A stretch of DNA of 48,815 nucleotides from Nitrospirota bacterium (lineage in GTDB: Bacteria; Nitrospirota; Thermodesulfovibrionia; Thermodesulfovibrionales; UBA1546). The notes below the pieces were generated by a model. That model was not told the DNA's origin. It searched no databases and saw only the letters and a list, made by a program, of their open reading frames with translations. Of the stretch, positions 1 to 48,815 are shown in pieces; within the stretch, counting starts at the first letter, position 1; the number at the start of each line of letters is the position of its first letter. The translations under genes were made by a program, and so were the position numbers. The stretch spans positions 1 to 48,815 of the forward strand of contig JACQXE010000066.1 in assembly GCA_016208915.1 (NCBI GenBank), given 5' to 3'.

Positions 1-758
1 AAACATAGGGACACTTCCCATATTTATTGACAAATTGGGATACTTCAGATAGCATAATACCATGCCGAGGATTGCAAGAGTATGTGCTGAGGGATACTCC
101 CACCACATAACACAAAGGGGTAACAATAAAGAGAAAACCTTTTTCGATGATGAAGATAAGCGGTTTTATCTTGATGCCCTTCAACGATACAAAGACAAAT
201 ATAAAATGAAGATACTCGCATACTGTCTAATGGGAAACCATGTTCATATCCTTGCGATGCCTGAAAAGGAAACTTCGTTGGCCAGAGGCATAGGAGGGAC
301 AAACCTGCTTTACACTCAATATATAAACCGTAAATATAACAGAAGTGGAAGGCTATGGCAGAACAGGTTTTTTTCGTCAGTAATTGAGAAAGAGCCTTAT
401 TTGTGGGCAGTGATAAGGTACATAGAGCAGAATCCGATAAGGGCAAAACTTGTCAAGAGAGCAGAAGACTATCAGTGGTCCAGCGCAAGGGCGCATGTAT
501 TAGACATTAAAGACGACGTCCTTTCAAAGGAGAGTTGGTTTAATGAGAAGGAAATCAAATCATACAGGGAATTCATAAGAAAAGATGCCAAGGAAATAAA
601 TGCAACTATAAGGTGTGCGACATCAACCGGCAGGCCATTGGGCAGTGAAGGATTTATAAAGAAACTGGAGAGGATATTGAAGCGAGGGCTTTTTCCAAAG
701 AAAGGCGGTCGGCCAAAGAAGAAGGGGAAGAAATAATATGGGAAGTGTCCCTATGTTT
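1..758 (+). mobile_element. Y1-transposase unit with perfect 24-bp inverted ends
   Basis: Bases 1-24 are the exact reverse complement of bases 735-758, and the two arms enclose a single transposase gene whose stop codon lies partly in the right arm. Each arm contains a small hairpin of the type GGGA-loop-TCCC. This matches the layout of REP-associated tyrosine transposase (RAYT) units, where the gene is flanked by inverted REP hairpins that the enzyme recognises. The left arm may extend beyond the window. A degenerate copy of the arm lies at 1391-1414 and related GGGACA/TGTCCC hairpins lie near 28929 and 41297. Confidence 0.8.
62..736 (+). CDS. Y1 (HUH) transposase, IS200-like / REP-associated
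   Basis: This 224-residue protein belongs to the Y1 transposase family, which nicks single-stranded DNA at hairpins through a 5'-phosphotyrosine. The HUH histidines are H60 and H62 in GNHVHIL, and the likely catalytic tyrosine is Y120 in RYIEQNPIRA, a typical RAYT signature. The tail after about residue 170 is basic, ending GGRPKKKGKK, and could bind DNA. The length fits the RAYT branch rather than the shorter IS200 TnpA (about 150 residues). The ATG at 62 follows the left arm closely, with no strong ribosome site. The gene looks intact, so the unit may be active. The family call is secure; activity is inference. Confidence 0.9.
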   Translation: MPRIARVCAEGYSHHITQRGNNKEKTFFDDEDKRFYLDALQRYKDKYKMKILAYCLMGNHVHILAMPEKETSLARGIGGTNLLYTQYINRKYNRSGRLWQNRFFSSVIEKEPYLWAVIRYIEQNPIRAKLVKRAEDYQWSSARAHVLDIKDDVLSKESWFNEKEIKSYREFIRKDAKEINATIRCATSTGRPLGSEGFIKKLERILKRGLFPKKGGRPKKKGKK

Positions 759-773
759 GTTTTCTATGTTTTA

Positions 774-878
774 TGGAATCAGAATAATCAAGGGGCACAA
801 ATAGATTCTTCTGCAAAATGGGAAGCAGCTCAACAACACAATCCTTCAGCCAACCCTGCATTTAAAAGGCAAAAATGA
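774..878 (+). pseudogene. C-terminal gene remnant beside the transposase unit
   Basis: An open stretch without a start codon runs from the edge of the right transposon arm to a TGA at 876. Its translation ends ANPAFKRQK and has ordinary amino-acid composition (Gln, Asn, Ala rich), unlike a random frame. It may be the tail of a gene cut by the transposase unit. No family is recognised and there is no ribosome site, so this is a low-confidence reading. Confidence 0.25.
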
Positions 879-890
879 TAAAATACGGCT

Positions 891-1133
891 ATGAAATGTA
901 CACTATACTTTTCATTCATCAAGCAGCGTCCTGACAGGGCGAGTATTAAAGATGAATGGATATTGGATACAATCAAAAAACCTGTGAAAACAGAAGTTCA
1001 GAGCGATGGAAGGATAAGAAAATGGAAATTTATCGAAGAAGTTGGAAGATACTTAAGAGTAATCCTTTTAGAGGACGGGCAAACTGTTCATAATGCTTTC
1101 TTTGATAGAAACTTTAAGGAGGAAGGAAAATGA
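891..1133 (+). CDS. small DUF4258-like protein (first gene of a small pair)
   Basis: This is an 80-residue soluble protein with the pattern of the DUF4258/BrnT-like fold: an N-terminal helix region, then strands ending in RYLRVILLEDG and HNAFFDRNF near the C-terminus. It overlaps the next gene by four bases (ATGA), so the two are translated together. Pairs of a DUF4258-like gene followed by a DUF2283 gene are common in environmental bacteria and are often suspected to be toxin-antitoxin-like. No catalytic residues can be named. The ATG at 891 has no strong ribosome site. The call rests on length, pattern and neighbour, not on a search. Confidence 0.6.
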   Translation: MKCTLYFSFIKQRPDRASIKDEWILDTIKKPVKTEVQSDGRIRKWKFIEEVGRYLRVILLEDGQTVHNAFFDRNFKEEGK

Positions 1134-1336
1134 AAATTCGGTATTTCTCAGATACTGATACGGCCTTGATTGAGTTTTCAAATGTTTCTGTTGTTGAGAC
1201 AAAAGAAATATCAGAAAACCTCTACATTGACCTGGATGAAAAGGGCAATCTTGTAAGCATGACCATTGAACATGCGAAGGAAAAAGCAGGCATGTCAGAA
1301 GTTACTTTTTTGCAAATGGAAAAAAGCGCTGCTTAA
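1130..1336 (+). CDS. DUF2283 domain protein (second gene of the pair)
   Basis: This 68-residue protein has the typical DUF2283 pattern: MKIRYFSDTDTALIEF at the start, an ISENLYIDLDEKGNLVSMTIEHA core, and a short helical end. The family is a small beta-rich fold of unknown function, usually beside DUF4258 or similar partners. A good ribosome site (AAGGAGG, near 1119-1125) lies inside the upstream gene, and the ATGA overlap fixes the start. In a toxin-antitoxin reading it would be the antitoxin, but nothing in the sequence proves that. Confidence 0.75.
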   Translation: MKIRYFSDTDTALIEFSNVSVVETKEISENLYIDLDEKGNLVSMTIEHAKEKAGMSEVTFLQMEKSAA

Positions 1337-1390
1337 CGAATCACTCGTGCGTATGGCGAATAGCCACCGCACCGAGAGAAAACATAGAAA

Positions 1391-1414
1391 AACATAGGAA
1401 AACTTCCTATATTT
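1391..1414. repeat. REP-like palindrome related to the transposase ends
   Basis: These 24 bases match bases 2-25 of the transposase arm at 21 of 24 positions. The three changes make the hairpin more symmetrical (ATAGGAA, loop AAC, TTCCTAT). It lies after the DUF2283 gene and before the convergent nrnA gene. It is best read as a REP-type site mobilised by the Y1 transposase, and it could also serve as a hairpin at a transcript end. Confidence 0.55.
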
Positions 1415-1460
1415 CTTATTTTGGTTTTTGCCACTCTGTTTTTAAAATTAAGAGGGTTTT

Positions 1461-2414
1461 TCAGCGGCAGTTGCTGTATATGGCTTTTAGCAGTTCTTCT
1501 TTTGCTTTCTTGAAATCAGCTCTAATTCTGTAACCAGCAGCGTTTCTATGCCCTCCGCCGCCAAACGTTACTGCTATCCCTGCGACATTTAATTTTTCTC
1601 CTTTTGAGCGAAGGCTGACCTTGTAGTAATCTTTCTCTATCTCTCTGAAAAGGGCGGAGATTTTTATTGATTTGAGCATCCGTGGAAAACCCGGAAAATT
1701 TTCTGTATCTTCAGCAGAGGCGCCTGTTTCTTTAAGCATGTCCTGTGTCACTAACACAGTAGCCACCTCACCACTAATCTCAAGCGTACTAAGAACTTTC
1801 AATAACAATTTGAACCGCCTCTCTGACCATGTCTCATAAATATTTTCTGCGATATAGGACGGGTCAGCTCCAAACTCTATCAGTTCAGCAGCAATCCTTA
1901 ATGACTCGGGAGTCGTATTTGTATATCTGAAAGTGCCCGTGTCAATTGCAATTGCAGAATACAGATTCGTGGCAATCTCTTTTGTAATCTTCATGCCCAA
2001 TTCTTTAATAAGATAATAGACCATTATGCCTGTTGCAGGCGACCGGGGGTTTACCCATTTTATATCTCCGAATTCTGTCTCTGTTTCATGGTGGTCAATA
2101 ACTACAGAAGAAACAAATCCTGTATTTTTTACCTCAGCTCGCGAGAGTTCGTTACAGTCAAGCAAAACAAGGTTGAAGGTTGAAGGTTGAAGATCAGAGA
2201 TTGAATTTGTGAACCTTTCATGACCAGGCAAAAACTTGTAGAATTCAGGGACAGGGTCATTACAGTAGGGGATTGTCTTTTTCCCCATAGATTCAAGCGT
2301 TATGGCAAGGGCTATAGAGGAGCCCAATGCATCTCCGTCAGGGTTAATATGGGTGGCAATAAAGAATTTCTTCTCTCTCTTGAAAAATGACAGCAGATCT
2401 GCTGGTACCTTCAA
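1461..2414 (-). CDS. nrnA: bifunctional oligoribonuclease / PAP phosphatase NrnA
   Basis: This 317-residue DHH/DHHA1 phosphoesterase degrades nanoRNA and dephosphorylates pAp. Visible motifs are HINPDGDALGS near residue 19, LLDCNE near 84, the DHH motif in VIDHHETE near 107, and the DHHA1 glycine motif GGGGHRNAAG near 285. Length is normal for the family. Translation most likely starts at the TTG at 2414, which overlaps the rbfA stop (TTGA), with a GAGGA ribosome site just upstream. The order infB-rbfA-nrnA is the common bacterial translation operon; truB, which often follows, is absent. A short tandem of GGTTGAA units (about 2172-2193) lies inside the gene. Confidence 0.9.
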   Translation of the reverse strand: MKVPADLLSFFKREKKFFIATHINPDGDALGSSIALAITLESMGKKTIPYCNDPVPEFYKFLPGHERFTNSISDLQPSTFNLVLLDCNELSRAEVKNTGFVSSVVIDHHETETEFGDIKWVNPRSPATGIMVYYLIKELGMKITKEIATNLYSAIAIDTGTFRYTNTTPESLRIAAELIEFGADPSYIAENIYETWSERRFKLLLKVLSTLEISGEVATVLVTQDMLKETGASAEDTENFPGFPRMLKSIKISALFREIEKDYYKVSLRSKGEKLNVAGIAVTFGGGGHRNAAGYRIRADFKKAKEELLKAIYSNCR

Positions 2415-2779
2415 CTCTCGTCCTCGTTGCGAGTTGATGCCAACCTTATCTCTTTTAACAGACTCTCAATCCTGTTGCCGTACTCAATAGCTTCGTCAAT
2501 CCGGAATGTCAGGGTGGGGATGAACTTCATCCTTACTCTTTTTGACAATTCAGCGCGAACAAAGCCTTTTGCTGAATTAAGTATATCCAGTGTGGATTCT
2601 TTTTCTTCCTTCTTCAGAATGCTGATATAGACTGTTGCTATCTTGAGGTCTTCTGTTATCTTTACGCCTGTTACAGTTACGAATCCTATACGCGGGTCTT
2701 TCAGTTTATTCATTATTATGTCAGCGACCTCTTCTCTGATGAGGTCGCCAACCCTTTGTGAGCGTTTATATGGAAGCAT
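2411..2779 (-). CDS. rbfA: ribosome-binding factor A
   Basis: RbfA is a 122-residue KH-fold factor that binds the 30S subunit and helps mature the 5' end of 16S rRNA. The sequence shows the classic start YKRSQRVGDLIREEVADII, then DPRIGFVTVTGVKIT and the middle strand KIATVYISIL, and ends with the helix that carries IESLLKEI. Length is usual for the family. It lies between infB and nrnA on the same strand and shares four bases with nrnA, so the two are co-translated. No unusual features. Confidence 0.95.
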   Translation of the reverse strand: MLPYKRSQRVGDLIREEVADIIMNKLKDPRIGFVTVTGVKITEDLKIATVYISILKKEEKESTLDILNSAKGFVRAELSKRVRMKFIPTLTFRIDEAIEYGNRIESLLKEIRLASTRNEDES

Positions 2780-2795
2780 AGTTAGTCCCGGGGTC

Positions 2796-2818
2796 GGGAA
2801 TTAGGGATTGGGGATTGG
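2796..2818 (+). repeat. G-rich repeat (GGGATTGGGGATTGG type) in the infB-rbfA spacer
   Basis: The short spacer between infB and rbfA holds runs of G separated by ATT, followed by a partly complementary C-rich stretch (CCCCTAACACCTAAACCC at about 2834-2851). The same G-rich pattern frames the four-helix-bundle gene near 17.3-17.7 kb. On one strand it could form a G-quadruplex, or the two parts could pair as a hairpin. It is read as a member of a dispersed repeat family; a role in expression is not shown. Confidence 0.5.
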
Positions 2819-2855
2819 TTGTTAATGGCAAACCCCTAACACCTAAACCCTGTTT

Positions 2856-5381
2856 TTAAAGTTTTGTTGCTATTTTTTCAACAATGTAGTCTTCGAGGAT
2901 GTCGCCAACCTTGATATCATTATAGTTCTCTATCATAATGCCGCATTCATATCCTGCCTGGACCTCTCTGGCATCATCCTTAAATCTTTTTAAAGACGAT
3001 AATTTGCCCTCATATATAACAATATTGTCCCTAATTATCCTTATACCATCACTCGCGCGGCTTATATATCCGTCAAGCACATAACATCCAGCAACTGTAC
3101 CGAGCTTTGATACATGGAAGGTCTGTCTTGCCTCTGCCCTCCCGAGCACCTTTTCCTTCAGGGTTGGTTCGAGGAGACCTTCCAGCGCCTTTCTTACATT
3201 CTCTATTGCCTCATAAATTATGTTGTAAAGCCTTATGTCAACGCCTTCCTTCTCTGCTGTCTGTGCAGCCTTTGATTCAGGCCTTACATTGAAACCGATT
3301 ATTATGGCATTAGATGCCGCTCCAAGCATGACATCTGACTCATTAATGCCGCCCACAGATGCGTGTATTACATTCACCTTTACCTGCGTATGGGTTATAT
3401 GTTCTAAGGCGTCGCGTAAAGCCTCTACAGAGCCCTGCACATCAGCCTTTATTATGATATTCAGCTCCTTTATCTCGCCTTCTTTAATCTTTGCATAGAG
3501 GTCGTCAAGTGTGAGCTTTCTCTGTTTTGCCATCTCAGCAAGCCTTTCCTTCTGCAGTCTCGAAAGAGCGATTTGCCGTGCACGTTTCTCATCCTCCACT
3601 GAAGTAAAGATATCGCCTGCTTTAGGAACTTCCTGAAAACCTATGACCTCGACAGGCGTTGATGGCCCTGCCTGATTAATGCGCCTGCCTGTATCATCGA
3701 TCAAGGCCCTTACTCGTCCAAGCTTTGTTCCTGCAAGAAAATTATCCCCTATTTTAAGAGTGCCCGACTGAATAAGAACAGTTGCTACCGGGCCTCTTCC
3801 TCTGTCAATCTTTGCCTCAATAATTGTTCCTTTTGCTATTTTGTCAGGGTTTGCTTTCATTTCCATTACCTCTGCCTGAAGCAGAATCATCTCAAGCAGC
3901 CGCTCAATGCCTATATGTTTTTTCGCAGAGACCTCGACAAATATATTCTGGCCGCCCCAGTCTTCAGACAATACGTTGCGTTCTGCAAGTTCGGTCTTAA
4001 CCCTCTGTATGTTTGCCTCAGGTTTATCTATCTTGTTTATTGCAACAACAATTGGAACATTCGCTGCCTTTGCATGGTCTATTGCCTCTATGGTCTGAGG
4101 CATGACGCCATCGTCAGCAGCAACAACAAGAACAACTATATCAGTTACCTTTGCGCCTCTTGCACGCAGGGCAGTAAAGGCCTCATGACCAGGCGTATCC
4201 AGAAACACAATATTCTTTCCCTTCAGAGTGACTTTGTAGGCGCCTATGTGCTGGGTTATCCCTCCTGCCTCTGTCTCTGTAACTTTTGTCTTCCTTATTG
4301 CATCAAGCAGTGAGGTCTTACCATGATCTACATGTCCCATAATTGTAACCACAGGCGGTCTTAGGACAAGCTTAGAGATGTCTTTCTCTTCCCCTTCTAC
4401 GACTATTTCCTCTTCTACAGGGACTACATCGAGTTTAGATCCAAAACTGTCTGCTACAAGCAGCGCTGCATCTATATCCACAGGCTGGTTAATTGTAGGC
4501 ATATACCCAAGCTCCATGAACTTTTTTATAACATCAGACGATTTCACACTTATAAGCTCAGCAAATTCTTTTACTGTCGTCCCTTCCCGCAGCTTTAATG
4601 TCTTTTTTCTTTGAATCACCAGCTGAGGCTGCGGTTTTTGCTCCTCTTTCTGAAAGATTTCCCTTCCATGTTTCTTAAATATCTTTGGTGCATGCCACTT
4701 TTTTGTCTCTATCTTTCTTATTGCCTGAAATGCCCGCTGCATCTGAGGCTTTGCTTTTAATTTCTCTACGTTTTCTATTTCTATCTCTTTCTTGAATCTG
4801 TCAGGGACATTGAGCTCAACTTCCTCTTCGGGCAAGGTTATGACAGATTCCCCTTCTGAAGGCTTTTCCTCTGAAAATGTAATGTCAGGCACTTCCTCAG
4901 GCTTTTTAATTTCTTCTGCTTTTTTTGCTTCCTGAGGATGAATATCTTTTGAGGGCATTTCTGCGGGTTTTTTCCCAGGCGCCTTTCCTGTTTTTATATG
5001 TCCCTCTCTTGGGGGCAAAACAGGTTGCCGTCCTGAAACAGGTCTATCGGAAACAGGTTTGGCCTCGGCAGTCTTAACCTCAGTAATAGGTTTCTTCTCA
5101 GAGCTAACTGCTTTTACGGTTGTTTCTTTCGTTTTCTTCTCCTCACCCTTTTTCTCTTCTGTAGCTTTCTTTTTTTCTGGATGTGCGCCAGCCTTTACAG
5201 ACACAGGCTTGGACGGCATAGTCTTTTTCTTGAAGATAGTTTCGACCTTCTCGCAAATCTCCGGCTCTAATGCAGAGGAGTGGATTTTTCCTTCGATACC
5301 CAGATTTGAAAGTGCGCCTATTATATCCTTAGTTGTGACATTAATCTTTTTGGCGAGCTCATAGACTCTTAGCTTAGGCAT
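2856..5381 (-). CDS. infB: translation initiation factor IF-2
   Basis: IF-2 is the GTPase that places initiator tRNA on the 30S subunit and joins the subunits. This 841-residue copy starts with the IF2_N helix bundle ([15 protein letters not shown]). A Lys/Glu/Pro-rich linker follows at about residues 50-240, then a second IF2_N-like segment at about 265-320. The G domain begins near 345 with [19 protein letters not shown] and NKID. The usual domains II, III and C1/C2 follow. The ATG has an AAGGAT ribosome site. nusA, the usual upstream partner, is absent; instead rpmB is transcribed divergently. The gene is intact. Confidence 0.97.
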
Positions 5382-5415
5382 AATTTATCCTTAACCCCTT
5401 AATTTGGTGCGACCC

Positions 5416-5444
5416 TTGTAACATCGATTTTAAAATGTTATCAT
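5416..5444 (+). promoter_or_regulatory. putative sigma-70-type promoter of rpmB
   Basis: TTGTAA (5416-5421) and TATCAT (5439-5444) are separated by 17 bases and stand about 50 bases before the rpmB start, within the infB-rpmB divergent spacer. The spacer also has an inverted repeat, TAACAT / ATGTTA, over the same bases. The match is fair, not perfect. Confidence 0.45.
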
Positions 5445-5496
5445 AAAAAACCTTTTCAATGCAATTTATTCACAGAATGCGAAAGGAGGAAATATC

Positions 5497-5685
5497 GTGG
5501 CAAGTTGTTTTGTATGCGGAAAAGCAAGAACAGTGGGTAATAATGTCAGCCATGCCAATAACAGAACAAAACGGCTGATAAGGCCAAATCTGCAAAGGGC
5601 AAAGATAGAAACAGCTCACGGCGTAAAAAGGGAATACGTCTGCACAAGGTGCCTGCGCTCCGGAAAGATTAAAAAGGCTGTTTAG
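5497..5685 (+). CDS. rpmB: 50S ribosomal protein L28
   Basis: This 62-residue protein is L28, a component of the large ribosomal subunit. It has two cysteine pairs, CFVC near the start and CTRC near the end, which make it the zinc-binding (C+) form of L28. The segment [12 protein letters not shown] is typical. It starts at a GTG with a strong AAAGGAGG site eight bases before it. The next gene starts within its stop codon. Confidence 0.95.
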
Positions 5686-6116
5686 TGAAAAGAGCTGATA
5701 CTCTTCTTGCTTCCATATTAAGAAACCTCAGGATTGAAGAGTCAGTATGTACGGAACGCATGAAGAGAGAGTGGGCAGATATTTTCGGCAAACCATTATC
5801 GCTTCATATGTCGCCGGCAACTTTTAAAAAAGGGGAATTATTAATAAATGTGGATTCCCCTATGTGGCTCCAGCAGATCAGCTTCTATAAGGAAGATATA
5901 ATAAGAAAGCTTCAGAGCTTTGGCGTAAGGGCTGTACGGTTAAGGCTCGGCAGGGTGCTTCCTGAAAAAAAACAGGCAAAGGAAGATGTAAGAATGCGAC
6001 CGCTCACTTCAGGTGATATCTCTTACATCGAGGCAACTATCGCATCAGTAAAGGATCCTGCTCTTAAACAGGGAATTAAACAGGCAATAGAGAAATCTGT
6101 TGCCTTCAGAAGATAG
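5685..6116 (+). CDS. DciA/DUF721-like protein
   Basis: This 143-residue protein belongs to the DUF721 (DciA) family, whose proteobacterial and mycobacterial members help load the DnaB helicase. The fold signature is visible: W..I.GKPLSLHMSPATFKKG, then LLINVDSPMWLQQISFYKEDI and the strand RAVRLRLG. The C-terminal 45 residues are an extra helical part. Translation starts at a GTG that shares one base with the rpmB stop (TAGTG), which implies coupling. The family is clear; the helicase-loading role is carried over from characterised members. Confidence 0.75.
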   Translation: MKRADTLLASILRNLRIEESVCTERMKREWADIFGKPLSLHMSPATFKKGELLINVDSPMWLQQISFYKEDIIRKLQSFGVRAVRLRLGRVLPEKKQAKEDVRMRPLTSGDISYIEATIASVKDPALKQGIKQAIEKSVAFRR

Positions 6117-6129
6117 TAGGGGGGTGAAG

Positions 6130-6549
6130 ATGAAAAGGGCAATACTGTTGTTATTTGTACTATCCTTCTTTTTCTCCTGCTCTGACAAGGAAGTAAAAAA
6201 AGTTACAGAAGAGTCGCTGACTGCTCAGGAAGCGTTTACTGTTGCAGAGGCGATAAAGGATGCTTACCTGAATAAAAATCTTTCATCTATTGAGAGCAAT
6301 ACAACCAAGGAAAGCTACAGAGAGCTGTTCGGCGCGATAAAAAGTTTTGATAAAGCTTCGCTAACACTGTCGCCTAAATGGGTTGAGATAGAAAAATCAA
6401 CTGTGTCTGTAAAAATAGCATGGGACGGGACATGGGTTGTCAGGGGGAAGACAACAGAAGAGCAGGGCGTAGCAATATTCGTATTTGAAGGGAAGCCGTT
6501 GAAGCTCAGTCGAATCCTTAAGGCAAATCCGTTCAGACAGCCTGAGTAG
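6130..6549 (+). CDS. small putative lipoprotein
   Basis: A 139-residue protein with a lipoprotein signal peptide: [15 protein letters not shown] followed by the lipobox-like FSCS, so Cys 17 would be lipidated. The mature part is a small alpha+beta domain resembling SnoaL/NTF2-like folds (a helix about [17 protein letters not shown], then strands), though I do not recognise the family. The ATG at 6130 was chosen over an upstream in-frame ATG at 6100 because GGGGGTGAAG stands just before it and the signal peptide then begins correctly. It follows the DciA-like gene by 13 bases and is probably in the same operon. Confidence 0.7.
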
Positions 6550-6556
6550 CCTTATG

Positions 6557-6769
6557 TCAGCGGCAGGAAGTGCATGTGCCTTTGCTGCATGTTGAACATC
6601 CTGAAGAAGTACCTGCAAATGGTTTTTCAACACCGCTCATGCCGAATGTTGACATCTTCTTTTTAATATCAGCAGAATTGCATTTCGGGCATTGAACTGT
6701 CTGCTTTCCAAAGACAAGTTTTTCAAAATCCTCACCGCATTTGTTACATTTATATTCGTAAATAGGCAT
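6557..6769 (-). CDS. FmdB-family zinc ribbon protein
   Basis: This 70-residue protein begins [18 protein letters not shown] and carries CNKC and CPKC, the four-cysteine zinc ribbon of the FmdB/CxxC_CXXC_SSSS family. The tail is unusually rich in Cys and Ser ([12 protein letters not shown]), giving up to eight cysteines in all. The family is suspected to act in regulation of formamidase or amidase genes, but most members have no tested function. It is convergent with the lipoprotein gene, with only seven bases between the stop codons. Confidence 0.85.
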
Positions 6770-6806
6770 AAAATATTATAACATTCCTTGTTTGTCTTAG
6801 TTTTTG

Positions 6807-6974
6807 AGAGGAGTAGACTGTCTTTGAGCGGATTTATTTTGCCGATTATTTTTCTGTCATTCCGTGCTTGACACGGAATCCAGTCATTTAGTTTTCTGGA
6901 TTCCTGCTTTCGCAGGAATGACGCACAGAGGTCGGAACGACCGAGAATGATGCGAAAAGATTGTCTACTCCTCT
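6807..6974. repeat. palindrome-bounded repeat (family A, copy 1)
   Basis: A 12-base inverted repeat (AGAGGAGTAGAC at 6807-6818; GTCTACTCCTCT at 6963-6974) bounds about 168 bases. Just inside the left arm is TTTGAGCGGATTTATTTTGC (6823-6842), which recurs exactly at 44942-44961. Just inside the right arm is GAATGATGCGAAAA, matching GAATGAGCGAAAA in the other copies. The conserved core is thus shared while the terminal arms differ between copies. Another 67-bp repeat is nested inside (6856-6922). No gene is present in 6770-7176. Confidence 0.6.
6856..6922. repeat. 67-bp double-hairpin repeat (GTCATTCC...GGAATGAC)
   Basis: The unit starts GTCATTCC and ends GGAATGAC, a perfect 8-base terminal inverted repeat. 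It contains two hairpins, CCGTG/CACGG and TTCCTGC/GCAGGAA. A second copy of 69 bp forms the end of the cusC-like gene (18955-19023). Such elements are widely known in bacteria, where translated copies read as SRHSRESGNPG. Confidence 0.75.
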
Positions 6975-6992
6975 ATTCAGGAAAGTTGCTAA

Positions 6993-7172
6993 CAGGTTGC
7001 TGAAAAAGTCTGGAAGATGTACAAAATGTCATGCTGAACCCTGAACGTGTCATTCTGAACTTGGTTCAGAATCTCTTCAGGGCAGGCTTGTTTCAGCATC
7101 TAATCAAATCAAATAGTTATGAGACCCTGAAATAAATTCAGGGTGACATAAAAAGACTTTTTCAACAGCCTG
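6993..7172. repeat. 180-bp non-coding element with 18-bp terminal inverted repeats
   Basis: CAGGTTGCTGAAAAAGTC (6993-7010) is matched by GACTTTTTCAACAGCCTG (7155-7172) as an imperfect inverted repeat. Inside are further complementary parts such as CCCTGAA and TTCAGGG. There is no open frame. The layout resembles a miniature inverted-repeat transposable element. Only one copy lies in the window, so mobility is inferred from structure. Confidence 0.5.
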
Positions 7173-7176
7173 CTGA

Positions 7177-7824
7177 CTATTTTTTCGGCACTTTTTCCCA
7201 ATCTTTTAAGAATCTCTCTACTCCGATGTCTGTCAATGGATGTTTTAGAAGCTGCGTTATTACTGAATATGGAATAGTTGCAACATGGGCGCCCATTTTT
7301 GCTGCATCAACAACATGCAGCGGGTTCCTTATGCTTGCGACTATGACCTGGGTGTCAAACATATAGTTTTCATATATAGTCATTATATCTTCGATCAATG
7401 CCATTCCTGTATGGCTGATATCATCAAGCCTTCCGACAAAGGGGCTTACATATGTTGCGCCTGCCTTTGCAGCAAGAAGTGCCTGGCTCGGAGAAAACAC
7501 AAGTGTCACATTCGTCTTTATCCCTATAACTGATAGCTTTTTCACTGCCCTTAATCCGTCCTCTGTCATAGGGATTTTTATGACGATATTCTTGTGTATC
7601 TTTGCAAGGGATTCTGCCTCTTTCACCATCTCATCAAACTTTAGGCTTAAAGCCTCAGCGCTGACAGGCCCGTCTACAATGTTGCAAATCTCTTTTAACA
7701 GTTCGAGAGGTTCTCTTCCCTCTTTGGAGATGAGAGACGGATTTGTGGTGACTCCGTCAATAACGCCAACCTCCCATGCCTTTTTAATCTCAGCAATATT
7801 TGCCGTGTCAATAAAGAATTTCAT
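7177..7824 (-). CDS. transaldolase / fructose-6-phosphate aldolase family protein
   Basis: This 215-residue protein is a short-form class I aldolase of the transaldolase/FSA subfamily. It shows [16 protein letters not shown], then GVTTNPSLI, the Schiff-base lysine in [15 protein letters not shown] near residue 84, and [15 protein letters not shown]. The enzyme would transfer dihydroxyacetone units in the pentose phosphate pathway or cleave fructose 6-phosphate. Sequence alone does not separate the two activities; many proteins annotated as fsa in such genomes act as transaldolases. The gene stands alone between repeat-rich spacers. Confidence 0.9.
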
Positions 7825-7929
7825 AGCCCTTCTCCTTAAGTTAGTAGAAAGTGAAAAAATAGGAATTTATTGTAACTGAAATTATTAGCAAATTGGTATA
7901 GAAGCATGAGGAGTCTATCCGAAGGCCGA

Positions 7930-7975
7930 CCTGCCTGCCGGCAGGCAGGGAATGAGCGAAAATGCCATATCATCC
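7930..7975. repeat. 20-bp perfect palindrome joined to a family-A right end
   Basis: CCTGCCTGCCGGCAGGCAGG (7930-7949) is a perfect palindrome, a common element that reads PACRQAG when translated. It runs directly into GAATGAGCGAAAATGC (7951-7966), the same right-end core seen at 45028-45043. No matching left arm was found upstream, so this is a partial copy. The whole spacer 7825-8010 holds no gene. Confidence 0.6.
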
Positions 7976-8010
7976 CTTGTGATTTTAAATTAATTGAATT
8001 TAAGTTAGTA

Positions 8011-9195
8011 TTATACCTCATCACTTCCACAATATGCCTCTTCAATAAGCTCTACTATGTGAAAAACAGGCATATCCTTAATTGCCTTGCTCAGCTGCAT
8101 CATGCACCCCGGACATGCAGTCACAACTGCATCAGCTCCGGTAGCCAGATAGCGTTCTGCCTGCTTTTGGAGCAGATTGCCCGAGATTTCTCTGAACGAA
8201 AGGCTGAACGGGCCTCCAAAACCACAGCACCCGTTCCCTTCTTTTTCTATGACACTGACGCCTATTTTATTCAATAGTTCCCGAGCTTGATTTTTTACGC
8301 CAAGTCCGTAAAGCAGATGACATGGGTCATGGTATGCTGCTGTTGGAAAACGTTTTCCGAGCAGGGACAGCTGAAGAATTTCCAGCTTTTCAAGGAGAAA
8401 ACTTATCACATCGGTTGCATTTTTTATCCCGCTGCCAATCATCTTTGGATATTCTTTCTTTATCGTAAGAATGCATGTAGGACATGGGCTCAGGACTGCC
8501 TCTACCTTTAATCTGCCGAATATCCTCATGTTTTTTTTTGCAAGCTCTTTTGCTTCATCTTCAAGCCCGAGCGCCCTAAGGGGAGCCCCGCAACAGACTT
8601 CACCGCTTGGCACAATCACCTCATAACCTGACTTAAGCAGTATATTTACTAACGAGGTTGCGAGATGTGGATATAAAAAATTTGTACTGCACCCTGTAAA
8701 TACGGCCACCCTGCCTTTTTTTTTCATAACCTTGTAAACACTATGCCCGTTTCTGAATGGGCTGTCCGGGAGGCGGAAATTTGCCGGGACGAATCTTTTT
8801 TTGGAGAGATAGGGAAACAATATATTCTGCAGTATGTGTGATATCCTGAAGCTCAGTGCGGGATTCCTGATAAAGAGTTTTGTGAGTATTCTCAAAAGGC
8901 GCCTTTTCCTGTCACTCTGTTTGAGAAGGCTTCTGCCTTTATATATGTCCTCCATGATGTCAACTCCGCTCGGGCATAGATCGGAACAAGCCTCGCAGAG
9001 AAGGCAACTGAATATCCTGTCATTCAATAAAGGTGTGGGACTTAATTGCCCGGCAGATAACCCTCTCAGAAGCGCAAGTCTGCCCCGTGCGCCCATCGCC
9101 TCTGTCCCCTCTTCATCGTATGTCGGGCAGAATGCCTTACAACTCCCGCATAAAACACATTTTCCGAGGTCCTTAAGATAATCTGTCTTTTCCAT
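8011..9195 (-). CDS. GlcF-like (Fe-S) heterodisulfide-reductase-type protein
   Basis: This 394-residue protein has two [4Fe-4S] ferredoxin-type motifs (CVLCGSCKAFCP near residue 15 and CLLCEACSDLCP near 63). Two CCG domains follow: FTGCSTN with EVCCGAP, and DPCHLLYG with NGCCGFGG. This is the architecture of GlcF, the iron-sulfur subunit of glycolate oxidase or related D-lactate and 2-hydroxyacid dehydrogenases. The flavin subunit GlcD is not adjacent; the upstream neighbour is larE, seven bases away. Because LarE belongs to nickel-pincer (lactate racemase) biosynthesis, a role in lactate use is attractive but inferred. Confidence 0.85.
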   Translation of the reverse strand: MEKTDYLKDLGKCVLCGSCKAFCPTYDEEGTEAMGARGRLALLRGLSAGQLSPTPLLNDRIFSCLLCEACSDLCPSGVDIMEDIYKGRSLLKQSDRKRRLLRILTKLFIRNPALSFRISHILQNILFPYLSKKRFVPANFRLPDSPFRNGHSVYKVMKKKGRVAVFTGCSTNFLYPHLATSLVNILLKSGYEVIVPSGEVCCGAPLRALGLEDEAKELAKKNMRIFGRLKVEAVLSPCPTCILTIKKEYPKMIGSGIKNATDVISFLLEKLEILQLSLLGKRFPTAAYHDPCHLLYGLGVKNQARELLNKIGVSVIEKEGNGCCGFGGPFSLSFREISGNLLQKQAERYLATGADAVVTACPGCMMQLSKAIKDMPVFHIVELIEEAYCGSDEV

Positions 9196-9201
9196 TGAAT
9201 C

Positions 9202-10002
9202 CTATTCTATCCCTTCGTTCATCTTTCCGCTCCTGAACCCTTCGAGATCAATGTCGACAAATCTGTATCCTAAAGATTTAAGTTTTTCTATAATGGTACT
9301 TCTTGTATTAGGATCAAAAATCCTCTTAAAATCCTCTTCTTTAAGTTCGATCCTCGCAATATCGCCATGATGCCTGACCCTGAACTCCCTGAACCCACAA
9401 GACCTGAGGAAGCCTTCTGCCTCTGCCACCTGTTTTATTTTCTGTCTTGTAATAGGGTCTCCATAGGGAAACCGGGACGCAAGACAAGGGGATGATGGCC
9501 TGTCCCATGTCGGAAGCTCAAGCTGGCGCGACAGCTCTCTTATCTCCTTTTTTGTCAGAGCTGCCTCGATAAGCGGACTTCTTACACCATAAATCAGGGC
9601 CGCCTTCCTGCCCGGACGCCAGTCATCAGTGTCATCGAGATTGCTTCCATCAAGCACAAATCTGTATCCCCCAAAAGCGGCTATCTCAGTTAATCTTTTA
9701 AACAACTCATCCTTGCAATAAAAGCATCTGTCAGGAGGATTCTTTCTGAAATCTTCAGAGTTAACCTCATCTGTTTTGATAATCTTCTGTTCTAATCCTA
9801 TTTCTTCAGCCATTCTTTTTGCATGGAACAGATCATCTTCAGGCATTGTTTCAGAGGCGGCAGTTACTGCAAGCGCTCTTATGCCCGATAGTTTTGTTGC
9901 TTTAAGCAGAAATGTGCTGTCAACGCCGCCAGAATAGGCTATAACAGCGCTCTGCATTCCTTTAAGGATTTCCATAAGTCGTTCTGTTTTATTCTCTGAC
10001 AT
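9202..10002 (-). CDS. larE: ATP-dependent sacrificial sulfur transferase LarE
   Basis: LarE adenylates the carboxylated nicotinate dinucleotide and donates sulfur in synthesis of the nickel-pincer cofactor of lactate racemase. The PP-loop AYSGGVDST sits at about residues 22-30. The cysteines in RCFYCKDELF and in SPCLASRFPYGDP fit the family; the latter is the position of the sacrificial or cluster-binding cysteine. The ATG at 10002 gives a family-like N-terminus of 266 residues; a TTG at 10026 would add eight, and neither has a strong ribosome site. larA, larB and larC are not in the window. It lies between rng and the GlcF-like gene on the same strand. Confidence 0.85.
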   Translation of the reverse strand: MSENKTERLMEILKGMQSAVIAYSGGVDSTFLLKATKLSGIRALAVTAASETMPEDDLFHAKRMAEEIGLEQKIIKTDEVNSEDFRKNPPDRCFYCKDELFKRLTEIAAFGGYRFVLDGSNLDDTDDWRPGRKAALIYGVRSPLIEAALTKKEIRELSRQLELPTWDRPSSPCLASRFPYGDPITRQKIKQVAEAEGFLRSCGFREFRVRHHGDIARIELKEEDFKRIFDPNTRSTIIEKLKSLGYRFVDIDLEGFRSGKMNEGIE

Positions 10003-10042
10003 TAAATCTAAAATGAAAACAGGCAAAACGGCAGAAAGTCTA

Positions 10043-11548
10043 TTACAATGCTGTTATCTCATAATTTTCCTGATGAAGTGTATTGCTGTCTTTTATTATC
10101 ACTTTTATCCCATAATGGTTCTCTATCTCTTCCAGTCCAAGCCGCTCTTCGTCTGAAAGAAATTCTGCAACAGAAGGATGTGCTGTCACAATTATCTTCT
10201 GTGCGCCGTGCATTGCAAGCTTCGTAATCCTCCTGAATATTTCATAACACAGTGTGCGCGGCGATTTTACAAAACCTTTCCCTTCGCAATAAGGGCACGG
10301 TTCGCAGAGTATTCTTCCCATGCTTTCCCTGACCCTTTTTCTTGTCATTTGTATGAGTCCGAGTTCTGATATGTGCAGGATTGTATTCTTTGCCCTATCT
10401 TTTTTCATTGCCTCGATAAATGCATTGAATACCTTTTCCCTGTTCTCAAGTATCTCCATATCGATGAAATCGATAATTATTATGCCTCCTAAGTTCCTCA
10501 GTCTGATCTGATAAGAAATCTCCTTAACAGCCTCCAGATTTGTCTTGAGTATTGTGTCCTCCAGATCTTCCTTGCCGACAAATTTCCCTGTGTTGACATC
10601 TATTACTGTCATTGCCTCTGTCTGGTCAATCACTATATAACCGCCTGATTTGAGCCAAACCCTTCTGCCGAGGGCTCTTGATATATCCATCTCAATTCCA
10701 AACGCATCAAATATAGGCTCCTGGCCTTCATACAGAACTATTTTTTCAAGAAGTTTCGGGAAATACGTTTTGACGAACTCCTTAATCCTTTCATGTTCCT
10801 CGGGGGAATCTATCACAAGCCTCTCAACATTATGTGTAAGAAGGTCTCTAACGCTTCTAAACACAAGGTCAAGATCGCTATAAAGCAGCGCAGGAGCTGA
10901 AACCTTATCTTTTTTCCTCTGAATGTTTTCCCACATCAAAAGGAGGAAATCAAGGTCTTTTTTGAGCTCTTCTTCGCTGCATCCTTCGCTTGCTGTCCTG
11001 ATTATCAATCCATAGCCTTTTGGTTTTATAGCCTCAGCTATTGTCTTAAGACGGGTTCTCTCCTCTTCTTCGGAAATCCTCCTTGAAATACCGATATGTT
11101 CAACATTGGGCATTAGCACAAGATAGCGGCCTGGCAGGGTTATGTAGGACGTCACTCGTGCGCCCTTGCTCCCAATCGGGTCTTTTGATACATGCACAAG
11201 CATATCCTGCCCAGGTTGTAACAGTTCCTCTATTGAAAGGTCTATGCCGCCTTTTCTTGATATCAGTTCCAATGAATCGCCTTTTTCCTCTTCCTCGAGA
11301 AAAGGCGCATACTCTTCGACATCAGCCCTTATGTCAGCGACATAAAGAAATGCTCCCCTCTCAAGCCCGATGTCCACAAAGGCAGACTGCATTCCTGGGA
11401 GAATTTTCACAACACGTCCCTTGTATACATTCCCGACAAGGCTTGCATCGAGCTTTCTCTCAACATAAAACTCGACTACCTGCCCTCCCTCAAGAAGGGC
11501 TACTCGTATCTCTTCGCGTGTTGCATTGATTAGGATTTCATTAGGCAT
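10043..11548 (-). CDS. rng: ribonuclease G/E family protein
   Basis: This is a 501-residue endoribonuclease of the RNase G/E family, which processes rRNA and decays mRNA. Domains in order are the N-terminal strand MPNEILINATREE, an S1 domain (about 35-120, GNVYKGRVVKILPGMQSAFVDIG), and the catalytic core with VIDVNTGKF and IIDFIDME. The zinc-link CEPCPYC lies near residue 395. It lacks the long scaffold tail of RNase E. The ATG at 11548 has GGAG eight bases upstream; an ATG 12 bases earlier is also possible. It overlaps the end of the radical-SAM gene, so the pair is one transcript, a common arrangement. Confidence 0.93.
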   Translation of the reverse strand: MPNEILINATREEIRVALLEGGQVVEFYVERKLDASLVGNVYKGRVVKILPGMQSAFVDIGLERGAFLYVADIRADVEEYAPFLEEEEKGDSLELISRKGGIDLSIEELLQPGQDMLVHVSKDPIGSKGARVTSYITLPGRYLVLMPNVEHIGISRRISEEEERTRLKTIAEAIKPKGYGLIIRTASEGCSEEELKKDLDFLLLMWENIQRKKDKVSAPALLYSDLDLVFRSVRDLLTHNVERLVIDSPEEHERIKEFVKTYFPKLLEKIVLYEGQEPIFDAFGIEMDISRALGRRVWLKSGGYIVIDQTEAMTVIDVNTGKFVGKEDLEDTILKTNLEAVKEISYQIRLRNLGGIIIIDFIDMEILENREKVFNAFIEAMKKDRAKNTILHISELGLIQMTRKRVRESMGRILCEPCPYCEGKGFVKSPRTLCYEIFRRITKLAMHGAQKIIVTAHPSVAEFLSDEERLGLEEIENHYGIKVIIKDSNTLHQENYEITAL

Positions 11549-13980
11549 ATAGGACTCCATTCAAGCGGCTTAACCCATCCGCTTTTCCAGCCATACATGG
11601 ACAATCTTGTTATCTTAAACTCACCGTACGGCACGTTAAAAATCTCCTGTATTATTTCACTTATTCTAGCCTTTCTATCTGATTGATCAACAAGGATCAG
11701 TCTGACTGTATTTTCATCTATTACATAAATATCTTCAACATTATTCTTATGCTTAAACTGTGCCCTATTAAACTTTGATAAAGGTTTAAACAAAGCAGGG
11801 TTATCGCAAATTATCTCATATTCGTACCTTGATATGAAACCGCTCAGAGACGGCTCTTTTGCCGGAACCAGAGCGACTTCCCTTATCCTCAGCCCTTTAG
11901 GCAGGGTGCAATTCATTTTTTGTTTGAAACTTTCAGAATCAAATGAAGCCTTTAACCCAATATCAAAGTATTCTCTCATGCCTGTAATGCCAACACTCAA
12001 GGCAGGCCCGAAAGAGACCTTTGGCGCTGGATGGAATCCCTGAGAATACACTAAAGGTATTTCGGCCCTTCTCATTGCCCGGAACATTGCTGTTATCATC
12101 TCCAGATGCGATAGATATTTTAAGCTGCCTGTCTTTGAAAATTCTGCCCTGAGACGAATAGACGCAACCTGAGAGTTAGAAGCCAAGCTTTGAGAATGAA
12201 AAGTTTCTGAACTTTCAACTTTTAACTCTTCATTTTTAACTTCTTTGCATTTTAACCCGCATGCGTGACAAGTCTTTCTGCAATCTGACGTTACCTCAGA
12301 TGATATTGCCTTCTGATATTCCCTATATAGATATTTCTTTTCTATGCCTGTGTCAATAATATTCCACGGCATCTGTTCATTTTCCCCAAAGGTTTTTTCT
12401 GCGTAATCTCGTGCGTTTATGCCTGTCTTATCCATTGCCTCAATCCATCTGTTGTAATCAAATGCCTCTGTCCATGGGTCAAGCCTGCAACCGAAAGACC
12501 ATGCCTTTTCTATCAGAGCAGCGAGTCTTTCGTCTCCGCGGGCAAATACTGCCTCAAGAAGACTTTGATCTTCATTATGCCCCTTGAACTTCAGCCCTTT
12601 TTTATAAAATATCTCTTTCAAAAATCCAGACTTTTTCTTTATCTCATTTATATTTTGTTGTCCGTACCACTGAAACGGGGTATGCGCCTTAGGCACAAAA
12701 GGCGATATTGTAATGCTGAGATTCACATATCTTCCTGTATTCATTTTTGCTATGCGCAGGGCCTTCAAGGCCATATTGGTAATTTCTTCAATATCTTCAC
12801 CTGTCTCTGTAGGAAGCCCAATCATAAAATAGAGTTTAAGATTATGCCAGCCCTCTTCAAAAAGTGACTTCAGGCTCTGCTCGTAGTCTTCTAAAGTAAA
12901 ATTCTTGTTTATGACATTTCTTAATCTTTCAGTCGCCGCCTCAGGAGCTATAGTAAATCCTGTTTTCCTGACGCTCTTTATCTCTCTAAGAATGTCTTTA
13001 TTCACAGCAGCAACACGCAGAGATGGCAAGGACAAAGAGATTTTCTGATCTGAAAAATGGCGGTTAAATTCCCTGAGCAATAACAGTAATGAAGAATAAT
13101 CCCCTGCGCTGAGGGATGTGAAAGAAACCTCTTCATATCCTGTTGCCCTGAGAGATTTTTCAGCAAGTTCAAGAACCCTGTCAGGGCTTTTCTCTCTTAA
13201 CGGCCTGTAAATCATTCCTGCCTGACAGAACCTGCAGCCCATTGTGCAGCCTCTTGAAATCTCAAGGTTAACCCTGTCATGCACAATAGATGAATATGGG
13301 ACAATGGGGCTTTCAGGGTAAGGCGCAGAATCGAGGGATTCGATGAACCGTCTCTTGATACCGTTTACCGTGTATTGTGTACCATGTACTGTTGGAACAT
13401 ACATGCCTTTTATTGCAGAAACTGATTTCAATATAGATTCTTTTCTGCCATCTCCTTCCCTTTTCCACCTTTTATATGTATCCAGTATTTCAACAATCGC
13501 CTCTTCTCCATCGCCTATCAGGAATGCATCTATAAAAACAGACATGGGCAGAGGATTCACTGTGCAGGGACCACCGGCTATTATCAAAGGCCAGCAGCAT
13601 GAACCTCTTTCTTCTGCATGTAAGGGAATACCACTAAGCGAAAGCATATTCAGAACTGTTGTATAACAGAGTTCATGCTGGAGGCTGAAGCCAACAATAT
13701 CAAAATCTTTCAATGGCCTTTTTGTCTCAAGAGAGTAAAGCGTCACACCCTTATATTTCATCTCCCCTTCCATGTCAGGCCACGGTTGGAAGGCCCTTTC
13801 AGCAGATGCGTACGCCAAATCATTTATTATCTTATAGAGGACCCTTGTCCCGAGATGGGACATCCCGACCTCATAGGTATCAGGAAAGGCGAGTGCAACT
13901 TTTATCTCCGCTTCTTTCCGCAGAGAATTGATCTCGCTGTTAATATATCTGCTCGGTTTTTGAAAGAGAGAAAAATTCAC
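11530..13980 (-). CDS. TIGR03960-type radical SAM protein fused to a DUF2344 domain
   Basis: This 816-residue protein joins two families that often sit side by side. The first 600 residues are the TIGR03960 B12-binding/radical SAM type, with PDTYEVGMSHLG near residue 33 and the cluster motif CTMGCRFCQAG near 245. The last 200 are the TIGR03936/DUF2344 type, with YLSHLEMITAMFRAMRR and QGFHPAPKVSFGPAL. The role is unknown; linkage to rng and to ribosomal genes suggests RNA modification or maturation. A Cys pair (TCHACGLKC) stands at the join. The joining segment after it is Ser/Glu rich with a low-complexity look, as if repeat DNA had been taken into the frame. Confidence 0.88.
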   Translation of the reverse strand: MNFSLFQKPSRYINSEINSLRKEAEIKVALAFPDTYEVGMSHLGTRVLYKIINDLAYASAERAFQPWPDMEGEMKYKGVTLYSLETKRPLKDFDIVGFSLQHELCYTTVLNMLSLSGIPLHAEERGSCCWPLIIAGGPCTVNPLPMSVFIDAFLIGDGEEAIVEILDTYKRWKREGDGRKESILKSVSAIKGMYVPTVHGTQYTVNGIKRRFIESLDSAPYPESPIVPYSSIVHDRVNLEISRGCTMGCRFCQAGMIYRPLREKSPDRVLELAEKSLRATGYEEVSFTSLSAGDYSSLLLLLREFNRHFSDQKISLSLPSLRVAAVNKDILREIKSVRKTGFTIAPEAATERLRNVINKNFTLEDYEQSLKSLFEEGWHNLKLYFMIGLPTETGEDIEEITNMALKALRIAKMNTGRYVNLSITISPFVPKAHTPFQWYGQQNINEIKKKSGFLKEIFYKKGLKFKGHNEDQSLLEAVFARGDERLAALIEKAWSFGCRLDPWTEAFDYNRWIEAMDKTGINARDYAEKTFGENEQMPWNIIDTGIEKKYLYREYQKAISSEVTSDCRKTCHACGLKCKEVKNEELKVESSETFHSQSLASNSQVASIRLRAEFSKTGSLKYLSHLEMITAMFRAMRRAEIPLVYSQGFHPAPKVSFGPALSVGITGMREYFDIGLKASFDSESFKQKMNCTLPKGLRIREVALVPAKEPSLSGFISRYEYEIICDNPALFKPLSKFNRAQFKHKNNVEDIYVIDENTVRLILVDQSDRKARISEIIQEIFNVPYGEFKITRLSMYGWKSGWVKPLEWSPICLMKS

Positions 13981-14046
13981 ATTTTAGAATAACACTCAAA
14001 AAGTTTATCTGGCAAGGTATTTACTTTCAGGATATAAAATAACAAA

Positions 14047-17000
14047 TCAATTTTTCCTGAAACTTCTTTCCTTCCACATCAGATAGATTGCAGGATAAAT
14101 TATAAGTTCGAGTATAGTTGACGTGATAACACCTCCGACCATTGGCGCTGCGATGCGTTTCATTACGTCGGCCCCTGTGCCGTGGCTAAACATTATCGGG
14201 ATAAGACCTGCGAGGATTACACTCACGGTCATTATCTTCGGCCGAATGCGTTTTACCGCTCCGTACATTATTGCTTCTTTCAGTTCAATAACCGAGTTCA
14301 GCCTCCCCTCTTTCTTCCATCTCTCATATGCAAGCTCAAGATAAAGAAGCATGACAACCCCTGTTTCTGCATCAAGTCCTGCAAGTGCAATAATACCTAC
14401 CCAGACTGCAATGCTCATGTTGTAATTGAGAAGATAGAGCAGCCAGAAAGAACCAACCAATGAGAACGGCACTGCCAATAGTACAATTATTGTTTTTGTA
14501 ACAGATTTTGTATTGAGGTAAATGAGCACGAAAATAATGAGTGCAGTAAGCGGAATAACGAGTTTAAGCCTTTCATGGGTCTTTACAAGGTACTCGTATT
14601 CGCCGCTCCACTGAAGACGGTATCCGGAAGGTAATTTCACGGCAGAAGCTACTTTATTCTTTGCCTCTTCAACATACCCCCCCACATCACGTCCTGAGAA
14701 AAATACCAATATATATGCCGCAAGAAGCCCCTCTTCGCTCTTAATCGAAGACGGTCCTTTTGTGATCTCAATATCTGCGATCTGTCCCAATGGCACCTGC
14801 CCCATTACTGACTGTTTAGCCGATCCTCCCATCCCGGAATCGCCTCCGAGGTTAACCGGGACAAGGATTCTTTTTATCTTTTCGATATTATTCCTCAACT
14901 CCCTTGCATATCTTACATTGACCGGATAGCGCTCTCTTCCTTCTACAGTCATAGTGAGATTCATTCCTCCCAATGTGCTTGCTACTACTGTCTGAACATC
15001 ATCTACAGAAAGACCATATCTGGCAATCTCCTCGCGTTTTGGTCTGATGTCAAGAAAATATCCCACTGTCAGCCTGTCTGCAACAGCAGTTCTTGTTCCT
15101 TTAACTCCCTTTATCACATTCTCAATATCAAGGGCGATTTTCTCTACGTTATTGAGGTTAGGACCAAGTACCTTCACTCCAACAGGCGATCTGATACCGG
15201 TTGCCAGCATATCAATTCTTGCCTTAATTGGCATTGTCATACCACCCCTTAAGCCTGGTACTTCTATAACTGCATTATCGAGTTCCTGTTTTAGGGATTC
15301 AGGCGTCATTCCTTTTCTCCACTCACTTTCCGGCTTAAGGTTAACCACTGTTTCAAACATTTCTAAGGGGGCGGGGTCTGTTGCTGTCTCAGCACGTCCT
15401 GCCTTTCCGAAGACCTGTGCCACCTCTGGGACATTCTTCAGAATTTTATCGGTAATTTGCAGCAGTTTAGAAGCTTCTGTTATTGAAATTGCAGGAATTG
15501 TTGTAGGCATATAGAAATAAGTCCCTTCATAGAGCGCGGGCATGAACTCAGAGCCGAGCTTCATAAAAGGATAGGCAGTGATTGCTATAATGATGATTGC
15601 GATAATGATCACAGTTCTCTTAAACCTGAGAGCAATGCTTGCCACCGGTTCATATAGCTTGTGCAGGATACGGCTGACCGGATTCTTTTCCTCAGGCCGA
15701 ATCTTCCCTCTTATGAAAAGAGTCATAAGGACCGGTGTTAATGTTATCGCAAGGAAGGATGAAAACAGCATGGCAAATGTCTTTGTGTATGCCAATGGCT
15801 TAAAGAGTCTTCCTGCCTGAGCCTGTAATGTGAATACAGGCAGGAATCCTACCGTTATGACCAGGAGAGAAAAGAAAAGAGACGGACCCACTTCCTTTGC
15901 GGCTTCGATGATAACATCGATACGGCTTTTACCCCCCCCCCTTATTTCCCCCCCTTTGTAAGGGGGGGATTGAGGGGGGGTATGTTCCCAGTCCTCCAGT
16001 TTCTTATGTGCATTTTCAACCATTATAATTGATGCGTCAACCATTGCACCTATTGCTATCGCAATGCCGCCGAGACTCATGATATTCGAGGTAACACCAA
16101 GATAATACATGCAGATAAAGGAAATAATAATCGCAACAGGCAGAGTCAGTATAACTACAAGGGCGCTTGGAAGATGCAAGAGAAATACAATGCACACAAC
16201 ACTTACTGCGATTGAAAGTTTGATAATTTCTTCTTTGAGGGTGGCGATAGAACGATGTATTAAGTCAGACCTGTCATAAGTTACAATAACCTTTACCCCT
16301 TCAGGTAAAGAAGGCTGGATATCCTTTTTTATCTTTTCCTTTACGCGCTCAATAACTTTAAGGACATTTTCTCCAAAACGAACAACAATAATACCGCCAG
16401 TCACCTCTCCTCTGCCATTAAGCTCTGCGAGCCCTCTTCTTATTTCAGGACCGAGTTGAACATTAGCAATATCACGCAAAAATACGGGTGTGCCTATGCT
16501 ATTGGTGCCGACAACGATATCCTCTATATCTTTGACATTTTTGATATAAGCGCGACCTCTCACCATGTACTCTGCGCCTGAGAGCTCAAGTACCCTTCCT
16601 TCAACTTCACTGTTGCTCTTTTTAATCATTTCCATTACTTTCATTAAAGGAATGTTATAGGCGGTAAGTCTTGTCGGATCTATACTTACCTGATACTGTT
16701 TCACAAATCCGCCTACACTTGCTACCTGTGACACACCAGGTACGCTCTCTAATGCAAGCTTTAGATTCCAGTCCTGAAGGGAACGGAGCTGCGAAAGATT
16801 ATATTTGCCGGTTTCATCTACGACTGCATAACTGAAACCCCATCCCAGGCTTGTTGCGTCAGGACCGAGCACCGGGTTTACATCTGCGGGGATTTTACTT
16901 TTTACTGATTGAAGATATTCAAGTACACGGCTTCTTGCCCAGTAGATGTTTGTCCCCTCTTCAAATATTACATATATAAATGAGCTGCCGAGATAAGAAA

Positions 17001-17253
17001 AACCGCGTACGGCCTGAACCTTTGGGGCAGCCAAAAGCGTGGACGATATCGGATAGGTTATCTGGTCTTCGACAAGATTAGGGCTTCTTCCCGGCCACTC
17101 GGTGTAGATTATTACTTGCGTGTCGCTTAAATCAGGTATCGCATCCAGCGGGGTATTTTTTAATGACCAGTATCCCCATATTGCAAGAAACCCGACAAGC
17201 AGGAATATGATGAACTTGTTTCTTGCGCTGTATTCTATAACTTTCGCTATCAT
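14047..17253 (-). CDS. cusA: CusA-like heavy-metal efflux RND pump
   Basis: This 1068-residue inner-membrane pump is of the heavy-metal-efflux RND type, which expels Cu(I)/Ag(I) using the proton gradient. It begins MIAKVIEYSARNKFIIFLLV. TM4 carries GAMVDASIIMVENAHKKLE, with the proton-relay Asp. The HME signature NLKPESEWR is present. The periplasmic segment GGMTMPIKARIDM is Met-containing like the CusA copper site, and TM10 carries GLDAETGVVMLLYLEL. An in-frame repeat is inserted at about residues 425-441, in the TM4-TM5 loop. It is the last gene of the copper run, after the four-helix-bundle gene; its ribosome site region is C-rich repeat, so translation may be weak or coupled. Confidence 0.92.
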   Translation of the reverse strand: MIAKVIEYSARNKFIIFLLVGFLAIWGYWSLKNTPLDAIPDLSDTQVIIYTEWPGRSPNLVEDQITYPISSTLLAAPKVQAVRGFSYLGSSFIYVIFEEGTNIYWARSRVLEYLQSVKSKIPADVNPVLGPDATSLGWGFSYAVVDETGKYNLSQLRSLQDWNLKLALESVPGVSQVASVGGFVKQYQVSIDPTRLTAYNIPLMKVMEMIKKSNSEVEGRVLELSGAEYMVRGRAYIKNVKDIEDIVVGTNSIGTPVFLRDIANVQLGPEIRRGLAELNGRGEVTGGIIVVRFGENVLKVIERVKEKIKKDIQPSLPEGVKVIVTYDRSDLIHRSIATLKEEIIKLSIAVSVVCIVFLLHLPSALVVILTLPVAIIISFICMYYLGVTSNIMSLGGIAIAIGAMVDASIIMVENAHKKLEDWEHTPPQSPPYKGGEIRGGGKSRIDVIIEAAKEVGPSLFFSLLVITVGFLPVFTLQAQAGRLFKPLAYTKTFAMLFSSFLAITLTPVLMTLFIRGKIRPEEKNPVSRILHKLYEPVASIALRFKRTVIIIAIIIIAITAYPFMKLGSEFMPALYEGTYFYMPTTIPAISITEASKLLQITDKILKNVPEVAQVFGKAGRAETATDPAPLEMFETVVNLKPESEWRKGMTPESLKQELDNAVIEVPGLRGGMTMPIKARIDMLATGIRSPVGVKVLGPNLNNVEKIALDIENVIKGVKGTRTAVADRLTVGYFLDIRPKREEIARYGLSVDDVQTVVASTLGGMNLTMTVEGRERYPVNVRYARELRNNIEKIKRILVPVNLGGDSGMGGSAKQSVMGQVPLGQIADIEITKGPSSIKSEEGLLAAYILVFFSGRDVGGYVEEAKNKVASAVKLPSGYRLQWSGEYEYLVKTHERLKLVIPLTALIIFVLIYLNTKSVTKTIIVLLAVPFSLVGSFWLLYLLNYNMSIAVWVGIIALAGLDAETGVVMLLYLELAYERWKKEGRLNSVIELKEAIMYGAVKRIRPKIMTVSVILAGLIPIMFSHGTGADVMKRIAAPMVGGVITSTILELIIYPAIYLMWKERSFRKN
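15931..15981. repeat. C/G-rich palindromic repeat inside cusA
   Basis: Runs of C (15932-15955) are followed by runs of G (15962-15980) around TTTGTAA, forming an imperfect hairpin. It is of a dispersed type often met between genes. Here its length keeps the frame and it codes for TPPQSPPYKGGEIRGGG in CusA. The polyC and polyG runs of 7-10 bases could also cause slippage or sequencing error. Confidence 0.7.
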
Positions 17254-17258
17254 CGTTT

Positions 17259-17651
17259 TTAGGGGATTGGGGGTTGGGGGATAGGGGTTAGTTTCGAGAT
17301 AAGACTGTGAATCTGTTTAGATAAAACATCCATGTCCTGAATAACTCTTCCCCTAACCTCTTTATTCACATATCCTAATTCGTTTGCTATTATGACCTGT
17401 GTTTCCAGTTCAGCTAAAGAACCTAACGCGACAAACAAAAATTGCCTAAATTCTGCGGTATGTCTTCTTATATGCCCTTCTGCAATATTTGATGGTACAG
17501 AAACAGCAGCTCGACGAATTTGGCTGGTCAGCCCATAGATTTCAGAATTAGGAAAAGTTTTTGTTATCTCATAAATGAGCTTCACAAGTTTTATTGCATC
17601 TTTCCAGATGTTTAAATCTCTAAAACTTTTTATTCCGGTTTTTTCTGTCAT
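17259..17651 (-). CDS. four-helix bundle protein (23S rRNA IVP / S23 type)
   Basis: This 130-residue protein belongs to the four-helix bundle family first found in intervening sequences of 23S rRNA genes. Typical parts are FRDLNIWKDAIKLVKLIYEITKTFP, read over residues 10-35, then YGLTSQIRRAAVSVPSNIAEG, over about 40-62, and RQFLFVALGSLAELETQ. Members are found scattered in bacterial genomes and their role is unknown. It sits between cusB and cusA, which are normally contiguous. Its last ten residues (LTPIPQPPIP) are encoded by a C-rich repeat, and a mirrored repeat precedes its start. It is likely an insert rather than a pump component. Confidence 0.88.
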   Translation of the reverse strand: MTEKTGIKSFRDLNIWKDAIKLVKLIYEITKTFPNSEIYGLTSQIRRAAVSVPSNIAEGHIRRHTAEFRQFLFVALGSLAELETQVIIANELGYVNKEVRGRVIQDMDVLSKQIHSLISKLTPIPQPPIP

Positions 17652-17682
17652 ACCAATCCCTTACCCCTAATCCCCAACCCCT
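17261..17682. repeat. G-rich inverted repeats framing the four-helix-bundle gene
   Basis: Bases 17261-17290 are G-rich (four G-runs separated by ATT, TT and ATA) and bases 17654-17682 are the C-rich counterpart, so the two arms are inverted and imperfect. They border the 393-bp gene closely. The pattern matches the G-rich stretch in the infB-rbfA spacer. The arrangement suggests that gene and repeats arrived as one cassette. Each arm could form a G-quadruplex on one strand. Confidence 0.5.
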
Positions 17683-17685
17683 GCC

Positions 17686-18912
17686 TTAATGCTTATGTCC
17701 GCTGATTGGCGTTACGCCTTTAAGTTGCGATTCTGAATCTATGAGGAAGGTAGCTGACGAAGCGACTTTTTCACCAGCCTTTAACCCCATTAACACTTCC
17801 CTGAAGCCCTTAGCCCTTGAGCCAAGCATGACCTCTCGCGGCTCAAAATTTCCATCCCCTTTATCAACATAAACTATCTGTCTTGTGCCAGTGTCAATTA
17901 TGGCATCATCAGGAATGGCAAGCCTCCTCCCCATATCAATCTTTAACTCGACATTTGTGAACATCTGAGGTTTAAGCTGTCCGCCGGGATTTGAGATTGT
18001 AAATCTTACCTTAGCTGTTCTTGTATCACCTGACAAAGCAGGATAGATATAATCTATTTTTGATGAAAATTCTTTTCCGGGGAAATAACTCAGGCTTATC
18101 TTTGCTGTTTCTCCTGCTTTGATTAATAGCAGTTCATACTCGTATATATCAGAAATCACCCAGACAGTTGACAGGTCGGCGACATCAAAGAGTTTTTCTC
18201 CCGGCATAACACGCATTCCATGCAATGCCATTTTCTGCACAACATATCCGCTTGCAGGACTGTATATGGTCAAACTCCTTATCGGTTTCTCGGTCTCGGA
18301 TATTTTTTTAATCTGTTCTTCTGTTATATCCCAGAGTCTCAGCCTTTGTTTTACCGCTTCAACTATTGCGTCAGCATCCTTTGAAAGCATTGCGCTGAAA
18401 TTATTTTCACCGCCTTCTGATTTTTTATTTTTTGCCCATTTAAGTATGTTTATAAATTCCTGCTGTGTCGCAGTAAGTTCGGGGCTGTATATTTCTGCCA
18501 GAGGCTCTCCTTTTTTAACGTACCTTCCTGTATAATCCACATAGAGCTTTTCAATCCATCCCTCGACTTTGGTATTTACAGTTGCAATCTTTCTTTCATC
18601 GTACTCAACACGTCCTACAGTCCTTATAACTTTCTGGAGCGGCTTTATTGATACCTCAGTAGTTTTTACGCCTATAAGCTGCTGTTTCTCGGGCGATATT
18701 TCAACTGTCGGTATTTCCTGTTCTTCTGTCACCTCAGCATGGGATCCCGGCTCTTTGTTTTCAGGCGCATGTCCCTGATTTGGAGCAGCAGGTGCTGATT
18801 TTGCCGGCTCCGCGGTTTTGAGTTTAGAAAACAAGCCTGCCTTTGAAAAATAAAATATACCGCCTGCAATTAAAATTAATCCGATAATGATTAACAGATT
18901 TTTTCTTTTCAT
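17686..18912 (-). CDS. cusB: CusB-like periplasmic adaptor of the RND pump
   Basis: This 408-residue membrane-fusion protein links the CusA pump to the outer-membrane channel. An N-terminal membrane anchor (LLIIIGLILIAGGIFYF) is followed by a His/Glu-containing linker. The lipoyl/barrel-sandwich domain has KVEGWIEKLYVDYTG and SPASGYVVQKMALHG, and the beta-barrel has VWVISDIYEYELLLIKAG. An AGGGG ribosome site precedes the ATG. It ends in SGHKH, a possible metal-binding tail. It follows cusC by 43 bases in the same direction. Confidence 0.9.
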   Translation of the reverse strand: MKRKNLLIIIGLILIAGGIFYFSKAGLFSKLKTAEPAKSAPAAPNQGHAPENKEPGSHAEVTEEQEIPTVEISPEKQQLIGVKTTEVSIKPLQKVIRTVGRVEYDERKIATVNTKVEGWIEKLYVDYTGRYVKKGEPLAEIYSPELTATQQEFINILKWAKNKKSEGGENNFSAMLSKDADAIVEAVKQRLRLWDITEEQIKKISETEKPIRSLTIYSPASGYVVQKMALHGMRVMPGEKLFDVADLSTVWVISDIYEYELLLIKAGETAKISLSYFPGKEFSSKIDYIYPALSGDTRTAKVRFTISNPGGQLKPQMFTNVELKIDMGRRLAIPDDAIIDTGTRQIVYVDKGDGNFEPREVMLGSRAKGFREVLMGLKAGEKVASSATFLIDSESQLKGVTPISGHKH

Positions 18913-18954
18913 CTAAAAACCCCTATTACTTTTTGTCATATTCTATTTTTTGCT

Positions 18955-19023
18955 GTCATTCCGCACTTGATGCGGAATCCAGAGTTTTTGTCTTGCCTGG
19001 ATTCCCGCTTTCGCGGGAATGAC
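18955..19023. repeat. 69-bp double-hairpin repeat forming the end of cusC
   Basis: This copy of the GTCATTCC...GGAATGAC element has perfect 8-base ends and two hairpins (CCGCA/TGCGG and TTCCCGC/GCGGGAA). It lies across the 3' end of the cusC-like gene, and the gene's TGA stop is made by the element's own end. Confidence 0.8.
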
Positions 19024-20341
19024 GACTTAAAAGATTGACTGCCGTCAATGCCTCAAGTCTTGCAATTGCCTTTTCCCTTTCTACGAACTGACCCCAGTAT
19101 AAAAGTTCATAGTCAATGAGTGATTTCAGTCTTGTTATTACGGTTAATGCCTCAACCTTTCCTGTTATGTATCCGGAAATTGCCAGTTCAAAATCCTGAT
19201 ATGTTTTTGGAATCAGGCCGCTTTTATATAGCTCCATCAGTTTTTCAGATGCCCTGAGCATTGAATAATTGTCTCTTATGTTTGAAGAAAGCATAAATTT
19301 CACCGCCTCAAGTTCATGTTTTGCCTCTGAGAGAGCGGATTCTGCTTCAAGCACAGCCATTTTCTGCTTTGTTCTGAAAAATAGCGGTATATTTACGGTT
19401 GTAGTAAGACTCCACATATCCTCAAACTCCCGCTTCCTCTTAAAAAGATTTGCAGCAAAAGTAAAATCAGGATAGTATTCCTTCTCGGCCATCTTGACCT
19501 TTGTCTCCGAAGCCTCTATCATTTTCTCCTTTGCTTTTATCTGCGGAGAATTTTCATAAGCCATCTTAAGAATTTCATCCATGCTATTTTTGTAGGGGAC
19601 ATAAACAGGCTCGACAGGTCTTTCCAAGGGTGAATTAACATCCCGGCCGACAGATGTGTTGAGCATTGCCTCTATGGATTGCTGTTTCTGTTTAAGCATT
19701 TCTTCTTTCTCAAGCAGCATATACTTCTCTGTCTGTGCCATCAAGACCTCCTGCTGCTGTCCCATCCCTGATGAATACCTTGCAATAGCAGCATCTTCTA
19801 TTTTGGAAAAAAGCGAGGCCTTATCTTTTATGAGATCAACATTTTTGTGGGAGAGGAAAAGCTCATAGTAAAGTTCCTTAATCCTGACGATGATTGCTAT
19901 CTTTACGTAATCAGCCAAAGCCTTAAGGCTTTCGGAATCCCTGGAAGCCATCTCTTCCTTTAATGAAAGTTTACCCGGGAATGGGAACATCTGGGATGCA
20001 GAGAACATCCACTGTGCACCCTGCATCTCACCATAAGTATATCTATTCCATCCCTCATTCTGATAACCAAACATAAACATCGGGTCAGGAAAACTCGAAA
20101 CCTGAGGTATTTTATATTTTGAGGTGGAGACCTTTAAGTCGGCTATGATTAGGTCATGGTTATTTTTCAATGCCTCATCAATCAAATCCTGCAGCTTTAA
20201 ATCCTCTGCAAAGGTAGTAACAGTGAATAGTGAACAGTGAATAGTAAACAGCAAAAGGCAAACACTGAGCACAGTCTTTGCCTTTTTACTGACACCTGAA
20301 ACCTGACACTTGAAACCTGTTTTGCTAGTGCGCATCCACAT
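18956..20341 (-). CDS. cusC: CusC/TolC-like outer-membrane channel
   Basis: This 461-residue protein is an outer-membrane efflux protein of the TolC family. A signal peptide with KTVLSVCLLLFTIHCSLF ends near AED at about residue 46. The helical barrel follows, with repeats of coiled-coil type such as LSEAKHELEAVKFML. The last 23 residues, starting SRHSRESGNPG, are encoded by an inserted repeat, so the natural C-terminus has been replaced. The N-terminal stretch KTGFKCQVSGVSKK also looks like translated repeat DNA. It overlaps the FixH-like gene by 17 bases and precedes cusB. The ATG at 20341 was taken; 20335 is equally possible, and neither has a clear ribosome site. Confidence 0.87.
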   Translation of the reverse strand: MWMRTSKTGFKCQVSGVSKKAKTVLSVCLLLFTIHCSLFTVTTFAEDLKLQDLIDEALKNNHDLIIADLKVSTSKYKIPQVSSFPDPMFMFGYQNEGWNRYTYGEMQGAQWMFSASQMFPFPGKLSLKEEMASRDSESLKALADYVKIAIIVRIKELYYELFLSHKNVDLIKDKASLFSKIEDAAIARYSSGMGQQQEVLMAQTEKYMLLEKEEMLKQKQQSIEAMLNTSVGRDVNSPLERPVEPVYVPYKNSMDEILKMAYENSPQIKAKEKMIEASETKVKMAEKEYYPDFTFAANLFKRKREFEDMWSLTTTVNIPLFFRTKQKMAVLEAESALSEAKHELEAVKFMLSSNIRDNYSMLRASEKLMELYKSGLIPKTYQDFELAISGYITGKVEALTVITRLKSLIDYELLYWGQFVEREKAIARLEALTAVNLLSRHSRESGNPGKTKTLDSASSAE

Positions 20342-20711
20342 TGAATTTTACTGTTGATGTCTTCCCGTCACGGGTGATTTTAATAGCGAGGTTCCACGCC
20401 CCTGACATAGAGAGGTTCATCTTTGCCTTATAAACATCTCCCTTTAATTCAGCATCTGTCTTATAGTTCATCGCAGGCATCCCGGGCATCGCAGGCATCG
20501 AATACTCAACCTTCACCTTCGCATCCCTCACATGATGTCCTCCGCTTTTTATCTCGATACTTATATTGTTGTCACCTACAACAGGCGGGTTTTTGTCAAT
20601 CTTGACCTCCACATCATACTCGCCTGCTTTCTTATTTACCTCATAGCCCTTTGCATACGCAACCCCTGCTATAAGCAACAGTATCACACCTATTACAGCC
20701 AATCTTTTCAT
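20325..20711 (-). CDS. FixH/YtkA-like periplasmic protein
   Basis: A 128-residue exported protein with signal peptide MKRLAVIGVILLLIAGVAYA and an immunoglobulin-like YtkA/FixH domain. The segment VEYSMPAMPGMPAMNYKT contains the Met-Pro pattern common in copper-linked members, and SGGHHVRDAKVKVEY carries a His pair. It likely sits in the periplasm and could bind or shuttle Cu(I). The start at 20711 is fixed by AAAGGAGG six bases upstream; a longer frame to 20747 lacks this. It lies between the small membrane protein gene and cusC on the same strand. Confidence 0.82.
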   Translation of the reverse strand: MKRLAVIGVILLLIAGVAYAKGYEVNKKAGEYDVEVKIDKNPPVVGDNNISIEIKSGGHHVRDAKVKVEYSMPAMPGMPAMNYKTDAELKGDVYKAKMNLSMSGAWNLAIKITRDGKTSTVKFNVDAH

Positions 20712-20826
20712 GCTTTCCTCCTTTATTGTGGTTCTAACTTTTTTCACAATAAAGATTACTATTTAATTGTGAAAAAATATGAAGTTCCGATGCATACAAA
20801 AAATATTTACCTATAACTACCTTGCA

Positions 20827-21003
20827 TCAATGTTTTTTGCCATCTCTGTAGTAAAACCACAAAAAAACAGCTACAACAGGACAAATCAGACCAAGCAAAA
20901 GATATACCCGTAAATCGAAGACGATACCAAACACTGCGAGGGCAACCACCGCCAGAATCGGAATTAAAGGTGTTATTGCTATAAGAATCCCTCTGTTTTT
21001 CAT
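20827..21003 (-). CDS. 58-residue membrane protein overlapping the copA stop
   Basis: This short frame starts in the ATGA that ends copA and has AAAAGGAG eight bases before its ATG. The product has two likely membrane segments, [20 protein letters not shown] over residues 6-25 and a second one over about 33-51 ([18 protein letters not shown]). A charged tail RDGKKH follows. No family is recognised. The tight translational coupling suggests it is made together with the copper ATPase, perhaps as a small subunit or modulator. The overlap, ribosome site and membrane pattern all argue that it is a real gene. Confidence 0.75.
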
Positions 21004-23303
21004 ATTCTTACTCCTTTTAACAGTGCAGAGTTCGTGACAACTGACAATGAGCTCAATGCCATTGCGGCTGCTGCGATTATGGGGTTAAGAAGTCCCAAGG
21101 CTGCAATCGGGATACCCACAGCGTTGTAGATAAACGCCCAGAAAAGGTTCTGTTTTATCTTCCGCATTGTTGCCCTGCTTAGCTTTATGCCCTTGATTAC
21201 GTCTCTCAGCTCGTCCCTTACCAGTATGATGCCACCTGTCTCTTTTGCCACATCAGAGCCGCTGCCTATTGCTATACCGATATCTGCTTGGGCAAGTGCA
21301 GGTGAGTCATTTATCCCGTCTCCCACCATTGCCACAACTTTTCCTTCAGCCTGAAGGTCTTTAATGACTTTAGCCTTTTCACCGGGCAGGACATTTGCAA
21401 TAATTCTATCAATTCCTACTTTAGAACCAATGGCCTTTGCGGTTTTTTCATTGTCTCCTGTCAGCATTATAACCTGAATGCCTTCACCTTTAAGCCCCTT
21501 CACTACATCTTCTGCGTTTTCCTTTAAAGTATCTGCAACTGCAATCAATCCGATAAATTTTTTATCTCTCGCAACAAGCATTACGGTATTGCCTTTTTCT
21601 TCAAGCCCGGAGATTACAGTCTCTTTATCCTGTATGCCAATATCAAAATCTTTCATAAGTCTTCTGTTGCCTATCAGGATTTCTTTTCCCTGAGACTTTA
21701 CTTTAACGCCATGCCCTGGAACAGCCTCAAATGCCTCTGCATCTGGTATAGCAAGCCCGGTCATATTCGCCCTTTTTAAAATTGCCTCGGCCAGAGGATG
21801 CTCTGAGCCTTTCTCAGCGATTGCCGCAAGTTGTAATATTTCACTTTCACTGACACTATTCACTGACACTATTTCAGTCACCTCAGGCTCACCTTTCGTG
21901 AGAGTACCGGTCTTGTCAAAGACCACTGCATTCAGTTTCTCGGCCCTTTCGAGATATTCAGCCCCCCGTATGAGTATCCCAAGCTCAGCTCCCTTACCAA
22001 CTCCTACCATCAATGCCGCCGGCGTTGCTATGCCGAGGGCACAGGGACAGGCGATTATTAAAACCGCTACAAACGACAAAAGCGCCATAGTAGTATTTCC
22101 AATAAGAATCCATATAATAGCTGATAGGAACGCAACGCCGATTACAGCCGGGACAAAAAAGGATGCAACCTTGTCAGCAAGTCTCTGAACCTGTGATGAT
22201 GATGCCTGTGCCTCCTCCACCAGTTTAATTATCTGGCTCAATGTTGTATCAGCACCAATTCTTGTTGCCTTGAACTTAAAAGAGCCGACTTTGTTTATCG
22301 TACCACCTATCACATCATCGCCTGTCTTTTTTTCAACAGGAACACTTTCACCTGTCAGCATCTTTTCATCTACAGATGAGTGCCCTTCCGTGACAATTCC
22401 GTCGGTCGGTATTTTCTCCCCAGGCCTTACAACAACTATCTCATCCACCATGACTGATTCAGCAGGAATTTCGACCTCTACTCCGTCTCTTATGACCTTT
22501 GCAGTCTGGGGTTTAAGGTCGAGGAGCTTTCTGATGGCAGCGGAACTCCTCTTCTTGATGATTTCTTCCATGTATTTCCCGAGGAGAACAAAGGCTATGA
22601 TGATGGCAGATACCTCAAAATAGACATTCTTTTCCTCAACAGGCAACACGCCGGGAAAGAATACAACAAAGGCACTGTAAATATACGCAGTGGATGTTCC
22701 GAGTGCGATGAGTAGATCCATGTTCGCAACACGGTTTTTAATCGCATGCCATGCCCCAACAAAAAATCCCTTGCCGCCGAAAATCATAATCGGAGTTGTG
22801 ATGATAAAAAGCCATACACCCCACGTAAACCATGGGAGCCAAGGGATTGGCACCCATGTGAGAACGGTTGCCCCTGCTGCAAGTCCCAAAAATACGGCTG
22901 CCCTGAAGATTGCCAGTGCGAGTACTCCGGTAAGGGCAATGGTGACACGCCTCTTCATTGACTTCAGTTCAGCCTCGGGGGCCTCGAATGTCCTCACGCA
23001 GTTTTCACTGCAAAAATAATAAGACCTACCGCCGACCTCTCTCTTTATGGAGCGGTCCTTTGGTATCACCATTCCGCAGATAGGGTCTTTTGCCATTTCT
23101 CCTATGGCCTTTGATGTTAAAGCAGCAAGATCTTCCTTTCCTGGCATGGAGACTTTTTTGCCGACATACGCCTCCGGGTTCTTGTCAAAATCCTCCTTGC
23201 ATGGTTTTGAGCAGAAATAATACGTGGTACCTTTGTACGTGGATGTGGCAACAGCATCTTTGTCCTCTATGGTCATTTTGCAAACCGGGTCTATGACTTT
23301 CAT
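21000..23303 (-). CDS. copA: copper-translocating P1B-type ATPase with two N-terminal YHS domains
   Basis: This 767-residue P-type ATPase exports Cu(I)/Ag(I) from the cytoplasm. In place of the usual HMA domain it has two YHS domains: [12 protein letters not shown]...FCSKPC (about 5-45) and [12 protein letters not shown]...FCSENC (about 72-110). The core follows, with a membrane pair region, TGES near 317, the metal-site CPC in [15 protein letters not shown] near 420, the phosphorylation motif DKTGTLT near 468 and [12 protein letters not shown] near 660. The class is P1B-1 by its CPC. It follows the Met-rich protein gene by 36 bases and overlaps the small membrane protein gene. Confidence 0.95.
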
Positions 23304-23339
23304 CGTTTGTTCTCCACACTTTTTTAGGGCTTATATTAA

Positions 23340-23936
23340 CTAATGTTTATGTGGATCAGTCTTTGGGGGCGCTGTTTTCACCGGTTCTTTGCTTCCGGGT
23401 TCCTTTACCGGTTCACCACTCGTTTCAGCAACCGTTCCTGTAATACAGCCATATGCCTTTTTCATCTGATCCATCATCTCAATCTGGGATGCCTCGGTTG
23501 CGGTTTTGGGGTCTTTAATGTGCACTTCATGAAGGTCTATTGCTTTCTTAAGCCATTCCTCTGCACATTTAAGTTTCTTCTGAAAATCATCCATTGTCAT
23601 CATACCCATACGCATGGACATCATTTTCTGCATCTTTTCTTTCATCTGTCCCATGTCCTTCATCATCTTTCTTTTCTCTTCAGCCTTCATGCCTTTCATC
23701 ATACTCTCCTGCATCTTCATCATGTCCATCATCATCTGCATCATGTCTTTCATCATCATGCCCTGCCCCATCATCTGCTGCATCATGGGCATGCACATTT
23801 GCATCATTCCCTCAGGCATCATTTCGCCTTGCTTCATCTCGCCCTTTTGCTCACTCATCATTCCGCCGCCCATCTGTGCATACGCCGAAACGCTGAAAAC
23901 AAACAATACTGCAAAAACAACCGCTAACCTTTTCAT
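23340..23936 (-). CDS. Met-rich exported protein, probable periplasmic copper binder
   Basis: This is a 198-residue protein with signal peptide MKRLAVVFAVLFVFSVSAYA. The mature part has more than 40 methionines, in runs such as GQGMMMKDMMQMMMDMM, over about residues 20-120. A more ordinary segment follows with two cysteines (KLKCAEEW, YGCITG), then a Pro/Lys tail ending PHKH. Met clusters bind Cu(I)/Ag(I), as in CopG/CusF/PcoE-type proteins, so periplasmic sequestration is likely. The ATG at 23936 sits six bases after AAGGAGG; upstream starts do not leave room. Just ahead of copA in the run. Confidence 0.82.
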   Translation of the reverse strand: MKRLAVVFAVLFVFSVSAYAQMGGGMMSEQKGEMKQGEMMPEGMMQMCMPMMQQMMGQGMMMKDMMQMMMDMMKMQESMMKGMKAEEKRKMMKDMGQMKEKMQKMMSMRMGMMTMDDFQKKLKCAEEWLKKAIDLHEVHIKDPKTATEASQIEMMDQMKKAYGCITGTVAETSGEPVKEPGSKEPVKTAPPKTDPHKH

Positions 23937-23969
23937 ATTCATCCTCCTTAACAAGATTTATGACATTTA

Positions 23970-24065
23970 TCAGACCCGTCTGATTTCCGCCTCGGGCGGG
24001 TCGCCGAGGAGACGCCGAGGCGAACAAGACAACCCTTTCTTCTTCGATACCTTTGTTATCTTCAT
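23970..24065 (-). CDS. 31-residue frame with strong ribosome site, ended by a palindromic repeat
   Basis: An ATG at 24065 follows AAAGGAGGTGAGCT, one of the best ribosome sites in the window. The frame reads MKITKVSKKKGLSC and then enters a C/G-rich palindromic repeat that supplies the last half up to a TGA at 23970. This looks like a small gene whose 3' end was replaced by the repeat. The product may be non-functional. The SHOCT gene lies 12 bases upstream. Confidence 0.35.
   Translation of the reverse strand: MKITKVSKKKGLSCSPRRLLGDPPEAEIRRV
23985..24024. repeat. CGCCTCGG...CCGAGGCG palindromic repeat
   Basis: CGCCTCGG (23988-23995) and CCGAGGCG (24015-24022) form a perfect 8-base inverted repeat around GCGGGTCGCCGAGGAGACG. 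Its G+C is far above that of the neighbourhood, which marks it as an inserted element. Confidence 0.65.
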
Positions 24066-24077
24066 AGCTCACCTCCT

Positions 24078-24290
24078 TTAGATCATATCCTTTTTCTTCT
24101 CTTCGAACTCATCCTTTGTTATCTCACCCCTTGCATACCTTTTCTTAAGTATATCAAACGGGGTATCTTCTTTCTCCATTCTTTTAGCTCCACCAACAAT
24201 TAATTTTGTGAGATATACAGCGCCTAGTAGAATGAGTATCCAGAAAATAACCATCCAAATCCGGCTCCCATTCCCCAATCGTAATTCCAA
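24078..24290 (-). CDS. SHOCT-domain small membrane protein
   Basis: A 70-residue protein with one membrane segment (WMVIFWILILLGAVYLTKLI, residues 12-31) and a C-terminal SHOCT motif, DILKKRYARGEITKDEFEEKK. SHOCT is a short oligomerisation module. Proteins of this size and layout are common in metal-resistance clusters; their function is not known. It follows the HMA protein gene by 14 bases. Confidence 0.85.
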   Translation of the reverse strand: MELRLGNGSRIWMVIFWILILLGAVYLTKLIVGGAKRMEKEDTPFDILKKRYARGEITKDEFEEKKKDMI

Positions 24291-24304
24291 TGCATAATTC
24301 CCCC

Positions 24305-24520
24305 TTATTCTAATAATTTGTATCCCAGTTTTTCTATGCTGTCCCTTGTAATCCTTGAGAGTTCACTTTCTGTTATTTGCGAGCTGTCATACTCCACGAG
24401 GATATGACCCGATTCAACATCAATGGATTCGACGCCTTCCATTTTTCCTATAAACCTTTTTAAGGCCAGGGAGCATTCCTCGCAAAATTCTTTGCCGACA
24501 TTAAATGAAATCTTTTCCAT
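24305..24520 (-). CDS. HMA-domain copper chaperone-like protein
   Basis: A 71-residue heavy-metal-associated (HMA) domain protein. The metal motif is CEEC in GKEFCEECSLALKRF, near residue 13, instead of the usual MxCxxC of CopZ. The rest follows the fold: MEGVESIDVESGHILVEYD and the last helix with IEKLGYKL. It probably delivers Cu(I) to the neighbouring CopA, which lacks its own HMA domain. That partnership is inferred from context. Confidence 0.85.
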   Translation of the reverse strand: MEKISFNVGKEFCEECSLALKRFIGKMEGVESIDVESGHILVEYDSSQITESELSRITRDSIEKLGYKLLE

Positions 24521-24553
24521 TAAGCATTGCCTCCAGCCTTTGACATATAAACG

Positions 24554-25003
24554 CTACCTCCTCACCAGAAGTACAGGAATTCTTGTATCTTTGTGTATCA
24601 CGCCCATTGTAATACTTCCAAGAACTGCTGCTTTTAAAGCGCTTTTTCCGTGCGAACCCATAACGATGAGATCTGCCTTGGATTTTTCCGCCTCCTTTAT
24701 AATCTCCTCGACGGGATGCCCTGTTCTTATGAGGGTTTTTGATTGGACATTATTCTTCTTGCACAATTCTTTTATCTCTTTAGTGTAAGCTTCCGCAGCC
24801 TTCTTCAGATAGTCTTCGACCGTGTCTATTAAATGAGTGGGTGATGCAATAGCAGAAATTGACCGGCTTACTATAAATCGTTTATCAATCACGCTTAATA
24901 ACAGTATGTCAGCGCCTGTCTCTTTAGCGAGTTTGACTGCATATTTCGCTGCTTTTTGGGCTATTTTGGAACCGTCTGTCGGCACAAGTATTTTTGAAAT
25001 CAT
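24554..25003 (-). CDS. universal stress protein (UspA family)
   Basis: A 149-residue UspA-fold protein with ILVPTDGSKIAQKAAKYAVKLA at the start (residues 4-25) and the ATP-binding end motif GSHGKSALKAAVLGSIT, followed by the strand PVLLVRR. The G-2x-G-9x-G(S/T) pattern indicates the nucleotide-binding type. USP genes accompany metal and redox stress clusters, but no specific role can be set. Confidence 0.9.
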   Translation of the reverse strand: MISKILVPTDGSKIAQKAAKYAVKLAKETGADILLLSVIDKRFIVSRSISAIASPTHLIDTVEDYLKKAAEAYTKEIKELCKKNNVQSKTLIRTGHPVEEIIKEAEKSKADLIVMGSHGKSALKAAVLGSITMGVIHKDTRIPVLLVRR

Positions 25004-25085
25004 ATAAGTTTCCTTCTTTTTAGAATCATTTAGTATTGTCTTGATTTACTACTCTGATTCTTCTCACATTAACAAACCTTTTCCA

Positions 25086-25724
25086 TTATGCCTTTTCTCC
25101 TAATCTCGGTATAAACATAGGTGTTTTCCCGATATAGTTTTTATATTCTTCCCCGAATAATGTAATCATCTCACTTTCTTCCCTCTTTGACAAGCGGTAA
25201 TAAACAAAAATAAGCACAGGGAACATGAGGGCTGTTATGATAGTCGGCCACTGGATCAGCATTCCGACCATGACGAGGAAGAGTCCTGAATATTGAGGAT
25301 GTCTTACATAAGCATACGGGCCTTCTGTCACAAGACCTCCTTTTGCACCGTGAATCAGCTTCCACCCCTTCCACATGATCATAAAGCCGATCAGGACTAT
25401 CCCGTTACTGATAAGGTGTATGACCGTCATCATTGCCGGCCCCCCGCCGAACAATACAAGCCAGAGATGCCCGCTCGCGTGGGAAAAGGGATTTAAGGCA
25501 GGATACCGGCTGCCGAGAACGCTGGTGAGAATATAGATCGTCAGCGGGAATCCGTACATCTCCGTGAAGAGCGCGACAAAAAAGGCGAGCGTTGCTCCCA
25601 TGGAACGCCACTCTCTCTTTCTGAGAGGCGTAAGGAAGCTCAGGATGAAAAATGCAAAAAGTGCAACATTTACTGCTACAAGAGACCAGAAACCGTAGGC
25701 ATAAGAAATTCCTTCACCGTGCAT
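25086..25724 (-). CDS. isoprenylcysteine carboxyl methyltransferase-like membrane protein
   Basis: This 212-residue integral membrane protein has five or more hydrophobic segments and the family motif GPYAYVRHPQYSGLFLVMVG (about residues 134-153), followed by SKREESEMITLFGEEYKNY. It belongs to the ICMT/PEMT-like group (also called NnrU-like or DUF1295-like), which uses S-adenosylmethionine on membrane substrates. The bacterial substrate is unknown. Such genes are frequent next to CopA and HMA genes. The start at 25724 is the only good ATG. Confidence 0.8.
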   Translation of the reverse strand: MHGEGISYAYGFWSLVAVNVALFAFFILSFLTPLRKREWRSMGATLAFFVALFTEMYGFPLTIYILTSVLGSRYPALNPFSHASGHLWLVLFGGGPAMMTVIHLISNGIVLIGFMIMWKGWKLIHGAKGGLVTEGPYAYVRHPQYSGLFLVMVGMLIQWPTIITALMFPVLIFVYYRLSKREESEMITLFGEEYKNYIGKTPMFIPRLGEKA

Positions 25725-25750
25725 TCTTAATCTCCTTGCTCGTTTACTGT

Positions 25751-26104
25751 TTAGGCCTCAAGTTTACAGCAGACATCTTCTTCTATCTGTTTCCCCTGCT
25801 GCAATTCTTTATAAACCTGATACGCCTTAAGTGCCCACTGCTCACCGGGACATCCTCCTTCAGTCATTGCGACATTAAGGAATTCCAGCAATTCGTCCAG
25901 TGTAACACCAACTTGATAAGCCATTTTAGTATAAGCCTTAACGCAGGGTTCGCATTTTGTTACCACAACAATCGCAAGTGCTGCCATTATCTTATATTTA
26001 GCGGGGACAGCGGCATCTTTAAAGGTTTCCTCGCGCATTCTTACAAGCCCACCAGTAACCTTCGGACTGAGTTTTCTAAATTCTGTATAAAAATTTTCTG
26101 ACAT
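25751..26104 (-). CDS. carboxymuconolactone decarboxylase family (AhpD-like) protein
   Basis: A 117-residue AhpD-fold protein with the redox pair CEPC in VVTKCEPCVKAYTKMAYQVG (about residues 40-60). Members act as alkylhydroperoxidases or as disulfide-active partners. Two cysteines near the end (EEDVCCKLEA) are extra and may bind metal. The ATG at 26104 is six bases after AAAGGAGG. It lies within the copper run, which would fit defence against copper-driven oxidative damage. Confidence 0.85.
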   Translation of the reverse strand: MSENFYTEFRKLSPKVTGGLVRMREETFKDAAVPAKYKIMAALAIVVVTKCEPCVKAYTKMAYQVGVTLDELLEFLNVAMTEGGCPGEQWALKAYQVYKELQQGKQIEEDVCCKLEA

Positions 26105-26180
26105 CTGTGAACCTCCTTTCAACATTTCCAGGGATAAAAAATTAGTGTTCCTTTTAGACATTCATTAACAATTGTTCCAG

Positions 26181-26780
26181 CTACCTTTTCTTTCTCGCCG
26201 CCCCAAGCGCAACTATGCCAGCGATATGTCTTAACCCGGTTATTTCCAGACCCTCTGCAGCAAGGGCATTCTCGAATTCTTTGAGGCCGAACTCCCCGCC
26301 TCCCGGATATTGGGATATCCTTGCAAAGAGGGAATTACTGGTAATGGCCTTCAGCAGCTCCATGAAGAAAAACTCTCCATCCGGCTTTAAGACCCTAGAA
26401 ACTTCTTTAATTGTCTTTCTCCAGTTCTCTGTATGGTGAATCACTCCAAAAGAAAAAACTGCATCAAACTTGCTATCGGGCTCATCTATGGCCATGGCAT
26501 CCTCGACCTTAAACTCCACACTGGCTTTGAGAGCCGGACTAAGACTCCTTTTTGCCCTTTCAATCTGCTCAGGGTCAATGTCTGTGGCTATTACCTTTTC
26601 TGCACCGAATTGCTCCGAAATGATACGCGCGCCTATACCCCTTCCGCATCCTATTTCAAGGCACAAGGGATACTCCTTTTTGGTTGCCAGTTTCCTTAAA
26701 AGGGGTCCCTCGATGTATATCTGGCTTAGGGCCCTGAGGGAACTGTTAGTCATAAACCTTACCACTGGACTGAGTTTCAT
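26181..26780 (-). CDS. class I SAM-dependent methyltransferase
   Basis: This 199-residue protein has the Rossmann methyltransferase signature: CLEIGCGRGIGARII near residue 40, ATDIDPEQIERAK near 65, FKVEDAMAIDEPDSKFDAVFS, read over about 87-107, and HHTENWRKTIKEVSRVLKPDG. The family is UbiE-like/methyltransferase type 11. The substrate cannot be read from sequence. It is in the copper run; arsenite-type methyltransferase cysteines are not present, so arsenic methylation is not supported. Confidence 0.85.
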   Translation of the reverse strand: MKLSPVVRFMTNSSLRALSQIYIEGPLLRKLATKKEYPLCLEIGCGRGIGARIISEQFGAEKVIATDIDPEQIERAKRSLSPALKASVEFKVEDAMAIDEPDSKFDAVFSFGVIHHTENWRKTIKEVSRVLKPDGEFFFMELLKAITSNSLFARISQYPGGGEFGLKEFENALAAEGLEITGLRHIAGIVALGAARKKR

Positions 26781-26808
26781 CTTTTAAATCATTTCTGAGA
26801 TTTAAGTT

Positions 26809-27075
26809 TTATTTCCGCCCCAATTTCCTGTTGATAAAATTGTATATCGGCACGAAAACTATGCCGATATACACACCGTACAGAAAACTTTCCACAAGTC
26901 CGAGGATGAATCCTCCGAGAGTCAACCATCTGAAGGCAGGAAGAACCGCCTCAAGGAATCCTTTCATTCCGTGCAGCCTCTCAGGAACGATCAGTCCGTA
27001 GAGAACGCACAAAATATATGAAACACTCAGGAAAAGTCCCACCGACCAGCTGACAATTCTTATATTCAGCAGCAT
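26809..27075 (-). CDS. small membrane protein (DUF5676-like)
   Basis: An 88-residue protein with two strong membrane segments, about residues 8-28 (SVGLFLSVSYILCVLYGLIV) and 55-80. The pattern, with a short polar loop containing PERLHGMKGFLEAVLPAF, resembles the DUF5676 family, which is common in metal-resistance regions. It starts inside the last codons of the upstream gene (10-base overlap), so translation is coupled. A paralogue lies at 27288-27542. Function unknown. Confidence 0.72.
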   Translation of the reverse strand: MLLNIRIVSWSVGLFLSVSYILCVLYGLIVPERLHGMKGFLEAVLPAFRWLTLGGFILGLVESFLYGVYIGIVFVPIYNFINRKLGRK

Positions 27076-27275
27076 CCGTGACCTCCTTTCTTCTCCCTCT
27101 TTTCAGGAGCCCCTTCACCATGTCCTTTATGTTCTTCGTCCTTTTCTTCGTCATGACCGCCACGGCCCCCATGACCACCGCATCCTCCGCCATGCATGCC
27201 GTGGCCGAAGAGGTGCATAACTATAAAGAAAATGAAAAAAAGGAGAAATACCCAGTTCTCTCTTATCCATTCCAT
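27066..27275 (-). CDS. His/Gly-rich small membrane protein (DUF2933-like)
   Basis: A 69-residue protein beginning MEWIRENWVFLLFFIFFIVM, one membrane segment, then a soluble tail rich in His, Gly, Glu and Lys, with HGMHGGGCGGHGGRGGHDEE and a final HGCC. The start resembles the DUF2933 family. The tail has about ten His and several Cys and is likely to bind Cu, Ni or Zn. It lies between the two DUF5676-like genes in the same transcript. Confidence 0.78.
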   Translation of the reverse strand: MEWIRENWVFLLFFIFFIVMHLFGHGMHGGGCGGHGGRGGHDEEKDEEHKGHGEGAPEKREKKGGHGCC

Positions 27276-27287
27276 AGCATTCCCTCC

Positions 27288-27542
27288 CTATCCTTTCCCT
27301 TTCAACAAGGTATTGTAGACAGCAGCGAATAAGACGCCTGTAACAAGGCCATAAATGAACATCCAAAATGTGCTTATAAAGACACCTGAGATGGTATGGG
27401 TGTATCCGGGATGAAAGGGCGCTATAAGCTCAAAAAATTCTCTTGCCCATCCGGTAAATACGGACAGCACAGTCAAAATAAAACTTGCCCCCCCTGAGAG
27501 AATTGCCATAGTTAAAGCGAATGCTTTTAGATTGAGTTTCAT
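27288..27542 (-). CDS. small membrane protein (DUF5676-like), second copy
   Basis: An 84-residue protein with two membrane segments (about 8-30 and 53-78) and the pattern KAFALTMAILSGG...HPGYTHTISGVFISTFWMFIYG. It is related in layout to the protein at 26809-27075. Its ATG overlaps the stop of the YHS-flavoprotein by four bases (ATGA), so it is co-translated with it. Function unknown; context points to metal stress. Confidence 0.75.
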   Translation of the reverse strand: MKLNLKAFALTMAILSGGASFILTVLSVFTGWAREFFELIAPFHPGYTHTISGVFISTFWMFIYGLVTGVLFAAVYNTLLKGKG

Positions 27543-28609
27543 ACCTTACCTCCTTTCCCCTTGTTTAGAATATACTGTCTCGCTGCCAGGGCAGCTTTAG
27601 CCCCTTCACCTGAGGCTATCACGATTCTCTTTCCAAAAGCATTTGTCACATCCCCTGATGCAAATATTCCGGGATACGAAGTTGAACAGTCGTTTTGTAT
27701 GATGATCTCGCCTTTTTCATTCAACCTGACGAGATGAGAGACAAGGGAAGAGTTCGGCTGGAGGCCAATTGCAATGAAAACGCCTTTAACCGGAAGCTTT
27801 ACTGTTTTTTCTTCGGCTTTCTTCCTGACAGCAATACCTGACAGTGCGCTCTCGCCGGAAAATTCTACTATCTTAAAGCCCTCATATTTAGTGAGGTTCT
27901 CAAATCGGCTGACCCTTTCAATAATCACCGGATCTGCTGTAAGCTTAAAATCAGAGATGAGATAGATTTTCTTTGCAACGGAATGAAGGTTTTCAACAAC
28001 CTGTAACGCTGAGTTCCCCCCTCCAACTACAGCTACATCCTCTCCCTGAACAAAAGAGATGTCCTGGATATTTCCATAAAATATTCCTCTTCTTTGGAGT
28101 CTCTCCTCACCTTCCACATTCAGTTTTCTCCTCGTCATGCCCGTCGCTATTATCAATGACCTGGTGAAATATTTGGTAAGTTTGGAGGTTGTGATATTAA
28201 GACCATCTTCAGCAGGTTCAATTTTTTCCACTTCACTCATAAGATGGTCTATATAATGTGAGCGGACAAGTTGCTGCTGAAACTTCTCTATGAGCTCAGG
28301 TCCGGTAATAAAGTCAAAGCCCATGTAGTTTTCTATCTTTGCGCTGTCTATTGCCTGACCGCCAAGCTCTTTTGTTATAAGCAATGCCTCCATTTTCAGG
28401 GTCGAAGCATATACAGCAGCTGTCAGCCCTGCCGGTCCGCCGCCGATGATGATAAGGTCATAGGATGTGCGGGGAGTCTTGCAGGCTTTTTCTTTCAGAA
28501 ATTTTTCCTTACACCCTTCAGAGCAGAAATAATAGAGAAGACCGTCACATTCTACAGTGATAGCGCCATATTCTCCGACATCCATGTTACATACAGGGTC
28601 TCTTTTCAT
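27539..28609 (-). CDS. YHS domain fused to a thioredoxin-reductase-like flavoprotein lacking the CxxC pair
   Basis: This 356-residue protein starts with a YHS domain (DPVCNMDVGEYGAI...YFCSEGC, residues 4-35). A thioredoxin-reductase-type flavoprotein follows, with the FAD motif DLIIIGGGPAGLTAA near 51, ATGMTRRKLNVEG, the NADPH-type VAVVGGGNSALQV near 195, and GIFASGDVTNAFGK. The redox pair that normally lies just before the nucleotide motif (CATC/CAVC) is replaced by GNIQ in FYGNIQDISFVQGEDVAV. It therefore cannot reduce thioredoxin in the usual way. It may be a metal-sensing or metal-reducing flavoprotein. It heads the copper run. Confidence 0.85.
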   Translation of the reverse strand: MKRDPVCNMDVGEYGAITVECDGLLYYFCSEGCKEKFLKEKACKTPRTSYDLIIIGGGPAGLTAAVYASTLKMEALLITKELGGQAIDSAKIENYMGFDFITGPELIEKFQQQLVRSHYIDHLMSEVEKIEPAEDGLNITTSKLTKYFTRSLIIATGMTRRKLNVEGEERLQRRGIFYGNIQDISFVQGEDVAVVGGGNSALQVVENLHSVAKKIYLISDFKLTADPVIIERVSRFENLTKYEGFKIVEFSGESALSGIAVRKKAEEKTVKLPVKGVFIAIGLQPNSSLVSHLVRLNEKGEIIIQNDCSTSYPGIFASGDVTNAFGKRIVIASGEGAKAALAARQYILNKGKGGKV

Positions 28610-28721
28610 TTTATTTTTCCACTGTCAACTTCTACAATCTCTTTTATCCTTTTTGCAGGATACCCTTTTCGTGAAGTTCGAAGACCTGCATTGCCTCTCC
28701 AAAACAAATCTCTCACATTTC

Positions 28722-28751
28722 AGTATAATTGTCAACACTAGCAATTCAGAA
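28722..28751 (-). promoter_or_regulatory. possible promoter of the copper run
   Basis: On the minus strand TTCTGA (28751-28746) and TATACT (28727-28722) are separated by 18 bases, about 110 bases before the YHS-flavoprotein start. A TTGACA lies between them. The match is modest. No metal-regulator gene or clear MerR, CsoR or CopY operator was seen. Confidence 0.3.
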
Positions 28752-28842
28752 GACTCTTGTGTCTGACAATAATCAAAACCTTTTCATAAGCTCATCTCTT
28801 TTCATCAGAAACTTATATCCTGAAGTCAATCCTTAGTTCGAT

Positions 28843-28926
28843 GGTTATAAAATAGCAGAAGATTGTGAAAGATTTTTTGAAGGAATGAAGGAAAAATTTT
28901 ATGAGACTTGTGAATATATAAAATGA
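28843..28926 (+). pseudogene. possible C-terminal gene remnant in the 28.6-29.0 kb spacer
   Basis: In the 355-base spacer a plus-strand frame reads GYKIAEDCERFF, then a charged helical tail to TGA at 28924. The composition resembles real protein, but the frame is closed upstream by TAG and has no start. The rest of the spacer shows only the possible promoter and the hairpin listed separately. Confidence 0.2.
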
Positions 28927-28928
28927 TA

Positions 28929-28951
28929 GGGGGACAGATTTACTATCCCCC
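28929..28951. terminator. GGGGG/CCCCC hairpin after the FKBP gene
   Basis: GGGGG (28929-28933) pairs with CCCCC (28947-28951) around ACAGATTTACTAT. TTTT follows on the plus strand and a weaker T-rich stretch on the minus strand. It lies 14 bases beyond the FKBP stop and may end that transcript. GGGGACAGATTTA-type hairpins are also typical ends of Y1-transposase units, so it may be a REP-like site. Confidence 0.5.
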
Positions 28952-28964
28952 TTTTACGCATATC

Positions 28965-29657
28965 TTATTTTTCTGTAACTGAAACCAGCTCAACCTCAAA
29001 GATGAGAACTGCAAATGGTCCTATAACACCTCCAGCACCGCGTTCGCCATAGGCAAGATTAGAGGGGATAAAAAGCTGCCACTTTGAACCTTCCTTCATT
29101 AACTGAAGCACCTCTGTCCATCCTGCAATAACACCAGTCACAGGGAATGTTGCAGCCTCTCCTCTTTTATATGAACTGTCAAACTCAGTCCCGTCAATCA
29201 GCGTGCCCCGATAATTAACTGTCACTGTATCATCTGCCTTCGGAGTCTTACCTGTTCCTTCCTTTATCACCTTATACTGCAGACCGCTTTTAGTCGTTTT
29301 TATGCCCTCTTTTTTCTTGTTTTCTGAGAGAAATGCCTCGCCTTCTTTCTTGTTTTTTTCAGCAAGCATCTTTATCCTGTCCTGCTGTTTTGACATCAAC
29401 TCATTGCGAAAAGACGTCATTGTCTCCTGAACCTCTTGATCTGTCATAAGTGGTTTTGCTCCTGAAAGACCGTCCTTTAGACCTTTTGCAAGAACTTCAG
29501 GATTGATATCTATCTCCTGCTTTTTTAAGTTTTTACCAGCATCAAGACCTATACTGTAACTTATCTTATCCTTCTGAGTATTCAACATCATCTCCTCAGC
29601 ATAAACAATGCCTGCTAAAAACATAGCACATACAATTATTGCCACAAGCAATTTCAT
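28965..29657 (-). CDS. FKBP-type peptidyl-prolyl isomerase, exported (Mip/FkpA-like)
   Basis: This 230-residue protein has a signal peptide (MKLLVAIIVCAMFLAGIVYA) and an N-terminal helical dimerisation part (YSIGLDAGKNLKKQEIDINP onward). A C-terminal FKBP domain follows, with YRGTLIDGTEFDSSYKRGE, GVIAGWTEVLQLMKEGSKW, IPSNLAYGERGAG and VLIFEVELVSV. It assists folding of periplasmic proteins. The gene is intact. It follows the rhodanese gene by 19 bases on the same strand and probably shares its transcript. Confidence 0.93.
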   Translation of the reverse strand: MKLLVAIIVCAMFLAGIVYAEEMMLNTQKDKISYSIGLDAGKNLKKQEIDINPEVLAKGLKDGLSGAKPLMTDQEVQETMTSFRNELMSKQQDRIKMLAEKNKKEGEAFLSENKKKEGIKTTKSGLQYKVIKEGTGKTPKADDTVTVNYRGTLIDGTEFDSSYKRGEAATFPVTGVIAGWTEVLQLMKEGSKWQLFIPSNLAYGERGAGGVIGPFAVLIFEVELVSVTEK

Positions 29658-29676
29658 GAAAACCCCTTTCGTCGTT

Positions 29677-30066
29677 TTATTTAACTATCCTATATCCTTT
29701 AGCTGTCCATTCTGGAAAGCCACCCGGGAAAATCTGGACATTATTATAGCCCGCCATTAGCGCTGCGACCGCAGCCTGTTTTGTCAGCCCTCAGCCAATA
29801 CCCCTGCAGTAAAAAATAATCGGCAATTTCTTGTTTTTGGGCAGAAAGGTCTCTATAACATTGACCTTTTCTGGCGGGATATTTATAGCTGTTGGTATAT
29901 GTCCTTCTCTGTATTCCACCTCCTCCCTGGCATCAACAATAACAATCTTGGCCTTACTATCGAGCATCTTTTTAAGTTCATTCGCGGTCAACGCCTTGAA
30001 ATCCTGCGCAAAGGACTGACCCAAAGATAAGGATAAAATAATCAATACAAATATCCATCTGATCAT
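29677..30066 (-). CDS. exported rhodanese with in-frame UGA: candidate selenoprotein
   Basis: The frame codes for 129 residues if the TGA at 29793-29791 is read through. A signal peptide (MIRWIFVLIILSLSLGQSFA) is followed by a complete rhodanese domain: IVIVDAREEVEYREGHIPTA, the active-site cysteine C87 in IFYCRGIG, then UGA as residue 92. After it come GLTKQAAVAALMAGYNNVQI and FPGGFPEWTAKGYRIVK, which is a normal rhodanese C-terminus. Many homologues, as I recall them, have Cys at residue 92 (C-x4-C-G-L). A hairpin with a GGUC loop lies downstream of UGA. Read-through as selenocysteine is the favoured reading; a simple nonsense mutation or sequencing error is the alternative. FkpA-like gene follows. 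Confidence 0.6.
29762..29793 (-). promoter_or_regulatory. SECIS-like hairpin after the in-frame UGA
   Basis: On the minus strand UGA (29793-29791) is followed after 20 bases by a hairpin: GCTGC (29775-29771), loop GGTC (29770-29767), GCAGC (29766-29762). Bacterial SECIS elements lie within the coding sequence directly after UGA and present G and U in the apical loop for SelB. The well-studied E. coli fdhF element has a GGUC loop 18 bases after UGA. The fit in distance, loop and stem is close. The extent given covers UGA to the end of the stem. Confidence 0.5.
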
Positions 30067-30396
30067 AATGCTACCCCTTGTTTTTAAGATTCTGAAACTT
30101 CATGCCCTTTTATAACTTTAGCTCAGAACAAAGATATTATTCAATCTCTCATTGTCTAAATCTGCTTCCCGTTGCCCTTTCCCCAGGCCAAAGCCTATTG
30201 TTTTAGTATATGTCACTCTATATAACAGGGAAAGACCCTGCCTGCGCATTTTCTTAAAACCCAAGGTGAAATGCACCTGACATATTTTGTGAAAGAACCT
30301 TCATAAATTGTCAGTTCTTAGCTATGTGAAAACTCTATCTTTAATAAATATTTAATAAATACAATGGGTTCGTATGTCTTATCTCTTTATTTTCTG
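30067..30396. other. spacer without recognised features
   Basis: This 330-base A+T-rich stretch between the divergent rhodanese and lytic transglycosylase genes shows no open frame with a ribosome site and no clear repeat. The rhodanese promoter should lie near its left edge, but no convincing hexamer pair was found. The right edge leads into the sigma-54 promoter. Confidence 0.4.
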
Positions 30397-30413
30397 TGGC
30401 ATATGTTTTGCTT
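30397..30413 (+). promoter_or_regulatory. sigma-54 (RpoN) promoter
   Basis: TGGCATATGTTTTGCTT matches the sigma-54 pattern TGGCAC-N5-TTGCA, with the invariant GG (30398-30399) and GC (30410-30411) exactly ten bases apart. The start of transcription would fall near 30423, a few bases before the riboswitch aptamer. An enhancer-binding activator would be required; none is encoded in the window. Confidence 0.65.
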
Positions 30414-30430
30414 CTTATCTATATTAATAG

Positions 30431-30524
30431 TTCTCTGCTCAGAGCAAACCCGCTGAAAAGCGGAGACGCAGAGCAACGGGACTAAAAAGCAGCTATAAGC
30501 AGTTAGCTGCCAGCAGTCAGAGAT
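30431..30524 (+). promoter_or_regulatory. GEMM-I cyclic-dinucleotide riboswitch, A20 variant
   Basis: The RNA has the GEMM-I core: AGAGCAAACC, a five-base stem closed by a GAAA tetraloop (30455-30458), GACGCAGAGC, then CGGGACTAAA and GTTAGC as tetraloop-receptor side. P1 is closed by TCTCTG (30432-30437) and CAGAGA (30518-30523). The spacing from A18 (30441) to A47 (30470) is the same as in the Vibrio Vc2 riboswitch. The base at position 20 (30443) is A rather than the G that contacts c-di-GMP. In Geobacter, A20 (GEMM-Ib) members prefer 3',3'-cGAMP. Ligand here is therefore inferred as cGAMP or relaxed specificity. Confidence 0.75.
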
Positions 30525-30589
30525 AAGGAGTTTGAAAGAGCTGATGGCTGATAGCTGGTACCCAATAGCTGATCTTCATGTCCGCCGAG

Positions 30590-30626
30590 CCGCCAGAGGA
30601 TGTTTCTTCTGGCGGTTTTAGTTTTA
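30590..30626 (+). terminator. intrinsic terminator, riboswitch expression platform
   Basis: CCGCCAGAGG pairs with CTTCTGGCGG (30606-30615) with one G-U pair to give a ten-base stem and a six-base loop, followed by TTTTAGTTTT. It lies between the aptamer and the gene start at 30646, so ligand binding probably decides between termination and read-through. Confidence 0.85.
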
Positions 30627-30645
30627 TAAGGCTAAAGAAGATGTG

Positions 30646-32103
30646 ATGAATATGAAAAAGTTTCTTGACAAAAAAAGCATTTTAGGGTACAAAATAAGCT
30701 GTATGATTAAAATACGGATATTTGCTGTTTCGCTCTTCTTCTTGCTTTGTATTTCACCTCTTTATGCCTCTCAACCCCTGCAGGAAACACCGATTGAAGA
30801 CAATGCTTTCATCCTCGAAGCAGCAACTATAGAGGCAAAGGCAGAAAGCGAAATTTTGCCTGATACTGCCAGACCTGAGGAGACTGCAACTCAAACCAAA
30901 CCCGAGGTCAAAGTAGAATCCGAGCAAAAGGCAACAGTTTCAGCGCCTGAAATCACGCCGTACAAGTCAAACCCTGTGGCAGTAAAAGCAGTAGAAAACA
31001 GTGTTTTCTTGTTTACAGACAGAATAAAAGGAAATTTTTCTCTCTGGCTGAGCCGCTCAGGAAAATACCTCGAACTGATGAAAGATATCCTTAAAAACAA
31101 AGATGTCCCTGAGAATGTGGTATTTTTATCTCTTATTGAGAGCGGTTTCAATCCATATGCATATTCTGTAGCACGTGCATCCGGTCCGTGGCAGTTTATC
31201 TCATCCACTGCAAAACAATACGGTCTTGTAATAGACTGGTGGAGAGACGAGAGAAGAGACCCTGTAAAATCAACAACTGCTGCTGCTGATTATCTGAAAA
31301 ATCTCTATGATATGTTTGGTTCATGGAACCTTGCGATGGCTGCGTACAATGCCGGTGAAGGCAAGATATTTAAGGCATTAAAACGTTCGAAGGCTGACGA
31401 TTACTGGGATTTGCTTGAGACCAAACATATAAGAAAAGAGACTAAAAACTATGTTCCTAATTTCATAGCTGCAAGCATGATTGCGGTAAACCCCGAAGAA
31501 TTCGGATTCAAAGACATACAATATCATCCGCCACTCGATTATGATGAGATAATATTAACTGGACCAATTGATCTTGAGGTCGCTGCAAGATGCGCAGAGA
31601 CAACGGTCGAGATAGTACGTGAACTTAACCCCGAGTTGAGAAGATGGTGTACGCCTCCTGATATGCCTGCCTATATGCTTCGTATACCAGCAGGCACAAA
31701 AGAGCTTTTCATGGAAAATCTTGAAAGCATACCTGAGGATGAAAGATTTACTGTCGAGACCTACAAGGCAAAGAAGGGCGACACCCTTAAAAAGATTGCA
31801 AAAAAGAACGGTATAACAGTAGATGCTATTCTCGCGCTGAATTCTATTGAGAAGATAAAGTCTATGAAAATAGGCACTGTTTTGGCGATGCCTCCGAAAG
31901 AAAAATTTACACTGGACAATGACGACAGATATCAAACAAAGAAAGCATCATATAAAACATCTTCCAAAAAATACAGGAAAAGCAGTTACACCTCAAAGAA
32001 AACACCGAAAAGCAGCGTGACCAAAACGAGACCTTCCACTAATAAAAATAAAAAGGTAATTCTTACAGCGCAGGCAAGAAAAAAAGAAATTCTTAACGAT
32101 TAG
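30646..32103 (+). CDS. MltD-like lytic transglycosylase with LysM domain
   Basis: This 485-residue exported enzyme cleaves peptidoglycan. The signal segment is IRIFAVSLFFLLCISPLYA. A linker rich in Glu and Ala follows. The SLT domain lies at about residues 160-270, with the catalytic Glu in FLSLIESGFNPYAYS, then ASGPWQFI, and MAAYNAGEGKI. A LysM motif (YKAKKGDTLKKIAKKNGITV) lies near 378-397. The last 60 residues are Lys/Ser/Thr rich. The ATG at 30646 was preferred to a GTG at 30643; an internal ATG at about 30703 would make a tighter signal peptide. It is preceded by sigma-54 promoter, riboswitch and terminator. Confidence 0.88.
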   Translation: MNMKKFLDKKSILGYKISCMIKIRIFAVSLFFLLCISPLYASQPLQETPIEDNAFILEAATIEAKAESEILPDTARPEETATQTKPEVKVESEQKATVSAPEITPYKSNPVAVKAVENSVFLFTDRIKGNFSLWLSRSGKYLELMKDILKNKDVPENVVFLSLIESGFNPYAYSVARASGPWQFISSTAKQYGLVIDWWRDERRDPVKSTTAAADYLKNLYDMFGSWNLAMAAYNAGEGKIFKALKRSKADDYWDLLETKHIRKETKNYVPNFIAASMIAVNPEEFGFKDIQYHPPLDYDEIILTGPIDLEVAARCAETTVEIVRELNPELRRWCTPPDMPAYMLRIPAGTKELFMENLESIPEDERFTVETYKAKKGDTLKKIAKKNGITVDAILALNSIEKIKSMKIGTVLAMPPKEKFTLDNDDRYQTKKASYKTSSKKYRKSSYTSKKTPKSSVTKTRPSTNKNKKVILTAQARKKEILND

Positions 32104-32801
32104 CTCTTCTTGCCTGAAATCCTTGCCCGTGCCTCTTCTGCAAACGGAGATTGCGGAAAGTTCCTTACCAACTCATCATATTTTTTCATTGCTTCATCTG
32201 CCCTGCCCATAATCTCGAGCAGCTTTCCTGATTCTATGAGGGAAAGATCTCTATGTGCGCCTGTCTTGAATTTATCAAGGGTATCAAGGAATTTAAGCGC
32301 CTCGTCATTATTGCCTTTTTTCATACTGGCCATTGCCATTTTATAATATGAAAGCGGCACAAACCTCACATCATTAGGAAATCTCTGATTCAGCTTTTTG
32401 AGGTTTTCCAACGCATCATCATATCTGCCCAGTTCGTAATAGCAGTTAGCGATATAAAAAAGGGATGCAGGTGTTTTCCTTGCGTCATATGCCTTTTCAA
32501 ACAACTCTTCCGCCTTCTTATACCGCTCTTCCTTTGTAATTACCTGCTGTTTCTGATAAAGCCCGTAGTATGCCTTGTATGCTTCATACTCGAGTCTGTC
32601 AGCTTTATTTTTTGCGTAGTTGCTGTAGATAAAAAGTCCTGCAATCAGCACAACCGCAGCTACAACAGAGGCTGTGCCAGCAACAAAGACTTTTCTGTTA
32701 TCTGCTGCGTACCCCTTGAATCTCGATATAAAACTTTTTACCTCTACTCTCTCGTCAATCGTTTTTTTAACAATCTTCCTCTTTTTTATTGACTTTGGCA
32801 T
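32100..32801 (-). CDS. TPR membrane protein (YfgM-like)
   Basis: This 233-residue protein has a basic N-terminus, one membrane segment (VFVAGTASVVAAVVLIAGLF, about residues 39-58) and about four TPR-type helix pairs, for example ASLFYIANCYYELGRYDDAL and GRADEAMKKYDELVRNFPQS. The layout matches YfgM/TPR_21 proteins, which help periplasmic chaperones at the Sec translocon. It is convergent with the transglycosylase (stop codons overlap) and is followed from the PHP gene by a shared base (TAATG). Confidence 0.8.
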   Translation of the reverse strand: MPKSIKKRKIVKKTIDERVEVKSFISRFKGYAADNRKVFVAGTASVVAAVVLIAGLFIYSNYAKNKADRLEYEAYKAYYGLYQKQQVITKEERYKKAEELFEKAYDARKTPASLFYIANCYYELGRYDDALENLKKLNQRFPNDVRFVPLSYYKMAMASMKKGNNDEALKFLDTLDKFKTGAHRDLSLIESGKLLEIMGRADEAMKKYDELVRNFPQSPFAEEARARISGKKS

Positions 32802-33493
32802 TATTCCCTCCTCAATATCTTTTCTACAATAGACTTTGATGTTTCAAAAACAGCTTCTATAAGATTTTCATCTATCCCTGCCCCTCTAAGTATTCTTTGT
32901 GCAGATTCCTTTGTTATAAGGTCATCAGGGCTGTGGGAGTCTGTGTTTATTACTATCGGCACACCAAATTTTATAGCCTCTTTTGCGACATGCCCGTTTG
33001 AAAGTGAATGTCCCTTTCTTGCTGTTATCTCAAGGACAATGCCTTTCTCTTTTGCAAAGAGCAGGTCATCTGTCGAGATAATTCCGGGATGGGCAAGTAT
33101 GTCAGCGCCCCCTTCGATTGCTGCCCTGTTTGTGCCCTCAGCAACAGGTTCTGCTATTGTCTCTCCGTGAACAACCACTATCTTTGCACCGAGCTGTCGC
33201 GCCTCTTTGATCAGCGATGGAATAAGGGCTGGAGGAACATGCGTAATCTCAGCGCCCGGTATTGCAGTGATGGGGATAAAGTCCTTAAGCGCCTTTATTG
33301 CCTTCGCAATCCGCGGCACAACAATATCAATGTTGGACTGGTCAACATGGTCCGTGATAGCAATTGCCCTATAGCCCATTACAGCTGCCCTTCTTATCAG
33401 TTCAGCAGGGATAAGCTCTCCATCACTGAATATGCTATGTGTATGCAGATCTATCATCTCGTGTTTCGCAATGTTTATTCTATCAGAATTCAT
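32801..33493 (-). CDS. PHP-domain phosphoesterase
   Basis: A 230-residue PHP-superfamily protein with the metal-binding motifs DLHTHSIFSDG near residue 16, ITDHVD near 44, PGAEITH near 78, VVHGETI near 108, DILAHPG near 135 and NTDSHSPDD near 180. It resembles YcdX/histidinol-phosphatase-type members; the substrate is unknown. The ATG at 33493 was preferred to an upstream ATG (33541) because homologues begin close to the first motif. It precedes the TPR gene in one transcript. Confidence 0.87.
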   Translation of the reverse strand: MNSDRINIAKHEMIDLHTHSIFSDGELIPAELIRRAAVMGYRAIAITDHVDQSNIDIVVPRIAKAIKALKDFIPITAIPGAEITHVPPALIPSLIKEARQLGAKIVVVHGETIAEPVAEGTNRAAIEGGADILAHPGIISTDDLLFAKEKGIVLEITARKGHSLSNGHVAKEAIKFGVPIVINTDSHSPDDLITKESAQRILRGAGIDENLIEAVFETSKSIVEKILRRE

Positions 33494-33548
33494 TTTTATA
33501 ATTCCACCCTGCCGGTACATTTGTTTTTTGTTCTGATACAATTAGGAA

Positions 33549-34130
33549 ATGGAACATTATCTGCAGAGGCTGTCTGAGATCTACAATGCAATCGACATTG
33601 CCTATAAAAAAGCTCAACTGCATTATGCCTTCAGTTGTGAAGGCTGTGCTGATAACTGCTGTGTAACCAGATTTCATCACCACACCGTAGTGGAAGAGCT
33701 CTATCTTGCACAAGGGTTGAAAATGCTTGGTGCAGAAAAGATAAAAGACATCAAATCCCGCGCAGAAGATGTGGTACATATCCATAAAACATCAGCGGAC
33801 GAAACAGCGATGTGCCCTTTAAACGAAAATACCTTATGCTTAATTTATGAGTACCGGTCCATGATATGCAGAGTCCACGGTGTTCCATATAAAGTTTATA
33901 AGATGGACTCATCAATCGAATATGGAGCCGGATGCTATAGATTCTTAACTGAAAAGGCAGAGGCCGCCGAAGACTATATTATCAACCGTACCCCGTTTTA
34001 TCTCGACATTGCAAGACTGGAGAAGGAGGTAAGGGAATATCTTAATATGCCAGGGAAATACAAGAAAACAACAGCAGAGATGGCGCTAAATATTATAAGC
34101 TGTAAAGGTTTTGTCAAAGGAGAAAAGTGA
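33549..34130 (+). CDS. YkgJ-type cysteine cluster protein
   Basis: A 193-residue protein with the cysteine pattern CEGCADNCC near residue 33, CPLNENTLCLIYEYRSMICRV, read over about 88-108, and a last Cys in GAGCYRF. This is the zinc- or iron-binding YkgJ/UPF0153 family, of unknown role. It is divergent from the PHP gene, with a 55-base spacer. The last two cysteines and the ISCKGF end are ordinary for the family. Confidence 0.85.
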   Translation: MEHYLQRLSEIYNAIDIAYKKAQLHYAFSCEGCADNCCVTRFHHHTVVEELYLAQGLKMLGAEKIKDIKSRAEDVVHIHKTSADETAMCPLNENTLCLIYEYRSMICRVHGVPYKVYKMDSSIEYGAGCYRFLTEKAEAAEDYIINRTPFYLDIARLEKEVREYLNMPGKYKKTTAEMALNIISCKGFVKGEK

Positions 34131-34146
34131 TGAATCGGGCCCATAG

Positions 34147-34815
34147 TCAAATGGATTTAATCAGAACATAAATAGCTCCTAATCCGCTATCGCATTGCCT
34201 TGCAGTCACAAAGGCTATTATGTGCTTCCTGTAGGAGCATGAAAGCAGTCTGCTTACAGTATTTTTTAATACCGGCCCTTTTGGCGAGCGCAACCCTCTA
34301 CCGTGGATTATCTTTATGCACCGCAATCCTCTGCTTAAAACATCCTTAATAAACCTCCTCAGCTCAGTCACAGCATCTTCAGCTACAAAACCATGCAGAT
34401 CCAGAGTGTCCTGAATAGAAAATCTTCCTTCATGAAGCCTCTTAACAATATCACCCCTATACGCAGCCCTGTATTTAGGATTCAGCCATTCTATATATTC
34501 CTGTGTGTCTTCTATTTTTATCGGCCTCCTTCCGCAGGCAATATCAGCAAGAATTTTTAATGTTTCCTTATCAGAGTTGTCGCCTTTGCGCAGAGGCTGG
34601 AGCTTGCCTTGCGTTACAGGCATGTTTCTGAACTCTTTTATTTCGCGCACTTCCTTCATGGCATCCACGAACAGATCTTCGTCATTTACAGACTTATCTC
34701 TTTCATACATAGCAGGCCTGTGTGAGAGCTTAATGCCTTTCTTCTCGATTGTCTGCTTCAGGTTTTCAAAAGGATGGAAGGAAAGGGTTTCTGATGAATT
34801 CTTTTTAGCAGCCAT
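34147..34815 (-). CDS. Smr-domain protein
   Basis: A 222-residue protein with a C-terminal Smr domain: LDLHGFVAEDAVTELRRFI near residue 138 and IIHGRGLRSPKGPVLKNTV near 168. Smr domains nick or bind structured nucleic acid; the conserved LDLHG and HGRG motifs are intact. The N-terminal 130 residues include a short helical part typical of stand-alone YdaL/SmrA-type proteins. It is convergent with the YkgJ-type gene, 16 bases apart. Confidence 0.87.
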   Translation of the reverse strand: MAAKKNSSETLSFHPFENLKQTIEKKGIKLSHRPAMYERDKSVNDEDLFVDAMKEVREIKEFRNMPVTQGKLQPLRKGDNSDKETLKILADIACGRRPIKIEDTQEYIEWLNPKYRAAYRGDIVKRLHEGRFSIQDTLDLHGFVAEDAVTELRRFIKDVLSRGLRCIKIIHGRGLRSPKGPVLKNTVSRLLSCSYRKHIIAFVTARQCDSGLGAIYVLIKSI

Positions 34816-34873
34816 AGCACCTTCCCTTCTTTATTGAAACTTGCTTACAGAAACTTTAATTCAGCCCTGTCTC

Positions 34874-35173
34874 CTATTTTAAAGATATCTTTTCACGTGG
34901 TCTTCGCTCCGGGATATAGATACGCGGTATGCTGTCTTTATTCCATTCCTCTGATACATAGAGGCCACAGTAGCAGCTTCCCATGATAATCGTAGGGAAT
35001 GAGCATTCAGGGTTTAGTCTTTTAACCTCTTCCAATACAGCCTCCCGTTCACTTCCTGTCAGAAGATCAACATCAACAAAATCATATCCAATCTTGCATT
35101 CGTCGAGGAACTTTTTTGTGTTTTTGCAGTGGATGCACGTATTGAGCGTAAACATCTTTACATTGTTTTTCAT
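34874..35173 (-). CDS. glutaredoxin-family protein
   Basis: A 99-residue thioredoxin-fold protein: MFTLNTCIHCKNTKKFLDEC has the CxxC pair C14/C17, followed by DFVDVDLLTGSERE and the cis-Pro strand CSFPTIIMG. A second pair (CYC) follows the cis-Pro strand. It would reduce disulfides or bind Fe-S. The ATG at 35173 has GAGGAG at the right distance; the longer frame to 35350 codes for implausible residues and overlaps the divergent neighbour, so it was not used. Confidence 0.85.
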   Translation of the reverse strand: MKNNVKMFTLNTCIHCKNTKKFLDECKIGYDFVDVDLLTGSEREAVLEEVKRLNPECSFPTIIMGSCYCGLYVSEEWNKDSIPRIYIPERRPREKISLK

Positions 35174-35289
35174 CAGTCTCTCCTCACTTATAGCTATATT
35201 ATATTCCACCCTTTTTCTGTTTTCAAATCTGAAAATTAACATCATATTTGTTATCATATATATATCAATAGAAAGATACAGGCAGGTAA

Positions 35290-35928
35290 GTGAAGAAGAA
35301 TTTTTTAAAAACATTTTTATTGCCCCAGGGGTATATGCTGAGCCTGACACTTATCGGGATATTGCTTCTAAGCGGAGTACTTTATTATCGGGCCGTTAAG
35401 ATACAGCGGTTTCTGGAGCCGGCACTCGCAATTGTCCAGCCGAGGAATGAATTTACCCAGAAGATCAACCACCTTTTAGCAGAAGAATTCGGAGAAGATA
35501 AAAATACAGAAGTTAAATTTTCAGCAGGTTCTATCATTATTGGAGAATCCTTACTTTTTGACAGAAGCGGCAATATGAAGAAATCTGCTTACGCAATTCT
35601 GCAAAGATTGGGTCGTATATTTATATCAGTGCTGAATGACCGGAATATGCGATATTACATAGACATCATTCTTGTGAGCACGAAATTCCATGGAACAGGT
35701 CTGGATAATCCGGTAAGGTTAAGGGCACAGCGCAAGGCAGAGTCAATACTTTATTCCCTTTATAGGACAGCGCCACAGCTTGAGAAGGAGCATGGAAAAT
35801 ATTTTGCAGCCACAGCAATATCTGCAAGTTCAGAAAAAAAAGATATAAGCAGGATCGAATTCATGATAATTCCGACAGAACTGCTTCATATAGAGGCATT
35901 ACAGCGATTGGGGAAATATGCTGATTAA
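35290..35928 (+). CDS. single-TM protein with OmpA/MotB-like C-terminal domain
   Basis: A 212-residue protein with one membrane segment (LSLTLIGILLLSGVLYYRAV, residues 17-36) and a periplasmic domain of the OmpA/MotB type: FSAGSIIIGESLLFDRSGNM, then helix LQRLGRIFISVL, strand YIDIILVS and NPVRLRAQRKAESILYSLY. The peptidoglycan-binding residues are only partly recognisable, so it is a divergent member. It starts at a GTG with GGCAGG upstream. Divergent from the glutaredoxin gene. A role in envelope anchoring is inferred. Confidence 0.65.
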   Translation: MKKNFLKTFLLPQGYMLSLTLIGILLLSGVLYYRAVKIQRFLEPALAIVQPRNEFTQKINHLLAEEFGEDKNTEVKFSAGSIIIGESLLFDRSGNMKKSAYAILQRLGRIFISVLNDRNMRYYIDIILVSTKFHGTGLDNPVRLRAQRKAESILYSLYRTAPQLEKEHGKYFAATAISASSEKKDISRIEFMIIPTELLHIEALQRLGKYAD

Positions 35929-36506
35929 ACTCTACGCAGTTTCTTCAATATATTCTCCGCCTGTTTTTTCAAAAATCTCTCCCTGTCAGTTTTATCCCTT
36001 ATCTCTGCTATAGCCTCTCTCCGTACTTGTCTCAGCTTATTAAGGGATTTTGCGAATCCGGGCACATAAAGCCTTTCGAGTTCTTTTCTGATGGTTTTTG
36101 CCAAAGAAGGGCTTATACCTGATGTAGAGATTGCAATTGTTAAAGGGCCGCGCCTGACCACTGATGGAACAATGAAGTTGCAGAGCAATGGCATATCAAC
36201 CACATTAATCAGATGCGCTGATTCTTCGAATACCTTCTCGTTTATTTCATTGTCATCTGTGGCAGCGACAACTAAAAATGCATTCTTCAGGTCGCCCTGT
36301 TTATATTTGCGGTCTATGCATTTTATGTCTCCGCTAATAGCTTTTCGGGAGAGGTTTTTTGTACATTCAGGGCTTATAACCGTCACCTCAGCCCCTGCTT
36401 TTAGTAATGATAAAACCTTTCTTTCTGCGACCTTGCCGCCGCCGATCACAACACACTTCTTGCCTTCCAGATTCAGAAAAACAGGATAGTAGAAAGGCTT
36501 CCTCAT
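35925..36506 (-). CDS. precorrin-2 dehydrogenase / sirohydrochlorin ferrochelatase (Met8/CysG N-terminal type)
   Basis: This 193-residue enzyme oxidises precorrin-2 and may insert iron, for siroheme or heme d1. It starts YYPVFLNLEGKKCVVIGGGK with the NAD-binding glycines at about residues 20-25, then VAERKVLSLLKAGAEVTVIS and the catalytic region VVDMPLLCNFIVPSVVRRGP, followed by TSGISPSLAKTIRKELE. Length fits the single-domain CysG-N family. Its ATG overlaps the bamD stop, and its stop overlaps that of the OmpA-like gene. Confidence 0.9.
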   Translation of the reverse strand: MRKPFYYPVFLNLEGKKCVVIGGGKVAERKVLSLLKAGAEVTVISPECTKNLSRKAISGDIKCIDRKYKQGDLKNAFLVVAATDDNEINEKVFEESAHLINVVDMPLLCNFIVPSVVRRGPLTIAISTSGISPSLAKTIRKELERLYVPGFAKSLNKLRQVRREAIAEIRDKTDRERFLKKQAENILKKLRRV

Positions 36507-37297
36507 TATTTCTTTATAGTAGAGAGAGCTTTCGTTGCCTCAGGGATAAGGTTACTGTTCGGATATTTTTTAAAGAGAAGACTAAAATATTCAAATGCCC
36601 TCTCGTTTTCGCCACTTTTTTTATATGATAGGGCAAGATTATATAAAACATCAGCTTCCTTCTTAAAGCCTGGGAATCTCTGAAGCAGTCCTTCGAATCT
36701 CTTGATCGCTGCATCATAAGAATCTTTTTTAAAATAAAAAACCCCCACCAGGAATTCATATTCAGCTATTATGTCCTTGCATTTTTCTATTCTTATGTCT
36801 ACGATGTCTTTATAGGGATTTCTCGGAAACATCTTCTTTAATTTTTCAAATTCTTCGAGCGCCCTTGATGCTGCGCCGTAGCCCCTTTCTGAATCTTCTA
36901 TCTGATTGAAGTATGCCATTGAGATCTGAAACTGGGCATAATATGAATACTTGTGATCAGGATAGATCTCAAGAAATTTTCTGTGCTCTTCAATCGCGCG
37001 CTCAGGCTCTTCCTCTTTTATATATGAGTCTGCAATCCTCAGATGCGCCAAAGGTGCATATTTCTTTGTAAGGTCTCTGCTCTTTATTTCTGTGAGAGCC
37101 GTACGCGCCTCTTCATAGGATTTTTTGTCCATGAGTTCATTGGCCCTTGCAAATGTCTGTTCTGCATCGAATGCAGCATTAGGTTTTGCCGTAGATTTCC
37201 CTGAACAGGAAAAAACAAATACGAGAGACAAAAACAGAATCGCTGTCACAATTTTTTGCATGCTGTTATTAAAGCCATGCGTTTTATATTTAGTCAA
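36506..37297 (-). CDS. bamD: outer-membrane assembly lipoprotein BamD
   Basis: A 263-residue lipoprotein with signal MQKIVTAILFLSLVFVFSC (lipobox at FSCS) and five or so TPR helix pairs, for example EQTFARANELMDKKSYEEAR, KYAPLAHLRIADSYIKEEEP and NLIPEATKALSTI. It belongs to the BamD/ComL family, which joins the BamA complex that inserts outer-membrane proteins. A TTG at 37297 has a GAGAGGGA site and was used; an ATG at 37261 gives a more typical signal peptide but no ribosome site. Confidence 0.88.
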   Translation of the reverse strand: MTKYKTHGFNNSMQKIVTAILFLSLVFVFSCSGKSTAKPNAAFDAEQTFARANELMDKKSYEEARTALTEIKSRDLTKKYAPLAHLRIADSYIKEEEPERAIEEHRKFLEIYPDHKYSYYAQFQISMAYFNQIEDSERGYGAASRALEEFEKLKKMFPRNPYKDIVDIRIEKCKDIIAEYEFLVGVFYFKKDSYDAAIKRFEGLLQRFPGFKKEADVLYNLALSYKKSGENERAFEYFSLLFKKYPNSNLIPEATKALSTIKK

Positions 37298-37324
37298 GTT
37301 TATTCCCTCTCACTGTTATATTTT

Positions 37325-39289
37325 TTATTTTTGCCGCAGCGACTCGACAAATGCATTAACCACCATGGGATCAAATTGAGAGCCGGCATCTCGCTTAAGA
37401 TTTTCGATAGCCTCCTCCCTTGTCATTCTCATCCTGTAAGGGCGCGGAGAGAGCATTGCCTGATAAGCTTCGACAACTGCGAGAATCCTTGCAAGCAAAG
37501 GGATATCTTCTCCTTTCAGCCCAAGTGGATACCCCTTGCCGTCAAACCGTTCGTGGTGATAGAGAATCGCAGGCACTATATCTTCTATATGGGGATATTT
37601 TTTCAGCACCATCTCGCCAAGGCCCGGATGCCCCTGTATTATGCTCTTTTCTTCTGCTGTAAGCGGTCCCGGCTTGTTCAATATCCGCTCCGGTATGGCG
37701 ATATTGCCTATATCATGCAGCAGGCTTGCAATTTTCAGTCCTTCAATCTGTTCCTCACTAATTTGTATCTGCCTGCCAAGCATTACAGCATACGCTGCAA
37801 CTTCAAGGGAGTGCCCTTTTGTATAATAGGATTTTGAATCTATCCCCTTTGCAACTGCCTCGATCCCTTTCAGTGCAGGATCCTTCAAAATATTATCCAG
37901 CTCTTCAGGAATCTCTTTTAATACGCCTACAATAGTCTCCTGATAAAAATACACCTTGTTCCTGCCGTGTTCCTTTGCAAAATAGAGCGCCTGATCCGCC
38001 TTTTTTAGCAGGTCTTCTTTTGTTAATGCATCGTATGGATAACACGCGATACCGGAACTTATAGTTAAGACGGCTTTTGTCTTATTCTCTGTAGCAAATT
38101 GATATTCATTCACTCTGCGCCTTATTCTCTCTGCAACAGCAACCGCTTCCTCGCAGCCTGTTTCCGGCAATATGACTATGAATTCCTCACCGCCGTACCT
38201 TGCCGAAAAATCCACATTGCGCATACTACTATTGATAATCATTGCTATTTGCTTCAATGCATTATCACCGCTCTGGTGTCCATACACATCATTGAAAGAT
38301 TTGAAATGGTCTATATCCAACATAACCACAGACAACACCTTTGCATATCTTGATGCCCTTTCTATCTCCTCAGAGAGCTTTTCCTGAAATGCCCTGTGAT
38401 TGCCCAGACCTGTAAGCCCATCAGTTACTGCGAGACGGGCAATTTCTTCATGGATGGTCAATGCCTGAAATGCCTGAAATGCGAAGTTGAAAAGCGTATC
38501 CTCATCGTCCTGCGTGAAGTAATCCTTCTTATTTACTGCAACCAAAAGTGCAGACATTCTATCTCCTGCAGATGCGAGAGTGATAGCAATAAGATTTTTA
38601 ATAGCTATATGATCAGACGGTAACGGAGTCTTAAATTCGTTTATCCTGAATGTAGTTAAGCCCCTCATCGCATCTCCAAGAGCGCCCTGAAGCATTGTCT
38701 TTGAACACTCCACAGATGTCTCGTTCTCTATGGTACTCTTGAAAAGTTTGAATTCCTTTTTTTCTCCTTCAAATATGAATATTCCGCTGTGCTCTGCCTT
38801 TAAAAGACTTCTTGTCATCTCGAGAAGGGTCTGGAGAATGGTTTCGAGTTTGAGTTCTGAAGGTATAAACCCCATCATCTCTGTAAGCATTGTAAGCGTC
38901 CTTATTATATTCTGTTCCTTATCAGAAGCTGTACTAAGCATGTTAATCCTTGCCTGAAGGAGTTCTGCCATCCTGTTAAAATTGTTTGAAATGTTTTCAA
39001 GTTCATCGCCAGTCTTTACGTATATCTTTTTATTAAAACTTTCTTTATCTATGATTTCAGAACTGAAATTATAAATATCATTCAGCGGCCTGATAAGTTT
39101 CTTTGATATATATATGCTCATGATAACCATGCCAAGTGCAATAATGCAGGCGCTTAAACCAAAAGAAAACAAAAGAGAATCAGTTCTCTCTACAATGCTG
39201 GAGCTAATAAAATAAACAAATGAAAGTGCTATAAGCAGAAATATGAAGGTTGTAACGCCTATAATTCTGAATTTCTTTTCTATCTTCAT
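37325..39289 (-). CDS. membrane GGDEF / HD-GYP protein
   Basis: A 654-residue signalling protein. Two membrane segments (about 9-30 and 40-62) and a HAMP linker are followed by a GAF-like sensor (about 140-290), a GGDEF domain and an HD-GYP domain. The diguanylate cyclase motif is RYGGEEF, with the guanine-contacting pattern GHQSGDNAL, so it keeps the Asp of c-di-GMP enzymes rather than the Ser of cGAMP-making Hypr enzymes. HD-GYP motifs are LLHDIGNIAIP and HHERFDGKGYP; the later motif is VVEAYQAML. The ATG overlaps the mnmG stop (TGATG), so both are translated together. Confidence 0.9.
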   Translation of the reverse strand: MKIEKKFRIIGVTTFIFLLIALSFVYFISSSIVERTDSLLFSFGLSACIIALGMVIMSIYISKKLIRPLNDIYNFSSEIIDKESFNKKIYVKTGDELENISNNFNRMAELLQARINMLSTASDKEQNIIRTLTMLTEMMGFIPSELKLETILQTLLEMTRSLLKAEHSGIFIFEGEKKEFKLFKSTIENETSVECSKTMLQGALGDAMRGLTTFRINEFKTPLPSDHIAIKNLIAITLASAGDRMSALLVAVNKKDYFTQDDEDTLFNFAFQAFQALTIHEEIARLAVTDGLTGLGNHRAFQEKLSEEIERASRYAKVLSVVMLDIDHFKSFNDVYGHQSGDNALKQIAMIINSSMRNVDFSARYGGEEFIVILPETGCEEAVAVAERIRRRVNEYQFATENKTKAVLTISSGIACYPYDALTKEDLLKKADQALYFAKEHGRNKVYFYQETIVGVLKEIPEELDNILKDPALKGIEAVAKGIDSKSYYTKGHSLEVAAYAVMLGRQIQISEEQIEGLKIASLLHDIGNIAIPERILNKPGPLTAEEKSIIQGHPGLGEMVLKKYPHIEDIVPAILYHHERFDGKGYPLGLKGEDIPLLARILAVVEAYQAMLSPRPYRMRMTREEAIENLKRDAGSQFDPMVVNAFVESLRQK

Positions 39290-41172
39290 CAATCTTTTAT
39301 TCTGCCCTGCCTTTTTTTCTTTTCTATGCTTATGAGCAGAAGCGATATTGCTGCCGGTGTTAACCCCGGTATCCTGCTTGCCTGCCCGAGGTTTGAAGGC
39401 ATTATCTTCTGGAGTTTCTCGCAAACTTCTGTTGAGAGTCCATTTATTGATCTGTAGTCAAATCCATCGGGTATCTTTTTCTCTTCAATCCTCTTAAGTT
39501 TCTCTGCCATCCCTGTCTGCCTGCTGATGTAACCCTCATATTTTACTTGTATCTCAACCTGCTTTTCTATATCAGATGTCAAAGATATGTGTGATGGAGA
39601 AAACATTTTTAGAAAATCATAGCATATCTCAGGCCTTTTTAGAAGCTGCTCAAGGCTGATATCCTCTGAAACCTGTGAGGCGTTAATCCCTGCCAGCGCT
39701 TCATTAATCTGGGACGGTTTTAGCCTTGTATTTTTAAGGCGCATAATCTCTTCTGTTATAAGACTTTTCTTTTCTTCAAACTTCCTGAAATCATCACTGT
39801 TTATAAGGCCGAGCCTGAATCCTTTGTCCATAAGTCTCAGGTCAGCATTATCATGCCTCAGGAGAAGCCGATATTCTGCTCTTGACGTGAACATTCTGTA
39901 TGGTTCTGCCGTCCCTTTAGTGACAAGATCGTCGATAAGCACTCCTATATAAGCCTCATGCCTTCCGAGAATCAAAGGTGCCGTGCCCTTAAGTTTTAAT
40001 CCCGCGTTTATCCCGGCCATTAATCCCTGCGCTGCTGCCTCTTCGTATCCTGATGTGCCGTTAATCTGGCCTGCGAGATAAAGCCCTTCAATTCGTTTTG
40101 TTTCGAGGCTGTGTTTCAACTGTGTCGGGAAGACAAAATCATATTCTATCGCATAACCTGGTCTCATTATTTCAGCATGCTCAAGGCCGGTTATTGTGCG
40201 TACAAGTTTTACCTGAACATCATACGGGAGACTTGTTGATATGCCGTTTGCATAATACTCTTTTGTCTCAATGCCCTCTGGCTCTAAAAAGACCTGGTGC
40301 CTCGGCTTCTCAGAGAACCTGACTGCCTTATCCTCAATCGAAGGACAATATCTTGGACCTATGCCATGAATCTTTCCACTGTATAATGGCGAGCGGTCAA
40401 GGTTTCCGAGAATTATCTTATGAGTTTCAGCGTTTGTATATGTTATGTAACATGGAAGCTGTGGATTGGGTATCTTTTCTGTGCTGTGAGAAAATGGTAG
40501 CGGAGGATTATCTCCGTATTGCGGCTCTGTCTTCGAAAAATCTATCGTCTTTGCATCGAGCCGTGGAGGCGTACCTGTCTTCAGCCTTCCTATCTCGAAG
40601 CCGAGTTCTTTCAGAGATTCCGAGAGTCCGACAGAAGGGAATTCACCAGCCCTCCCGGCAGAAAAGCTCTCCAGCCCAATGTGCATTAATCCTTTGAGAA
40701 ATGTGCCTGTTGTTACAATGACAGAACAGGCTCCATAGAATATGCCGAGTGCTGTAATAACGCCTTTTACTTTCCCGTCCTCTGCAACAATCTTCTCCAC
40801 AGATGCCTGTTTTATATCAAGGTTCTTTTGGGTTTCAATAATCTTCCGCATCGTAATCCTATATAAGACCCTGTCTGCCTGCGCCCTCAGCGACCAGACA
40901 GCAGGCCCCTTTGATTTATTCAATATCCTGAACTGTATCCCAGCCTTATCTGTTACCCTTGCCATCTCGCCGCCAAGTGCATCTATCTCCCTGACGAGAT
41001 GGCCTTTTGCAAGCCCTCCGATTGCAGGGTTACATGACATCTGCGCAATCGTATCGAGATTCATCGTAAAAAGACAGGTCGAAAATCCCATGCGTGCAGT
41101 TGCAAGCGCAGCCTCACAGCCGGCATGTCCTGCGCCAATAACAATAACTTCATAATCACGGTCTTTAAGCAT
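39289..41172 (-). CDS. mnmG: tRNA uridine-5-carboxymethylaminomethyl modification enzyme MnmG
   Basis: A 627-residue FAD protein that, with MnmE, modifies the wobble uridine of tRNAs. It begins [20 protein letters not shown] (FAD site near residue 8), has [20 protein letters not shown], read over about 45-64, and [12 protein letters not shown] near 205 (RLKTGTPPR). [20 protein letters not shown] is near 371. It ends with a helical C-terminal domain that binds MnmE. Length is usual. An ATG with no unusual start context. The signalling gene follows with one base shared. Confidence 0.96.
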
Positions 41173-41497
41173 GTTTAATTATACCTTATCAGGCGGGTAG
41201 AAGAACCTGAAGGACAAGGCGATATTTATGTAAGAAAGTTAAGCCTCGTTCAAGGAGGCTAACCTTTTAATATCTTGATTTGTGTTTTAGGAATACGGAA
41301 AGTGTCCCCGTCCATCCCTCCGTTCAGTACATCTCCTGATGACCCGAGTTTATCCGTTTCCGTTGTTTGCATAGAAGAGTCTATGAAAACTTTGCTCATA
41401 TTCGTCACTGATAAATTCAAAAGTGGCAAGGTAAAGTTTTTTGTTTTTTAATATTGGCCCATCGAAGAACTCATATTTTATGGTGTAGAGCTAAATG
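41173..41497. other. spacer between mnmG and the defence module
   Basis: The 325-base spacer holds a small hairpin, AGCCTC/GAGGCT (41242-41260), and a GGAAAGTGTCCCC motif (41297-41309) that resembles half of the Y1-transposase arms. A 46-codon minus-strand frame (41259-41399) begins like a PIN-domain protein (MSKVFIDSSM) but has no ribosome site and no further similarity. No other gene is seen. Confidence 0.4.
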
Positions 41498-42079
41498 TTA
41501 CCTTTTCCAATCGATATGTCCGTTAATATTGTTCCGCTCATATACTTCTAATATTTGGGTGCTGAAATTAAGAAGTTCCTTATTTTTTTCTTTCTTGGCA
41601 AGTTCATATAAGCGAATAAACATTTTTTTCCCAGTCTCAGTTTGTTTCAAGTTCTTTTTTTGGAAATTGTGTTGAGAACAGAGTGTTTGCCCATTCTCTA
41701 TGACAGCTTTGCCGCCGAGGTCTTTTGGTTTGATATGATCGACTTGCAATTCAACGCCATCTTTTAATCCCCTCCCGCAGATGACACATTTGTACCCATC
41801 CCTATCCATAATTTCTTTTTTTTGAGCTGGGGTAAAGTCTTCTAACTTTCTATTTTTAACATGGGTCTGCTCATATCTATATATCCCTTTTCCGATTTTT
41901 ATTAAGATGCCCACCTGAGATAGTTTTCGAATAGCTCTGTCAGGGTCTCGAAATACAGTGCCAGTAAGTTTTTTGTATTCCGCTGTAACCCAATCGACTA
42001 TTTCAGGATGTGAAATATCACGATTTGGATTCTTTTTGAAATATTCAAGAATTAGTTTATGCTGTTTGACGTCTTTCAT
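41498..42079 (-). CDS. HNH endonuclease, probable restriction enzyme
   Basis: A 193-residue protein with an N-terminal winged-helix part (SHPEIVDWVTAEYKKL and AIRKLSQVGILIKIGKGIYR) and a central HNH domain: YKCVICGRGLKDGVELQVDH, then IKPKDLGGKAVIENGQTLC. The zinc cysteines CVIC and the catalytic HNH histidine (VDHI) are present. Its ATG follows directly on the methyltransferase stop (TAAATG), so the two are paired as a Type II restriction-modification system. The recognition sequence is not predictable. No other HNH role such as homing fits as well. Confidence 0.85.
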   Translation of the reverse strand: MKDVKQHKLILEYFKKNPNRDISHPEIVDWVTAEYKKLTGTVFRDPDRAIRKLSQVGILIKIGKGIYRYEQTHVKNRKLEDFTPAQKKEIMDRDGYKCVICGRGLKDGVELQVDHIKPKDLGGKAVIENGQTLCSQHNFQKKNLKQTETGKKMFIRLYELAKKEKNKELLNFSTQILEVYERNNINGHIDWKR

Positions 42080-42994
42080 TTAAAAAGATATTTGCCTTCG
42101 TGCATTTAATATTCTTTCTTTAGATAGATTGCAATAAGCTTTATCTATTTCAATGCCGATGCCCTTTCTTTTAGTTTGTAGACATGCAAGCAAAGTGGAA
42201 CCGCTGCCAAGAAATGGATCGAGTATCGTATCATCCACAAAACTAAAAAGTTTAATGCATCTTAATGGCAATTCGACAGGAAAGGGTGTGGGATGTCCAA
42301 TGCGTTTTTTGCTCTCGCCCCTGAAGTTCCATACGCCATTTGTCCATTCCATAAACTCTTTTTTTGTTATATCTGATTCACGACTACCACTTATCTTTTT
42401 CCAATCTTTTTTATAAAGAACCAGTATTACTTCGACAGGCGCAATCACATATGGCGCTGAAGCAGAAAGCCACGAACCCCATGCAGTTCTTCTAGAAATA
42501 TTTTGTTCATTCCAAATAATTGTTGAGTGGTAGTTAAAGCCAACCTGTTTTGCAATTGTTGTTATATCTGCACAAACACTTTGCTGCCCTCCTTTATTCT
42601 TATCGAGAGGGATATTCAAACAGAAGCGCCCATCATCTTTTAAGAAAGCGAAACACCTTTCAAGCCATTTCCTAGTAAAAGACAAATAATCGTCATAAGA
42701 CATGGTATCGTCATGTGAATTGTATTGAATGTCTATATTATAAGGCGGAGAGGTAACTATCAGATCAATGGATTTATCTGATAGTGAGTCTATAGTAAAA
42801 ATATCATTGTTATAAATCCAAAGCGAGTTTTCATGATGGTATAATTTGCTGGGTTTTATTTTATAGTTGGCAACGGTTTCTTGTAGTTGGAGTCTGTCTT
42901 CTTTAAAAGAATACTTTCCATTTTTTCGCTTTTTCAGCCTGTTGGTAGTGGCAGATTTTTTAGTTTTGTTCGTTTTATTTTTTGTGGTTTTCAA
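42080..42994 (-). CDS. beta-class DNA methyltransferase of the restriction system
   Basis: A 304-residue site-specific DNA methyltransferase. The catalytic motif IV LIVTSPPYNIDIQY (near residue 83) precedes the SAM motif I DPFLGSGSTLLA (near 260), the beta-class order. TSPPY is typical of N4-cytosine enzymes, though N6-adenine cannot be ruled out. The first 50 residues are very Lys-rich. Translation starts at a TTG (42994) with GGGATGG upstream. It protects host DNA from the neighbouring HNH nuclease. Confidence 0.88.
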   Translation of the reverse strand: MKTTKNKTNKTKKSATTNRLKKRKNGKYSFKEDRLQLQETVANYKIKPSKLYHHENSLWIYNNDIFTIDSLSDKSIDLIVTSPPYNIDIQYNSHDDTMSYDDYLSFTRKWLERCFAFLKDDGRFCLNIPLDKNKGGQQSVCADITTIAKQVGFNYHSTIIWNEQNISRRTAWGSWLSASAPYVIAPVEVILVLYKKDWKKISGSRESDITKKEFMEWTNGVWNFRGESKKRIGHPTPFPVELPLRCIKLFSFVDDTILDPFLGSGSTLLACLQTKRKGIGIEIDKAYCNLSKERILNARRQISF

Positions 42995-43012
42995 TTATTA
43001 GCACCATCCCTC

Positions 43013-43153
43013 TTAGTTTTCCCTCGCTATTAGATACTGTTTTCTGCTCGACACTTTGGAGATTAATTCAAATGCAATGCCTGTAATGGTAAATCCCTTT
43101 ACAGCAAGAAGGTTTCCTATAAGCCACGTCAATAGCGAAAAAGCCTTTACCAT
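43013..43153 (-). CDS. 46-residue protein in the defence module
   Basis: A short gene with an excellent ribosome site: AGGAGG lies eight bases before the ATG at 43153. The product begins MVKAFSLLTWLIGNLLAVKG and is hydrophobic over residues 4-32, then basic (KVSSRKQYLIAREN). It could be a small membrane protein. No family is recognised. It lies between the GIY-YIG gene and the methyltransferase in the same direction. The 160-base spacer to the GIY-YIG stop shows nothing else. Confidence 0.5.
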   Translation of the reverse strand: MVKAFSLLTWLIGNLLAVKGFTITGIAFELISKVSSRKQYLIAREN

Positions 43154-43313
43154 TGGCATCACCTCCTTAATAGTCTTTCTTAACTGTTGTCTCCAGTTTG
43201 CCGGCACCCAAAATATCGGGCACAAAACAGTATGACATACAATATTTCTTATTTCTCCTTCCTCCCCCCTTTAAACGGCTCTTTCTCTGCCTTCTGGTTA
43301 ATGGCGGACAAGA

Positions 43314-43601
43314 TTATTTTCCTTGCTTATTATACTTTGGGTCACTTCTTGAGATAATTCTGGATTCTTTTTCCCTCGCTCCTTCAATGCGTTTCATTTG
43401 CTCAATTTGAACCTTAGAGCCTGGAACATAATCTTTGGCATTGGATAAATGTTCTGCTATTCTTTCTTGAACTCGGCCTTTTTGAGCTATGCCTGTATAA
43501 TTATTTTCTCCGCCTTCCGTAAGAATTTTGTAAACGACCGGTTTGTTGTTGGGCAGCTTTCCTATTCCTGTTTTGTTGAAATCTACAGTCTTCTTAGTCA
43601 T
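43314..43601 (-). CDS. GIY-YIG-like small protein
   Basis: A 95-residue protein with a reduced GIY-YIG pattern: VVYKILTEGGENNYTGIAQK (the paired YKI...YTGIA strands), then a conserved Arg/His helix in RVQERIAEHLSN. EKESRIISRSDPKYNKQGK ends the fold, with its Glu as candidate metal ligand and Asn in the last motif. It could nick or cut DNA. The ATG at 43601 is eight bases after GGAGG. The gene follows the LexA-like gene with a spacer of only two bases, so they are co-expressed. Confidence 0.72.
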   Translation of the reverse strand: MTKKTVDFNKTGIGKLPNNKPVVYKILTEGGENNYTGIAQKGRVQERIAEHLSNAKDYVPGSKVQIEQMKRIEGAREKESRIISRSDPKYNKQGK

Positions 43602-43603
43602 AT

Positions 43604-44230
43604 TCAAACCTCCAAGTTTGGAATTGTTGTTACAGCCACTCCCTGAACCTGAAAATTTTCAGTCAGGATAATCGGCTTATGATTTTTATTATTCGACCTT
43701 GGCATTAGAACAACACAATTTTTACTATGTTGAAACTCTTTCACAGTTGCTTCATCATCAATCAGCGCTACAACTATATCGCCGTTTTGTGCCGCTGACT
43801 GCTGGCGGACAAGTATTAAATCTCCATTATTGATTCCAGATTTATTCATAGAATCGCCTTTAGCCCTGAGCAAGAAGTATTTAAACCCGGGCTTTGCAAG
43901 GGAAACAGATACAGGAATATATCCCTCAATATTTTCCTGAGCCAAAATAGGAACACCACAGGTTACCATACCAACTAAAGGAATATCGACTGTGCGGGCA
44001 TGAACTGAATCTGCGCCAATAGCTTTAATTAACTGCAAAGCTCCATTTGAACGCTTTCTCAAAATACCTTTCTGGATTAATTCCTCAATAATTAAAGCAG
44101 CCGATCTGGGGGATTTATATCCAAGCGCTGTCATCAGCTCACGCACAGATGGGGTTTTGCCCTTATGCATAAGCTGGTTTCGTATATAGCGGACTGCGTC
44201 TGCTTGTTTTTGACTGAGTTGTGTCTTCAT
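43604..44230 (-). CDS. LexA-like repressor with S24 peptidase domain
   Basis: A 208-residue two-domain repressor. The N-terminal winged helix (LSQKQADAVRYIRNQLMHKG, then TPSVRELMTALGYKSPRSAA) is of the LexA type. The C-terminal S24 domain has the cleavage site VTCG (Cys-Gly in place of Ala-Gly), the catalytic Ser in KGDSMNKSGI and the Lys in DDEATVKEF. DNA damage would lead to self-cleavage and derepression. It may be the host LexA or a dedicated regulator of the module. The ATG at 44230 matches LexA length. The ribosome site is weak. A palindromic operator lies just upstream. Confidence 0.85.
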   Translation of the reverse strand: MKTQLSQKQADAVRYIRNQLMHKGKTPSVRELMTALGYKSPRSAALIIEELIQKGILRKRSNGALQLIKAIGADSVHARTVDIPLVGMVTCGVPILAQENIEGYIPVSVSLAKPGFKYFLLRAKGDSMNKSGINNGDLILVRQQSAAQNGDIVVALIDDEATVKEFQHSKNCVVLMPRSNNKNHKPIILTENFQVQGVAVTTIPNLEV

Positions 44231-44235
44231 AATTA

Positions 44236-44248
44236 ATACAAACTGTAT
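44236..44248. promoter_or_regulatory. palindromic operator ATACA-N3-TGTAT ahead of the LexA-like gene
   Basis: ATACAAACTGTAT is a perfect inverted repeat with a three-base centre, six bases before the LexA-like start. A second half-site-like TACACTATGATACA region continues upstream on the minus strand. Self-regulation is the usual state for LexA genes. The spacer on the other side leads to the divergent NYN gene. Confidence 0.5.
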
Positions 44249-44340
44249 CATAGTGTATAAAATAAGTCAAGCGGAAAAATTCTTTCCAAGAAAAGATTAA
44301 ATCTGGAGAGATTAATATAGAAAAAGAGCGGAAATCTCTG

Positions 44341-44904
44341 ATGCCGCTCAGAAAAATCCTGCTTAACATAAAAAATTTCGTTATAATATCATGGAACCGG
44401 AGGTGGGTTATTTCTTCAATAATTATAGACGGATACAATCTGATCGGCATACACCATAAAGACCTCGAAAGCCAAAGGCAGAAACTCATTGAAACTCTTA
44501 CCTTATATAAAAAGATTAGAGAGCATGATATGACTGTCGTATTTGACGGATGGAAGAGCGGTGGAGGGAAAGAGGAGTTATCTGTAACAGGCGGTGTAAA
44601 GGTAATATATTCAAGACTTGGAGAAAAAGCTGACGCGGTTATCAAGAGAATACTTACCTCTGATAAAAACAAAAGACAGTGGCTCGTTGTTACCTCTGAC
44701 AGGGATATAGCTGACCATGCATGGTCATGCGGCTTCATATCAATATCTTCAGAAGAGTTTTTGAATTCTCTTGAACGACCAGAGAAAATTGTAACAGGTG
44801 ATTTTGACTTGATAGAAGAAGAGTATGAAATAGAGAAAAAAAGCAGCGCCAAAAAGCTCTCAAAAAGAGAAAAGGCAAAGAGAAGGGCATTAAGCAAACT
44901 ATAG
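44341..44904 (+). CDS. NYN-domain (YacP-like) ribonuclease-family protein
   Basis: This PIN-like NYN protein (YacP/Rae1-like) has SSIIIDGYNLIGIHHKDLES, with the first acidic residue in IDGYN, then DMTVVFDGWKSGGGKEEL and the conserved LVVTSDRDIADHAWSCG. The C-terminal 30 residues are Lys-rich. The family includes the ribosome-associated mRNase Rae1. The ATG at 44341 gives 187 residues, but homologues begin at the SIIIDGYN strand. A strong GGAGG (44399-44403) points to an ATT start at 44410, giving 165 residues. The short form is more likely; the coordinates list the long ATG frame. Confidence 0.85.
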   Translation: MPLRKILLNIKNFVIISWNRRWVISSIIIDGYNLIGIHHKDLESQRQKLIETLTLYKKIREHDMTVVFDGWKSGGGKEELSVTGGVKVIYSRLGEKADAVIKRILTSDKNKRQWLVVTSDRDIADHAWSCGFISISSEEFLNSLERPEKIVTGDFDLIEEEYEIEKKSSAKKLSKREKAKRRALSKL

Positions 44905-44923
44905 TTAGATAAAATATGATTTG

Positions 44924-45057
44924 TATAAGCAGGATATAGCATTTGAGCGGATTTATTTTGCTGATATTCCGACCGCATATAATACAGATAATCAAGAGGC
45001 AAAATACCTTGGAGGCCGAAGGCATAGAATGAGCGAAAATGCTATATCCTGCTTATA
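44924..45057. repeat. palindrome-bounded repeat (family A, copy 2)
   Basis: A perfect 21-base inverted repeat (44924-44944 and 45037-45057) bounds about 134 bases with no gene. The left core TTTGAGCGGATTTATTTTGC (44942-44961) is identical to that of copy 1 at 6823-6842, and the right core GAATGAGCGAAAATGC matches the partial copy at 7951-7966. The arms of the two full copies are unrelated in sequence and length. It fills the spacer between the NYN and PAP2 genes and could form a very stable hairpin. Confidence 0.7.
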
Positions 45058-45072
45058 ACCTCGAATGCCTAA

Positions 45073-45945
45073 ATGACAAAACTTTTATTTAATATTAGAC
45101 CTGCAGATGCTGTAACAATACTTTTTGTCAGCGTCTTATCAGCTATAGCTCTCTTTTTTAATTCTGTTATCCCAAATAGAATTCTATTAGTCTTCATATA
45201 TCTTTTACTGATCGCAGCACAGTGCATTATCATCCCGGTTAGAGACAAGACCCCTTTTCTGAGAGCCATATACGACCTTATATTGCCTGTAATAAGCGTA
45301 ATCGTAGTTTTCGACAGCCTCGGATGGATAGTGCACTATATTAATCCTGTTGATATTGACCCATTGCTGATAAAAATTGACTATATGATATTCGGAAATC
45401 ACCCGACTGTTATGCTTGAGAAAATTTCGCATCCATTACTGACGGACTTATTGCAGATTTCATATTCTACATATTATTTCCTTCCTGTAACACTGGGGAT
45501 AGCGCTGTTGAGGAATAATCAGAGAAAAGAGTTCGACAGATCTTTATTTCTGATACTCTTCTGTTTTTATCTCTCATATATTGGATATATAATCTGGCCA
45601 GCACTCGGACCAAGATTTGCGCTCGACCATCTCCAGACAAAAAAACTTGAAGGATTTTTTATCGCAGAACACATACAAAATTTTTTGAATATGTTCGAGG
45701 GTATAAAGCGGGACGCATTCCCGAGCGGACATACAGGCATTGCACTTACAGTCCTATATCTTTCGTATAAATATAAAAAGGGATTGTTCTGGATATTCCT
45801 TCCGATTGTTATCCTTCTAATGTTTTCTACTGTTTATTGCAGATACCATTACGTAGTTGATGTCATTGCAGGGGTTGGACTAACAATTATTACATTGGGA
45901 ATCGGAGAAAGCTATTACAAATGGTGGGGAAAAAGAAACATTTAA
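45073..45945 (+). CDS. PAP2-family integral membrane enzyme
   Basis: A 290-residue protein with about seven membrane segments and a PAP2_3 (inositol-phosphotransferase-like) domain. The catalytic motifs are near the end: AFPSGHTGIALTVLYLSY near residue 217 (PSGHT) and YCRYHYVVDVIAGVGLT near 256. An earlier GPR-like motif is WPALGPRFALD. Such enzymes act on lipid phosphates or transfer phospho-inositol groups; substrate unknown. The ATG at 45073 is the first in frame, close to the repeat, with no strong ribosome site. Confidence 0.82.
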   Translation: MTKLLFNIRPADAVTILFVSVLSAIALFFNSVIPNRILLVFIYLLLIAAQCIIIPVRDKTPFLRAIYDLILPVISVIVVFDSLGWIVHYINPVDIDPLLIKIDYMIFGNHPTVMLEKISHPLLTDLLQISYSTYYFLPVTLGIALLRNNQRKEFDRSLFLILFCFYLSYIGYIIWPALGPRFALDHLQTKKLEGFFIAEHIQNFLNMFEGIKRDAFPSGHTGIALTVLYLSYKYKKGLFWIFLPIVILLMFSTVYCRYHYVVDVIAGVGLTIITLGIGESYYKWWGKRNI

Positions 45946-46103
45946 AGACAAAATATGTACTTGTAGTATCCTGTTATTGCCGTCATTGTATTTTTTCACC
46001 ATTCAGCCTTTCTTAGTTGTTTAGGCCAGTGCAGATTATCATTATAATATTATGTCAATATAAACTCTTAATATGCTCATTAAAATTTAAAATCGCCATT
46101 TCC

Positions 46104-46133
46104 TTGACCACCTTGTAATTGTAGAGGTAATAT
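46104..46133 (+). promoter_or_regulatory. putative sigma-70-type promoter of the TauE/SafE operon
   Basis: TTGACC (46104-46109) and TAATAT (46128-46133) are 18 bases apart, about 115 bases before the permease start. The remainder of the 301-base spacer 45946-46246 is A+T-rich with no other recognised feature. A good AAGGAGG stands before the ATG at 46247. Confidence 0.5.
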
Positions 46134-46246
46134 ATAAACCACTTTAGGTTTAAGTGAAAAGCAAAGACTCCCTTTATATTAACTAAATGCTATTCACTGA
46201 ATACTTGCTACTGACTACTAATAATTAATAAGGAGGTTTTTTAGAG

Positions 46247-47503
46247 ATGAGTTTTCCAAGAAAGTTATTTGAATTTCTCAAAGCGGCATCTATAGCTCAT
46301 GCCAAGTGGGACTATGAAGTCTCCATGAACATTATCAGAAACCGCAAAAAGATGCTGATATTATTGGCGATGCTTGCGCCTATTCTCGTCGTCACTTTCC
46401 TGGATGCAGCAGACATTATAGGAAGTAAGCAGACATATGCGCCTGCCCATTATTCTAACCTGATTTTTATGGTTTCAATAGCTGTGGGTCTGGCTGCAGG
46501 TCTTATCACAGGCTGTATCGGCGCAGGAGGCGGATTTATTATCACACCGGCGCTTATGGCAGCCGGTGTAAAGGGCATCCTTGCTGTCGGGACTGACGTC
46601 TTTCATATATTCGCAAAAGCGATTATGGGTACGACAGTACATAAAAAACTCGGCAATGTGTCCGTAGGGCTTGCTATGGCCTTTCTCACAGGGTCTATCG
46701 GCGGCACCTTTATCGGCGGCTATATCAATGTATCTCTTTACAATAAGGACCCATTATTAAGCGAGGCTTTCATCAGTAGCGTTTACGCAATATTGCTCGG
46801 TTTCCTCGGATATTATGCTATGGCTGACTTTTTGAAATCAAGGAAGGCATCTAGTGGCGGTGGAGGAGGAGGACACGATTCACACGGTGGACCTTCAGGC
46901 ATGACAGCGCTTTCTGTAAGCCTGCAGAAGGTAAACATACCGCCGATGATATCATTTGATGAAGACTTTGGCGGCAGAAAGATCTCCTGGCTTTTTCTTG
47001 CCATTGGCGGCATGATTGTCGGTATGCTGGCTGCGATCATGGGTGTCGGCGGCGGTTTTGTTACCTTCCCTATGTTTGTCTATGTCTTCGGCGTATCAAC
47101 TGCAACAACTGTCGGCACCGATATTCTACAAATCATCTTTACCGCCGGGTTTGCAGCCATAGGCCAGTATGCTATTTACGGCTATGTTTTTTATACGCTT
47201 GCGATGGGTATGCTACTTGGTTCCCTGATCGGCATTCAGGTCGGGGCGCTCACGACAAAGGTTGTTAAGGGCATACACATCAGGGGTTTTTATGCTATGT
47301 CGATCATTGCAGGTTTTATTAACAGGGTTTCAACACTTCCAAAGAAGTTTACAGAACTTGAAGTTATTAACGTTCCGACAGGTATCAGCTCTGCCATAGA
47401 GACTGGAGGCAATATAATATTCTGGATTGTTGTCGGTTTCTTCGGTTTCTGGGTCCTAAGCAAGTTTTTCGCTAACATCAAGACATTAAGGGAGGAGGGA
47501 TAA
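46247..47503 (+). CDS. TauE/SafE-family permease (TSUP)
   Basis: A 418-residue membrane protein of the TSUP family, thought to export sulfite, sulfoacetate or related anions. A 35-residue cytoplasmic start with a helix precedes the first TM. Two homologous halves contain the signature glycine motifs, LITGCIGAGGGFIITPALMA near residue 85 and GMLAAIMGVGGGFVTFPMFV near 263, each followed by VGTDVFHIF or VGTDILQII. The loop between halves has GGGGGGHDSHGG, a possible metal site or linker. It is followed one base later by the two-TM protein gene and then a USP gene, a set I associate with dissimilatory sulfur bacteria. Confidence 0.87.
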   Translation: MSFPRKLFEFLKAASIAHAKWDYEVSMNIIRNRKKMLILLAMLAPILVVTFLDAADIIGSKQTYAPAHYSNLIFMVSIAVGLAAGLITGCIGAGGGFIITPALMAAGVKGILAVGTDVFHIFAKAIMGTTVHKKLGNVSVGLAMAFLTGSIGGTFIGGYINVSLYNKDPLLSEAFISSVYAILLGFLGYYAMADFLKSRKASSGGGGGGHDSHGGPSGMTALSVSLQKVNIPPMISFDEDFGGRKISWLFLAIGGMIVGMLAAIMGVGGGFVTFPMFVYVFGVSTATTVGTDILQIIFTAGFAAIGQYAIYGYVFYTLAMGMLLGSLIGIQVGALTTKVVKGIHIRGFYAMSIIAGFINRVSTLPKKFTELEVINVPTGISSAIETGGNIIFWIVVGFFGFWVLSKFFANIKTLREEG

Positions 47504-47504
47504 C

Positions 47505-48245
47505 ATGGCAAAGACATCTAAAAAAAGTCTGGGTGTTGGAATAGCGCTTGCCATTTCGTTTTTAGTTGTGCTGGTCATTATCTTTTCACCGATTTTTGGC
47601 GAAGGGAAGAACGGTCTGGTGTTTGCAGATGATTTATTTAACAAGCTGTCCAAGGGTTCATCATATTTTATTCCAAAGGTTACAAAGGACAATGAGAAGT
47701 TTATTGGAAAAACATTTACACTCAGCATCAAGATGGATAAGCCTGAGGACAAGCCCGGAGACGCTGAAAAGAGGGCTGAACTGGCTTCCAGGGTATTTAC
47801 CACTGCAGGCGCCAAAGTAGAGATTACCGGCGCTGTATTAAAGATCGAAGGAGACCTCGGGAAAGTCCTTGAATCAGCTTTGCAGGATTCCGATGCAATG
47901 TTTAAGAACCAGGGAGAAGCTATTAAGGCCAGATACCAGTACGACGATGCGAAAAAGATGTTCAGACAATGGCATAATACCCTGGTCAAAATTAATAAGG
48001 AATTCGCAAAGGATAAGAAGATTGAAGAGGCAAAGATCGTCTCTGATGTAATGAAAAAGGCGGTTGAGACAGCTTACAACTATTATGGTGTTGAGGCCCA
48101 GAAGGTTTCTGAAAAGGCATTTCTTATGACAGGACTTCTGGTGTTTTATGTTATCTATACGATGTGGTGGGGCTTTGCAATATTCTATATATTTGATGGC
48201 ATTGGGCTCACCATGAGTAAGGCCAAAGTAAAGAAAGAGGTATAG
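47505..48245 (+). CDS. two-TM partner protein of the TauE/SafE permease
   Basis: A 246-residue protein with one membrane segment near the start (VGIALAISFLVVLVIIFSPI, about residues 8-27) and another near the end (AFLMTGLLVFYVIYTMWWGF, about 205-224). The 180-residue domain between them is probably periplasmic; it contains FTLSIKMDKPEDKPGDAEKR and the strand GAKVEITGAVLKIEG. No family name is recognised. It begins one base after the permease stop with GGGAGGAGG in front, so the two are made together and may form a complex. The domain may sense or bind the substrate; that is inference. Confidence 0.75.
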   Translation: MAKTSKKSLGVGIALAISFLVVLVIIFSPIFGEGKNGLVFADDLFNKLSKGSSYFIPKVTKDNEKFIGKTFTLSIKMDKPEDKPGDAEKRAELASRVFTTAGAKVEITGAVLKIEGDLGKVLESALQDSDAMFKNQGEAIKARYQYDDAKKMFRQWHNTLVKINKEFAKDKKIEEAKIVSDVMKKAVETAYNYYGVEAQKVSEKAFLMTGLLVFYVIYTMWWGFAIFYIFDGIGLTMSKAKVKKEV

Positions 48246-48253
48246 GAGAAAAA

Positions 48254-48682
48254 ATGAAAATATTGGTTCCTTTAGACGGTTCAGGAAATTCAATAAAGGC
48301 TTTATATAATGCTATTGATTATGTAAAAACAAAAGGGGGAGAGTTATATCTTCTTACGATTACCCAGTTGTTTGAGACTATAGACCTTGAGATCTCAGCA
48401 GCACAGAGAGATAGTCTGAAAAAGAGCATGGAGCAGCGCAGTGAAAGTGTAGTTAATAAGGCATGTGATATTGCCTCTGCTGAAGGTATAAAGGCCAGAT
48501 GCAAGGCAATTATATCATCCATCTCTGTTCCTGACGCTATAATAGATTTTGCAGAAAAAGAAAAGATTGACCTGATAATAATTAGCAGCCGCGGTCTGAG
48601 CCCTTCCTCAAGATTCAAGCTGGGGAGTGTTACTGGGAGGGTAGTGAAACACAGTCCGTGTTCTGTTTATGTAGTTAAGTAG
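48254..48682 (+). CDS. universal stress protein (UspA family)
   Basis: A 142-residue UspA-fold protein with MKILVPLDGSGNSIKALYNA at the start, and the nucleotide-binding end SSRGLSPSSRFKLGSVTGRV followed by HSPCSVYVVK. The G-2x-G-9x-G(S/T) pattern is only partly kept (SRG...LGS), so ATP binding is less certain. It is the last gene of the permease operon, eight bases after the two-TM protein gene. Confidence 0.9.
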   Translation: MKILVPLDGSGNSIKALYNAIDYVKTKGGELYLLTITQLFETIDLEISAAQRDSLKKSMEQRSESVVNKACDIASAEGIKARCKAIISSISVPDAIIDFAEKEKIDLIIISSRGLSPSSRFKLGSVTGRVVKHSPCSVYVVK

Positions 48683-48715
48683 CCTGTTTTATATAGAGTT
48701 GTAGCTATTTGGTAT

Positions 48716-48752
48716 AAAGGGCAAGAGATTCAGCCTCTTACCCTTTATTTTT
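48716..48752 (+). terminator. intrinsic terminator of the permease operon
   Basis: AAAGGGCAAGAG pairs with CTCTTACCCTTT (48735-48746) with one mismatch around ATTCAGC, followed by ATTTTTG. It stands 33 bases after the USP stop. The last 60 bases of the window show nothing else. Confidence 0.85.
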
Positions 48753-48815
48753 GTAACTAATAAGCGGCTAACACAGAAACAACAGGGCACTGAAGTTCAT
48801 TGTCAATCATATCTT

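Follow-up and report, generated by a model that had tools for sequence, protein, structure and literature searches.

The reverse strand of the window (the whole stretch of DNA analysed here, 48,815 nucleotides of contig JACQXE010000066.1 from the Nitrospirota assembly GCA_016208915.1) carries a rhodanese gene in which an in-frame UGA, codon 92, almost certainly directs the insertion of selenocysteine (Sec), as judged from comparison with related sequences. By every comparative test available, it is a genuine selenoprotein gene. The single TGA that the initial annotation had placed inside the rhodanese frame at 29793-29791, five residues past the catalytic Cys, was confirmed in the sequence, as was the rhodanese C-terminus that continues beyond it to a TAA codon. 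The features of the locus are as follows:

29677..30066, (-): selenoprotein gene, ending in TAA, for a putatively exported rhodanese of one domain and 129 residues, Sec92 included (from the frame, PF00581 and orthologues)
29791..29793, (-): in-frame TGA, residue 92, almost certainly read as Sec (orthologues keep the TGA; other homologues have Cys here)
29806..29808, (-): TGC codon for the catalytic Cys87 of the C-x4-U active-site loop of the rhodanese (the residue does not vary in alignment A1 or A3)
29762..29775, (-): central part of the probable bacterial SECIS hairpin, with GGTC (29770-29767) as the apical loop between the stem arms GCTGC and GCAGC (from the sequence and covariation across orthologues)
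30007..30066, (-): putative signal peptide, residues 1-20, MIRWIFVLIILSLSLGQSFA (by eye; hydrophobic N-terminus)
30074..30079, (-): Shine-Dalgarno-like AAGGGG 5' of the ATG, a candidate assigned from the sequence
28965..29657, (-): FKBP-type peptidyl-prolyl isomerase gene (PF01346, PF00254, by Pfam), 19 bases downstream of the rhodanese gene

Around the TGA, which is codon 92 and lies five residues after Cys87, the local sequence reads FYCRGIG-U-GLTKQAAVAALMAGY. The Pfam rhodanese domain PF00581 extends across the TGA, from residue 27 to residue 123 (27-123), with 78.8 bits and an E-value of 4.7e-22 (77.4 bits in the genome search); the match covers profile positions 1-102 of 102, against a curated cut-off of 22.2 bits. 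In line with membership of the rhodanese superfamily, the catalytic C87 is invariant in both alignments and the predicted fold matches rhodaneses. Export of the protein is putative, with the signal peptide judged by eye.

The FKBP gene and the rhodanese gene are possibly co-transcribed as an operon. No FKBP gene was seen by eye beside the orthologues inspected, and no neighbourhood shared among the orthologues was found, their neighbours being different except in close relatives. Since the neighbourhood is conserved only among close relatives, it offers no clue to function, and gene neighbours were rejected as a guide. The window also contains, at 27539-28609 (-), a gene for a protein with an N-terminal YHS domain fused to a thioredoxin-reductase-like FAD protein.

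To follow the TGA through the phylum, a profile search covering 396 genomes was performed, all matches were aligned and the codon under column 92 was read. The TGA was kept in orthologues of 50-60% identity belonging to several families and to another class of the phylum. Among them are the closest relatives in other genomes, G027 (58% identity) and G018 (51%), the latter with two extra residues between Cys and Sec (C-x6-U). Altogether, 25 distinct single-domain Nitrospirota sequences retain the TGA, and so do 36 distinct three-domain rhodaneses in their first domain, among them a protein of the source genome. Where the catalytic Cys and the x4 spacing are both present, column 92 is encoded by TGA, TGC or TGT; non-Cys residues there come from other rhodanese types (e.g., CxU, catalytic-U and second-domain sequences), for which the alignment of this column is unsure and the loop differs. 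The expectation in the initial annotation that homologues have Cys at this position was therefore borne out: the conserved in-frame UGA is aligned with Cys in the homologues that lack Sec. Three single-domain Cys orthologues nest among the TGA sequences in a tree, taken here by its branching order and not by support values, and this nesting suggests that they are Sec-to-Cys reversions.

The initial annotation had further reported a SECIS-like hairpin 20 bases after the TGA and had held that such a stem was unlikely to be there by chance. The hairpin GCTGC-GGTC-GCAGC is indeed present at 29775-29762, but the 20 bases fit the distance to the loop, while the stem begins after 15 bases. For the window sequence by itself the argument from chance proved weak: a 45-nt stretch folded with -11.4 kcal/mol, no better than dinucleotide shuffles (z = +0.51), and the hairpin was not stronger than in synonymous recodings (z = +0.25). 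Proof from the window hairpin alone was thus rejected and, because this hairpin is not exceptional by itself, the case for a SECIS is carried by the family, where comparative data established it.

With the T of the TGA counted as position 1, a six-pair stem (18-23/28-33) was formed in 94% of cells across the 25 distinct single-domain TGA sequences, and sliding one arm dropped pairing to 20-66%. In a formal count on 23 orthologues, 94.9% of cells were paired vs. 80.0% in shuffles, 24 cells vs. 8 were changed on both sides and the covariation score was 0.406 vs. 0.104; none of 500 shuffles was as high on these three measures, although the sequences are related and hence non-independent, so that the shuffle counts overstate certainty. 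Sliding the arms destroyed the covariation, and the number of pairs changed on both sides (two) was not above that in shuffles of the same orthologues. Variation is confined to pairs 21-30 and 18-33, both of which connect third codon positions and are therefore not dictated by the protein sequence. Pair 21-30 was formed in 25/25 single-domain TGA sequences, in all four Watson-Crick types, with the same two alanines encoded as GCT..GCA, GCC..GCG, GCA..GCT or GCG..GCC across orthologues; it was broken (A-G or G-G) in the three single-domain Cys orthologues. Measured against synonymous recodings, hairpins of TGA members were stronger (mean z -1.07, n=64) and those of Cys members were not (mean z +0.06, n=50), with a Mann-Whitney p of 1e-8 that ignores relatedness. 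Some three-domain Cys copies, e.g., L138 and L140, retain a good stem, as would be expected of remnants of a lost SECIS. In G018 the C-x6-U loop is longer, yet the hairpin lies just as far from the TGA as in the others. The loop is GGTC in 13 of the 25 single-domain TGA sequences and contains at least one G in all of them. The family thus has a hairpin just 3' of the UGA, conserved in position and with a G in its apical loop, as in bacterial SECIS elements.

The machinery for Sec insertion is encoded in the source genome, a draft assembly of 88 contigs and 98.8% completeness. selA (630 bits), selB (394 bits, cut-off 242), selD (327 bits) and a tRNA-Sec with anticodon tca (69.6 bits) were all found, an absence of which would have told against the initial annotation; selD has an in-frame TGA of its own, followed by a GUC-loop hairpin at a distance similar to that in the rhodanese gene. 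Across 22 genomes with a single-domain TGA copy, selB was above the cut-off in 20; it was not found over the cut-off in the other two, G235 and G097, perhaps due to incomplete assemblies. Among eight genomes picked for a Cys copy, selB was over the cut-off in four, partial in one and not found in three (G133, G226 and G210). This co-occurrence fits the reading of UGA as Sec, although draft genomes make it no strict test.

TGA also terminates ordinary genes in the window, e.g., the nearby YHS-reductase gene, which shows that the code is not reassigned, and a general reassignment of UGA was ruled out. This normal use of TGA as a stop in the source genome is also what could be said for a real stop at codon 92, leaving either a pseudogene or a working truncated protein of 91 residues. 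Such a product would be without the remainder of the rhodanese fold, the downstream frame is conserved to its end across many species, the TGA recurs at one column and covariation of the hairpin is seen at synonymous sites; with the comparative evidence speaking so strongly against it, we consider truncation very improbable. An error for TGC or TGT in the sequencing or assembly, for which the draft state of an assembly in 88 contigs and Cys as the usual alternative at this column could be cited, is scarcely conceivable and may be regarded as already refuted for the family, since the same TGA is found in the independent Nitrospirae assemblies MnB_6, UBA6905, UBA6898, SZUA-452, NC_groundwater_1767 and DBS2-1.bin112. 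Hence, none of the outcomes by which the initial annotation could have failed was encountered, with sel genes present, Cys in the aligned column and TGA in independent genomes.

In order to place residue 92 in the fold, an AlphaFold2 model was built from 13 aligned sequences (mean pLDDT 77.8), the structure predicted from the single sequence being too poor (pLDDT 52). The model has a rhodanese fold, and its Foldseek matches are to rhodaneses, among them BH2092 (8.8e-6). Cys87 follows the strand 83-86 and residue 92 precedes the helix 93-104; Cys87 is thus predicted to begin the active-site loop and Sec92 to end it, directly before the next helix.

In rhodaneses the catalytic Cys is the residue that bears sulfane sulfur, in the form of a persulfide. 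Position +5 lies at the opposite end of the loop, and a Cys or Sec there could resolve this persulfide as a disulfide or S-Se bond; the strict exchange of the column between Cys and Sec would be expected if residue 92 were such a redox partner. We infer a redox or sulfur-transfer function for the C87/U92 pair, as the initial annotation had, and propose the following sequence of steps. On the comparative evidence, UGA92 is almost certainly decoded by SelB and Sec-tRNA, aided by the hairpin starting 15 nt downstream. Cys87 would then take up sulfane sulfur as a persulfide, or attack a persulfide or disulfide, and Sec92 would resolve the Cys87 intermediate through a reversible internal S-Se bond, whose formation would set sulfide free or hand the sulfur on. 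The Cys87/Sec92 pair would finally be reset by a thiol reductant of the periplasm. Taken as a whole, an exported Sec92 rhodanese with a persulfide-resolving Cys87/Sec92 mechanism is the reading that we moderately favour from the sequence comparisons. A literature search on second-cysteine persulfide rhodaneses found none.

Less probable, yet to be taken seriously, is that the protein is a selenoprotein in which Sec92 serves chemistry other than persulfide transfer, such as disulfide, selenenyl or peroxide redox reactions, selenite or metal handling, or metal binding by the Cys/Sec pair. The chief competitor of the persulfide mechanism is general thiol-disulfide redox chemistry: in TsoB this rhodanese motif is joined to a DsbD-like part, hinting at disulfide electron flow, and a redox role is assumed for the majority of bacterial selenoproteins (PMC9312934; PMC13188914). 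Against this, the rhodanese fold and the catalytic Cys of the window protein are intact. In rhodaneses, it is established that this Cys usually carries sulfane sulfur.

A 2026 review of bacterial selenoproteins lists five rhodanese forms, namely UxxS, UxxG, CxU (NF041203), UxxG and UxxxxU (TsoB) (PMC13188914). CxxxxU is absent from the text of that review, and rhodaneses go unmentioned in the deep-Sep paper. A C-x4-U motif with the catalytic Cys kept, in both stand-alone exported and three-domain proteins, is outside the forms in PMC13188914, to which any claim of novelty is limited. Sec at column 92 as such is not new, since the second Sec of the two Nitrospirota TsoB proteins sits there. TsoB (NF045694) is the best NCBIfam match of the window protein and likewise has a rhodanese domain with Sec at +5; Nitrospirota TsoB reads FYUDGLTUVRSHG, its second U corresponding to column 92. 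In contrast to the window protein, which has a single domain and keeps the catalytic Cys, TsoB has a further Sec in place of the catalytic Cys, together with a large membrane part that resembles DsbD. With 71.7 bits against a cut-off of 805, 129 residues and Cys at the first position, the window protein was not assigned to TsoB. NF041203, the third form in the review, resembles it in being small and having a Sec near a retained catalytic Cys, but that Sec lies two residues past the Cys and not five; assignment to this family was also rejected (52.9 bits against a cut-off of 115, motif C-x4-U). Forms 1, 2 and 4 of the review, UxxS and UxxG, share the rhodanese fold and bacterial Sec insertion, with Sec placed otherwise than in C-x4-U. 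The three-domain CxGxTU rhodaneses have the same C-x4-U motif, TGA at the same column and a conserved hairpin of their own, whereas their three domains, longer N-terminal part and separate clade set them apart. BH2092 of Bacillus halodurans (PDB 3nhv, 3o3w) is a C-x4-C rhodanese (YCWGPAC) that agrees with the window protein in fold and spacing but has Cys at +5 in place of its Sec.

The chances are about even that these proteins form a Nitrospirota subfamily of exported C-x4-U rhodaneses, absent from the PMC13188914 list, in which Cys is catalytic and Sec resolving, and which would act as persulfide reductases or transferases via a selenenylsulfide, C-x4-U being one of several Sec layouts on one active-site loop in the phylum (C-x4-U, U-x4-C, U-x4-U, CxU and catalytic U). 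Not only the window protein but also the related three-domain proteins and further rhodaneses of Nitrospirota would be truncated at the active site by gene finders reading UGA as a stop, and sulfur metabolism in the phylum may therefore be misread. Because its members differ in whether Cys or Sec occupies the attacking and the resolving position of one loop, the family is a natural series on which the gain of Sec over Cys can be tested directly.

Further Sec layouts were observed among the matches. The paralogue in the source genome (C14:7349; G000:C14:7334-7648, L003) is a 457-residue three-domain rhodanese with a TGA in its first domain (FYCAGETU) and a hairpin of its own; a few members of this three-domain type have Cys instead (L138-L141 and L125). 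Full-length TsoB with two TGA codons (FYUDGLTU) occurs in two Nitrospirota genomes (L146, L147). The reverse layout, a catalytic TGA with Cys at +5 (FYUNGVKCW), was seen in L045, L110 and L111, which have relatives reading FYCNGVKCW. A TGA at the catalytic position (YUGSGVRSRAAA), with a GC-rich hairpin downstream, is found in five Nitrospirota sequences (L056, L057, L059, L060 and L061), and L050-L055, L058 and L062 are CxU-type rhodaneses (YCTUHEEHTS) akin to the NF041203 motif. The rhodanese-like L047 and L048 may have yet another Sec site, at a TGA within TIUMFDKRSP. Outside Nitrospirota, Desulfovibrio sp. UBA6079 has C-x4-U in a second rhodanese frame (L102, YCRSFRULRSEIAAR), the hairpin of which is strong (z -3.3).
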